NCBI GenBank assembly: GCA_033439255.1
Contig: CM065879.1
Location: 1,716,501-1,780,500 of the forward strand
Length of the DNA stretch: 64,000 nt
Direction of reading: 5' to 3'
Source: Hericium rajendrae
Lineage: Eukaryota > Basidiomycota > Agaricomycetes > Russulales > Hericiaceae
Position numbers and translations under genes: made by a program. This document shows positions 1-64,000 of this stretch, piece by piece. Numbering within the stretch: position 1 is the first letter of the stretch; every line of letters begins with the position of its first letter. The notes under the pieces are model-generated. The model did not search any database, was not told the DNA's origin, and saw nothing but the letters and a program-made list of their open reading frames with translations.

Positions 1-2941
1 TTCGTACCTTGCCAACATTTACCACGCGCAATTCTCGGACGACTGGCTTCTCGTATCTATAACATCGATTGGAACGGTTGAACACGCTTGAACGAGGATA
101 CGCACGATATGGTGCCGAACTCTATGGCCGTATTCTCGAGCTTTAGAGCTGGGACATCGTCGAAATCTTGCGGGTCAAAGTCCTTGACTGACCCCCAGAC
201 TTCATTAGCTCGGGTGTCCAGACTCAAGCTGTCTAACTTTGTCAACTAATCAGTGAGAAATAGAACGACACATTGTTAAGTCAGAGGTTCAAGAATGATG
301 ACATCAGCCACGCACTGTCAAGTCAAAGTCTGCCGATATAGGCCTGTGATCGCTCATGGTGATGGACGGATGACTAGCATACGACGACTGCCGCAGCGAA
401 ATGAATGGTGACTTCATATGAAGGATACGGTCAGTCCAAGCTGGTTTGCGCCTGTTGTGCGTATTAGTTGACTTGACGTTGCTTGGCTTCAAGATGTTTC
501 AGTGTCCTCACTTTACGTCGTATCCAAGGGAATCCATCATCAAACCATAGTTGAAGCGATAGGTGCTAGACGAATGGTAAATATACGTAAGGCCATATGG
601 TGTAGTTATGCCTACGGGAGGAAGGAAATCGGATGTTCGCTGAAGTTCACGAAAGCATGCTTGTGCCTGATCGAGCTCTTCAGCTGCCGTACAGCTTCAG
701 CGCGAGGACACGTGTATGCAGAGATTTCGAGTACACACCTGATCGAACTTGATCAATGTCGCCGTAGCCTCAGTCTGGGATTCCGAAGACAGGAACTTGC
801 GAACATCGCTGTCCGGTAGGTTGATGCGGTAGTTTAGGTCTACCAGCTTCGACATTAAGTGGATTGACTTGCAGCAATACCCAATATTACTTACCGCCCT
901 GTTTAGTGAGGCACATCGCGATGAGATAACCAAATTTCGGTCACGAAAAATATTGACGTACCATCCAAATCAAAGCGTCGGACTCGTATACATTGGTTGA
1001 AGAACGCTCGGTTCCATCCGGCATCAGTGGTGCCGCGTACTCGACGCTTGGAGCGAAGCCAAGACGCCGGGAGATATCATGAAAATCTGCATTGCGTCGC
1101 TCCTTCATCTCCTCGAACGCTGCGAGATGTGCATTCACAAATGTCAGGGTGGTCGGGCAGGGTGATGGAACCTCGAAACTCGGAGCCGGCCGATAGACCA
1201 GACGTACCCCAGTCGCGCCTTTGTTGCCCTTCGATAAGATTAGTGAATCTTGCGACAAGCATATAAGAGCCGGGTGGTAAGATAAACGATCATTACCATG
1301 ATGCCCATGATGCCCGCACCCATGGAGCCAGTTTCGGCCTCAACGAAACATTGCTTAGTATCGCTTCGGACGAAAATTAGGATCAGCATTCCGACCAATT
1401 GCTTTGCTACAAGCTAGCGAAAATATGGTCAAGAGTAGACTCAAATGGAAGGTCATTGCTCCTACTTTCTCGTAGAGGTCCCGTTTCTCCCCTAGTCCGG
1501 CCATGATGGCACCTGTCCATGCTTCTTCTCGTGTTGTCTTAGTTGAGTACAGCAAAGCTTCGGTGGAAAGATCCAGCTCCTGGAATGCGAAGAGAAGTAG
1601 ATCAGGATCGGCTAGCTTCTGGACGTCATTATCGCGGGGTGCTTGAGGTGCTTTGGCCTTCACAAAGTTCTCTTTAAGCGAGAAGAGCGTGAGGTCGTCA
1701 AATGACATGGTGCAAGAATAAGATGATGCGTTACCTGAGGGAGGGTATCCCTTTCCAACTTCTCCCATTGACAGCGGAGACATTTCTTTCAAAGGTGGAA
1801 TGAGGTCGACCTTTCTCTTGCTGTCATCTTCATCTCTGACCAAAATTCCGGCTCCTCCAACCCATGCTGAAAGATCCTGAGAAGGAAGTTTCCCATTGAC
1901 ATTGAACGTGCCAACTCGTATTCTGATACTCCAGTCTGTCACCGTTGGTCGAAGAGCAAGCATCACACGAAACGATCGATAATTACCTGAGCATTTGAGT
2001 GTCCGCATCCTTTTTGGCTGTACTTCGCGCTTGCACACGAAGCCAATCGTCTCGAAGCGCGGAGTAATCAGCCGCGTCGTCACCAGGCATACCAGCACAT
2101 CCTCGAGAAAGCCTTGTGTGAAGAGGTTGGTTCGTCTCGCGAAGATCCTGCGGAGGCAGAGCTGACGAGCAGTACAGAAGAAAGGTATTTATTTTTCGTC
2201 GTCTTCGTGTGATGTAAGCTTACCCGAGATCCAAGTTATGCGAGGAAAGGCATAGGGCGCAAGCCATGACCTTGTGGATGAGGTTGTATATTCCTTAGGT
2301 TCTGTAAAACAAGTTGGCCAAGTAACGCAAAGCCAAGGAAATGTGAACGCGTACCGGAGAGCTCCTTCAACTCCCGATACTCTGACATCAATGAAGACAA
2401 TGCATCTCTGTCGGATGAGATGAAATCAAACTCCATCTTGTCCCCGCTGGAGACCTCTACGCAAAGTACTTGGATCGGGTCTGTTCACGTCGTCAGACAT
2501 GCGCATTGCGATGCGCAATACGAAATCCCAAGCGCAGAGCGTACCGACTGTATCCGAGACTTGCACAACCCTGATATCAAACACCTGCGTGACGGCGAGG
2601 GTGCGATCTAGCACAAGCTTCGAGAAACCATTCGACCCCGGCGGTCCATATGATTTAAAGAGGAATACACTAGGAGAATGTCAGAATCACCTGCTCTGGG
2701 AAAGCCTGGATAGCAGGCATGCTCACCCTCCTGATTCTCCCGCTGTTCCCTCCCCATGTCTGACGATGGCAAGCACTGCGTCGTAGTCGTCGGGTGATGC
2801 TATATCCTGCAGCGTAGTCTGCGCTTCCCCTTCGTCCTTCGAGAGACCATTGGAGCGTCGGTCCTGCGCGGCTTTCACAAGACCCTCCATAGCGACTGTG
2901 ACTCTGTCCGAAGGCCGTAGCAACGCTTGCACGCGTCCCAT
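1..2941 (-). CDS. OCRL/INPP5B-like inositol polyphosphate 5-phosphatase, 3' end cut by window edge
   Basis: Multi-exon gene read right to left; the last exons lie beyond base 1. It should remove the 5-phosphate from membrane phosphoinositides. The exons carry the family motifs in order: FNVNGK at the start of the catalytic domain (about 1.9 kb), LLLFAFQELDLSTEALL (about 1.6 kb), GNKGATGVRL and FVNAHLAA (about 1.1-1.2 kb), then RKPAWTDRIL and SDHRPISADF (about 0.35-0.45 kb). The stretch at 57-245 (PALKLENTAIEFGTI) resembles the start of an ASH domain, which points to the OCRL/INPP5B branch rather than a synaptojanin. The start MGRVQALLRPSDRV at 2941 is the first ATG of the outermost plausible exon; an extra upstream exon cannot be excluded. 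Family call firm, exon limits approximate. Confidence 0.85.
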
Positions 2942-3174
2942 GATGTTCGGCAGAGTAATTCAATGGCTATGTGTGTCCGAGTCCGAAAAGTGACATCCTA
3001 GGTGCCGTTCAGCCAACAAGGGGACTCTAATATAGCGAGTTGTCGCAAATTGTATTTGTGGTTGGAAGTAAAGATGATGCACCCAATGCCGCGGCCTTGA
3101 CGCGACGGGCGCCAAAGCACTTGTCCACAACCATCGCCATCGACCGGCAAAGGTCTGCAAAACAAGTCGCAGCC

Positions 3175-3431
3175 ATGCCTCCACCGTCAGTGTCGCCTAT
3201 GGCTGCTACTCCACTGCGCCGTCTTGCTCTCCATTCGACATCAACGTGTGCAGAGCATGCATCCAGCTACGGAAAATGCATCCTTGCTACATACACTGAC
3301 GTTCACAAGGACGGCTGCAAAGCCGAGTTCGACAGGTTCGCGGCCTGCGTGAAACTCGCGGTATGTCGCGTCGTTGCTATGTTCTCTGCTTCTTCTCTAA
3401 TATTCTTCTCTAATAGATGAAACGAAAGTAG
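3175..3431 (+). CDS. Small twin-Cx9C (CHCH) protein, NDUFAF8-like
   Basis: Two exons, 3175-3360 and 3417-3431, with a 56 nt intron (gtatgt...aatag) at a codon boundary; the second exon adds only MKRK and the stop, giving 66 residues. The protein has two exact Cx9C pairs: CAEHASSYGKC and CKAEFDRFAAC. Twin-Cx9C proteins are oxidised by the Mia40 relay and sit in the mitochondrial intermembrane space; the YGKCI and DGCKAEF spacing resembles the complex I assembly factor NDUFAF8 group. The paralogue assignment is inference. The gene starts about 230 bp from the start of the divergent 5-phosphatase, so they may share a promoter region. The frame is open upstream of 3175, but this is the first ATG before the conserved part. 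Confidence 0.75.
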
Positions 3432-3922
3432 AGTAGGATCTTGTTTTGTACGCATATCCCGTTCACCGACGCGCATACAGTCCTCATCGTAGGGTCTGTT
3501 AGTCAATGCGATTCGTTCACCGTGCATATTACCGATGACACCCAATGAAATCATCCAATCCATAAACAGGAGAGCTTGCGTTCAAGATCCCTTCTGAGAA
3601 TTTGCTCCGCAAGTCTCAACACATGGGCGGCAACGCGTTCACTAAAGCAGGATAGGATATGGAGGAGCGACGCGACTGAAGAGGATTATCAAAACAAGTA
3701 CGGCTATGGCTACATTGGTGTAAATGTTCGAGGGAAGGCATATCGAAGTCGGAAGTATGTAGAGGCGGTAGTGGACGAGTACTGCATCGGGTATCAGGGT
3801 ATAAAGAGGAACTTATAAGGTAGTACGGAAAATGCAGGCCACTGTTCATCGCGCAATGCAACAGATCTGCAAGAAGGTATTAACAAGAAGTCTCGCAGGA
3901 AATGCATATCAAGCCTACCAAA
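3432..3922. other. Intergenic, nothing recognised
   Basis: Only short overlapping open frames without family motifs or convincing splice signals. It lies between the 3' ends of the Cx9C gene and the SUN gene, so it should hold both 3' untranslated regions. Confidence 0.5.
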
Positions 3923-4846
3923 TCAAGCTTTATTTCCATACATTTCAACCCCACATAGAGCGGTCGATGGCCCGCCCCAGTTGACATGAATGTTGAGGAT
4001 GATCGTTCCAAAATCGATTCCCCATTCCACGGTCTCCTTGAAGACGGGAAATGACTGTCTGCGGGGTCCATCAAAGTCGTACTCGAACGTGGCAATGGGC
4101 ACATAAATCCCTGGCCACGCTTGCGCTAATCCAGGCGGAAATGGCGGGACACGCGAAAGCAGAGCCATCAGCTTCTCCTCCTTGAGCTTGAACATGTTGG
4201 GCACGTCGTCCAAGAGGCCATATACCACCACGATGCGGGGGTTCCAGTGGATCTGTCTGTTATGACGACCTTCGCTTCCCGAAAGGAAGTCAGATTGCTC
4301 GATGACCACCGCAGTGGGTACGGTGCGGACGGCCAGGGAGACTCCTAGACTGCCGGACTCTCCAGAGAACAACCAGCACTGGTCTCGACCGATGTCCCTG
4401 CTCAGAGCTGTGGCTGCTGCGTGGCTGAAATTGCCTCGGGCGACTGCCAAGTACTCCTTCCAGTCGAAAGAAGGCATCTCGGCTCCTGTGAGCGCTGGTA
4501 CAATGGTGGCACCAGTATCCTTGAATGCAGCATTATTGTGTGATCGAAAGTCACAATAGCCCGAGGGAGAATGAGTCGTATTGGAAGAGATGGAGGGCGA
4601 GAGTGCCCGAGGAATACTCTTCGGATTGCGCGAGATCCTGGATAAGGATGGAATCGAATGGCGGATATCAAAGATATAGTATACGACAAGGAGCTGGAGG
4701 ACGCTTAGGACGATCAGAAGCAAGACTAGCGGCCTACATGCTGAGGGTCCATGCAACGATGAGCCACTAATTCGGAAGTACTCAAAAGTATGAAGAGACG
4801 CACCTCCGCGCAAAGGATAATTATTCCGGCTAGAAGTATATGACAT
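3923..4846 (-). CDS. SUN-domain protein
   Basis: Single open frame of 307 residues. A strongly hydrophobic segment (LVLLLIVLSVLQLLVVYYIF) lies at about residues 40-60, followed by a Ser/Pro-rich linker and a C-terminal SUN-like fold. Family features are CWLFSGESGSLGVSLAV, the EQSDF strand, FEYDFDG and the terminal ILNIHVNWGGPSTALCGVEM, which matches the usual SNWGhp...C..R.HG ending of SUN domains. SUN proteins anchor in the inner nuclear membrane or ER with the SUN domain on the lumenal side. Whether this is the LINC-complex Sad1 type or the shorter fungal ER/secreted type is not decided; the short linker without a clear coiled coil favours the latter. A small N-terminal intron is possible. 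Confidence 0.75.
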   Translation of the reverse strand: MSYTSSRNNYPLRGGASLHTFEYFRISGSSLHGPSACRPLVLLLIVLSVLQLLVVYYIFDIRHSIPSLSRISRNPKSIPRALSPSISSNTTHSPSGYCDFRSHNNAAFKDTGATIVPALTGAEMPSFDWKEYLAVARGNFSHAAATALSRDIGRDQCWLFSGESGSLGVSLAVRTVPTAVVIEQSDFLSGSEGRHNRQIHWNPRIVVVYGLLDDVPNMFKLKEEKLMALLSRVPPFPPGLAQAWPGIYVPIATFEYDFDGPRRQSFPVFKETVEWGIDFGTIILNIHVNWGGPSTALCGVEMYGNKA

Positions 4847-5477
4847 TGAAGGATGCGAGCCAAATGCAGAGGCTCAGGACCTACTACGATCTGAACAGAC
4901 AACTAACCTGGAGGACGGTGGTGTTCGCCAGCAGGCGGATAGTGCAGCATCGCCCAGCTCAATGGACTCGATTTATGGGCAGGACAAGGCCTAGACCTAT
5001 GCCTCGAAACACGACTTGTCTTTGACTCTGAAAGACGCCTTCAAAGACCAAAGAAACTGGTCACGAAGTGAAAGAACAAAGTCGTGTGCACGACACGGTC
5101 GGTGATATTGATGTCATTCCGGATTTGGACAAATCCTGAGCAAAGAGTTGGGCATTCAGGACAAATTAGGAACGAAAACAAGGAAAATAGGACTTACTTT
5201 GTCCTGAAACGGAAACACAACACGGATGCTGGCGGACGCGGCCATCTATGAAAGGATGTAACAAAGATTCGGTTTGTTCTTCTGTAAAAGCTATCGTACA
5301 TCCTACAGAGAAGTAATGGGTAGTATACATGACAAAATGGTATGCGAGAAGTCCATGATGGGACTGGTAATACAGCATGATCATAAATATCCGGAACTGT
5401 GTTAGAAATAATGGCAAAGAAAAGATAAATAATGGAACAGACGGTGAAAATGCGTCATGAATGAAAACACATGTAGA
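4847..5477. other. Intergenic, nothing recognised
   Basis: AT-rich in its right half (5160-5460). Short open frames on both strands show no motif. It holds the promoter of the SUN gene and the 3' region of the BTB gene. Confidence 0.5.
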
Positions 5478-6380
5478 TCACTTTTCTGCAAACGCATAAG
5501 CGACGGCAGCAGCTGCAATATGCTTGAGCTGCTCGGGTGCGAGAATCTGCTTGTAAGACCTCGCATTCCGGTCCGACGCACCAGAACCCCCCGCGCGAAG
5601 AGCTGCAAAAAGGAAATCCTCTCGAGCCTTCGCGATCTTCGCGACGGTGTTACTCGAGAGCCTTTCGATCTCCTTCGCTCTCAGAGGTCTAGAGCGCGCA
5701 ACGACCTCCATAGCGGCGGGGAACAGATACTTCTCGCGAGACAGCTGTAGCCGTTCTGCAATAGTTATCCGCTCGATAGGGTCCAGACGAGGTCGCATGG
5801 AGAAGATATGGTCGACGGCGCGCTTTCGCACATTGTCGAAAGCGAACCGCTCGGAAATGGCTAGCAAAGCTAGCCACTGCTCCGGAGACATCGAAAAATC
5901 GACATGCATACTGAATGACGAAAGAAGGAACGATGATTGTCACTCGGACATATAGAGAGAATATAGAACGTACCTCTCATAGAAAAAGAGCAGGAGACTC
6001 TCAAACTCTAAATGAGTTGTGCCATCGAGAATAATGGGCTTCGAGTCCGAAGAGCCCTCGGCGACGCCATCCCCTGAGGCTTGCCGATGAGAAAACATGA
6101 CTTGAAACATGGCAGAGTTCCTCTGAAGAAAGTGGCGATGTACTCTGTACAACTGATCTTCGACCTAAGACAAGTTTTCGAATCAGTTTCGCGGAACGAA
6201 TCACGGGCTCTGGCGCACCTGGAAGACCGATAGCTCGTCGCTAAAATAGAAAACGCTATGTCGAGCAGCTCCAGTTGCTGAGGCATGTCTGGGCCCTCTC
6301 GGCTTCGGCACAAAGTATCGAGGCAGAGAGGATGAGAGAGACTCGGAGTGGAGGATTGCGGGTGAAACCGAAGCCTCCAT
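5478..6380 (-). CDS. BTB/POZ-domain protein
   Basis: Three exons: 6219-6380, 5974-6164 and 5478-5910, joined by introns of 54 and 63 nt with GT/AG ends. The join gives the signature of basidiomycete BTB proteins: SVFQ followed by VEDQLYRVHRHFLQRNSAMF, then LEFESLLLFFYES and MSPEQWLALLAISERFAFDN. The C-terminal half is helical, with a long basic and Ala-rich stretch ending in AYAFAEK. Fungal members are usually hypothetical; the BTB fold mediates dimerisation or binding to cullin-3. The chosen ATG (MEASVSPAIL) is the last one before the BTB core; the frame is open upstream, so the N-terminus could be longer. No neighbour suggests a pathway. Confidence 0.8.
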
Positions 6381-7494
6381 TAAAGCAGGAACGAGTCCAG
6401 GAACCCTTCCCCCTACCGCAAAGCAATAGGTGAAACCTGAAAGCAGGCGGCAAGGGACACGTAAGCGCGAAACTGCTCTAATAACCAAGCGACAAAACGG
6501 CACTAGGAGCCCAGTTGGGAGGTTTGTGGCGGCGCGGGTGAGTTGCGGAGCCTTGGTCGGCCTTCTCAGGCCTTCTTGAAGTACCAAAAGGCCGTACAAC
6601 TATCTCAATCATCAGTAATTGACAGAACTGCGGTGAGCCTTAACCTATGCACAGTAGTGCGCTGATGTATCTGGCAAATGCAGTTGATGGGCGTGCGGCC
6701 TGGTGGAGGGGGCGGGCAGACCAAAGCCGCGGCCGTGCCGGCCCTAACCCTGTCGGAGGAGGCGTGTGAATCGGCCGTTTCATACATCTGCTGTGCCAGC
6801 CTTCCATCATCTGAATCATAGCCGCAAGGTCATGTCGGGAGCCACTGTCTACTCACCATGGACATGCAACGTGAAAGATTTGTGCATCATAGATTGAATT
6901 GGATACTTACGGAAGACGGACTGACACTCGACGACGGTCTATCAGGTACGAGGGAATCCGGGGGCGGATAGAAGCGTCAAGACATGATAACGAGGGAACT
7001 TTCGCGGACAGGTGATCATCAGAAGTCTCCAACTTTCCATGCATAGCCTGAGCTTCGCGTCTAAGATTCTGGTTTGTGGATGCAACGATCGTTCAGGTTC
7101 GTGCTTTTGATCATTTTGATGCATATAAGAATATTTTGCTTTTCCGAGTCGGTGTCTATCGGTGTGTACCTATCCGAAATCTCCTGCCTTGCTCATCGAT
7201 TGCCGTAGGCAGAAATATGGAATGATTTTATGGCCAGGGGCCTACAGCACCCGTAACACAGGCAGTATACGTAACCGAATGCTGAGCATGCGATACTGGA
7301 TTATGGATCTAGAACAGCCCATGAGAAGCGCGAACAGGCGGGAGGACATCTCCCATAGCTTTTCGTGGGATGGTTATCCCATTTTACGAGATTTCTTCAC
7401 TGAGCGTATAATAGAGATTCATTCGGGCAGTGCGTATCATTTCGAGACCTGATCTCCTTCCCCCGAAGCCATTCAGATTGACTTCACCTCGAAG
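6381..7494. other. Intergenic between BTB gene and amidase 1
   Basis: No open frame with recognisable homology. GC-rich patches near 6690-6760 and the amidase promoter at the right end. The 12 bases before the amidase ATG resemble those before the second amidase (tcacctcgaa(g/c)ATG), so the duplication includes at least the immediate 5' region. Confidence 0.5.
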
Positions 7495-9621
7495 ATGCGG
7501 CGAATTCGTGTCCCTCTCCTGGCTGGCTTCTTTCTGTTGACATGTCTCCTGCTGTTAGGCACAGCTTGTAGCGATATCGATGGAGATATCATATCTACTC
7601 GGGCAGCTCTTCCCGATCTATACGAGGCTTCCATCGCTGAGTTACAAGACGGATTAGAGAAGGGTCTTTTTTCGAGCGTTGATCTCGTCACGGTAGCTGC
7701 AATCTTTTTGTGATATCCATATCAGGTTGATTTGAAAAGGATGTCATTGTTTCCAGGCGTACTTCGCCCGAATTGAGGAGGTCAACCTCCAGGGACCGAC
7801 GCTGCGCGCAGTGATCGAAACGAATCCTAGCGCACTCTCCCAAGCGGCCGCACTAGACGCGGAACGCAAGGTCAAAGGTCCACGCAGCGCCTTGCACGGT
7901 ATTCCCATACTTCTCAAGGACAACATAGCCACGCGCGCCAGCGATGGTAATACCTCATTGTCCGTTCCGAAATGAATGTCGTACTGACTCCGGCTGTTGG
8001 TGAGGCATGAACACGACCGCAGGTGCGTGCGCTCGCCACGACACGCTCCTCCGTCGTGTTTACCAGTGTGCCCGCGTGTTTCAGGTTCATTTGCCCTGCT
8101 GGGCTCCATACCTCCCCGGGATGCGACAGTTGCAGCCAAGCTGCGCGCAGCAGGCGCGATCCTCCTGGGCAAAGCCAATCTCTCTGAGTGGGCACACTTC
8201 CGTGGAAATATAGCATCAGGATTCTCAGGGCGAGGGGGCCAGGCGACAAGTCCATACTTCCCCCTCGCGGACCCATCTGGGTCAAGTTCCGGGAGCGGAA
8301 TTGGATCGGCCATTGGGCTCACAGCCGCGGCACTTGGCAGCGAAACAGACGGTTCCATCGTGTCTCCGAGCAGTCGAAACAATCTCGTGGGGATTAAGCC
8401 GACAGTGGGGTTGACTTCCAGAGCTGGAGGTGAGCTGTTAACTCCCAGCTCGGACCTATGTAGTCCATACTTACTTCGCAGTTATCCCCATTTCCGTCCA
8501 TCAGGACACAGTTGGGCCTATGGCTCGTTCCGTTGCCGATGCGGCGTCAATTCTGACTGTCATTGCCGGACGTGATCCGCTGGACAACTTCACGCTTGCC
8601 CAGCCCCCACGGGTCCCCAACTTTTTGGATGCACTAAAGCCAAATGGGCTTAAGGGCGTGCGACTGGGTGTGCCCCGTTTATTCCAGGGAAGTGATCAGA
8701 ATATCATCGCTGCATTCAACGCCTCCATCGCATTGATCAAGAGCCTGGGCGCCACTGTAATCGACCCGGCCGAGTTCCCCGATGCAGAGGAGATGCTCGC
8801 ATCAAATAATGAGACCACTGTTCTTGACACAGACTTCAAGGTAGATATGCCTGATTCAGATCAATCGGGTCCTCAGATACTCACCTATGCATTAGGTCGA
8901 CATCCAGAATTATCTCTCTGGACTCCTCGAAGTGCCAACAAATGTCACAGATCTCGCCGATCTCATCGCATTCAACATCGCTCACGCTGACGAAGAGCTG
9001 ATCCCACCATTCTACACAGACCAATCCGAGTACGTGATTCAGAGATTAACTTCTGTCGCCAATCTCGACAGAATTCTGTTCAAGGTTCATCGCGTCAGAG
9101 AATACGAGCATGAATGCTGCGTACTTCGCCGCTCTGGCTGCAGACAAGGATCTGGGTCAGACCCGCGGCATTGACGCGACCCTGAAGAAGTTTAATCTCG
9201 ACGCCATCCTGCTGCCTACTGATGGTCAGTACTGCCATACCAAGCACATCTATCTTTGGAGCACAACTAAAATACTTGCGTGCTTGATAGGGTTCACGTC
9301 TGGGCCCGCCGCTATCGCTGGATATCCCATCGTCACCGGTAAGTGCCATTCAATAGATCTATTGAACGTCGCTCATGCTTTCGCCTTACAGTTCCTCTAG
9401 GATTCCAACCTGACAACGTGACCGCGACTGCAGCCAATCCCGTGGTCGAACGAGCGCCCGGTCTACCCTTCGGTATCTCCTTCATGGGTACGGCCTTCAG
9501 CGAGTTCGACCTCATTACATACGCGTTTGCCTACGAGCAAGCGACGCACACCCGCTTGAAGAGACTGGCGTTCCCGGCTGCTATTCCGAAGACTCAGCTT
9601 GCGGATGTCATTGGGAAATGA
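7495..9621 (+). CDS. Secreted amidase (amidase-signature family), copy 1
   Basis: Nine exons read by eye: 7495-7692, 7757-about 7947, an 18 nt micro-exon 8005-8022, 8085-8429, 8481-8840, 8896-about 9034, then three more to the stop at 9621. A signal peptide (VPLLAGFFLLTCLLLLGTAC) starts the protein. The amidase triad is visible: Lys in IPILLKDNIA, Ser in GSSSGSGIGSA and the nucleophile region LGSETDGS. The C-terminus carries GLPFGISFMGTAF and ends TQLADVIGK. The family hydrolyses amide bonds; the fungal substrate is unknown here. It forms a tandem pair with the gene at 10645-12702 and appears intact. The intron at 9339-9391 is absent from that neighbour. Confidence 0.9.
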
Positions 9622-10644
9622 GCTGACGATTGAATTACTTACTGCCTTTCCTTATGCATCGCAGTTTTGAGGCGAGCCAAGCGCCTTGCGATTGCAATCA
9701 CTTAGCACGATTGTCGGCATTCTACTGTACTCTTCCTCAGTTCTGAGACCCACTCGTGAATTAGTCAAAGAACGCGACAACGAGAGAAGGCAAAGGCGAG
9801 GATAAGGAGCGCAAACAGCACTGTGAGAATGCAAGGGCAAGGCGAGGAACTCTTGCCGGGCGGGCACAAACCGGGTGCGTGAGGACCATACACTCCCACT
9901 GAGTAATATACTACTGATACACGAGCTTGCGAGCAATATCGACCCAGAAACATGAGTTGCAACGGGCTATGGTCAGGCCCGAGTTTCAATGATCCCAAAG
10001 CATCGCGGAACAGAGGTGAATGTGATGCGGGTGCCCGACTGAGATAGTACGGCACGCGCTACGCATGCGGGGCCGACCGGAACAGCCGGATCAGATGGCG
10101 GAAGTCTAATCCGAGTCGGATCTGTCAAACAGTGAATACCGACTTTCGAGTGCATGGTCGTCGCAAGGCCGTCAGTTGATCAGAGAGATCGGCCGTCACT
10201 CCTCTAGTCCTTCAGCTCTCAAGGTCTGGGGCCTACCAGTCCAATATTGCATTGACCACTTTACCATGGTTTAAACCATCGATCACCGACGTTTCGTTTT
10301 TCTGAGCATGATGATCGTGTCTCTTCCGAAACGGTGCGTGCAGTATTTGTCTAAACTTCCTTGCCTTGCTCATTGACACTCTATGCGCAAAGCGTATCGC
10401 TTCTCATGGATACACCATCCTCAGGGTAAACAGCATACGTCAAGTACTGAATGATGGGTCTGCGCTTCTTGATTATATATTTTGATCTTATGGGAGGGGA
10501 CCACGCTCGGGTGGGAAGAAATCACCCATACACTTCGAGCTGCAAGGTTATGGCGCCTAATGAAGCTTCTTCTAACGTATTATAAGGTCTCTTGAGCGAT
10601 GCGTAGCGTCTCTGGACTGTTTCTGCTGCTAGTTCACCTCGAAC
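9622..10644. other. Intergenic between the two amidases
   Basis: No recognisable coding sequence, RNA gene or repeat. A TATA-like run (ttatatattttg, about 10473) lies about 170 bp upstream of the second amidase start. Confidence 0.5.
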
Positions 10645-12702
10645 ATGCAGGGAATTCGGCTACCTCTCCTTGCTGGTTTCTTTCTTTTCACCTGTCTCTT
10701 CCTGACGAGTACAGCTTCAAGAGTTCTCAACGGAGATGGAATCTCTGCTCGGGCAGCTCTTCCCGATCTATACGAGGCTTCTATTGCTGAGCTGCAAGAT
10801 GGACTAGAGAAAGGTCTTTTTACGAGTGTCGATCTTGTGAAGGTAGCTATTATCTGTCAGATGCCTCCCCCGGCTTGATCTGAACAGCATGGCCCGTCTC
10901 CCAGGCGTACTTCGCCCGAATAGAGGAGGTTAACCTTCAGGGCCCAGCCCTGCGCGCAGTACTGGAAATGAATCCCGATGCACTCTCCCAAGCAGCCGCG
11001 CTAGATGCTGAGCGCAAGGCTACAGGTCCACGCGGTCCCCTGCACGGTATTCCCATACTCCTGAAGGACAACATTGGCACGCACGACGGTAACCACACAT
11101 GTTCCGCTCCGTGGAATGAATGACATACTGAATCCGGCTGTTGCCAAGGCATGAACACTACTGCAGGTGTGTGCATTCCCCACGACACGATGATCCCGCA
11201 TGTTTACCACTATGCTCCTGCATTTCAGGCTCGTTTGCCCTACTAGGCTCCGTACCCCCTCGCGATGCGACAGTCGCCGTCAAGCTCCGCGCGGCAGGCG
11301 CGATCATCTTGGGCAAAGCCAACATGTCTGAATGGGCACACTTCCGGGGCCCCGGTGTCGCTGAAGGCTTCTCTGGGCGAGGTGGCCAGGCGACGAGTCC
11401 GTACTTTCCTCTCGCAGACCCATCTGGATCGAGTTCTGGGAGTAGCATTGGAACGGCCATTGGGCTCGCAGCCGCGGCGCTTGGGACTGAGACAGATGGC
11501 TCCATCATACTCCCCAGCAGTAGGAATAATCTGGTGGGGATTAAGCCAACAGTGGGGTTGACTTCTAGAGCAGGAGGTATGTTGGCCAATCGAACCCGTG
11601 CAGCTCGTTCTGACGTTACCAGCCATCCCCGTCTCCATCCATCAGGACACCATAGGACCTCTAACTCGATCTGTTGCAGATGGGGCGGCCATTCTGACCG
11701 TCATTGCAGGACAGGATCCGCTGGACAACTATACGTGGGCCCAGCCTCCGCACGTCCCCAATTTCTTAGATGCGCTTAAGCCAAATGGGCTGAAGGGTGT
11801 GCGGTTGGGCGTGCCCCGCTTATTCCAAGGGAATGATACGAACATCATTGCCGCGTTCAACGCTTCCATCGAGCTGATCAGAAGCTTGGGCGCCACTGTA
11901 GTCGACCCAGCTGAGTTCCCCAATGCAGAGGAAATGTTTGCCTCTTTAGAAAACGAGCTCATTGTGCTTGAGACCAACTTTAAGGCAGGTTTCCTCGTGT
12001 TTGAGAGGCTTGATCCCCACTTACCCAACTATAATCTAGACTGAGATCCAGAATTATATTTCTGAACTCCTAAAAGTACCGACCGGCATTAAAAATCTCG
12101 CCGACATCATTGCCTTCAACACCGCCCACCCTGACGAAGAGCTGATCCCGCCATACTACACAGACCAATCCTAGTACGTGCGTCTAAGACCTACCTTCGC
12201 CATCGATCTCACCAGAATTCTGTTCCAGCCTCATCGCGTCAGAAAACACGACCGTCAATGCTGCATGTTACGCCGCGCTAAATGCAGACACGGCTGCGGG
12301 CCAGAGCCTCGGCATTGACGCAACTCTGAAGAAGTACAATCTTGATGTGATCCTGCTGCCTGCCGACGGTCAGTACCCAAGCGCATCTACATCTCATGCA
12401 CAACTGAAGTCCCCAACCTTTTAGGGTTCACGTCGACGCCAGCCGCGATCGCTGGATACCCCATTGTTACAGTTCCTTTAGGATTCCAGCCCGACAACAT
12501 CACCGCAACCCCAGCAGACCCCGTTATCGAAATGGCACCAGGTCTGCCCTTCGGCATTTCGTTCATGGGTACGGCTTGGAGTGATTTCGACCTCATCACA
12601 TACGCATTTGCCTACGAGCAGGCGACGCACACGCGCTTGAAGCGGCTGGCCTTCCCGGCTGCCATCCCGAAGACCCAGTTAAAAGATATCATCGGGAAAT
12701 GA
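10645..12702 (+). CDS. Secreted amidase (amidase-signature family), copy 2
   Basis: Tandem paralogue of the gene at 7495, with the same order of exons including the micro-exon encoding MNTTAG. It has a signal peptide (LPLLAGFFLFTCLFLTSTAS), Lys in PILLKDNIG, the Ser-rich loop GSSSGSSIGTAIGLAAAALG and TETDGS. It ends TQLKDIIGK. Two splice features differ from copy 1. The junction ...YPIVT/VPLGF... (about 12472) is continuous where copy 1 and the copy-3 stump have an intron. The intron 11985-12039 best fits a GC donor (AAG/gcaggt) with acceptor ctag, which restores the frame into TEIQNYISEL. With those readings the gene is open from start to stop. Confidence 0.88.
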
Positions 12703-12978
12703 GGCGATGAGAGGATGATCTAGGTTACTCTGTACCGCGCTAAGCGTTCTGATGTACTTATCCTAATATTTGGTGTTCTGCTCTTTTTCTGGTTTGACAA
12801 GACTCAACAGAAACCATCATATGATTTTAGCGCTTCCTGGCTTGTAGAGCTTATCACCGCGTGAGGCTGCGTGTCATAGCAGCGAAGGATCAAAGGACCA
12901 TAATGGTCCGTATCTACAGGATCTGGCTAACGCATTGCCTTGAGCTCTGAATCTGACTCCGTTCCATCAAGCTCGATA

Positions 12979-15395
12979 TCAAAGCGGATACTTCATGAAC
13001 AATTCAGTCAGATAATCCAGCTGTTCTTCCCGATACATGTCTTTCGTGACGTTCAAAGACGGGCCGTCCCATAGAGTGAGGAGATGCGGGGAATCTGGGG
13101 TATATTTGGGCCAAGGCATGCTAGCTCCGCCGTTCGGATCGAGATGTGCGACGAAGCGGATGAGGTAGTCGGTCATGTCGCCCGGTCCCAAACAGGAAGC
13201 CATCTCAGAGCCATGGAACTAAGACGATGTGATTCAGTTTTGAGATGATACATGTCACCAGATACAAGACCTACCGAGCCAAGGACGGGCAAGGACTTGC
13301 CCCGTTTGCTCACTGTCAGTCATACTCTATCAATAACTATCATTCATGAGGATCGCTTCACTTACAAACCGACCAGGTGTCCTGCTTTTCGGACTGCTGT
13401 TGCAAGAAGAACCGCCTCGGGGCCTGGAACACCACATCTCCTTGGAAAGCTGCGAGACGTTTAAATTCGGGTGTGACTGCGTTCGCATCGCCTGTGTCGA
13501 ATGGTGAACCGTCTGCGGCGTCGTCTCCGTACAAGGTCAGGACCCGATCGAGTTCGGTCTGAGTTGCATTCGGTAGATAAATTTCCTTTATATAAGCGTG
13601 CGTCTCATGGCTCGTCCTGTGTAACACGAGCTGAACGCACCGTTTATGATAAAGATAAGACGGTGCTTACGTGATGTTAAGATTGAAGATCGCGAACAGA
13701 GTACCCTCATCGTCAGCATCACCTGAAACCAATGTCAATGATCTGCCGCCTCTGCAAGTCTACTCAAGGACAAACCGCTGATCATCGGCAATTGGGCCAC
13801 GCTGCCTTGCTCAACCAGCCGCTGAGGGTGGTCCTTGAGGAACACACCGTCGACGCGAGGCATCCATGCCAAATTCAACGACTAGTGATAGCGTCAGTGT
13901 TCGAACGAACCTAGAAGAACTGTAAGATCCACATTACCTTGTACGATGTGATCGCTGGCGTCTGATCCACGGCAGCCTTGAGTTGACCATACGGGGCCCG
14001 CCTCAAACACTCGAGGGTATCAGAAGCGTCTGAGCATCCGGTCTGCTCAACGAGCGTGTTGTAGTACTGCTGCCCATGCGAGATGTCGCCAACAGGAATG
14101 GGGGACCCTGCATCCATGATGCCTGCCCGGAATAGCCCTTCCACGTCGCCACCGTTGGTGACCATCTGCAGCGCTACGGAGATGGCGCCTGAGCTGATCC
14201 CGTAGCTGCGGGGACGTCAGAATGAAATCATGGGTGGTTTAAGATGGTGCGTACATTGTGACTTTCTCGGGATCGCCTCCAAAGGCCGTGATGTACTTCT
14301 GGACCCAACGGAATGCCTCGCGCTCTAATATACAAACGATTAGAAACAGGACATCTCTATGGCCGAGAGACGTACGGTCGTATAAGCCTAGATTGCCGAC
14401 ACCAGCAGCTTTCACTTCTTCGCTGGCCAGAAAGCCGAAAGCTATACGATGTCAGCAATGCACAAGCCCCAGAAGCCATCAAAATCCCCTACCGTTGACA
14501 CTAGGATGGGCATATTCGTTAAAATGACCACTTTGACAGCACGCAAAAAGATACTTACCGATAACTCAGGCTGACATACACGATGGGCTCTTCCATTTCA
14601 ATAGATCTCTCGACAATCGGGCGCCCATCAAATCTATTGCAATGATTTGTTCAGCAAGGATGTAAGGCGGAAAGTATATACACAAACTTACGAGGATGGC
14701 CCACCTACTTCGAAACCACCTGGCAGGATATGTATCATTAGTCCCAGCAATTCGAGCCCCACAATGAACTGCGACATACCTCCAAAGATATACTGAGTAA
14801 TTATGAAAAATGAACCCATGAGCATGGAGTTCAGAGCTGGTACGCCTACTCACGAGAAGAACTGGCAGCTGCGCGTCTGCCCTAGCGTTAACCGGCTTGA
14901 TAACGTTGATAGTGAGACCTTGGAGGATTTAAGTGTCTTTGTCATAGCTTAACGGCCATGACATACTCACAGTCTTCGCTCTCAGGAGTAGTATTACCGG
15001 AGAATATCGCTTCAATATATTGTACAGTCTCGGGAGGCAGCTCTGGCGATAACACCAACGGAGTAGCTTGCTGAGGACAGCTTGGGCCGAACGAAGTAGC
15101 ATTCTGCACTCCTGTATAAGGATCGCTCGACTTCGGCAAACGGAATCGAAGATCGCCGACACTAATGGGAGTTTATCAACATACGTGCAAGCAGGAAATT
15201 CGCAACCAGGACGTACGGTGGCTGGGCGAACGGGATCCCGAGGAATTGGGAGATGTTACCAGAAACTTGACCAACGAAGGTGCCATTGTCGAGCTGGACG
15301 GTAGGCCCGGCATCGCGCGTGTCTGCCACGGCAATGATATGAGCTGGCCTGAGAGCCAGAAGCCCAAGAATGGTGCCAGTGTGCCAAAGTAACAT
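12979..15395 (-). CDS. Type-B carboxylesterase/lipase, copy 1
   Basis: Many short exons read right to left. The signal peptide MLLWHTGTILGLLALRPAH is followed by DAGPTVQLDNGTFVG and QFLGIPFAQPP, the typical start of fungal type-B esterases. A micro-exon gives YIFGG, and the next short exon GFEVGGPSS belongs to the oxyanion-hole region. The nucleophile elbow reads YGISSGAISV, a GxSxG in which the usual Glu is Ile. The catalytic His is in FHGSEM near the end. Two exons spell AGIMDAGSPIPVGD and QAPRRFFLQQQ, and the protein ends TELFMKYPL. Substrates are esters or lipids outside the cell; specificity is unknown. It sits tail-to-tail with the amidase pair and has a paralogue split by transposons at 38.1-53.5 kb. 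Confidence 0.88.
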
Positions 15396-16017
15396 GAGAA
15401 GGCTGTCTGTTAGGTGGGGCAAATCCTGAGGAATGCATGCCGGAGTGCATTCTGTTACAAACGAACGACATCTCGGTGATCACGGAGAGCACACGCATGG
15501 ATGGTTCGTCACTGCGACGCATACTCGTCGCGTATCAAGTTGGTGAGTATAGTATGCGACGCGTAGAAGCGGCAACTAGTAGCGTCTCAAAGCGCCCTGA
15601 AGTATAACAGTGCGCCGGGCAGTGCGGTCCATCATCCACTGAGATGTGCCCTGACAATCGACACAGAGACGGCATATGCCAATACTCTTTACAGAGCTTG
15701 CTTACCGCCGACTAGCGCCTACCTCGTGGACAACAAATCGGTGTTTGACAGGCCCATCGCCGAGGTATCATGAACTTACTATCTATCCGTCGGTCCGACG
15801 GCTCTGCTTGCCGTAGAGGCGTGAATATCGATCATGAGGTCTGAACGTTGAACAAGCAATGCGTCTCTGCACCGGCTAAGAGCTGTCGAAAGCTTTCAAA
15901 TCAAGTTGCTTCGCCATGCGACCTAGAACCCGATGAAATGCTGAACCCCATTGGGAGACAAGCCAGTCGAGGTAGAGAGAATCTTCACTTAAACTTCCTT
16001 AGCCTAATCTGAACGAC
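15396..16017. other. Intergenic left of the amidase stump
   Basis: No amidase exons from the missing 5' part could be found here. A short string, aaacttcctt, just before the stump also occurs upstream of amidase 2, which may be chance. Confidence 0.4.
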
Positions 16018-16575
16018 ATGTGGTCAGGTTCGAGAAGGCGGAGAAAAGGGAGAAAATCGAGGCGTGTTACAAAGGACTGGAGACGTGCAGAAACCTCGGT
16101 CGAGCCCGCGGCATCGACGCAGCTCTTCAGAAACACAATGCAGAAGCCTTCTTGTTACCTGCCAAGGGTATATCTAGAATTCCTTCTTCATCCGGCTTAT
16201 TCTCATCCTTCGTTGATCAGTACGGTCGTCAAGGTTGGCTGCCATAGGAGGATACCCAGCGGTTACAGGTCCCTTGCATTCCGTGTTCATGGTGGGCCTC
16301 ACGTATCCATTACCTTGAACCCAGTGCCACTCGGTATCCAACTGGACGATGTGACCCCGACAGAGCCAGATCCAGTGATCACAGCTGCTCCAGGCATCCC
16401 GTTCGGCATATCCTTCATTGGAACCGCCTTCAGCAAGTTAAACCTCACTAAGTGCGCCTTTGCCCTCGAGCAGGCGACCCAGATGCGCTTGAAGCGACGT
16501 GCATATTCCGCGGCGATACCGAAGACGCAGCTCGCGGATGTCATGGAGCATAAAGGCATGGCGGGAAAGCTGTGA
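16018..16575 (+). pseudogene. 3' stump of a third amidase
   Basis: Only the last quarter of an amidase is present. The region reads RARGIDAALQKHNAEAFLLP, then LAAIGGYPAVT, an intron-like gap (about 16269-16321, ending cccag), then VPLGIQLDDVTPTEPDPVIT, PGIPFGISFIGTAFSKLNL and TQLADVMEHKGMAGKL. The signal peptide, catalytic Lys and both catalytic Ser are missing, so it cannot be an active enzyme. It keeps the intron that copy 2 lacks. It is more diverged than copies 1 and 2 are from each other, so it probably comes from an older duplication. Confidence 0.8.
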
Positions 16576-16815
16576 TTGCATGGTGCGGGCTCTATGGTGA
16601 TAGCACGAGTACAAAATAACGATATGACTGCCAGAGCCGGGGGATGGGATAATAAAACATAAGCTGCGATGCTAGGGGTTGAATAAGACATAGTTCGGAG
16701 GATCCATCAGAAACGCCACTCCACCACCTACAATATCGATACATAGATGTCCGCCAAAAGTCTAAGGGGCAAATCGTGCGAGCCTGAAAGATGTCCGGGT
16801 GCGGCAGCGGGACGT

Positions 16816-17052
16816 TTAGGGATGGGGGCGGCGCCTGCGGGACGGGTGCCTGCGGGATATCGAGGCTGGGACTTCGGCATCGTCTACCGAGCGCGCGCTG
16901 TGGAGGAATGAGAATAGGCCTGATGCGCGCTTGGAGCTGGCATGGTCGTGCGCTGCCAGAACGGCTGTTGGCTGCGGGGCGTCGGGCGATGGGATGGCAT
17001 AGGTGCTTGTGACGAGCAGGATGCTGATTACGGACGCGAGTGCGATGCGCAT
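16816..17052 (-). CDS. Possible small secreted protein
   Basis: Open frame of 78 residues starting MRIALASVISILLVTSTYAI, a good signal peptide with a likely cut after TYA. The rest is short, Pro/Ala/Ser-rich with a very basic tail (RRHPSRRRRPHP) and no cysteine pairs. No homologue recognised. A longer form with an intron is possible, since a donor-like gt lies inside the tail. Confidence 0.4.
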   Translation of the reverse strand: MRIALASVISILLVTSTYAIPSPDAPQPTAVLAAHDHASSKRASGLFSFLHSARSVDDAEVPASISRRHPSRRRRPHP

Positions 17053-19015
17053 GATGGGCTTAGGGTGACTGTTGAACTCCTTTTTCTAGCAGAGTCAAAG
17101 GGGCTGGAACTCACCGAGAGGGGTGGCGCTAGGGCTAGAGTCTGATGCGATGAGGATGAAGCACTCGAGATTGAGGCAAAATAAGAATGAGGGCTGTCGC
17201 TGTCACTCAAGTCCGAGACGATGCAAGAAGAATGCAGACGAGCACGTCAGTCAAGTCGTTCAAGAGGGATGCGTGGGGCGGGGTAATGGTAAAATTGCAG
17301 TAAGCAGACCAGCAGCCAAATTTATAACGAGACGTCACAAAGAAGCAATGCAGGCGCGCTCTTCAGCGCCATGGTGTGCGAATGGGGAACGTGGACATTC
17401 GAGGCTGTGTTCCACGGTGTGTTATGCCCCATTTCTGGCGGCGTGTCGGGGGCGAGGCCAGGGAAAACAAACGGGATGAAGGGAACTTGAAGGGCAATTC
17501 CCGCCTTACCCCCGTCCACGTGTACCACGCGTGCAGCGGTCCGACGTTCCCGAGTGATTGATCGATTGCTCAATTGCTCGCTGGCCACCAACACTCCACC
17601 GCTTCAAGGCTTGACATCGGCGAAAACGTGAGAACACTAGATGGGACTATAAGGGATTATAAGGACAGAAAGCTCACCGTCCGACGAGGATTACGTAGTT
17701 TGACATCGGGCATTATAATCATACAATGTGGATTGCCAATGTCCATAATCCTTCCCAAGGGCCGGCAACCTGGCCGTCCTTCCCAAGGGTCATCTTGGTG
17801 GCCAGGCTTGCCGGTCGACATTGTATGACTCTACTGCCTTGCAACCTACTGCGGACTCATACAAAGGCTTGCCATATCACCAGAAAACCATATTTTTGAT
17901 TTCATTATTTCCTCACTTTGTAGATAGTATTCAGTGATAAAACATAACGAGAAAATCAGACAGAATATTCAAGATATGTATAACATGTTTTTTCGAAAAA
18001 AAGAAAAACGGCACCCATTACACTTAATACTGACTATCTACCGAATGGAGAAAGGTATGCTTACCGATTGGCCGCAGTCACAAGGCTGTATCGTATCGGT
18101 CAGCTGTGCATCGCGGCAAGACCGACCTGTCATCATGTCAGACCAGACGCGGAATTGCGGCTCATCAGCGCTGAAGTGCTGACATAGGCGAACATGCCGT
18201 TGGCCACGACGGACCCCAGCGACGTGATGAGTCCAACAAGCAACCCCGGCGTAGCTTCCGGTGGTGAGGTCGCAGCGGGAATGGATCCACATCATCACTT
18301 ACAGGTGCGGGCGACATAGGCTTACAGCAGCAAATATTATGCCGGTGTACATACTGTAGAGAAATGACCTAGGACACGGGAGATTAGAAGCGAGTGGAGC
18401 AGATGGCGACGTTGGTTGCGGACGGCAGTGGTGGGAGGGAAGATAGGCAGTTGAGGAGATCATGGGCTCGGCGACCTGCCGTCTTAACCTGTGCGAGGAA
18501 TTTAGGGCAGGTGCTATTTCACCTTAGATGTCTGACATCGTCAAAACCACTACGTACTTAGCTGACGAGCGAGATGCCGTCGGCGAGAGCACTGGACGCT
18601 GGAGAACGGCGAGCAGGCGACCGCGTCCGAAGGCATCGCAAGCCTTCTGGGTGTCCTGTAAGTGCTTCGATATCAGAAGAATGCTGATGGAAACTCACCT
18701 TCAAGCTGTAAAATTGGGCAGGTGAGAGCAGGCTGTTAATATCTTGGTAAAACTTAATATTGCCATGGGTTGCTCTGGTATACCCTTGTGAGGGTTTGTA
18801 GACTGAGGCCGTGACGGCGACGCGTGACAAACTTCACCAGGGAGTGCCGTTTCATCACGTTTTCGCTGATGGACGCTCGACTATCACCGCACTACGCCAA
18901 TTTGTACGCGTGAACGGCTCTGAAGTGCGTATTGCATAGGCAGGCATAGGCATCGCGTAGGAAATAATAACTGACAGTCGTTATTCGCAGTATCTATCCT
19001 CCCTGATAAGGCCTT
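17053..19015. other. Gene-poor region, traces of an unidentified minus-strand gene
   Basis: Between 18150 and 18840 on the minus strand there are coding-like pieces, for example a stretch reading GLLVGLITSLGSVVANGMFA at about 18175-18290 and a hydrophobic YSMYTGIIFAAVSL near 18320-18370. They look like membrane segments of a multi-exon or decayed gene, but I could not assemble a convincing model or name a family. The rest (17053-17700, 17830-18150, 18840-19015) shows nothing apart from the palindrome listed separately. Confidence 0.3.
17720..17827. repeat. Nested inverted repeat, 108 bp
   Basis: The outer arms CATACAATGT (17720-17729) and ACATTGTATG (17818-17827) are perfect reverse complements. 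Inside are near-perfect inner arms, ccggcaacctggcc (from 17762) and ggccaggcttgccgg (17800-17814), and a direct repeat cttcccaaggg near 17750 and 17779. It could be a tiny foldback transposon relic or a regulatory or hairpin site. No clear target duplication was seen. Confidence 0.5.
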
Positions 19016-20315
19016 ATGACGAAGCATAGCAAGAACAACACCGCGTCCTCCATCTTTTCATACGCGGAGTACAAGAAACTCGACTATGGAACGAAGAGGG
19101 TACGTGTTGAACTCATAACCATTCGACGCATCTCACACTTTTGCAGCAACGTTTGGGGAATGAGTCCATGCGCCGCTTCGACGCCTGTGCTCTCTGCCTG
19201 CAACGGGCTAGGGATCCTGTAGCATGTCAGGAGGGACACTTGTTCTGCAAAGAATGTGTATATACAGATCTATGTGAGTAAATTTTGGCTTCTGTGATGG
19301 CTTGCGCTGAGACAGACCAGTGGCGCAGAAGAAGGACATCAAACGCCAGAAGGACAGGCTCGAGGCTATGAAGAAAGAGGCTGAGGAGGAAAAGGCTCGG
19401 GCGAAGGAGGCTGCACGGGAACGAGTACTCGCTGAGTTCGAGAAGGGGCAGCTAGGGCTGGCGTCTCATGCGGAGGTGACCACGTCGGGTGCGGAGTTAA
19501 CTGAAGGTGCATCTCCTGGTGTTCTGCGGCTTTCGGCTCACTCATAGCTATCATATTCAAAGCCCGAGGGATGAAGCGCAAGTTCAACTTCGATGCGACA
19601 ACTGCTGAGAAGATGGCAGATGAGGCAGAAGAGGCAGCCCTTCGTCAGATTGAACGCGAGCAGGCCGAAGCATTAAAGAACAAGCTCCCCGACTTCTGGC
19701 TGCCCTCATTAACGCCGACATACACGTCCCACGGCCCTCCCTCATCACTGAAACATGTTAAGATCCAAACGACATGTCGTGGAGGCAATCCGCCTCACCC
19801 CGTATCGTAAGTCTGTTCCGGTAATTAGGAGTTCACTGGACTCACTCTTGGCGTAGTCTTAAGAACCTGATTCCCGTCAACTTCACACTGTCGCCCTCTG
19901 GGCCATCTCGATCCGCAGAATCGACGCCAGCGGAGGGAGATTCCAAAGCGAAACACGAAGAAGAGGCAAACCCGATATGTCCTTCATGCAAGAAAGAACT
20001 ATCTAACAGCGTTCGGATATTCGGTACGTGACCTGCCCTTTTCCTGAATTCTATTAAACGCCCTCTAGTGGCGAAGCCATGTTCTCATGTGACGTGCAAA
20101 ACGTGCACAGACACCTTGGTTCGGCCTGCCAAGCAGTGCGTGGTCTGTGACAAACAACTCGGAGAGAAAGATGTCATCGAGCTAAAGCGAGAAGGTCGGA
20201 CTTGTCCGAATACAGGCGACCCATATGCTAACTTCTATTTTTTTTTTCAGGGACCGGGTTTGCTGGTGGAGGTATGGCCGAAACATCGAAAGCTGGTGTT
20301 GCTTTCCAGGGATGA
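19016..20315 (+). CDS. NOSIP-like RING/U-box protein
   Basis: Exon 1 (19016-about 19099) gives MTKHSKNNTASSIFSYAEYK. The next exon continues QRLGNESMRRFDACALCLQ and QEGHLFCKECVYTDL, the split N-terminal U-box of the NOSIP family. A charged coiled coil follows (KKDIKRQKDRLEAMKKEAEE), then MKRKFNFD, a linker with KNLIPVNFTLSPSG, and a C-terminal zinc/U-box (CPSCKKEL, CSHVTCKTCTDTLVRP, CVVCDKQL). After a small intron with a T-rich tract ending ttttcag, the last exon gives GTGFAGGGMAETSKAGVAFQ and the stop at 20313-20315. NOSIP proteins are nuclear ubiquitin ligases linked to spliceosomes. The acceptor at about 19559/19568 is ambiguous. Confidence 0.85.
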
Positions 20316-20819
20316 GCGTTTCCTGTCACTATTGTTAACGTTATGGCGCTCGACATTCATATTGCGTTGCTCTCATATGGTGGTCTGGCGCTCTGAAGGT
20401 TCTTGGCAGTACGTATGTCTGTCTGCATAGGTATCATCAGGTGCTTTACACCTTGTGCTTCATCCGTGGTTGGACCGAGTCTTGCGACCGCCAATGGACT
20501 CTAACCTCGCACTTGTTTCCGCTGAGTGTAAGGCGTGGGAATCCTCATTAGCTCCGCGTTCGCAGTGCGGTTGGACTCGGGCGCTTCCATCATCAAGCGA
20601 CGTCTGCATGTCCTTCTAACGTTGATCTCATCATCAGGTTCACTCAAGCTACATACGACTCTACTGCCATCGTGACCGCATGCATGACCACACCGGAGCG
20701 GCATGTCCTTAGCTGTGCGCCATTCAAGTTTTTAGCGCGTTGTATAAGTACCGTAATGGACCACCGTCGACATCCCACAGACAATCGCGTTTGGCGCGAC
20801 CATCTGCCTTGTCGCCGCC
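20316..20819. other. Intergenic, nothing recognised
   Basis: Promoter region of the first GH31 gene and 3' region of the NOSIP-like gene; no motif-bearing frame. Confidence 0.5.
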
Positions 20820-23786
20820 ATGCTCCTGACGAAGTTCGCCCTGCCGTTCGCCATGTTTGGCACAGCCGTGGTAAGGGGCGACGACTCGCCGACTAACTCG
20901 ACAGGCATCAGGCTGCAAAACGGCTTCGAACGTGTCTTCATCCAGGTGTGCACCCCTGCATTCTTCAGTCGCGCGCCACTCAACAACGGCATGCTGCAGC
21001 CTTTCGGAAACCACGCATTCCGCGTGCGCGCAAGCCTCATGCGGGACCCCGCCGGCACGGAGCTCTCCGCGTTTCTCGACCCGCCGCTCGAGGGCCCCGG
21101 GGGCCAACAAGGCCTCAAAGTCGACCAGACGGTGCCGCACGACGGCAGCGCGACGATTCGCAATGGGCGCCTCGTCGCCGAGCTCGCGGGCGGCGTGTTG
21201 TCGTTCTACCGCCTGGAAGCAAACGGCTCGCGCACGCTCCTCACGCAGGAGTACACGGACGACAAGGCGCTTCCCGCGCGGTATCACACGCAGGAGTTCC
21301 GCGCGTCGAGTTTCGCGGCGCAGTTTGCATTCTCGAGCGATGTGGACGAGATGGTGTTTGGGGTTGGGCAGCAGGCGTGTTGTCGAGATAATAGTGTGAA
21401 CAAGAAGGGCCAGGTCGTGGACCTGCTTAACTTCAATTCGCAGGTGCCGATACCTGTGTTTATGTCGAGCAAGGTGAGAGAGGTGTCATCTTGTGCTGCG
21501 CTGATAATGATGCGGATTTAACGCGGGGCCCAGGGGTACCTCATGTTCTTCAACTATCCCGGTCAAGGCCGCATGGGTAGGTCGTGCTCTATCATGTGTT
21601 GTCAAAGTGTTCGTCTGAACTGTAGCAGAATTCGGGCAATACAGAACGCGCTTCGTCGCCGAAGAAGTCACAGTCGTGGACTATTATATGTGAATACTCT
21701 CAACGCTCTTGGAAGCAGTCCTTGACCTAACGATTTGCAGCACTACCGCGCCTGTAGGGGATTATGATGCCCTGCAGCAACAATATACGGCCGTTACTGG
21801 CCGGCAACCGACGCCGCCTGATTTCCTTCTTGGCTACCAGCAGTCAAAATTACGCTACTTCAATCAAAGTCAGGTATTGGATGTAGCTCAGCGGTTTCAC
21901 GACGAGGGGATCAATCTGGCCTTGCTTGTGGTCGGTACGTCAAAAACCCGCTTTCAACTACAGAATCATCTAGATGCGAATATTCTTATCCTCGCCACAG
22001 ACTTCTTTGCATGGAAGTACCAGGGCGACTGGTGCGTTTACTGAGTCATATTTTGTCTTGCGAAGTCTTGCTTACAGAATCCAGGTCGTTCGACTCGTCG
22101 CTTTGGCCTGATCCCGCTGGGATGGCTGCAGAAGTCAAACGGATCACGGGGGCAGAGATGATGGTGTCACTGTGGCCTAGCGTTGAAGATCTGTCAGTGA
22201 ATTACCAGACATTACAGGAAAACGGCTGGCTCGCGTCCACTCGGGACGGTACGGGCGTTGTCGACTCGTTTGGTGGGGTGTATACACGACTGATCGACTC
22301 CACAAACCCCGGTGCGAGGGAATTTTTATGGAAGCGCTTGAACGATAGCTACTTCTCGAAGGGCATTCACAACTTCTGGATTGATACCGACGACGGCGGT
22401 AGTAATGGAGAGCCCACCATCAATGGTACGATGATGCCCATCCTGGAAACTTCATATCTATTCACCTATGTATCTAGCTGGCTCGAGCATCACCGGCATT
22501 CCCTATGCCCGTGCTTTCGCGGAGTACTTCATCGGTACCCAAACGGCAGCAGGCAAAATGTTCCCTTGGCTACACCAACAAGCCATCGACGAAGGGCATC
22601 ATAACTTGACGGATACGCCCGCAGGCGCGACGGAGTGTAAGTACATGTCGCTGACCCGGAGCACTTTCGCCGGAGGGCAGCGTTTTTGCTCATACATGTG
22701 GAGCGGCGACACCATGTCGAGGTTCGACGTGCTGTTGCAGCAGATCACTGCGGGCGTCTCAGTCACGGCATCGGGCATCTCGTCTTGGACTTTGGACATT
22801 GGTGGGTTTACGGGATTGAATGTGGAGTCGGCATATGTGAGTACTTGTCAAATCAACCTTCGGAGTACAGGGCTGGATTTTGGGATTGCATTAGGGCCGT
22901 CAGCTGTTCGTCAGATGGATAGCCATGGGTACATTCTTGCCATTCGTAAGTCACTCTCGCTCTTCAGTGCCTCTGATCCATGATGGCACCTGCTATTTCT
23001 TAGATGCGTGTCCATGGGTAGGTTCCTGTCATCAGCTAGTCGAGATATTGTCGACCTATCGAATGGCGCTCTAGGGATCGGCAATGCAGTCTTAGCGGGC
23101 CCAGCGACATTTTTGCTGCGAATCCTTGTCCGAACGAGGCATGTCACTTTCTGCTTTTCATTGTTTCGCACTCATAACACATGCAGCCCTGGGCATACGG
23201 CGAGGACAATTTTCCCATCATCAAGAATGTAAGCCTTCGCTTATTTTGTTCTGCTGGATACTAAGCTGTCGCAGTACATATCCGAGAGATATAAGCTGGT
23301 CCCATATGTGAAGAAGCTTTTCCAGCAGCTGCAGACTACCGGTCGCTCGATCATGCGGCCGCTGTACTACGATTTTTCTTTGAGCGATCCGATCGTAGTA
23401 AATGGCACTCGTGCGAATGACGGCTTAGTGACACATGAGTTCATGCTCGGTGAATAGCAGCTGCTTTTAGTCGCGTCTCAGGTCTGACGATATATCGCAC
23501 AGGCTCAAGGATTCTTGTGTCACCCGTTGGAGTTGAGAATGCAACGTCGAAGGACGTGTACTTGCCAATTCTGAATCAGGAGCAGAAGAACCAGGGCTGG
23601 ACGTGGCAACATTGGTATAGTCGTATCGACTAATAGTCACAGGGAGCCGACCTGATGCTCTTTTTCAGGTGGACTGGGAAAGATTATGGTAGTGATGGCG
23701 GTACGTTCCGTGTCGACGCGCCGTTGGACCAGATACCAGTGTTCTACCTCGGCAATAAGGACGATATCCTGTCTGGTAACATTTGA
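20820..23786 (+). CDS. Secreted GH31 glycoside hydrolase, copy 1
   Basis: Multi-exon gene starting with signal peptide MLLTKFALPFAMFGTAVVRG, then NSTGIRLQNGFERVFIQ. Family 31 landmarks in order: FGVGQQACC, PTPPDFLLGYQQSKLRY, DFFAWKYQGDW, GAEMMVSLWPSVEDL, the nucleophile strand NFWIDTDDGGSNGE, the acid/base region FCSYMWSGDT, and SSWTLDIGGFTG. The end reads DQIPVFYLGNKDDILSGNI with the stop at 23784-23786. GH31 covers alpha-glucosidases, alpha-xylosidases and related enzymes; the substrate is not decided here. An intron (gtacgatg...atctag) after the nucleophile exon keeps the frame into SSITGIPYARAF. The 5' half is unusually GC-rich compared with copy 2. Confidence 0.85.
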
Positions 23787-24158
23787 AAACAAGTTCCGGC
23801 ATCAATTTCTTTGCAATGGACTCCGGAGAACATTTTTCTGACATTAGCGTAGACATATCTGTGTCTCCCTGATCGATACACCTGCATCTCTTTATGTCTG
23901 TGTCATTGGTCCCGTGCTCGCGAAGCGCAATCGTAGGGTGGAGTTATGGCGGGTAGCACTTCGCGCATTCAGCTCTGCTTCTTAGGGCGGCGGCCTGCTC
24001 TTTGATCCTTTCTCTCCATCGTGACCCTCCTGCAGGACATCATATGGGACAGTTGTAACCTCCACGGGCCGTAAACACCGTCATCTTCTCTCTAATAATC
24101 CGTACGCGTATGTATATAAGGAAGTCAAAATTCCTGGCTATCCTCAGCACATGCCGCC
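23787..24158. other. Spacer between the GH31 copies
   Basis: Holds the 3' region of copy 1 and the promoter of copy 2 (TATA-like gtatgtatataagg about 45 bp before the start). A tiny upstream frame begins at 24151. Confidence 0.5.
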
Positions 24159-27100
24159 ATGGCATTTGTAAACATCCTACCTCTCTATCTTCTCGTCGTT
24201 TTATCAGTTGACTTTGCTCGCGCTGGTTACTTCAGTCCGAACTCCACAGGAATCAAGTTGCAGAATGGCTTCGAACGCGTGTTCATACAGGTGAGAATGT
24301 TCTACCTATTCAATCATAGTCGCCTGACATCGCCGAGCCCAGCCCTTTGGAAACCATGCATTTCGCGTGCGAGCAAGCTTGATGAAGGACCCAGTCGGCA
24401 CGGAGTTATCGGCTTTTCTTGACCCGCCCATCGAAGGGCCAGGAGGAAACGCCGGTCTCGAAGTCGACCAGGATATCCCCTACCAAGGCAATGCTACCAT
24501 CCGCAACGGTAACCTGATTGTCGACGTGGCTCTTGGTGTTCTGTCTTTCTACCGCGTCGAGCCTAACGGCTCGAGGACACTCCTGACCTCAGAATTTACT
24601 GACGACAAGGCGCTGGCGTCGAGGTACTACATACAGGAATTCAGAGCTTCAAGCTTCGAAGCGCAGTTCTCGTTCACATCCGACCTCGACGAACAATTCT
24701 ACGGCGTGGGCCAGCAAGCATGCTGCAAAGACAACTCCATCAATAAGAAAGGGCAAACCGTGGATCTCATCAACTTCAACTCACAAGTTCCGATTCCACT
24801 CTTCACTTCGAATAAGGTCAGTTTTATCCCCGAATCTACGTGGTCCAATGTCCATGATCTTCTCTTCACCGGCCGGCAGGGGTATCTTATGTTCTTCAAT
24901 TTCCCTGGACAAGGACGAATAGGTATTATTGCTATTAAATCTCTTCTGAACAGTTGCCTGATAATTTGCAAAGAATTCAATCAGATCAAGACACGGTTCG
25001 TTGGAGAAGAAACCACAGTCGTTGACTATTACATGTGAGATTCATCTTTACTTGCCCTACGTCTAATTCTCACCCTCGCAGTACTACGGCAGCTCCAGGA
25101 GACTATGATGCTCTTCAGCAACAGTATACAGCCGTGACTGGCAGACAGCCGACACCTCCCGATTTTATTCTCGGATACCAGCAATCGAAGTTACGATATT
25201 ACAACCAATCCCAAGTAATCGACGTTGTTCAACGTTTCCATGATGAGCAGATCAATTTGTCGATGATTGTAGTCGGTGAGTCCTCAGTCCTGACAACGTG
25301 CGTGCGCGTCACGCTTAAGATGGAGCAGACTTTTTCGCGTGGAAGTACCAAGGCGACTGGTGAGTACACCTGCGTATTCGTCGCGTCATCTTTAGACATC
25401 CCACAGGTCCTTCGATCCTTCTTTATGGCCTGACCCGGCTAGTATGGCGAAGCAAGTCAAAGAATTGACAGGTGCCGAGATGATGGTATCTCTATGGCCG
25501 AGCGTCGAGAACCTCTCTGATAACTATCTCACCTTGCAACGAAATGGATGGCTCGTAACGACAAGAGATGGCACCGGCGTGACCGACTCTTTTGCAGGAG
25601 TCTATACCCGGCTAGTTGACTCCACGAACCCTGGCGCCAGGCAATTTTTGTGTACGTCTAGCTACCTTGAACCCGGCTTGAGATGCTTAGTGTTATACAG
25701 GGCAACGACTGAATGACAGCTACTTCTCCAAGGGTATCCATAACTTCTGGATAGACCAAGCTGACGGAGGCACGCTTGGAGAGGCTTACGAAAATAGTCA
25801 GTCCCGAGTTTGCCTATAACTCCCAGGCCCTGTCACAGGCCCTGTATCTTATATCTTCCATCGCCCCAGATGGCCAAGACGACATGCATTTCATTCCGTA
25901 CGCTCGAGCCTTCGCCCAGTATTACATAGGAACACAAACCGCGGCAGGCAAAATGTACCCATGGCTACACCAACAAGCGATCGACGAAGGACTTCACAAT
26001 CTCACCAACACGCCGTTAACGGCGACAGCCTGCAAGTACATGTCTCTGACCCGCAGCACTTTCGCCGGAGGCCAGCGCTTCTGCTCTTACCTTTGGAGCG
26101 GAGATACGATCTCGAGATTCGACGTGCTACTGCAGCAGATCACGTCGGGTGTGTCTGCGGCCGCCTCGGGAATCTCGTCCTGGACTCTCGATATCGGAGG
26201 ATTCACGGGCCTCGACGTAGATTCGGACTATGTGAGTGTAGCCATCTTACCGTTCATAGAGGTTCACACTAACTTTTATCAGGGCCGAGAGCTGTTCGTG
26301 CGCTGGTTGTCGATGGGTGTTTTCCTCCCCTACGTAAAACGTCTCGAATGTTGGATTACATACTGAGACTCATCATCGCTATTTCAGATGCGAGTACATG
26401 GGTACGGAAAATCTTGAATCCTACGGACCAAAAAAACTAACCTTATTGTATCAGTGACCGGGACTGCAGTCTCCCCGCCAATCAATCCCTCGTTTTTGCG
26501 AATCCGTGTCCAAACGAGGTATGTACAGATGCCATTATGTTTTTAGTTGGAATAAACAATGAGCTATAGCCCTGGGCATACGGAGCAGAAAACTTCCCCA
26601 TAATCAAGATGGTTGATTATAGTATTGCCTCCCCTGTCTGTCGCTGATCATTATCTTTGTGTAGTATATCTCCCTGCGTTATCAGCTCGTCCCATACGTC
26701 AGGCGATTGTTCCAGCAACTCCAAGAGAGCGGCCGCACGATTATGCGACCGCTGTATTACGATTTCTCCCTGAGCGATCCATTCGTGGCGAACGCAACAC
26801 GCTTTAACGAGCCGTTGGTCACTCATCAATTTATGCTTGGTATAAAAGATCTGCCGCGGTATCTCTGCCACGATTAATGTTAGAATAATAGGTATTCGTA
26901 TCCTCGTCTCGCCTGTGGGCGTCCAAAATGCCACTTCAAAGGAAGTGTATTTGCCACGACTAAATGCTGATCAAATACAATCTAATCTCAGCTGGACCCA
27001 CTGGTACGTGCCTCGCGTCATGGAGTGTCTCACTGTTCTGAATGTGGACCTGCAGGTGGAGCGATAAGGACTACGGCCGAGGAGGCTTGACGGTGAACGT

Positions 27101-27173
27101 CGGTGCTCCTCTGGATCAGATCCCCGTGTTCTTCTTAGGCAGCAAGGATGATATTTTATCTGGGAATATCTAA
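24159..27173 (+). CDS. Secreted GH31 glycoside hydrolase, copy 2
   Basis: Tandem paralogue of the gene at 20820. The start ATG lies in a strong context (ccgccATGG) and encodes a signal peptide ending LSVDFARA, then NSTGIKLQNGFERVFIQ. It shares FYGVGQQACC, PTPPDFILGYQQSKLRY, GAEMMVSLWPSVENL, NFWIDQADGGTLGEAYEN, FCSYLWSGDT and SSWTLDIGGFTGL, and ends FLGSKDDILSGNI. The nucleophile-strand surroundings (WIDQADGGTLGE) differ from copy 1 (WIDTDDGGSNGE). Splicing around 25795-25860 is uncertain: several acceptor AGs sit in a repeated cag-gccctgt context. Overall it appears intact. Confidence 0.85.
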
Positions 27174-27589
27174 GACATGCCGCGAAACTCAAGCACGCGA
27201 GAAGACGTAAATAATCTATTATCTGTATGAACTGAATGTCAATTTCTTTTGTTCGACAATTTACCCACCACAATTCGCCTCAACATGCACATTATACATA
27301 CGTAAGGCTACCGTTCCTAGTGGCATTCGGCTACGCCCTTTATTGATTTGCTGACAATCGATTTGCCACACGAGGGGAACAATGGCTGCTCAACAACGTG
27401 AGCCTCATGACACGGGCAGCCGAGGTCCACAACTACAAGTGCCTCGTGGCGTACTAGTATATAAGTAATTCTCCTCTCACTATTATCTTCCCCAGAAAAC
27501 CTCAGAAAACCCCACGCGCTCCTGGTAGAGCCTCACATCCCTTCCCTCCAAAGCCTGAAAAGTCATCTACGTCGTCGTCGATCTCCAAC
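27174..27589. other. Intergenic, nothing recognised
   Basis: Contains a TATA-like tagtatataagt about 130 bp upstream of the next gene; no coding signal. Confidence 0.5.
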
Positions 27590-28927
27590 ATGTCTATCGC
27601 TACGGTTCAACGAAACTCTATTCCTACGATCCGAACGCCGCTCCCTGCGATTCAGACCGAACTCCCCGCATCGTCCCCGCGGGCTCGGCAGGACCCAACC
27701 CCTCCGGAGCAGACGCCCCCCAAGCCACTCCCTACCTACTTCGGTGAAATCCCCCAACACCAACGAGGCGAGCTCCCCATACCCAACAATAACCTCGCGC
27801 GCGCCTGGAGCGCCGCGTCGAACGACAACCTCATCCCGATTCATCTGTGGTCGGGCGAGCGTCGTGCCGTGCCGTTCCCCGCCATCGCCGCGCCCACGTC
27901 TGGCGAGACAACTCCAGCGACAAGCGATGCGGGAGCCGCGAACCCCAGAACCTTCGCGTCCACGCTCATATCTCCGGCTACAAGCCAGGACACTTTGGTG
28001 GAGAACGGGGTGAAGACGGAGGACTGGAAGTCCGCAGAGTCCATCGTGGATGCGCTAGGCAAGCCATCGGTGGACAATCTGCAGAAGTTCGCGCGTTCGC
28101 TCGTCGGCCGCGCCATCCTCGACCACGCCAAGGCGCGGGAGACTGCGACGCTGGCCGGCGCCATTACGAAGGTCATCAACGAGCGCTGGCTGCCGGAGAC
28201 GGTGCATGTCTTCGCGGGGGCCGTTCGAATTGCGATACTGCTGCGCGTGAGGGCACACTGGTCTACTGTGAGTGTTCTTATCGAACGCACCTAATTCACG
28301 TATTAATGTTTTGTTCCAGGCCGGAGGATACATTATGGCCTGTGCGGACGCGGCCTCGTATGAGATGCTGATAGATCAAGGGACAATTATGGCCGAGTTC
28401 CTCGGCTGTCTCTTCGTCAATGGCATCGTGACTCCGGACGACATCTTCCTGGCCACCCGCTGGCTCATGCAGCCGCCGACTGCATTCGGCCGCGTCCAAG
28501 CGCTGTACGTGCTCATCGATGCGTGCGGCGACGATTTCGCCGACGAGAGGACGGCAGACTGGCTATGGAAGCTACGGAGCTGCATCAGCTTCCGCATGGA
28601 GGACGGGCAGTATTACTGGGGGATGAGCGGACGTGCCAACGGACTTGTGGAGGTGAGTCGTCACACGAAGCGCTTTGTGAGATACTGAGATGGAACGGTT
28701 GACGTGAACAGGGCATCCGCGAGACCGTTGATGATTGGTTTTCAGTACACACGAAGGACGTCCTCGACGACAAGCCGTACTCGCCTTTCCTGAGTACTCC
28801 CAAGGTCCGGGAGGGTCGCCGCAACATATGGCGCTGGTACCAAGCTGTCGGTATCGTTCCGCGAGACGATGACGGCCCTTTTGGAGACCCAAGCTATGGT
28901 GCTGAGAGCGATGCATCCATGCCGTAA
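27590..28927 (+). CDS. Unrecognised protein with proline-rich N-terminus and helical core
   Basis: Three exons, 27590-28267, 28320-28652 and 28712-28927, joined by GT-AG introns at codon boundaries, giving 408 residues. The first 110 residues are Pro/Ser/Thr-rich and probably disordered. The core is predicted helical (KPSVDNLQKFARSLVGRAIL; ITKVINERWLPETVHVFAG; RWLMQPPTAFGRVQALYVLI), somewhat like MIF4G/HEAT-type arrays, but I see no diagnostic motif. The C-terminus is acidic (PRDDDGPFGDPSYGAESDAS). No transmembrane segment or signal peptide. Intact and clearly gene-like; function unknown. Confidence 0.75.
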
Positions 28928-30477
28928 AATTATAACTACTGAGAAACATATGGATCAGAAAAGAATTGATAGTTCAAATTGGAATAAGTACCTTACGCTC
29001 CTTACGAATATTTATCGGTGAGAATAGAGTGTATTTGCAGCCCAGATAATCCGAATTTCGATGAACAAAACAATGCTCCAACTGCAGTGAAAAGTACCTG
29101 CGGGATGTATTTTTCGAACAATGATTAGGCGGCCGAAGTGGCTGCACCTGGCGGGCTGACTAATCTCAGGTCACCGTGGTCCGCTGAGAGCTCCCGGACG
29201 TCGTTGACGTCCATCCATCCACCACCATCCATCCATCGGTACAGTACCTTTGTCCTCGATGGGTGTCGCCAATACGATGAACTTGACGAGACTCCTGGCC
29301 ACGGTCGTTCCAGCTCTATTACCGAAACCCCCCGCTTTTCTGCTCCCACCCACTCTTATAGTGAGTTGCGAGGCCGTCCGGGCATTGCTATATATAACCC
29401 GTATGCCGGCTAGCCGAGCCGTGGAAGATTTGTTTCATCTCTGCGTCATGTAGAACGTATGATAAAATCCGTGCTCCAACTGCATCCAAGGTGGCTGTCG
29501 ATAATCGAGTTGCAAATACACTCTAATGCCAATACATACGTTCATTGATTAATTCCGTGACAAAAAATCAGTTAGTACGGATATCCAGTCCATCAATATG
29601 GCATTCTATCGATCGGACTTAATCCTCATGCTGTAGTCTAACAGATTTCTCCTACAAAGGCTGGTCACGGTCTTGTGCCAGAATGGCTGTATACTAACAG
29701 CACTCAACTAAGCTTAGGGCTCGACACCGGGACGAATTGGAAGCTGCATTCGTCGGACCTTGCGCAGGCGGCGTTCAGAGACATGGTGGCGGGATGATTA
29801 CCCTCATCGTTACTCACGACCCCCGCTCGATGCTGGATCCCAAATCCTGAGACATTCATGGATTGATCGCGCTGGCCCTCGTTGCGCTTTCTTCCCGACT
29901 TTTGGTGACCTCGTGCGGCTACAGGGAGTCATTTGCTATAGCCGTGTACATGTTTGCAAGACGGACCCTACGATGCCTTATTTTCGGCGTCGTCAATCGT
30001 GTTTCAAGGAAGGCGACGTCGGGCAGTGCGGGAGGGAACATATGTGGGATGCGCTTTAGTTGATGCTTCATCGCATCACTTGGCAGACGCACGTCGCATG
30101 TTAGCACCATTGTCGCTGTTGTCGCTGCCTTCACCCTCATCTTTCTTATCTTTGTCCATGTCCTCTGCGTCATCACCCCCTTCGTTGTCACTCATTATTC
30201 GAGGACGGTGTTGGGGACCTACCAAATGTTAGACAGTGCCACCACAAAGCTGATGACATGGATGGCGTACGGGTCCTCAGTAGCACATCGGCGCCGTCTT
30301 CGTCGTCCTTCTTACCCTGATCCTTGCGGGTGCTCTTAAGCGTCTCCTCGTTCTGGGTGTCGACGTCGATTTTTTACACTTTCTTTCCCTTTTCCCTCCC
30401 TTTTCTGTCTCTCTTTCCCTTGTCCTTCCACGTGGCTTTACGCATATCCTTGTCCTCGTCCTTCATGTCAACGTCGA
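28928..30477. other. Intergenic, nothing firm
   Basis: Has a short ccatccatcc microsatellite near 29210-29240 and, at 30340-30477, C/T-rich strand bias. The minus strand at 30076-30230 has an acidic open stretch (EGGDDAEDMDKDKKDEGEGS) that could be an extra 3' exon of the next gene. Nothing else supported. Confidence 0.4.
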
Positions 30478-31331
30478 TCAATTCCCTTTCCTTTCCCTGT
30501 CCCTTTCCCTTTCTCGTCGCCTTTCCTTTTTTTTTTTTTTTAAATCAACCTCTCGTCGCCTTTCTCTCGCCTCTTGCCCCGTTTTGCGGTTCTGCGACCC
30601 ATCCGACGCGATCTCCTCCACGTAGTCGCTTCCGGTATCTGCGCCCTCTTGGGGGGACAACTTGGCGTCGCTCTTCACCGTGTTGCTTGCGCGGAGGGAT
30701 CGAGCTTGGAACCAAACGTACTGAGTGGGGTGTCATGGCATGAAAGGGCCACATAACATACTTTATTTGCTGCAGCTTTCGCGGGCCGAGACGCTAAAGG
30801 CGGTGTACTCGCGGCATCCCGGTCCACAGGTGGTTTGCGGCCGGTAACAGTCGGATAGTTGTTGGGGGGATTGGTGACATTGTCGCGATCTGGGAGGTCA
30901 TGGATCGCGTCGAAAAGAGAAAGGGCCGGAACGGCACCCCACTTCCGGCACTCCTCGAGATAGACATGAACGGACTCCGCCGCCTCTGCAATCTTCGTCG
31001 TCCAACAAAATGATGATAGTGTTGGATCCACCGCTAGCATCCATGAATTGTTTCCATAGTGCAGCGAGGCACTCGCCTTCGCTGTCCAGTCCCACAAGAC
31101 CCATTGGTGCTCATGCGTGAACACCATCGTCTGCATGCGGCTGTTCTTCTCGTTGGCGAAGAGCACAACGTCGAATACAGCCGGAGAACTGAGAACGTCG
31201 CGGAAATCGACGTCCGCCGGCGAGCCCTTGATGCCCGCCACATACGAGTAGCACACGGTCTGGCCGGTGTCAGGGTTGCATACCTTGATGCGACGCAAGA
31301 AGGGCATGTGGCGTATGAGACGCCGAGCCAT
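30478..31331 (-). CDS. Unrecognised protein with highly charged C-terminal tail
   Basis: Two exons on the minus strand. The first, from ATG at 31331, reads MPFLRRIKVCNPDTGQTVC, VVLFANEKNSRMQTMVFTHE and WMLAVDPTLSSFCWTTKIAE, a compact mixed alpha/beta domain. After an intron (gtatgt near 30760 to an AG near 30690) comes a disordered tail full of K, R and E that reads through a run of 14 A (30528-30541) as poly-lysine and ends RERKGN. The 3' end could instead continue to the acidic stretch that stops at 30076. No family recognised; homologues are expected among agaricomycete hypotheticals. Confidence 0.5.
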
Positions 31332-31749
31332 ACAGTAGCATCGCTGAAGTCGCTGGACTCGTTGACTGTGTTAGACATGGTGTGCGATGTGATGGAACGT
31401 GCAATGGAGAGTAGCGGTTGTCCGACGGCCGCGGACGTAAGAAGCCTTGGTATGATGTGCTAATTTATCCCTGAGAATGCCAACACATACCTTCGTAGCA
31501 ACGCATCAGTTATGTAGCGAGTCCGGACCAAGTACCTCTACGTAAGTCCTCGTGTTGTGCGATGGGAGAAGAGAGAACATGAGGAATCGGGATGGCCGCG
31601 GACGTAAATCTCGGCGTGATGCGCTACTGTATCAGATAAGATTGGAACGCGACTTCTGGGGCGGCGAGTGGCGTGCTGCAACTGCGCCCGTCTCCTCTCC
31701 CCCTCTGCAGCCTCATCAACGTCGTTTCCAAACACTTTATGAACACGAC
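31332..31749. other. Divergent promoter region
   Basis: Lies between two head-to-head genes. Open frames extend into it from both sides, but no motif supports longer N-termini. Confidence 0.4.
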
Positions 31750-33186
31750 ATGGAGGCCTCAATAAGCACAAGCCACTCTACATTACGCGGCGTTCCCAGT
31801 CCGCTCGAGATTCCCGTAGCAAGCTCACAACCATCCTCCCCGCGCTCGAGCACTTTGCCATCCCCACCAGACAGCCCGGATTCCATCTCGTCCTTCCCAT
31901 CCTTGACCTCGTCGTTCTTCTTCTCGTCAGTACCTGACAGCCCAGGGCATTCCAACTCTCAGTCGGACCATGGACGAGACTCTACTCAGGGGCTGATTAT
32001 TCCCTCCTTAACGTTGCCTTCGGCGCTTCGACAGCCGACAGCTTATGGCAAGACACTGGGTGACGTGCGGCTGTTAGTGTTAGGGGAAGAGCACCCCGAC
32101 GAGGCCTCCCTGAGATCCATCCTTCTGTACGACAATGACGACTTGGTCGACGTTGACGACGACGAGTCTATAGATAACGGATCAGTCTCGCGGGCGTCCA
32201 CGCACTGGATCGAGCACCGCGACGCGCATGGCCTCGAGAGATTCGAAGCCGCGCATAATGTCGAAATAACACAGCTGCCGTCAATCGCGGACAACGAAGA
32301 TGTATGACACTCCGTCTTGTGGACGCGTCGCAGTGCACTGATGCTGCTGGCTTCAGGTCGACGATTACCTGCAGGACATCTTGTCGACTATCCATGCACC
32401 ATTCCATAAAGTACACGAGGTGCTGGATCCCAACCACCCTCCTTCTGCACTCCTTTCGTTACTTCTGGCCTCTCCAGCCACCCCTCTCTACACTGCTCTC
32501 ATCCTGCTCAATTCCAGTAAGCACCCTGTTATGACGCATGCTTCTCTCCCACTTATCTCCATTTAGCATCCTCTCTTCAGGACCGGAGCATCATCGACAG
32601 CCTCAGTGCACACATACCAATCATCGCGCTGCCGCCCACGGCGAGCCACAGCAGACAACGTCTGAAGCTCTCCGCATTCCGCCCATCCTCCGCCATTGCC
32701 CTGCGCACCGGCCTCTTTCGCTCACCCGAGACACTCGCGCTTCTGCGCGCCGAGGCGGCAGATCGCTTCCTCCGTTGGCGCGAGGTAGAGCGCGCAGTGC
32801 ACAGCGTCTACAGGACGGCCCACATGGCACGCGGGCGGCGCCCCTCTGCCGTGGCTCGCACGGACGAGAAAGGCTCGTACGCAGGCCCGGCGTGGAACAA
32901 GGCTGAATGGGAGGCGGAATGGGATGCCACGCTCTCGCGGGACGTCGCAAGCCGGCTTCGCGAAGGCACTGTCACCAGGCCTGCGACGCCATCTTCTCAC
33001 CCGCCTTGTGCGCCTATGGCGTGCGACCCGCTGCACCTTCCGTCCCTGTTTATGTTTGGGTTGTCCCTGCTCACGCCGCTCAAGGCACGCTTGGCGCAGA
33101 TGAAGCTGACTGGTGGGGGTCTGGGCCTCGCTTTGCTTAGCACGCTGTGCGCGGGCATCGGGATTGGGCTCATGGTGCGGGGATAG
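31750..33186 (+). CDS. Unrecognised tail-anchored protein
   Basis: Exons 31750-32301, 32357-32516 and 32567-33186 join without a break to 443 residues. The N-terminus is a Ser/Pro-rich disordered stretch (residues 1-90). A domain starting TLGDVRLLVLGEEHPDEASL resembles the first strand and turn of a GTPase-like fold but has no GxxxxGKS. Further core segments read VDDYLQDILSTIHAPFHKV, SIIDSLSAHIPIIALPPTAS and LLRAEAADRFLRWREVERAV. The last 25 residues form one clear membrane segment (GLGLALLSTLCAGIGIGLMV) followed by RG, so the protein is probably tail-anchored with most of it in the cytosol. Function unknown. Confidence 0.75.
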
Positions 33187-33711
33187 GGGATTCTTCGGTG
33201 ATGATCGTCACCCACGTTTTCTGCGCACGATTGATGTCGGCTCGGAATGGTGCATGCATTATGTATGACTATCTGTGTCACTTGCTTGCTTTTTAGCTGT
33301 TGTTGTGTTTTGCTTCTTTGCTGCTATCTTGACTACTGTTGTACCGGCTAGTCTATATAATAGGAGCACTGGCTGCTTGTATAACTGCATCTAATTGGCA
33401 GACTTATTGTAGCGCGTCGGGCCTGTCATCCTAAAGCAGCGTCGCTGTTATGGGTCAGAGGCACCTTGCTTTATCAATGGGCTCTGCGAGATGTTCCATT
33501 CAGGTTATCCGAGGACGGGAAAATACCAGACAGACCTTGTGGTTAATGAAAAATCGGACGGCAGAGCTCCTGCGAGACTCGGCCTTGTACTTTCGCGTGA
33601 GGTACGTGGCGAGCGGGTATCGTACGCGCCGATCAGGCGGCCCGCACACAACTTCAAGATCATGGTCGATAATGCCACGCGCATATCCCTGCCGTCATAG
33701 AGATGCATTAA
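33187..33711. other. Convergent intergenic region
   Basis: 3' untranslated regions of the genes on either side; nothing else seen. Confidence 0.5.
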
Positions 33712-35089
33712 TTACAGCACACCCGACGGACACAGCAGAGCCATACGAACAACAAGGCTCCCCGGGGACATGCGAAGAACAACGGATTCCAGATGTTTGC
33801 ATTGCTTCAGAATCCTGGAGAAGCGATCGTAGGCCAGGTGCATGTAGCGGATGTCGAGAGTTTGCAGCAGCGGCCACGAGCAGAAGAAATCAGGCTTCTT
33901 GTGCCATTTGATCTCGCGCTCGTCGTCTGCCACGATGGTGAGGGTATGCAGTGGCGATTCGCCTGCAACGATGGATATCCAGGACTGCAAACTAGCAAGG
34001 TTGGCGCTCGAGCCAACCCCTTGATGGCGTATGATCAAGGTTTGTAGCTGAATTAGGCCACCGAGGTCAACTGACATATCTTCTGCGTCCTCCTGGAGGT
34101 CGGAAGAAGTCAAACGAACTCGTTCTGCGAAAATGGAGAGAGCGTACCCGTGTCATCGTCCGGAACTCATCGTAGAATATGTTCAGGTATTCGAGATTCG
34201 TCATACCTTGCAGTAAGCGAAGGAGCTCGCCGCTTGAGAACTCATGCCCTCGGCCTAGCTCTAGCCTCTGGAGTTGCGTCAAAGCCAGTGAGGAACAAAC
34301 CGCGTCGAGCAGCTCTATTTCAAATCCCCGCGTTTCCTAGATAGCAGGGTTATCCAGTCAATTCTAAGTGAGTTCAAAGATGCCATTACCTTGATGGATA
34401 GACTCCGAATCGCAGGATTGGAATTGATCCAAGGTCCAATTCGTGTGATGAACACTCGAGATGGGCGGTGAAATGCCACACTTTCGAGCTTTGTCACCTG
34501 CTTGACGATAGCAAAGTGTTTGTCCTCAACATGAAAATTCCAGTGAACGTGCCGGAGCTGAGGACAGAGATCAAGTGCGTCCACAACAAGCTTCAAGAAG
34601 TTAGTGGGAATAGGACCGGCATGGTGGAAGGTCTCCAGGGTGTATGCGCGTAGATTGGGCAAACTTGCCAGACTCTTTGTCCACGATGGCAGTGCTTTAC
34701 CGTCTGCATGAAGGCGCTGTTCGTTGAATCCGGGAAACACTATAATCATGTATAAAGGTCAACGTTGCAGCGAATAACACCAAGAGAGGATACGAGCCCT
34801 GATGGGTAAAGTCCCGAACGTAGATCTTCAGATGAGGCCGTTTATTCAAGGTATCCAAGGCAGACCAATTCTGGGCTGCGTCAGTCCTGCGCAGACGCGT
34901 ATAAGATTATGTTACCCGTTCGAAAGCTGCATGGCAGTTTACGACTATATCTCGGTAGAGATGCGGCGCGGTAATGTCGTGAAGCGACTTGCACACGCGC
35001 ATACATGCCGCTAGCGTGCGAGATTGGTCTTCCACAGCCTCTATGATGTACTCCCACACATCCAAAGGAACGCGATCTGCTTGGAGCAT
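33712..35089 (-). CDS. F-box protein with leucine-rich repeats
   Basis: The N-terminal F-box reads VPLDVWEYIIEAVEDQ, CMRVCKSLHDITAPHLYRDI (from ATG at 35089). Later exons have irregular LRR units: SLASLPNLRAYTLETFHHAG, LDLCPQLRHVHWNF, VTKLESVAFH, MTQLQRLELGRGHEFSSGEL, MTNLEYLNIF and WPLLQTLDIRYMHLAYDRF. This is the common agaricomycete F-box/LRR architecture, expected to recruit substrates to an SCF ubiquitin ligase through Skp1. The last exon stops at 33712. Exon limits between 34070 and 34380 are approximate. Confidence 0.75.
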
Positions 35090-35340
35090 GCTGTGAAGAA
35101 TGGACAAAGGACGAAGGTCAATGCAAGAAAGGAAAAGAACGCCGACCAGGCTCAGGGCTGACCGAGAGCCAGAATGGGAAACGCGGTCAGGTGACTTGCA
35201 CAATAGGGCATGCGTGCGCGTGATTTGCGCGATTGTCCCACGCTGCTAGAGCCCAGCGCTTGGCGAGAACAACAGCAACTTGCAGAACAGCTCGAGTTTT
35301 GAGCAAGCCGTCCTTCTTGCTTTCCTTGTCCCCACCTCCC

Positions 35341-37480
35341 ATGGCCCCACATAACGCGAAATCCTCTTCAACGACGTCGGCGAGCACTCGAGCGAAGCGT
35401 AAATCCACAGGCGATCTCCCTCCAGGCGTAGAACGCGTCGTCAAACAACCTAGGCTTACCCTTGATTCGTTCTTCTCGCCAAAGGTGTCTGTATCTGTGG
35501 GCCCTGGAATCGACGGTGCAGGCGGTGATGCTATAATGAAGACGCAGGACGTCTTTCTGAGTGATGAGCAGCGGAAAGTGCTGAGAATGGTCGTCGAGGA
35601 AGAGAAGAGCGTCTTCTTTACGGGATCAGCCGGTGCGTTCATTTCGCTACAGATTCAGTTCGCCGACGAGATCACTTTTTGCCGCTGTATTGACACTATC
35701 CTGGCTTGAATTGCAGGCACCGGCAAATCACTCCTTCTCAGAGCAATCATCGACGCCCTCCGCAAAAAACATGCGAAGAAAGGCGACTGTATCTCGGTCA
35801 CCGCCAGCACTGGCATGGCCGCCACCAATATTGGAGGTAAGGCCCCTACACTTTGAGTCTAATGATGCTATACTAACGAGGGTTTGAGGCATGACAATAC
35901 ATGCATGGGGCGCGATAGCTCCGACCGTGACAGACATCGACAACTTGATCAAGTGTATTCGGACGGCGAGACCTGCTCTCCAGCGATGGAAAAACACCAA
36001 AGTGCTCGTCATTGATGAAGGTGGTCTTTTCTTCTGCTCATGTATGCGCGTTCTTTTGACTTTATGTCAGTATCGATGGTCGATGGCCATTTGTTTGAGC
36101 GATTGGCCACACTTGCCACAAGATTACGGAAGAAGACAACGAAGCCATTCGGCGGCATCCAAGTAAGCTTCGTCACACGCGTATATTCTCGCTTGCCAGT
36201 CCATATATGATGTTCACAGCTTGTCGTCACTGGCGACTTCTTTCAACTTCCTCCCGTAACGAAAGGCAACGAGGTGCCATTCTTTGCCTTTGAATCGGAA
36301 GCCTGGAAGACTTGCATCGAACATACTGTAGTACTTAACAAAGTATTCCGACAGAAAGACAACAGTCCGTATATCATCGATTTCATTCGTCATGAACATG
36401 CTTCCTGACACGTTTCTCCAGAATTTGTCGACCTGTTGAATGAGTTGCGACATGGCTCACTCTCGGAGTCCACCACAGCTGCATTCCGCGCATTATCGCG
36501 TCCTCTTGATTCATCCGCGTCTTCCTTACCACCAACCGAGCTGTATCCGCTTCGCCACGAAGTCGATCGGTCAAATATCTCCCGCCTGGCAGCAATAAAG
36601 ACGCGAATATTCGCATACACAGCGCGGGACTCCGGGTCGGCTCCGCCCGAACGTCGGAAGACAGTCCTGGCCGGCATGGTCGTGCCCGAGAAGGTCAACC
36701 TTAAAGTCGGCGCGCAGGTCATGCTCGTTCGCAATGTCGACGACCGGCGTGGACTCGTGAACGGCGCAGTCGGTCGCATCCTTGGATTCTACCACGCGCT
36801 GGGCAGTAAAGCGGCCGACGGAGTCGTGAGAGACATAGCAGTTGGTGACGACGGAAAGCCCATATTCTGTGGAGGAGAGTTGGTTCAGACTGCAGCTATT
36901 ACGGAGAAGGAGAACCAGAAGCCTTCGAGTTCTGCGAAACCTGTGAGTACAGGGAAGGCCCCGGAGAAGATCTCAGATGAGAAATATCCCTTGGTCGAGT
37001 TCCTCACGGGCGATGGTAAGGTGACCGTACTAGTTACGCGAGACGAGTTTCGTGTCGAAGACAACGAGGGCAATGTCTTGGCGCGCAGAGTGCAGGTGCG
37101 TTTCTGTTTGAGAGCCGTGCTCCAACGGTGGTTCACGCGCATTTACATAGGTACCTCTTATCCTCGCATGGGCAATCTCGATACATAAGAGCCAAGGCCA
37201 GACGATCCAGCGGCTGAAGATCGACCTTGGGAAAGTATTCGAGAAGGGTACGACATTCGCGCCTCCTATGCGACATCCTGCTCATACTCGATGAATGTTC
37301 CAGGTCAAAGTTATGTAGCCTTATCCCGTGCGGCGTCCATCGAAGGCCTGCAGGTTCTCAGATTTGATCCCAAGAAGGTACGTGACTGCGAGAGATTGAT
37401 CATCCGGATGCTCAACAGATGCCCAGGTTGTAGCTCACCCGAAGGTGATTGAGTGGAGCAAGACATTGGAAAGTCTGTGA
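35341..37480 (+). CDS. PIF1-family 5'-3' DNA helicase
   Basis: Multi-exon. The N-terminus is disordered with [10 protein letters not shown], which resembles a PCNA-binding box. Helicase motifs in order: [30 protein letters not shown] (Walker A, split by an intron at about 35633-35716), [28 protein letters not shown] (Walker B), [54 protein letters not shown], and [16 protein letters not shown]. It ends [10 protein letters not shown]. These are the PIF1/RRM3 signatures, which act in mitochondrial and nuclear DNA maintenance. It is not a Helitron protein: no Rep domain is nearby. The first ATG is 35341; see the finding on the in-frame upstream extension. Confidence 0.9.
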
Positions 37481-38071
37481 AGGCGTAGTAATGACAGGAA
37501 ACGACAGTCATGATTCTAAAGTGATACCTTATCTTCCGACAAGTGACTCGAAGCAGGTAGACCAATTTCTGTCTGGCGCTTTTGATGAAATTGACTTCCG
37601 GTCAGGTTACTGTAGATTGTAGACCATCATTGGTATTATTATTCATTCTATATTGTGCTATCACATTTTGGGTGAATACTTTGAGTACTCTCCTGAAGGT
37701 ATTGTACATTGCAACAATTAGCACGGTGTATCTATATATGGAGAAGATGACGAACAAATATATCGAACGTTCGCGACTCACCGAGAGTTGGCAGGCAGAC
37801 ATAGATCAATTACAGAGCGTCAGCCTCAGACTTGAGGAGAGCAGGAAATGGTAGACCCTTAACCGACTTCTATGTGCCTCCTGGGGACAGCTTACCGCAT
37901 CATGTCTAGAAATCAGCGTTCAGCGTGCAACCAGGTGCAACCAATTTCATGGCATTTCAATCCGCTGGACGCACTACAGAGTAAGTCTAGGTACTAACCA
38001 GTGGTATATGAAAGAAACGAAAAGAAGGCAATCCAACAAGCAGCAGGTATAGTGCTCCACCCCTGGCTGGA
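37481..38071. other. Convergent intergenic region
   Basis: AT-rich; nothing recognised. Confidence 0.5.
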
Positions 38072-40791
38072 TCAAAGCGGATGCTTCATGAATAGCTGAG
38101 TCAAATAATCCAACTGCTCTTCACGGAACGTGTCCTTCGTAACGTTCGAAGCTGAGCCATCCCATAAAGTCAGGAGACCTGCAGAAGCGGGCGTGTATTT
38201 CGGCCAAGGCACGCTAGTTCCGCCGTTGGGATCGAGATGTGCGACGAAGCGAATGAGGTAGTCGGTCATGTCGCCAGGTCCCCAAAAAGAAGGCGTCTCG
38301 CTGCCGTGGCACTGATGATGAAGCGAGTCAATTAAGGAGTAATATAAGTCTATCAAAAAGGAACAGCCTACTGAGCCAAGAACAGGCAGGGACTTGCTGC
38401 GTTTGCTCACTGTCGACCACTCTGCATCAGCAACAGTCCCTTACGAGGAACTCTTCGCTTACAATATGACCAGGTGTCCTGCTTCCCGGATTGTTGTTGC
38501 AAAAAGAACCGTCTAGGAGCTTGGAAAAACAGGTCTCCTTGGAAAGCTGCAAGACGTTTGAACTCTGGTGTGACTGCGTTCGCATCGCCTGTATCTAAAG
38601 GTGATCCATCTGCGACGTCATCTGGATACAAGGTCAGGACCCGGTCAAGTTCAGCTGGAGTTGCATTTGGTAAATAAATTTCCTTGATATAATCGTGCGT
38701 TTGATTGTTCGTCCTGTGGAACATGAGCTGAACGCGCTGCTTGTCAGGGAAAAGCTGGTGCTTACGTGGTGTTGAGGTTGAAGACCGTAAACAAGGTGCC
38801 CTCATCGTCGGTATCTCCTGGAATTAGTGTCAGTGATTTGTCTCTCTCGCTCACTGAAAACTTGCTCAAAAACAAGGACGAACCGTTGATCATCGGTAAT
38901 TGGGCCACGCTGCCTTGCTCCACCAGTCGCTGAGGGTGATCTTTGAGAAACTCACCGTCGACGCGAGGCATCCATGCCAAGTTCAACGACTATGAATCGT
39001 GTGAGTGCTCGACAGACCTGTAAGGTGTGAAAAGTATGCAGTACCTTGTACGATGTGAAAGCTGGTGTGTGGTCCACAGCAGCCTTGAGTTGATCGTACG
39101 GGGTCTGCCTCAAACATTCGAGCGTATCAGAAGCGCAGGAGCATCCAGTTTGCTCAACGAGCGTGTCGTAGTACTGCTGCCCATGCGAGATGTCGCCGAC
39201 GGGAGTGGGTGATCCTGACTCCATAACGCCTGCTCGGAACAGCCCTTGCACGTCGCCGCCATTGGTAAGCATCTGCAGTGCTACGGAGACGGAACCAGCG
39301 CTGATTCCATAGCTGTGATGGCATTAGGAAGGAATCCAATTACGTTTGATTGGGCGTACATCGTCACTTTCTTGGGATCGCCTCCGAACGCCGTGATGTA
39401 CTTCTGAACCCAGCGGAGTGCCTCGCGCTCTACACATGCAAACGATTAGAGACAGTCACGTTTCTATGGCTGGAACACGTACGGTCGTACAAGCCTAGGT
39501 TGCCGACGCCGGCAGCCTTCACCTCTTCGCTGGCCAGAAAGCCAAAAGCTGTACTAGATCAGCAGCGCGCAAGCCACAGAAGCCATCAAGATCTCGTACC
39601 GTTGACACTACGATGGGCAGAATTTTTTCAAAAGACTGTTTCCGGAGCACGCGAAAAGGATACTTACCGATAATTCAGGCTGACATATATGATAGGCTCT
39701 CCAATTGCAATAGATCTCTCGACAATTGGGCGGGCATCCGAACTATTGCAATGACTTGTTCAGTAAGAAGGCCAAGTGGAAACAATATACTCAAGCTTGA
39801 GGCAGTTCAGTTAGACAGAATTAATCTGCGGCTGTAGTAAGGCCTGACAGAATTAATCTGTCACCTTTAGGATTAGCCACATTACGGTTCAAACCGTAAC
39901 ACGATCTCCCACAGTAGTACAGATCAACTCGTAATGAAAGGTCCTGAGCCGCGTAGTCTAGCAAAACAATGTAGAGACCGAGAATTGAACCTAGGACAAT
40001 TCACCGGTTCATCATGAACGTAGACACAACTAACCACTGAGCCAACATGCTGTTGAAGTAAACATAAATCTACATCTAATGAGCCATTATTTCGCGAAAA
40101 TTTCGACTTAGCAACATTTCCGTAGGTCATAACCTGGACGGATACACTCGTAATTACAGCTTTATCCGTAAATATCAAGTGAGTGAATTATATGTGATGA
40201 ACAATAAAGGCATAAATTACAGATACATCTGTCAAGACAGGTATATCTGTAAGAACAGATGTATCTGTCAGTATTAGCTTTGAAAGTTGTGTCCATAGGT
40301 TTTCTTCATTATTATTGTTTGTTGGTTATAATTCACTAACTTGATATTTACAGATGAAGCTGTAATTACGAGTGTATCCGTCCAGGTTATGACCTACGGA
40401 AATGTTGCTAAGTCGAAATTTTCGCGAAATAATGGCTCATTAGATATAGATTTATGTTTACTTCAACAGCACGTTGGCTCAGTGGTTAGTTGTGTCTACG
40501 TTCATGATGAACTGGTGAATTGTCCTAGGTTCGATTCTCGGTCTCTACATTGTTTTGCTAGACTACGCGGCTCAGGACCTTTCATTACGAGTTGATCTGT
40601 ACTACTGTGGGAGATCGTGATACGGTTTGAACCGTAATGTGGCTAATCCTAAAGGTGACAGATTAATTCTGTCAGGCCTTACTACAGCTGCAGATTAATT
40701 CTGTCTGGCCTTACTACAGCCGCAGATTAATTCTGTCTAACTGAATATCTACCAAGCTTACCCAGATGGCCCTCCTATTTCGAAGCCACCT
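38072..40791 (-). CDS. Type-B carboxylesterase copy 2, 3' portion (gene split by insertions)
   Basis: Paralogue of the esterase at 12979-15395, exon by exon. The last exons give CHGSETPSFWGPGDMTDYLI with the catalytic His, and LTQLFMKHPL. Next come QAPRRFFLQQQSGKQDTW, AGVMESGSPTPVGD, the nucleophile elbow YGISAGSVSVALQML, and a micro-exon GFEIGGPSG at about 40763-40791. The intron downstream of that micro-exon holds the 0.94 kb inverted-repeat element, and the upstream intron holds the 12 kb transposon. The remaining exons, with signal peptide, lie at 52844-53462. The coding sequence itself looks undamaged, but splicing across a 12 kb intron is doubtful in such a compact genome. Confidence 0.8.
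39806..40745. mobile_element. Near-palindromic element with tRNA-like arms inside an esterase intron
   Basis: Long inverted repeat: left arm about 39806-40190, right arm about 40327-40745, spacer about 137 bp. The outer ends are TTCAGTTAGACAGAATTAAT and its complement. The right arm has one extra unit of the motif gcagattaattctgtctggc. Each arm holds a tRNA-like block with box A (tggctcagtggttag) and box B (ggttcgattc) at about 40471-40548 (+) and 39970-40048 (-). Flanks show an imperfect duplication, aatatactcaagctt (39784) and aatatctaccaagctt (40744). It could be two head-to-head SINEs or a foldback DNA element. It lies in an intron and encodes nothing. Confidence 0.75.
40471..40548 (+). 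other. tRNA-like (SINE-type) sequence in right arm
   Basis: Has box A tggctcagtggttag and box B ggttcgattc about 50 bp apart, as in tRNA genes. The acceptor stem does not pair and the T stem has a mismatch, so it is not a functional tRNA but a tRNA-derived polymerase III promoter. The mirror copy lies at 39970-40048 on the minus strand. Confidence 0.6.
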
Positions 40792-40799
40792 GAAAGCAT

Positions 40800-40808
40800 A
40801 TATAACAT
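40800..40808. repeat. 9 bp target-site duplication, left copy
   Basis: ATATAACAT directly before the left terminus; the identical 9-mer follows the right terminus at 52795-52803. Confidence 0.9.
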
Positions 40809-41081
40809 CAGGCTCCGTCCCATCCGCCGCCTCAGGGTAAGGGAATTGCTAGTGACCCGAAGGAATAGGAGAAACACGACTTGTGTATTGGTGTGCGAAC
40901 ATGTACCTAAATTAGGATCGAAATTAAAACTCAATGAAACTCCACTCACTCAGCAACAACTCCGAAACCCAAACTGCCCTTACCCTTCAGTGACGGCTGG
41001 CACAAAACATTTACAAACATTCAGCCACCCTCAGCCACCGCGGTCCACAGACGGGTCGGGGAAGGGTCGGGCTGATGTAAT
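40809..41081 (+). repeat. Left terminal inverted repeat (273 bp)
   Basis: Reverse complement of 52522-52794 apart from about two substitutions. It includes small internal repeats (cagccaccctcagccaccg). Open reading through both TIRs is a by-product, not a gene. Confidence 0.95.
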
Positions 41082-41145
41082 CATCCATAGAATTCTCAAT
41101 ATTGATGTGCGGATGCTCTCCGAGTGAGACAACGGAGGAGTGGAA

Positions 41146-42059
41146 ATGTCGTCCACACCATCCCTCCTAAGTGTAGTGGAGCAGCTCCAAGCACTGCAGG
41201 TAAACATGGCTGACTTGTTCTTATTTTTATTTCAGTCAACAGCATGTGAAACGCAACTTGCGCGTGGACAGATAGGCGAGAAGCTCGAGGAAATATTCGC
41301 CGAGCTTTCAGAGCACCCACAGACAACCAAAACATTCTTGCGATGCATACAGCTCAATGTCAGACAGAGCCTTAGCTCATCCATCAAGCAATTAACAGAC
41401 AAGGAGAACGGATGGCATTTTAGTGCACTTCATGCAATTCCTGAGCAACTCACCAACTTTCAGCTCAAAGAGATGTCTGCGAAGATGCAACAGATTGCCC
41501 CAGAATTGTGCGACATGGTCGCGTTCATGCTCGGAAGCACCAGACCAATTGGTGAGTCATAGAGCCTTCTGAATTTGCCTACGCACTTATTTTTACATTG
41601 CGAAATACAGAGGATATCGAGCTTGACGAAGATGAGGCAGAGTACTGGGCATCACAAGAAAACTTCGATGTATTCTCGGGCAAGAACACAGCGAGCAAGT
41701 CACGTCAACATCTAGCACGCACGCGGACCAACGAGAGGCGCATAGCGTGGCGACAGGAACAGATTAATATGGTATGTTTAAAGTCATACGATAACGTACC
41801 CAAAAATTCATGCCCTGTAGAAAACGACTGCAGTGATTAGCATCATAATGCAATCCAACAATCAACAATGCAACGCGTTGCAAAGCATCGTTGGAATATT
41901 CTTACACTCGTGCGACACACCCGAGAAAGTGATCAAGACGCTCGCGCGCATGGGCACATCGATCTCTGTCAATGCAATTCACAATGCTGTCCGATCCCTT
42001 TCAGCGGAGACATCTCGTGCGCTGCAGGAGCTCGGACGCAGCTTGCTGGCAGCTTACGC
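41146..42059 (+). CDS. DUF6589-family protein, 5' part (candidate transposase)
   Basis: From the ATG at 41146 (MSSTPSLLSVVEQLQALQ), with a likely 42 nt intron (gtaaac...tttcag) and others near 41552-41610 and 41772-41819. The segment includes HPQTTKTFLRCIQLNVRQSL, DEAEYWASQENFDVF and NNQQCNALQSIVGIFLHSCD, then ISVNAIHNAVRSLSAETSRA. This is the N-terminal part typical of agaricomycete DUF6589 proteins, which carry a helical region before the core. The frame is interrupted at 42059 by an LTR element and resumes at 47267. Placed between TIRs, it is the best candidate for the transposase; that role is inference. Confidence 0.75.
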
Positions 42060-42882
42060 TGATGTGTGGACCCTGGGAATGGAGGCGGCAGCCAAAACCA
42101 AAACCAACAGAGTACCGGGGGGGGTGCGAGGGGACCAAGTATCTCAAGTGAGGAGTGAGGTGAGGGTAGCTGAGGGTCACTGCAGCAGGAACGATGGAAC
42201 GACTGGTTCGCTAAGGGCGAGTCTGAGGCGATCTGGTGATAAGCGGCTGGGAAGGATGAGGAACGGCTGTAGAATGACAAGGAGAACGACGAGACACACG
42301 GGTCTCCGATATGACGGACTAATCCTAGAGAAAAGGACTGAAAAGCGGCTGATATGACTGAATCTGATGAACGACGCTGCGGGCGGACTGGCCTAAAGAG
42401 GGCGAACTTGTCTAAAGTCCGGGGAACGATGAGAACAACAGTGAGAGAGACTTCTGAGGTCTGAGCTCTGAGGGGGAAAGGTGCACTGGGGGGTTCTATT
42501 CGAAGCTGGGACTCTGTCTACCATGCAAGTAAGAAACTCGCCCTTGGCGGTCTCGGGCGATCTCGGACTCGGCTGCTCTATGGTACATCTATGGTCCGAA
42601 ACCATCAAAAGGTGGCATCCAGGCATCCTGTACAACACAGACCCGGTACCATAATGCCAGCAACCTGATTGGCTCACCAAAACCGCTGAGGACGACCTGG
42701 AGCGAACTTGAGGAAACCTCGGTGAGGCCTGCAGTAGCTGACAACTCCTGAGATGAGGGACATCACTGCTCTGAGCGGGGTTGGTGGGTGAGGAGCTGGA
42801 AGCTGGATGGGAGTGAAGGGGAACTGCATGGGAGATGGTGAGATGAGGTCTGACGTTGCTGAACACAGCTTGAGGCGTATCA
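42060..42882 (-). repeat. LTR (3' LTR in element orientation)
   Basis: Nearly identical direct repeat of 46446-47266; ends TG...CA, preceded inside by a purine-rich tract. Confidence 0.9.
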
Positions 42883-43020
42883 TTCTCCCCCCAACTGAAA
42901 AATAGACTGCCCTCAGTCTAACCAATGAGCCCCATGAGGGATTCGGATGCTAGACACCAAATACGCTTCGAGCAGTGTTCTCACTATAGCTGAGAAGGAG
43001 AGTGGAGGTGGTGACAACGA

Positions 43021-45081
43021 TCAAGCGGGAATGCATCGCGATAGAGGAGGACGATCTGGGATCACTGCTGGTGGGTTCTGATGGAAAGCGAGATGGTCAA
43101 GGAAAATGATATCACTGTCGTCGACTAAAGGTGCCCTGAGCGAACTTGACGTGGATCTGAAAAGCGACTGGAGAAATGACACTGAAAGCGGTGGAGTGAT
43201 GGAAAACGGAGGTCGACAGTCGGCAGGTATAGGCTTGGACATTACAGGCGAGCTTGGAGTGGGTTCAGAGCCACCAACAAGGACTCCTGGGTGGAGATCA
43301 GGTTCTGAGACACCCTGGTGATCCCCCTGCAGGTCTGCGCATTGAGAAAGAAACTCTGCATCGGTAGAGACGGTAGAAGGAAGGGTAGATGAGCTGCTCG
43401 AGACTTGGTGCTTCTCTAAGTCCAATAGAAACAAGTTCGCTGGTGGTTCGCTTTGGGCGACGTTGAGCGCAGAGCGAACTTGAGTCTCTAACTGCTCGCA
43501 TTGGTCTCTGGATGACAGGAGAGGCCTCCTAGATGATGACACATGACGATCGACGAAGGATGGCCTCGACATATGGGCTGGCATCACTGCTGGCTCATGG
43601 AGCTGAGCAAGTTCGCCTCGAGCGTGGTAGGTGGTGAAGTCGAGTTGCATCTGATAGAGCTGAGCAAGCTGATGTCTGCCAGACTGGATCGGTGTCGAAA
43701 TGGAGAGGCCATGCCTTAGAAGATAGACTCGATCATCAAAGGACACTTGATCTGTGGTCGAAGGAAGGTCGCTGTGGGCGGACTTGTGCGGAGCAGGCAT
43801 TCGGTGGACAAAGGGAGCAGTTTGAGCGATGGTGCTGGGTGAAGACTGGTCTGGGGCATGCCAGGATGGGGTGCGCTGATAGAACTGGTCGAGACGAACT
43901 GCAATGGGATCACCTGAGACACCTCGAGGTAGCCAGGCCCCAGAAGGTAAAGTGATCTCGCCTCTGGTGTTGAACTTGCACTTGCCAGCCTTCAGGTACG
44001 TCTGAACTGCTGCGCACTGACGAAGGAAGTGACCATGGGCCCCACAGAAGCTGCAATGCCCAGGGGCAGTCCGAATACGCCGAGGCTGTCTGAAGGTCGT
44101 CGAAGGCGTACAGGAGGTTGCTGGCTGGACAGGAGGTGAAAATGTCGGTGGCTGGACCGTTCTAAGCAGGAGATTCGCTAATGAGGGTACATGCTCGCTT
44201 TTGATAGTGATTGTGGTGGCAGAACCCAAGACCACTGGTGGCGAACTCGCCAAAACGTTGGCAACTGGGTCATTACAGCTTGTATGAGGGTCAAGTGTGA
44301 TGCTGGTACCATGCAGAATGCGCTTAGCAGCATGATAGATGTCAATAATGGGGTAGGACTCGTCTGGATGGTGGTCTGGGTGCCTCTGGGTGAGATAGGC
44401 CTCAATCTGGTGGCAGAGTCGATCTGGAAGCGCTGAGAGGAAGAAATGCTGCTCCTCGAAAGCAGAGAGACGTCCCTGGTGCTTCAGGCAACGTGAAATG
44501 ACCAAAAACCGACGAAGAAATGCACCAAGTTCGCCTAAGGAGGACAAGTTCGCCTGAAGCGTCCTTCGAGCGAGAGCCACCAAATCCTGCCTGGACCAAA
44601 GGCCTCCTGCTTCGGAACCTGGATACAGCTTCTGGATCGCAGCCTTGAACTCGTTCCAAGTGCCTGTGCCAAAACTCGGTTCAGACTGCCAGAGATCCTG
44701 GGCATCTAACTCCGACAAAAGCCGGACTGCATGAGCCTTCTTCTCCAGATCGTCCTGGACCTGAAAGTGCTGAAAACAAAACTCCAGATCTGCAAAATAT
44801 GGTCCAAGTTCACGGGGATCGTCTCTGGCAAAACTGGGAGCACCGCTCTCTCCACGCATTGGCATGAATGCTGATGGCGTCATTGTAACAGAAGCAGCAG
44901 GACAGGGGTAATGTCGAGGATGAAAGTGAGCAGTAGTGATCGGGGGCACGCTAGAGCAATCAGGAACGATGGAGGTGACTCTGATGCGAGGAAAGTGAGC
45001 CTGAGATGGACTAGGGGTGATCAGGGGCGATGAGGAGCGACTTTGAGGCGATCTTGCTATGACTAGGGCAATGCGAGACAA
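43021..45081 (-). CDS. Gag-like frame of the nested LTR element
   Basis: Open frame of 686 codons. An early core resembles retrotransposon gag (LEFCFQHFQVQDDLEKKAH, AIQKLYPGSEAGG, LSALPDRLCHQIEAYLTQRH), followed by a single CCHC knuckle (CSFCGAHGHFLRQC) and a long Ser/Pro-rich tail. Part of a fossil retroelement; no separate host function is suggested. Confidence 0.8.
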   Translation of the reverse strand: MSRIALVIARSPQSRSSSPLITPSPSQAHFPRIRVTSIVPDCSSVPPITTAHFHPRHYPCPAASVTMTPSAFMPMRGESGAPSFARDDPRELGPYFADLEFCFQHFQVQDDLEKKAHAVRLLSELDAQDLWQSEPSFGTGTWNEFKAAIQKLYPGSEAGGLWSRQDLVALARRTLQANLSSLGELGAFLRRFLVISRCLKHQGRLSAFEEQHFFLSALPDRLCHQIEAYLTQRHPDHHPDESYPIIDIYHAAKRILHGTSITLDPHTSCNDPVANVLASSPPVVLGSATTITIKSEHVPSLANLLLRTVQPPTFSPPVQPATSCTPSTTFRQPRRIRTAPGHCSFCGAHGHFLRQCAAVQTYLKAGKCKFNTRGEITLPSGAWLPRGVSGDPIAVRLDQFYQRTPSWHAPDQSSPSTIAQTAPFVHRMPAPHKSAHSDLPSTTDQVSFDDRVYLLRHGLSISTPIQSGRHQLAQLYQMQLDFTTYHARGELAQLHEPAVMPAHMSRPSFVDRHVSSSRRPLLSSRDQCEQLETQVRSALNVAQSEPPANLFLLDLEKHQVSSSSSTLPSTVSTDAEFLSQCADLQGDHQGVSEPDLHPGVLVGGSEPTPSSPVMSKPIPADCRPPFSITPPLSVSFLQSLFRSTSSSLRAPLVDDSDIIFLDHLAFHQNPPAVIPDRPPLSRCIPA

Positions 45082-46445
45082 TTGGAAGGGACGAGTGAAG
45101 AGCCAAGGTGGTGGACGATGACCTGAGATGATAACCGATGATCTGGAATGCTGAAAAGCGATGAAAGGTGCTCAAAAGCGATGACAAATGCTCAAAAGCA
45201 ATAGAAGGCGATTCTGGGGCAACCAGAATGACGAGCGATAGGGAGAGATGATCCAAAGGGGCCAGGGGTGCTCCTGGGGTGATACGACCTGGAAAAGCAA
45301 TGAGAAACTGCTAAAAGCAACCAATGTCGCCGACAGCAGGTCAAGATCGCCAGCGGAAATCTAAAACAAAAGAAAGCAAGTAGGGGCCAAAAAAATGACC
45401 TGAGAGCGACTCGAGAGGCTCCTGAACGTCGATGGTGACTTTGGGATGGACTGTAAGCGGTCTGGACACAACTGGCTCAACCTGAAAGAAACAAGACTCC
45501 TCTGCAACCAATGGAGAGTGCTAGGGATGCTGGGGCGACCTTCCCTAAGACAAAATGCGATAAGTCGATGGGAGACGGCTCCTGAATGAAAGACAGTGAT
45601 AGGAGTGATCAATAGGAACCCTGGGGCAAAGAAAAGTGACTCAAAGCACTGGAAGGTGATAGGAGGAGGAGCTGATGCAAGCTATGGGGTACAGAGGCAC
45701 CTCCAAGGCGAGTCTGAGCAACAGAAGGGAGCTGGGATGACTCAATGGTGTGAAGAGGTCGCCGAAGGGGATATAAGGGCAATCCTGGATGACCTAAGAT
45801 GCTGAAAGCTGGCTGCGACCTAGTACGCTATCGGCGACTCTGTGGCAACAGTGCTAGGAGATGCTCCTGGGTGCTAAAAAGGCAAAAGAGAGTGATTGAA
45901 GACCAACCAATGCCGTCAAAATGCGATCTGGAGTGACCAAACGGAGTGAGAAGCGATGCTAGGCAGTAGAAGATGCTGGGGACTGAGTCCGCCTAAGGCA
46001 ACCTTGAGGCGAGCTGAGACGATCTGAGGTGATCAAGGGACGATCAAAGACGATTGGAGTGACCTAAAGACAACGAAGAAAGGCAGGAGGTGACAGGAGG
46101 TGATAGGAGATGACCCAGAACGATCTGAGCCAGTACAGGGCACTGGAGAGAGATGGAGGATGGTCCTGGGCGACAAAAAGCGACTCTGGAAGGGACAGGA
46201 TGGTGGAAAGCGACAGGAGGCAATCAGGTGCGACGAATGGTGATGAGAACCGATTGGAAAGCTCTGCAACCAATGGCGATCTTGAAGAATGCACCAAGGC
46301 CGCCTAAGGCGATAGCGAGCGAGAATGTGATGGAGAGCAAAAATGCGATGTCCTGACCTCGATGGCAGTCTTGACCCGATAGAGGCTACGCCTGGGTACA
46401 CCCCTCACTGTTTTGAGTATGGAACCCTCGCGGTGGGCTCCAAAA
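45082..46445. other. Non-coding leader of the nested LTR element
   Basis: 1.36 kb without a convincing frame. Composed of degenerate short units rich in gatctgaggcgatc-, gatgctggg- and gcgac-like words with strong purine bias on the plus strand, suggesting expansion of small repeats. Confidence 0.6.
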
Positions 46446-47266
46446 TGATGTGTGGACCCTGGGAATGGAGGCGGCAGCCAAAACCAAAACCAACAGAGTA
46501 CCGGGGGGTGCGAGGGGACCAAGTATCTCAAGTGAGGAGTGAGGTGAGGGCAGCTGAGGGTCACTGCAGCAGGAACGATGGAACGACTGGTTCGCTAAGG
46601 GCGAGTCTGAGGCGATCTGGTGATAAGCGGCTGGGAAGGATGAGGAACGGCTGTAGAATGACAAGGAGAATGACGAGACACACGGGTCTCCGATATGACG
46701 GACTAATCCTAGAGAAAAGGACTGAAAAGCGGCTGATATGACTGAATCTGACGAACGACGCTGCGGGCAGACTGGCCTAAAGAGGGCGAACTTGTCTAAA
46801 GTCCGGGGAACGATGAGAACAACAGTGAGAGAGACTTCTGAGGTCTGAGCTCTGAGGGGGAAAGGTGCACTGGGGGGTTCTATTCGAAGCTGGGACTCTG
46901 TCTACCATGCAAGTAAGAAACTTGCCCTTGGCGGTCTCAGGTGATCTCGGACTCGGCTGCTCTATGGTACATCTATGGTCCGAAACCATCAAAAGGCGGC
47001 ATCCAGGCATCCTGTACAACACAGACCCGGTACCATAATGCCAGCAACCTGATTGGCTCACCAAAACCGCTGAGGACGACCTGGAGCGAACTTGAGGAAA
47101 CCTCGGTGAGGCCTGCAGTAGCTGACAACTCCTGAGATGAGGGACATCACTGCTCTGAGCGGGGTTGGTGGGTGAGGAGCTGGAAGCTGGATGGGAGTGA
47201 AGGGGAACTGCATGGGAGATGGTGAGATGAGGTCTGACGTTGCTGAACACAGCTTGAGGCGTATCA
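46446..47266 (-). repeat. LTR (5' LTR in element orientation)
   Basis: Nearly identical to 42060-42882; its inner edge is followed by the primer-binding-like site. Confidence 0.9.
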
Positions 47267-49104
47267 ACGCATACGACAATTTTGACGTGCAAATGAACGT
47301 GTCGATGCCAACAATGGATGCGGGTGGAAGCAACCTGATTCACTTGACGTCCGGGGATCTGCTACGGTTGGACCACGGCATTACTCTTGAAGATTTGCAT
47401 TGCTCTGCAGAGCTATGGGAAAGCTCACCTTTGAATGACCTCACTACAAAATCCTCTTACCCTGACTTCGTAAATCTTCAGTCCACCAGCCATCTTCGTA
47501 AACTACACCCTGAAACACCCGATGAACGGGGACACACGCGGTGCGACCGTTTCAATGCATGGCAGTTCCTGTACGACCTATGCCATCATGGTCCAGAATA
47601 CTTCCATCAGTTTCAAGGCTCTATTGGTGAGCCCGAGTCCGTGGAGCAAATACCAGTGACCAAGCTGTATCATGTACCTGCCCGGGCAATGGATATCAAT
47701 CAGTCAAAAGTCTCTGGAAATCTCGAGGCAATACAAAACCTTCTGCAACAAGGCGGAGTTGGCGATCCTAATGACGACGAGGACGCACTGTACGAGAACA
47801 ACGTTGTCGACATATCAGAATATGTGGTGCTCGTTCACGGTGATCTCAGCACTTACGAACGAGTACAGTCCGTTATGGATCGCCGCTCTGACGAGGAGAC
47901 ACCGTGGCGATGGTTTCAATACGTCGTCTTTGTGCTTGGGCTATTTCACTTGAAGATGGCTGCCGCCGATGCCGTGTGGCGCATCTTCATATCCAAAGCC
48001 CTTGCACGAGAGGACGTGAACTGCCTCATGGCATTCGTCGGCGTATTACGAGCTGGCGAAACGGGAAAGATCGGGTCAAAACCAAAGTTTCGACAGATGC
48101 ATGAGGTCATCCGCCATACGGGAACCGTCCTGCGACTCGATGCGTGGCGCGTGGCAGTCCGACGACACAACAGAAATATCACCAGCCTTGAGCTTTTTGC
48201 CAAAACAAAACCATCCCTAGAGGACTTGCAGGATCTCGTGCTGGAACTCAATGACAATTTCGTCGTGGGAAAGATGGATTTGTTCGAAGCTAGGCTGAAC
48301 TCGAACTCCGAGCAGGACAAGCAGCTAGAAAATAATGCACTCCTTCATCAATATTGTCTTCTATATGAAGAACTGACTTACGCGATGAACGTGGGGGATA
48401 TTGGCCGTGTCGAGACGGTGTTCCTCCCTTGGATTTACCTCTTTAAGGCAAGCGGGAAGCACAAATACGCGGCGCAAATGACGCGCTTCTTAACCGATGT
48501 GCATTTTCGCTATCCTGAGGGCCTTCGGTGAGAACAATACCATAACGAGCACATAGCCATACTCACACACGACATCAGGAAGGCAGTGCGATACAACATG
48601 CTTGTAAATCCCACTGGAAAACCGCACCAGTTCCGAGGTGTCGATTGGGTTGTCGAACTGAATAATCTGTTCACAAAGGTTAGTAGCGTCAGTCTCGCTC
48701 CCATCTCTGCCGCTTATCATGAGCCCCAGGACAAGCATAGTGGTACCGGGCCCAACCATACTAAAGACAAAATCATCTCGGAATCCCCCCTGATATTGGT
48801 CTATCGGAACTGCCATGCCAATATCGAGAAGAACTTCAAACTGAGCGGACTATCCGGTGCTCATGCTGACAAAGACATGCGCCGGACATTCAGCAAGCTG
48901 AGTAAATATATGAAGGAAAACGGAACCAATGAATATGTTGCCGGCCGCAAAACAACATACGAAATCCTAGACATGATTGACAGAGGTCTAGAGCCAGAGA
49001 ACAAAAACATTTATATGGGCGAAGACGGTGCAGAGAATGACGAAGTTGACGAAGGACTTGGTCCCATTACCGCTGACGACCTCAGCGTGGATGCGCTGCT
49101 GTAA
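47267..49104 (+). CDS. DUF6589-family protein, core and C-terminus (candidate transposase)
   Basis: The frame resumes right after the LTR element with YDNFDVQMNVSMPTMD and continues as one long exon to about 48528. Core landmarks are HLTSGDLLRLDH, VVLVHGDLSTYERVQSVMDR, WRWFQYVVFVLGLFHLKMAA and FVGVLRAGETGKI. After an intron with donor at CGgtgaga comes NMLVNPTGKPHQFRGVDW, GPNHTKDKIISESPLILVY and HADKDMRRTFSKLSKYMKEN, the most conserved DUF6589 block. It ends ITADDLSVDALL. Conserved acidic positions (YDNFD, HGDLST) and the FHLKM motif suggest an RNase-H-like fold of a DDE/D enzyme; that is inference. A second intron near 48680-48742 is not resolved. Confidence 0.8.
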
Positions 49105-49188
49105 TACGCAATCGCGTAAGTTGTTGGTTCTAGAGACCGAGTCGTACTTACTGCTTACCTAGAATTGTGGACCATGGTTGTTACCGCC

Positions 49189-49918
49189 TCAGTTGCCGTA
49201 AAATTTCTTCGGCGGTATTGATTGGGGAATATAAGCTGGTGGCAGTGACGGTAGGTTTACTGAACGCATGTACTCGTAGTAAGCATGCACATGCACCGGT
49301 AATGGAGCAGCCGATTGCGATGACGGGGTGCCAGGCGACGAGGGCTCAGGCGATGTAATAGGTGCGTGATGATTTGTTTGTGGATCCGGCTGGGGATGAG
49401 GGGGCGGCAGGTCAGGTCCACCACTTGATTCTACCGCCGTCGTTGCTGCATGAATAACTATGTCACCGGGGAGTTCCTGCATGGCAGAAGTGGATTGTTG
49501 AGGAGCCGTACGAAGAGGATGGTATTCGAGATGGTCAGCGTCTGGATCGGTGGACGCCGCTCGTCATAGGACCGGACGAGGGCGAGGGCGAGGGCGGGAA
49601 CGAGGCAGCGGTGGCAGCGGTACCAGCGGCGGATGGCGTACATCGCCTGGATCAACGGATGGTGCTGCAGCATGCTCTTCGAGATCATCAATTGGTTCTA
49701 GATCAGCGGACATCGCCCGTCTTGGAACTGGACGAGGGCGGGGACGCGGCGGCGGTGACGGCGGCGGCGACGGATGACCTTCGTCACCTGAATCAATGGA
49801 TGGCACTCTCGAGTGGCCTTCGAGATTGGCCCCAGACGTAGGTGGAGTGGGGAGTGGGCGTTGAGCACGAGGACGAGGCGGTGAACCAGACGCGGCACCA
49901 TCGTCATTGGGTATGTTC
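49189..49918 (-). other. Proline/arginine-rich coding-like tail after the RecQ gene
   Basis: On the minus strand this region reads PSIDSGDEGHPSPPPSPPPR, then SVDPGDVRHPPLVPLPP and a third, shifted unit, followed by an exon-like MQELPGDIVIHAATTAVESS that ends PKKFYGN at 49189. The three units are a degenerate minisatellite of about 130 bp. It may be the disordered C-terminus of the RecQ protein in a spliced frame, or a separate small gene. The last zinc-knuckle exon of RecQ could not be joined to it with certainty. Confidence 0.4.
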
Positions 49919-52367
49919 TCATTGAACGAGCTTGCCGCACGCCGCGGATGTAGCGGACACAGCAGATTTCGGGCTGACCATTGCTGTTAGCCCTCGATCG
50001 CCTACAAGAAAGGACGAATGAAGAGCTAGCTCACCAGTATGACCAACTTGCTTGCACCTCCCGCATTTCCGCGTCACAATCGGACGTATTCGTACCTCGT
50101 TCGCCTCATTGGAGATCGCCTGTCTCGGGGCAAGTGGAGGGCGGATGAGTGGTGCAGATGTCATTAGTTGAGGCGCGGGGAAAACCTTGGCAACGATGTC
50201 GACGACAGCAGCTTGGTCTTCGTCGGTGGCTCTCCATTGTGTCTCCTTGCACAGCTGATCCGGCGACAGGATCTTCTGCACACGGGCACAGTCGACGATG
50301 CGCTTGAGCACCGCGTTCGACATAAATGCACTCGGCCCTAAGTCTTGCAGCTGAGCTTGACCGAGTTCGTCGACCGTCCGTCGCTTGTGGAACGCATGGA
50401 GGTCGAGGCTCAAAGTCTTCTCCCTCTCCATCATCTTGTACGTCGCGTCCACCTTCCACGACCGGCAGGGCTGTTTCGGCTTGGGCAGCGCTGTAGTCGG
50501 AGTATGTGCGAAGTTGACAAAAGCGTCGGGGTTGCAGAGCTCACAGCAAACTTTAGGAGGGGTGATGTGGCACCGTGGGCAGCCCGTCGGTAAGTCGCTT
50601 CGACATCGAAGATGATTGGACTCTAATTATGTAACAGTCAGCCTTATTACCGCCGTCACGCCCCAGCAACTTCATCCGTGCTCACCTGCCTCGTCCTTCA
50701 TGAAGAACGCTGTAATCGGTACGCAGAAGCAGCGATGGGAACGCGATCTTGCATTGACGAGGTTGTCCATCTCTGGGGTGAGTTCCTGTGGTTTCTTCGG
50801 GTTTGCGCGCATTGACACATCTCGCTCTATGGCTTGCCGCGATTCTTTGAACGTGTCGCGCAGTCTCCTCACCTGCAGCTGATGAATCTCTTGCCGACTT
50901 TGGACATTGTCGAGTCTAGGTATGTCAGCCCCTTCCATTTCGACATCCATCCCCTCCTCACCCTCCGAATCCGAGCTATCCGGGCCATCGCCTGCATCAC
51001 TCTCTGGCGCTGGGATTTCTGCCCTGGACGAACCTGCACCCGCCTGTCCTGTGGCCTGCCTCTTAGCCGCTCTCTGTCCACTGGCCTCCGTTGCTGCCTT
51101 GCGCTTCGCCTGGCGCCCCGCCTCCCTTTTCTCAGACGCTGCCACCTTCTTGGCTCGTTCATCGTCGAACCATCGTGGTTCCGCAAACAGGACCGCTTTC
51201 GCTGTTCGCGATGGGTCCCGTGCGGCGCGACCGAAACGCTGCCATAGCGTTCGCATGTCACAGCTGGCGCGCCATTGAACCACGAGGTCAATGTCGGGCA
51301 CGTCGACGCCCTAATTATAATATCGGGTCAGTTTGAGTCATGCGCTTATCGTTTGAAGACTCACCATCCCAAATGAATCGGTGCAGTAGAGTCCCCAAAC
51401 CCCTCCTTGCTTGTACTTTCCCTGCGCCTTGTCACGAAACTGAGAGGACATCTCAGAATTGAACCACCGTATGTGGCATCGTAGGTGTGGTGGCAACCGC
51501 TTTCGCAAAGCCTTAGAGGCAGCCACCGACTCAGCTATGCTGTCGAAGAAGACCAGGAATTTCGGGATCTTGTCGCCAGGCTTCCACGCTTCCGGGATGA
51601 GGAAGTCCAGATCGGCATAGCTGCGCATGCTATGTTCCATCTTGCGGACAGTGAGGTCAATATTTGGCCGATCATTCGAGCGCCAGAACTGGAGAAGGCA
51701 ATCCCGCCGTATCTGTAACGTATCCATCACTTCCTTAAGTGAGCTGTCGTCTAGTGTTGCTGATGTCACATAGAATGGGATATCTCGAGGCAATATATAC
51801 CACAATCGTGCCGCGTCCTTGTACGCTGGGCGAAAGCTACCCCAGCTTGACTCGCCGATACAGTGACCTTCGTCCCAGATAACGCTAATTATCTGAGATG
51901 CGAACACGTCATTGGCAAGGAGTTTCATGAAGCCTCCATCCTTCTTTAGCAGTTCTTCGGGGCTAGTAATGACAGCGCGATGCTTCCCATATTCAATTGC
52001 CTGGGTGCTATGATATCAGCTTATGTTGTGTGCATGATCAATGACTGACCCTGAAGTTTTCGTGGGTAGAATTGTCTGCGCTGATGGCAATCCCTTCGAT
52101 ACCGGCCTTTGCGAGCTGCGCCTGCTGTTGCTTTCCCAGTATATTGAGAGGCGTGACTACGATCTGGATGCCTTTCCGGAATAGTAGAGGCATCCAAAAT
52201 GTGAGTGTCTTTCCGGACCCTGTACCAGCCACGGAGATCACATCCTTCCCGCGGCACATGAGAGCTTGGGTGATTTCGGCTTGCCATAGGCATGGATTAA
52301 TACCGAAGACTTCGTGGGTCTTCTGTCGAATCTCAGATACTGATGGAAGCACCGGAGTTGATGCCAT
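49919..52367 (-). CDS. RecQ-like DNA helicase with cysteine-rich end, transposon-borne
   Basis: Starts MASTPVLPSVSEIRQKTHEV. Motifs in order: FGINPCLWQAEITQAL (motif 0), VAGTGSGKTLTFW (Walker A), IVVTPLNILGKQQQ (Ia), VITSPEELLKKDGG, VIWDEGHCIGES then WGSFRPAY (motif II and the RecQ aromatic loop), YVTSATLDD (III), FLVFFDSIAES (IV), YCTDSFGMGVDVPDIDLV (V, across an intron) and WQRFGRAARDP (VI). A Lys/Arg/Ala-rich linker follows, then a Cys cluster (CPRCHITPPKVCCELC) and the knuckle-like CGRCKQVGH. Variants DEGH for DEAH and GRAARD for GRAGRD mark a diverged RecQ branch. It converges with DUF6589 inside the same TIRs, so probably serves transposition. Confidence 0.85.
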
Positions 52368-52521
52368 AGTGAAAGAAGTTGAGAAGCGGTGGGTGGTTGG
52401 TAATGAGCCGAGGTGTAACCATCAGTCCGCTCACACTGTCAGGTCGCGTCGCGCTAGTAAACCATCAGTATAGTCAACGGACGCGTCGACGCGACTGATC
52501 ACGGGCACGTGACTGGTGGAC

Positions 52522-52794
52522 ATTACATCAGCCCGACCCTTCCCCGACCCGTCTGTGGACCGCGGTGGCTGAGGGTGGCTGAATGTTTGTAAATGTTTTG
52601 TGCCAGCCGTCGCTGAAGGGTAAGGGCAGTTTGGGTTTCGGAGTTGTTGCTGAGTGAGTGGAGTTTCATTGAGTTTTAATTTCGATCCTAATTTAGGTAC
52701 ATGTTCGCACACCAATACACAAGTCGTGTTTCTCCTATTCCTCCGGGTCACTAGCAATTCCCTTACCCTGAGGCGGCGGATGGGACGGAGCCTG
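52522..52794 (-). repeat. Right terminal inverted repeat (273 bp)
   Basis: Mirror of 40809-41081. It also covers the likely promoter region of the RecQ gene, which starts 155 bp inside. Confidence 0.95.
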
Positions 52795-52803
52795 ATATAA
52801 CAT
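52795..52803. repeat. 9 bp target-site duplication, right copy
   Basis: ATATAACAT directly after the right terminus CCTG, identical to 40800-40808. Confidence 0.9.
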
Positions 52804-52843
52804 TAGCTTAGAGAACTCGAGTCGTGTTATCAGCCGCGATGTA

Positions 52844-53462
52844 CCTCCAAAAATATACTACAGGTAGTACTCAAATATAAACCTGTGAGCATGTGGTTCA
52901 GAGTTGATAGGACAACTCACAAAAAGAACGGGCAGCTGAGCGTCTGCAGCCGTATTCGTCGGCTTGATGACATTAATGGTGAGGCCTGGTAGAACATGAG
53001 TTTATCATCACAGATGAAACACCTCGAAGCACTCACAATCTTCGCCGTCGAATGTAGTGATACCAGAGAATACAGCTTCGAGATACTGTACAGTCTCGGG
53101 TGGTAACTCTGGCGATATCGCAACGGGAGTGGCTTGCTGAGGACAACTTGGGCCGAACGAAGTAGCATTCTGGACTCCATTATATGGATCGTTTGGCTTC
53201 GGCAAACGGAAGCGTAGGTCGCCAACGCTAACGAGACGACTGTCAACACGCATGCAAGCAAGAAATTTGAAAACAGGACGTACGGCGGCTGGGCGAACGG
53301 GATCCCGAGGAACTGAGTAACATTGCCAGAAGCTTCGCCAATGAATGTACCATTGTCAAGCTGGATGGTAGGCCCGGCATCCCGTGTGTCTAGCACGGCG
53401 CAGGTAGAAGCTGACCTGAGAGCCAGAAGCCCAATGATGGCGTTAGTGCGTCGAAGTAACAT
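52844..53462 (-). CDS. Type-B carboxylesterase copy 2, 5' portion
   Basis: Starts MLLRRTNAIIGLLALRSAST (signal peptide), then DAGPTIQLDNGTFIGEASGN and TQFLGIPFAQPP. The next exons give LRFPKPNDPYNGVQNATSFG, CPQQATPVAISPELPPETVQ and YLEAVFSG, and a micro-exon YIFGG at about 52845-52862. Each matches the copy at 12979-15395 in order and intron position. The rest of the gene is on the far side of the 12 kb transposon. Confidence 0.8.
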
Positions 53463-54559
53463 GAGAAGGGTATCTGTCAGGCAAGAAAATTATAAGGAAT
53501 CCACACCGGAGTACAGTCTCTTATAAATGAACGACGCTTCCGTGATCACCAAAAGGACGCGACATCGAGCTGCCTCCTGTGAAATGGTCTGTCTTTCCCC
53601 ATCCGTAAGAACGTGACTAGACTCCATTGCTGAACTTACAATGAAGGAAGGAAGGAAGGAATCGTAATGTGACTCGAAGGAAGAGACGCGAACTTGCGGC
53701 GCCGTCTCAAAGACGCCCATGTGTCAGTCTATCGAGTCATCCACTATGGAAGGAAGGAAGGACCATGCTCTGAAGCTCGCCCATGCAGGTTGCCGTATAA
53801 CATAACCTCACCGAGGTTGACTTACCGCCAATCAATGTCTGCTCTGTGGGTAATAACTCTACGTCAGATAGGCCCATTGTCGGCGGCAGAAGTACCAAGA
53901 AACCTTTCACTGTCATCGATTAATCGCTCCAATAGCTCTGTTCCTCTTGTCGCACAGGTCTTCCACGTCAAACTGAAGAGGCTGGCTTGTGGCGGAGCCA
54001 GGACCAAGTCATACCAAGTCGAGCACCGAGTCATCATGCCTGCCTGAGACGCGTCTCACCCTCCAGCGCTGTCCAATTACAAGTAAATCGGAGGCGCGTT
54101 AACGCGCGAGCGAGGCGTTAACAACTTCAGACTTCGGAAGGGGTATAAAGTTCCCAGAAAGTTGAGATAACAACAGATCGGCAGCAGAAAGTGGCGCAGT
54201 AAGTACGGACAGGTCAAGCGTGAGTGGATAACGCGGGGCGATCCGGTGGTTGGCAGACTTCTGGGGTCGCGCCCGTCTAACTTCGATACCATGATGCTCA
54301 ATCGATGAATGGTCCACTTCTACCAAAAGTATGCACAAAGAGCGAACAATTATGAAAAGCACAAGTTGTGATGCAAAGTCCTGCGATGATAGAGTACGAG
54401 ACAGATAATGTTCGTGGGTAATAAGGAATCCGTTTCTGGACTATGGCTAGACTAAACGAGTGAATGAGAGAAGAGGGTCACATATTGTCAACTAATAATC
54501 CAGGTCCAATGCACCCAACCAAAGTCCGTCGATAAGGAAAGAGATCGTCACAAATATAT
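53463..54559. other. Intergenic with GGAA microsatellites
   Basis: Two ggaa-type runs, at about 53643-53664 and 53748-53762. No coding motif. Holds the promoter of esterase copy 2 and the 3' region of the chitin synthase. Confidence 0.5.
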
Positions 54560-57500
54560 CTACGCCTTGCTCAAGAGTACCCGGTCGATAGCCGCATTAA
54601 TCGTCGCCTTTCGTGAGTTCAGGTCCATGTCGAAATGCTCCTCAAGCTTCCTCCGGATCTCCCTCTTCGTGACAGTGTTCAGATCTGCGTCCTGCAGAAG
54701 ATCCTGCACGGCACGGTCGAGGTCGGCGTCAGAAGGCGATCCGGCACCATACTGATCTGGGCTCTGTGTTGTGGGAATAGCAACATCGCCAAGATAGTTT
54801 GTCGCAGGCCTGGAGGGCGCGGGCTGGTAAAGCTGTCCAGCGTCACTCATGGGCCGCGGCATTTGGGGCATGTAGCCTGCTGTTGGTGGCATGAAAGAAC
54901 CGGTAGGCGTGTTCCTCCCAGACTGGTACCCTGGAGGAGGGTTGTACATCATGCCAACTTGCGATGGTGATGGCGAGAAGCTGCGCGCGTACGCCGGTTC
55001 GTAGCTCGTCTCGCGACCGTACAGGGAGGTCCGAGACTCTGCGTATCCGTCGTTCTTGAATTTCTGTGGCGGGACCCATGATCCAATGCTGTGATTCGAC
55101 TCCTTATCCCAGAGTTCGTTTTCCTGCGGGCAGTTCATTCAGTGACGCGTTGACAAGCGAAACGCTGAGAACTTACATAGTCTTCCCATGACTTGAGGGG
55201 AATAGCCTTCGGGTCAAATTTGCCCTCATCCTAGAAACATGGTGAGCATGTACTAGTTTTCTCAAGAAGCGAGGAATAACGTACATGAACAATGAGCTTT
55301 TTCCCGGCTTCACCCAAGACGATACGGGTCGAACCCCAGGAGAAGTCATCCATGCGCCAGAATGAATAAAGGGGCAGAACAACGGAGAAAATGGGAATGG
55401 CGAGGGCCCAGAAGAACATCCAGCCCACCATATCCCACTTACGCCGCAGGATGAAGACTAAAGCCTGCAAACCATACACCGCACCAATCATGATCAACGA
55501 TGTCGTCGGGATGGTCTTGTGCTCGGCCGTCACTTGAACGATGAGATAGATGATCTGAAAATGAAGTCAGAAACGGATGAAGAACCATCGAGTGGGCTTA
55601 ACACACGTATGCGAAGGACACTGGTTGGATGATCGTCGAGATGAGATCAATCATCACGATGAAGCGCATGGAGAAACAACAGAAACCGCAGAGACGATCA
55701 AGGAAAATCAGTTCGCCTAAGTTGTGCACGGTAGAGTTGATCCAACGCCGACGCTGCGATACCAGGACCTTCCAGTCGTCCGGAGCAACGGTGTAGGCAT
55801 GAGCATCGCGGACGAATTGCGTCTTGAACATAGGGAAGTGCTTCAGCAGAAGAGTCGTGAGATAACGATCTTCACCGAGATGCAGCAAGTTCTTCATGTG
55901 CAAAGTGTCGACGCGGTTCTCGGAGTAGTCCTCGACAAGCGGGGTCGAGATCAAGAGCGGCTTGTGAGTATCGGGGGTGCGCAAGCGGAAGAGAGTGAAA
56001 CAACCGGGCAAACAAGTGACCGAACCGAAAAGAGACTCGAATGCCTTCGCCATGTGATGCGAGATGAAGTACTCATAGACTTGCATCATGGTGATGATCG
56101 ACTGCTTCGCGTTGGCCAGTTCCGTCTCACCGCAGCAACCAAGGAGCTTCTTGTCATGGATCATACTAGTCCGAGAGGTCAGCGCGGCACCAGTGAACAA
56201 TGACAAAAGTAACTTACGCGGAAATTAGCCTGTTCACGGACATGGGATGCACCGTCGTGTCAGCATCGACCGTGAACAGGTACTCATAGAACGTCGGATT
56301 GACACCAATGACGTTCTTGATCTGATGATACATTTCCAGCTCCAGAGGAGTCATTGGCGAATTGAAGTGAACCTTAACAAACAAGTCAGTATACATCCGA
56401 CCACGAAAGAGCATTATTTGCCTTATTCAAGAACTTCATGACCAAAATCTGCGAGTCGCGCTTTCCACGGTTACCAGGTCGCGAGCGCTCCGTCGGCTTT
56501 CCAACCTTGACGACCACCATGTACGGGACAACGTGACCTTGAGTCTCGTACAAGCCAGAGTAGATCTTGCCCATGTTGTGCTGCTTCGCACCCTCACCGA
56601 GAGACACGAAGCTGAGCGGCTCCGCGTCTTGGTTGGGATCCGCTCCAAGGATATCGAGCACGATACGAGGCGTGGGCTTGTCGTTGCCAGAACCGACAAT
56701 CATGCCGTCACAAATGATGAGCAGAAGCTTCCGCTTATCGTCGTACTTCAACTGCGCCAGGGAATCAATGGTCTTGCGCAAAGACGCTTCGCCTTCCGTG
56801 TAACAAGGCACCTGGCAGATGACGAACTTGTCGTGGTCCTCGGGAGCGCGCGCCGAACTGAAGTTGATAGACGCGAGGAACTTGAACCCGATGACGCTGA
56901 CCATGATGATTGACAGAACGAGCAAGAGATAGACGGAGAACTGGCACTGAACCGAGTTTCGGTTGTCGACCTTGCCGATGGTGAACAGGTTCCGCAGGCA
57001 GACTTTCTGCCGCGCAAGTGAGTCCTTATCAATGCTTGTAAGACCATCCAACTGTTTCGTGATGTCCTTGCCAGAGTTCACTTGGAAGATACTGATGACG
57101 GATGGATCCATGAACTGCGTATTGATGTTCCCGGGAGCCTGCTGACCAGTGGGCGCCCTGACAGCCGGCGGGAACTGAATGTAGTCCGTCAGGTCGTAGA
57201 CGAGGCCATTGTATACACCGACTGATCGACCGTTTTGCGCCATGTTCTTCAGCTCCTTGGGTTTGTAGCCAACGAATCCAACACGATTGTTCCACCGCAT
57301 GACGGTCATACTCTCGAAGTACCAATCCGGCCGCGAATCGTTGGTAAATACGCGGAAATCGTGGTATTGAGCGTTCGGGTCGGTGTTGTTCTGGAAGTTG
57401 AGAATGACGTAGGGGCTGACGGAGCCGCTAACGCCATTGCACAGAGCGCTGACCTGACATGACAGTCAAGAGATGGTAAAGGCCAAGAGAACGAATCGAC

Positions 57501-60500
57501 ATACCTGAACCGGGAAAATGTTGTCGGAGCTGAGACCACCGTACTTGAGGATAGATTTGACCGCCACAACGGGCACAATACGCTGGTGGGTATCGGCGAT
57601 CTCAGTCAGATCGAAGACCTCGCCGCGAATCGAAGTGAACACGCTGTTGGGACTGTTCTGCGACGAGTGAGATGCCAGCTCACTTGTGCTGTAGACGTGT
57701 TCCGTAGGACAGATAAGGAGACCGAGGATGGCAATGATAAAAACCGCGCCACCACAGCATGCCCATATGATGAGGTTGAGAGCAAGCTTCTCGCGCCACG
57801 CTTGCTGCACGTCTATCCGCTTCATGCGACCAAACCACTTCAAGAACGGCGTCGGGATGTAGAAGGTGAGCATCCAGCAAATGGCCACCCATCTCCGCCT
57901 CGCCGACGACTCCTTGATGACCTCCGTTGTCTCGCCCTCCTGAATTTCTCCAGGAAGCGCCTCCTTCTCCAGCAGCGCCTTCTTGTCGGCATTCTGGAAC
58001 ATATTCCGCGACGGCGCATAGGACTCGGTACCGATGGACATCGAGTCGTCCTGCGCGCTGGTAAGGCGGCTGCGCGCGTCATAGTCGTCGGCGCTGCGGA
58101 AGGATCCCCGTTCGTCGTACTCATCGTACATATCCGCACGCTGGAAAGGCGAAGCGTTGGAAACCAAAGGCAGTTGCTGGTTCGATTGATTGAATGGATC
58201 ATTGAATCCGCCCGCATTATACGGAGCCGCAGCGTTCTCTGCCTCCATCTCGGGAGACTGGTAAGGAGCGTAGGGATCACCGAGTCCTCGGGGTTCAAGG
58301 CCACCTTCGATCTCGGCCTCCCGCATGCGATTCCTCTTGACCTCATCGGCATCCTTAGAGCGCAGGTAATTCTCTAGCTTGTGGAACGCCACTTGCGACA
58401 AGAAGACCTAGACCACGACATATCAGTTCCAAGCTCATAAAGCATCAAAGCCGCCAACATACCTTGTATTGACCCAGGACGAGATCGCTTTCACTCAGGT
58501 TCAGCGCCGTCCGTGCCTGCTCAATCTGCTCCCTCGTCTCGCCCTCCATAACGCCCACATCGGAAATCTGCCCTCTATACCGATCGCAGAACTCCCGCGG
58601 CGTCATGCCGACCTCGAACACATTCACACACCGACGCGCAATCTCCGGCAAGCCCATGCTGCGGATCTGGCCCTTGACGGCACGGCCCTCCAGCTGATTT
58701 GGCAGCTGCGAGTCGTTCGGGTTGACGCAGAAGACGTACCACGTCTGTGTCTCGCCGAGCGTCTCGAAGAGCGTGTCCAGGGCCTGCCGGAATTCGCCCG
58801 CGATGCACGGGCTGGTGTTGCTCATGACCGCAGTCGCGGCATCTTCATCGTCCTTCTCCTTCTCGTCGATGTCGCCAAGGGTGGGCTGGCGCTTGACAGT
58901 GTTCTTCCGGCGCGTGGATGGCGCGCGCATGGGCTTGACGGGCTGCTGAGCAGCGACAATGGTGTCCTCGTTGCGCGGATGGGCCTGTGTCGCGATGGCC
59001 TTGCCCGAAAACAAGCCGCGAACGAAGGGATTGACCGAGCCGGAGCCCTCTCCGCCCGTCGGTTCTCCTGGGCCGGTATGCACGCCACGGAGCAATGAAA
59101 CGAAATCGGGGTTGAGCGCATCAAGGTTCCTCTCCAAGAAGCCCTCCGCAGAGTATGTGACAGGGCCATTGAAGTGGTTGATCGTGAAGGTCGGGTATCC
59201 AGAGCGGTCCATACCTCCCATCTTGAAAGATGAGTGGTTTGCCCATCGCTTGCCGAACGCCTCCACCATCGAGTGATCCGTCTTCTTGGGTGCCCGCCGC
59301 GCCTGGTCATCCATGATGTGAATCAATCCACCCTGCGGATTCTGAAGGAGTCGCAAGCACTCCGTGTTGTCAAAGTACGGGACCTCGGGCACGAACCGCG
59401 AGATACCCTCGCTGTTGTACTCCGCCACGTGCGCCTCGAATAGGCGCTTCTGAACGAAGTTCTGCAGGCGCTCGTTTGCAAAGTTTATGCAGAACTGGTC
59501 GAGCGAGTTCGGCCGCGAGGTCATGTTCTGAGGACCAGGGAGGTCAAAGAGACCAATGAAGGTGGTAAAGTCGTCGCGACAGAGACGCTCGTTGATGTAC
59601 TCGTTCAACCACGAGAACAGGAGGGAATATAGGGTTTTCGCGAGATCATCTCGGTTGTCCGATGCACCATCGGGGTCCAAGAAGACCGTGCAGAGCTCTT
59701 TGCGGACCATCTTGGTCTTGTAGGACAACGTGCTCTCGAGAGCAGATGTTGTGACACCGAGAAACTCTGCAACAAGCGCAAGTGTCTCCGTGTTGCGCAC
59801 GACGGCTGCATCCTCATTACGTCCGCGGTCGATGGTGAACTCGAGATTGCCAAGATGGAGGATGGCAGCAATCAGCTGGCATGTCTGGGCGACATTGCGC
59901 TTGGAGAAACCGACGTTCTTCAACGCAGTCTTGAGGTGATCGAACCGTACAGCGTCCTCGTCACGGACGTTCTGGTGGCCGATAGGAACGCCACGTTGAC
60001 CAAGATAACGGTACACCGTCTTGTCAAGGAGGTGCATATGCTGCCGCTCCTCCGGTGACGCTCCGGCGATAAGGTAATAGAAGATGTGGAAATTCCGCTC
60101 GCCGGAAGGCGCCCCTGCAACGCGATTCCGCTCCAAGTAGTAGTCGAGGGTCTTGATACCTGACAGTCGACCTCGGTCGTTGAACTGAAGCTCAGTATAC
60201 TTGCCGAATCGGGATGCGTTGGAGTTGAAGAGGGTGCGGGCATTGCCAAACGACTCGAGGACGAACTCGGCGGCCGGAATTTGAGAAGCGAGTTTCGAGC
60301 CCTTCTTGCCCGGATTGCTGACACTCAGCTCGAGTATCGTTTTGATGGCGAGGCGCCGGTTCTCGGACTTCCCGCTGCCTGTCTCTCCACTAAAAGCAAT
60401 TGGTAGTCAGAGAACAAAGTCCAACGAATTGCGTTGAAATGAATGGCATGGGTGCGGGCAGCGAAGCATCATAAAGACGGTGGTCTGGAGGCTGGGAGAG

Positions 60501-61050
60501 ATGCGGTAGAACTGCGGCGCATGCGCGCAAACCGCATACAATCATCATTGCTCTTCATCGCCCAAACCCCTCAGCGCATGATATCAGACCCCTTCAACTT
60601 CAAGAGACAAAACAAGGCACGTCTCGAGAGGAAAGAACATCCGCATAACGCTCAAGCACGACCCGCGTCAAGAAAGGAAACTGGCTTGCCCCGCAGTAAC
60701 CAAGCCAAAACTCACCTCATCAAAATACACTGATCCTGCGTCGTCCTCCGCATGTGGTAGTACGTATTGTTCGCCAGCTGGAATATATGTGGTGGTAGTT
60801 GTTCCTCCACGTCAGAGGTACTGCGGTACTCGGCGGCATACTTATGAAGGACAGAGTCGGCATTGCTCGAGACGTATTTGTGGGGGTTGATGGCGACGAG
60901 GGCTGACGTGCCGATTCTGGTGTATATGGTATCTGACATAAACCGTTCGCGGAGGCATGATACGATGATGTCGTCCGATATGGGGGATAGCGTCGCGAGG
61001 TCAGCGACGGCCTCAAGCCGCTGATGGAGCAGCGTCGACTGCCTGTTCAT
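54560..61050 (-). CDS. Class V-type chitin synthase with N-terminal myosin motor domain
   Basis: Largest host gene here. N-terminal myosin motor: [38 protein letters not shown]-loop [18 protein letters not shown] (about 60340-60390), [20 protein letters not shown] and [20 protein letters not shown]. Membrane segments and a cytochrome-b5-like part ([18 protein letters not shown]) follow. The synthase core has [65 protein letters not shown] and the catalytic QRRRW. The C-terminus is a DEK-type domain ([20 protein letters not shown]). It builds cell-wall chitin at the plasma membrane; the motor helps localisation. The first intron (about 60390-60716) is unusually long at about 327 nt. Confidence 0.92.
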
Positions 61051-61625
61051 GGCAGGCAAAGGGTATGGGGACGACTATCAGAGAAGAGAAGGGAAGAGAC
61101 AAGAGAGAGTGGAATATAAAGCCTGCAACGGGTATGTTGAGGCGGTCGCCGTCGCCGTCGTCGTCGTTGAGGAAGAAGAGGGAAAGGGTGAGGTGAACGT
61201 CCCCACGCGGCCGGCCTTTCCTGCGCAGGACGGAAATCGCCGCGGCTCTCGCACACAAACCTCACGCGGTGGCTGTCCGCCTCCTCGGATCGAAAACACC
61301 TCGAATATTGCCTCCGTGACTTCGCATTCAGTTCCTCACCTTGCAGCAAGGAACAACATTTCAAGCATTTGGATCTATGCAGCGGACATCGTTGGTTCAA
61401 TATCTACCCTTCCAACTACAAGGGGCTTGTTGCAAATCCCTATGGTTATGGCAAGTTATGACCGCCGGGTGAATAATGTGCGTGGCCGTGCTTAGAGTAC
61501 GCAATAACGTCTCCACATGATACAAAAAAGTTACTTCTATCCTACTTGATCATACACCGCATAAAGTAACACGTAGCACACGTCCCGCTATGACGATTAC
61601 GTGCACGCCCATCAAGGTGAGCGGG
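61051..61625. other. Promoter region of the chitin synthase
   Basis: No coding motif. It carries a gtc-gcc-gtc trinucleotide-like patch at 61145-61170. Confidence 0.5.
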
Positions 61626-63105
61626 TCAATCGAATGGAACTGGTCGAATGCCAGGGCCTTGCAGCGTACTCCCCAATCCCCTCTCTTTCTCCGCCTGGGC
61701 GGCAGCAAAGACCGACGGCACAGGTATCCCACAGCAATCACCCCAGCCCCCCTCCCTCTGGCCGACACCACCGAGGTCGGGATTCACATGCGCATGGCCC
61801 CAGTGGGCGTCGTCTTCCTGGACCGCTGACGCGGGCGGCGGCGGGCCCTCGTACGGAAGAATCGAACCGAAGAGAAAGTGCTGCATGACGGGGAGCTTCC
61901 CGAGGACTTCGGCAAGATACATCTTGATCATCCCAGAGTTGACCTTCTCCCAGGTCTTCACGGCTGAGATGTCGTCAAGCATTGGTGAATGCCATCGCAA
62001 GGTGGCTGTTTTCACCTGTAACACACGGAGAGTCAGCATACAATCGACGGCTAGATAAAAACCTCCTCACTGAGTTGATGAACTGGATGCATGCGAAATA
62101 CATGTAATCTTTAGCGAACTCGTCCACAATCTCAGGATCGTGAATCGATTTCGGTCGCAAGTATTTGTGACCTGTGTGAAACACGTTCATCAATAAATGC
62201 TACTATCAGGACAGTGCTGACAGAACGCACCTCGCAGCTGAGCCGAACCAAACAAAAACGGGAGAAAATGATAATCATCCAGACCCCACACGCCATGCGA
62301 TCCCGCTGGCTCTAACCAGTACGAGGACTGCAGCGTTCGCATGACATTGATATATCTAGAGCCAACCATGATCAGAACAGGAACCACCATGAATGAGTGC
62401 AACGAGTATCACCTCCAGAACACCCGAAGGACTAGCGCAACATGATCCGCCGGCTGTACAACCCCTAGTCTCTCGAGGCAGATTCTATATATTGATAATC
62501 AGTTGTGAGAAGTGCCATACAACATAAAGATGTGAACGCACAACCAGCATAGGAAGTTCAGCTCCATGCCGCTACCATAGTCGATCCGCGTGCGGTTACC
62601 GAACGCTTCAGCGAAGTAGACCGACAGCTCCGCGGCGGCTTCGGCAGGGAGGTTTGGTATGACCTCATGTAGCTTGGGGGCTGCCTATACAAGCACATAC
62701 CACTGTTACGCCTGCTCTCATCAAAGATGGGACAAACCGCACCTTTTGCAATTTATCGTAGAACACTCTAAACGCAGGATTGCCAAACCGCGACGCCGCG
62801 TTGTCTATCGGCGGAGTGGCCTTTGCGATCTCCTCCACCTCGTCCAATACATGCACGAGCGAGCCAATCGCCTTCACATACCGACATCATCAGCATCACA
62901 GACTGGAAAACGTGCTCCAGAGTGAGAGAGCGCGCACAGGTGATTCGGGGCACGGGTCGGTCAGCTTCACGCCGATGACCGCACCGTTCAAGGTCTCGAT
63001 ATAGGAGATAATGTCATTGTGCGTCTTGGACGCCTGAAATGCGGCGAGCTGCTCTTTTGTGAGGATGGCTTTGTGGGGTGCATGGTAGGATGTTTCTGAA
63101 GTCAT
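61626..63105 (-). CDS. PP2A activator / peptidyl-prolyl isomerase of the PTPA (RRD) family
   Basis: Starts [20 protein letters not shown]. Family blocks in order: [73 protein letters not shown] then [21 protein letters not shown] and [20 protein letters not shown], and [20 protein letters not shown]. These are diagnostic for PTPA proteins, which activate PP2A by conformational change of its catalytic subunit. The C-terminal extension ([29 protein letters not shown]) is like Rrd1 rather than Rrd2 of yeast. About six short introns. Confidence 0.9.
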
Positions 63106-63508
63106 GGCAGTAGTGGGTAAGGAAAGGGGCACGGCTCCGGACCGGGCGCGGCGCGACTTGTCGCAGGCGCGCAAAGCTCGGGCTTGCGTCGGGCATGGTG
63201 AAGCTACGATTTATTCTAGACTTGGTTGACGGATTCAAAACTTTGCGAACAAGTGCTCAGCACGGATTTTATTTTACATCAATGCCATTCAAACATCACG
63301 ACATAACTAAGGTAAGTAAGTAAAGGATACAGAGATTGCTTAGTATACAGATGAGGGTAGTATCGTCAATGGGTCATCGTCTCAAAGAAGCGTTAAAGGA
63401 ACGTCGAAGGCTATACTAAGTATGCGCAAATAACCTCGAAGGGAGCGTGAAAGTCGTGAGGTATCCGGGAGGTAGCACAAAGAAACAGAAAAGAAGTCAC
63501 GGCACCGC
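63106..63508. other. Intergenic, nothing recognised
   Basis: Short gtaagtaagtaa repeat near 63311; otherwise featureless. Confidence 0.5.
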
Positions 63509-64000
63509 TCACTCGCCCGCCCACTCGCCCCCGCTGGCCAGCTGCGCGAACACGCCCCTCCTCTCCATGAGCTGCTCGTACGTGCCCTGCTCGGCGATGA
63601 CGCCGTCATGGACGACCACTATCCGATCGCACATGCGCATGACGGGCAGCTTGTGCGTCACCATGAGCGTCGTGCGCCCGACCTTGGCGTCCAGAATCGT
63701 CTGCATCACCGCGGCCTGGTTCGCGCCGTCCAGCGCGCTCGTGCACTCGTCGAGAATGAGGATCTTCGACGGCCGCACGAGCGCGCGCGCGATCTGCAGC
63801 CGCTGCGCCTGCCCGCCCGAGATGAGCGCCGCGTTCTCGCCGACCATGGTGGCGTAGCCCTCGGGCAGGGACATGATGAAGTCGTGGACGTTCGCGGCCA
63901 TGGCGGCGCGCTCGATGTCGCTCTGCGGCAGGTCATGGGTGCCGTAGGCGATGTTGTCCGAGATGGTCGCGTCGAAGAGGTTCGGGTTCTGGCTGACGAC
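63509..64000 (-). CDS. ABC transporter C-terminal nucleotide-binding domain (ABCB/Ste6-like), cut by window edge
   Basis: Only the end of the second nucleotide-binding domain is inside the window. It shows the Q-loop region (VVSQNPNLFDATISDNIAYG), the signature ISGGQAQRLQIARAL, Walker B with D-loop (KILILDECTSALDG), the switch His in LMVTHKLPVMRMCDRI, and the A-loop distal end VVVHDGVIAEQGTYEQLMER. The GGQAQR spelling is typical of fungal a-factor-type exporters and related ABCB proteins. The stop follows SGGEWAGE. The membrane domains and start are beyond base 64000. Confidence 0.9.
   Translation of the reverse strand, partial: VVSQNPNLFDATISDNIAYGTHDLPQSDIERAAMAANVHDFIMSLPEGYATMVGENAALISGGQAQRLQIARALVRPSKILILDECTSALDGANQAAVMQTILDAKVGRTTLMVTHKLPVMRMCDRIVVVHDGVIAEQGTYEQLMERRGVFAQLASGGEWAGE

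Follow-up and report, generated by a model that had tools for sequence, protein, structure and literature searches.

Background

The closest described relatives of the element reported here are transposons that carry a helicase gene. According to the portions of the sources consulted, AcademH is a lineage of the Academ superfamily and is credited to Kojima 2020, Mob DNA 11:15 (PMC10045372, PMC10799480, PMC9587614). Its target site duplication (TSD) is given as 9 or 10 bp (PMC10045372), and its members, low-copy elements of Basidiomycota, Ascomycota and Mucoromycota, code for a helicase that has DEAD and Helicase_C domains (PMC10799480). Academ itself is counted among the DDD/E superfamilies in the text available of PMC9587614. 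The same portion describes KolobokH, the name for Kolobok transposons that carry a RecQ helicase and are described from fungi only, and gives the Kolobok TSD as TTAA-specific and 4 bp long (PMC9587614).

The window is the whole stretch of Hericium rajendrae DNA analysed here, 64,000 nucleotides long, and is part of contig C2 in a genome of 46.8 Mb and 19 contigs. RecQ-like genes are numerous in mushrooms, and DUF6589, a label denoting unknown function, is found in many mushroom proteins (at least 120 matches listed of 524). An earlier note on the window had proposed that a DUF6589 gene and a RecQ-like helicase gene form a partnership within a single mobile element, and that this element represents a new DNA transposon superfamily.

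Results

The element extends from 40809 to 52794 (11,986 bp, no strand assigned), as defined by its terminal inverted repeats (TIRs) and TSD, and its ends read 5'-CAGGCTCC. The TIRs are 273 bp long and lie at 40809..41081 (left, + strand) and 52522..52794 (right, - strand). The partner match of the 273-bp terminus is 99%, in agreement with the roughly two mismatches noted earlier, and the slightly longer inverted arms 40794-41081 and 52522-52809 are 98% complementary. No direct repeat longer than 9 bp abuts both ends; the one of that length is the perfect duplication already described, ATATAACAT, found at 40800..40808 and 52795..52803. When the flanks were joined by script they aligned through the junction to a paralogous locus at 14675..15483, with 75.5% identity over 813 bp and one copy of the target. 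The insertion is therefore real, and the empty site that had been placed at about 14.7 kb is upheld. A second insertion is present at 39806-40745, in the intron that holds the element. It is a palindrome of about 940 bp with arms about 91% alike and 39 bp identical at its ends, and it is unaligned in the paralogue at 14.7 kb.

Two convergent genes lie between the TIRs, as the earlier note had it, and Pfam identifies both. The DUF6589 gene (41147..49104, + strand) matches PF20231 in two pieces, with E values of 3.6e-75 and 4.8e-16. Its exons were read by eye as 41147-41551, 41611-41771, 41821-42059, then, beyond an insertion, 47267-48527, 48579-48678 and 48730-49104, the edges being inferred from GT-AG sites and homologues. 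The helicase gene (49564..52367, - strand) has five inferred exons, 52367-52050, 52000-51365, 51310-50686, 50622-50035 and 49973-49564, and its frame is open for 858 amino acids containing DEAD and Helicase_C domains. The NCBIfam models that fit it best are those of RecQ, with scores far below the cut-offs, and its two matches among solved structures are RecQ or DNA-helicase proteins with low scores; we describe it as a RecQ-like SF2 helicase. One DUF6589 exon gave no match in NCBIfam. No other transposase family was found by Pfam in nine of the element's 31 ORFs, and among those nine the reported absence of a known transposase holds.

The insertion in the DUF6589 gene is an LTR retroelement of 5.2 kb (42060..47266, - strand) that is absent from the earlier note. 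Its LTRs, at 42060-42882 and 46446-47266, are 98.8% identical. It has one large ORF, 43021-45171 on the minus strand, which has no Pfam match and which we take to be gag-like solely by a zinc knuckle motif. The retroelement may be non-autonomous, since no second large ORF stood out in the ORF list. Because it sits within the DUF6589 gene, the copy in the window encodes no intact DUF6589 protein and is not autonomous now. Minus the insertion the element would measure about 6.8 kb.

Its termini are not single-copy. A search of the genome with the 273-bp terminus gave four more ends, corresponding to two elements, and one fragment. The first element, of 23.6 kb, has both the DUF6589 and the helicase genes; the second, of 1,278 bp, has neither and shows at its flanks the perfect 9-bp duplication ATCGATATG. 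A further gene-less copy, of 771 bp and with the 9-bp duplication GCTGAAGTA, was reached by a pattern search, so that short copies of the kind foreseen in the earlier note, with the same termini and without genes, do exist. No tRNA was found in the two short elements by ARAGORN. With up to three mismatches the terminus pattern gave 62 matches against 32 for a reversed control, and the matches at three mismatches are thus mostly due to chance. More specific was a box internal to the TIRs, GRCGGCTGGNNNAAAACATNNNNAAACA, at 40992..41019 on the + strand (C2:1757492-1757519) and, in the right TIR, at 52584..52611 on the - strand (C2:1769084-1769111); it is a candidate binding site for the transposase. 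The sequences of the window element, the C8 fragment and both short copies served to define the box, which was then searched for genome-wide with up to two mismatches. There were 12 matches, and none for the reversed control. Ten of these are inverted pairs at five elements (the window, C2_4690, C2_4075, and the short copies on C1 and C4), and two are at solitary ends, C1:529292 and C8:1868940. Matches at the source copies are by construction, and the informative result is that the box is present at C2_4075 and C2_4690 but absent elsewhere. The box search puts the window subfamily at seven loci. Three of the five elements with both ends carry the DUF6589 and helicase pair and the other two are short and gene-less. 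A known transposase between the same TIRs, the finding that would have spoken against the earlier proposal, was not seen as far as the analysis reached, namely in nine ORFs of the window element, in the two short gene-less copies and, for the 23.6-kb and 19.5-kb copies, at the DUF6589 and helicase genes.

Eleven elements could be delimited at both ends, namely nine DUF6589/helicase pairs of the 21 examined and the two short copies. A perfect 9-bp TSD flanks eight of the 11 (ATATAACAT, GGTCGAGGT, ACCTTGAAG, CTTATGCGC, AGTCTTTCG, AGTCATAGG, ATCGATATG and GCTGAAGTA) and three have no TSD. The earlier expectation of 8-9 bp duplications among copies is accordingly narrowed to exactly 9 bp, in eight elements. 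The termini start CAGG, CAGA, TAGA, TAGG or TAGT, except in two elements lacking a TSD, each of which has one end altered. CAGG, which had been suggested as a common mark, is confined to one subfamily and the other four starts are found in other lineages. In a scan of 18 pair regions for TIRs and TSDs, C11_591 and C8_743 again showed their 9-bp TSDs; no new pair of ends turned up in those regions, and C9_179 gave just a 30-bp inverted match. These duplications bear on the idea that the element is a KolobokH. A RecQ-like helicase in a fungal DNA transposon is what the description of KolobokH, as far as it was available, would lead one to expect; however, none of the eight TSDs contains TTAA and all are 9 bp rather than 4 bp long, and the helicase of the window element is a separate gene on the opposite strand. 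KolobokH was set aside on the TSDs, and we give it next to no credence.

The element at C11:1226626-1234295 has a perfect 9-bp TSD with its DUF6589 and helicase genes in divergent order. Divergent rather than convergent order was seen in four pairs, C11:1228433, C10:1798352, C16:258785 and C16:264755. The element at C9:1261844-1268314 (L042/L015) has TIRs of 333 bp that are 100% identical and yet lacks a TSD; this points to a recombination event between copies or to a lost flank. At C16:254462-269719 a DUF6589/helicase element is duplicated in inverted orientation over 15 kb; the two arms are 99.7% alike and their inner ends look truncated near 262090. The arrangement is either real or an effect of assembly.

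The pairing of the two genes extends through the genome. DUF6589 gave 68 matches, representing at least 34 loci, and the helicase 29 matches, representing at least 28. A DUF6589 locus lies within 5 kb of 20 of the 28 helicase loci, where at most 0.23 would be expected, and within 25 kb of 23; the helicase query was the window element's own exon, and the search is therefore biased towards element helicases. With a second helicase query, three more DUF6589 loci gained a neighbour, leaving eight of 34 without a helicase of their own. The two genes also diverge in step: over 21 pairs the DUF6589 and helicase distances are correlated (Mantel r = 0.935, a value reached in none of 10,000 permutations), and in 15 pairs the nearest neighbour is the same for the two pieces. 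In other fungi, among the matches listed, both genes are found on at least 17 contigs, each identified by its species and exact length. The smallest, from Leucogyrophana, is 5.9 kb long and the largest are megabase scaffolds; the evidence from large contigs is weaker. The comparison drew on 74 NCBI-named rows among 120 matches listed of 524 for DUF6589, and on 119 distinct contigs among 120 matches listed of 401 for the helicase. In Bondarzewia the pair has gene numbers g2697 and g2695. The proposed partnership in one mobile element is supported by these results, and most DUF6589 and RecQ-like loci found in the Hericium rajendrae genome are parts of one transposon type.

Some loci stand apart. 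The DUF6589 loci C14:402207 and C14:1381522 are 99.6% alike over 3.7 kb, and no helicase was found near them. Three RecQ-like helicases are unpaired (C1:5260571, C1:642210 and C11:57900); two of them are no more than 60 kb from a contig end and may belong to the telomere-linked helicases.

The predicted models of two DUF6589 relatives resemble the Hermes and P-element transposases, the best-scoring solved folds being hAT and P element. Conserved residues D280, D466 and E722, in P0007 numbering, are at the expected positions. The aspartate of GDxGR was dropped as third catalytic acid, longer proteins conserving a glutamate in the C-terminal exon that fits a helix in the model; the first model (P0016) lacked that exon. 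When solved structures were searched with a sequence profile for A1, two rows came back, both at chance level (E 1.4 and 8.1). Since the genes travel together and the predicted fold is transposase-like with D, D and E, the most likely reading is that DUF6589 is a DDE transposase, with the helicase as its partner. This bears out, at the level of predicted structure and residues conserved in relatives, the role suggested for DUF6589 in the earlier note. It is very improbable that the two genes are cargo or neighbours and that an unseen transposase elsewhere moves the element. The interrupted DUF6589 gene of the window copy and the short gene-less copies would fit such an arrangement; the predicted fold with its conserved acidic residues argues against it, as do the close joint inheritance of the two genes and the recurrence of the 9-bp TSD across divergent lineages.

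Discussion

Taking DUF6589 as the transposase, it would bind the TIRs, perhaps at the internal box, excise the element and join it to the target with a 9-bp stagger. The helicase, in a helper role, might open the ends or assist in processing or repairing the strands. This study is likely to have supplied a function for DUF6589 and to have accounted for part of the RecQ-like expansion. An unexplained gene expansion is recast as a problem of repeat annotation, DUF6589 gains a catalytic triad that can be tested, and the element type provides a system for asking what a helicase does in transposition.

Among known systems, MULE or Mutator elements have long TIRs and TSDs of about 9 bp, features common to the window element, and hAT elements have TSDs of 8 bp. 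Pfam domains of MULE, hAT and P were not found in the nine ORFs of the element and three DUF6589 relatives that were scanned. That result separates the element from MULE, from the P element and, together with TSDs of 9 rather than 8 bp, from hAT (Hermes); MULE and hAT were set aside on these grounds.

To call the element a new superfamily is probably mistaken, because a 9-10-bp TSD and a DEAD/Helicase_C helicase in Basidiomycota are what has been described for AcademH (PMC10045372, PMC10799480, in the portions consulted). It is unlikely, though less so than the other alternatives, that DUF6589 founds a separate DDE superfamily that came by an AcademH-like helicase and a 9-bp TSD through convergence. 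Its nearest folds would be hAT and P element, its RecQ-like helicase would have been acquired independently and kept through deep divergence in Agaricomycetes, and the lineage would be marked by gene orders of both kinds, convergent and divergent, by termini that are mostly YAG and by the 9-bp TSD. Consistent with this, the best-scoring solved folds are those of hAT and P element; the fold list cannot tell Academ from a separate superfamily, as no Academ protein is among the solved structures listed. The term DUF6589 was not found in a full-text search whose scope excludes most subscription papers and the AcademH paper, and AcademH was compared by description. Against a separate superfamily, TSD length, helicase domains and host group agree with what the consulted text says of AcademH.

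The comparison with AcademH shows no difference at the level at which it was made, that of the published description in part rather than of transposase sequence or terminal motifs. The TSD, where present, is 9 bp (8 of 11 elements, none in three), within the 9 or 10 bp reported. The window element, like the neighbours of other DUF6589 genes, encodes its own DEAD/Helicase_C helicase. TIRs are present, the predicted DUF6589 fold with D280, D466 and E722 points to a transposase of the DDD/E type, and the element is of low copy, with seven subfamily loci and basidiomycete homologues among the matches listed. We conclude that the element is a class II transposon, very probably of the AcademH lineage, whose long TIRs enclose the gene for a RecQ-like SF2 helicase of its own and that for DUF6589, most likely a DDE transposase.
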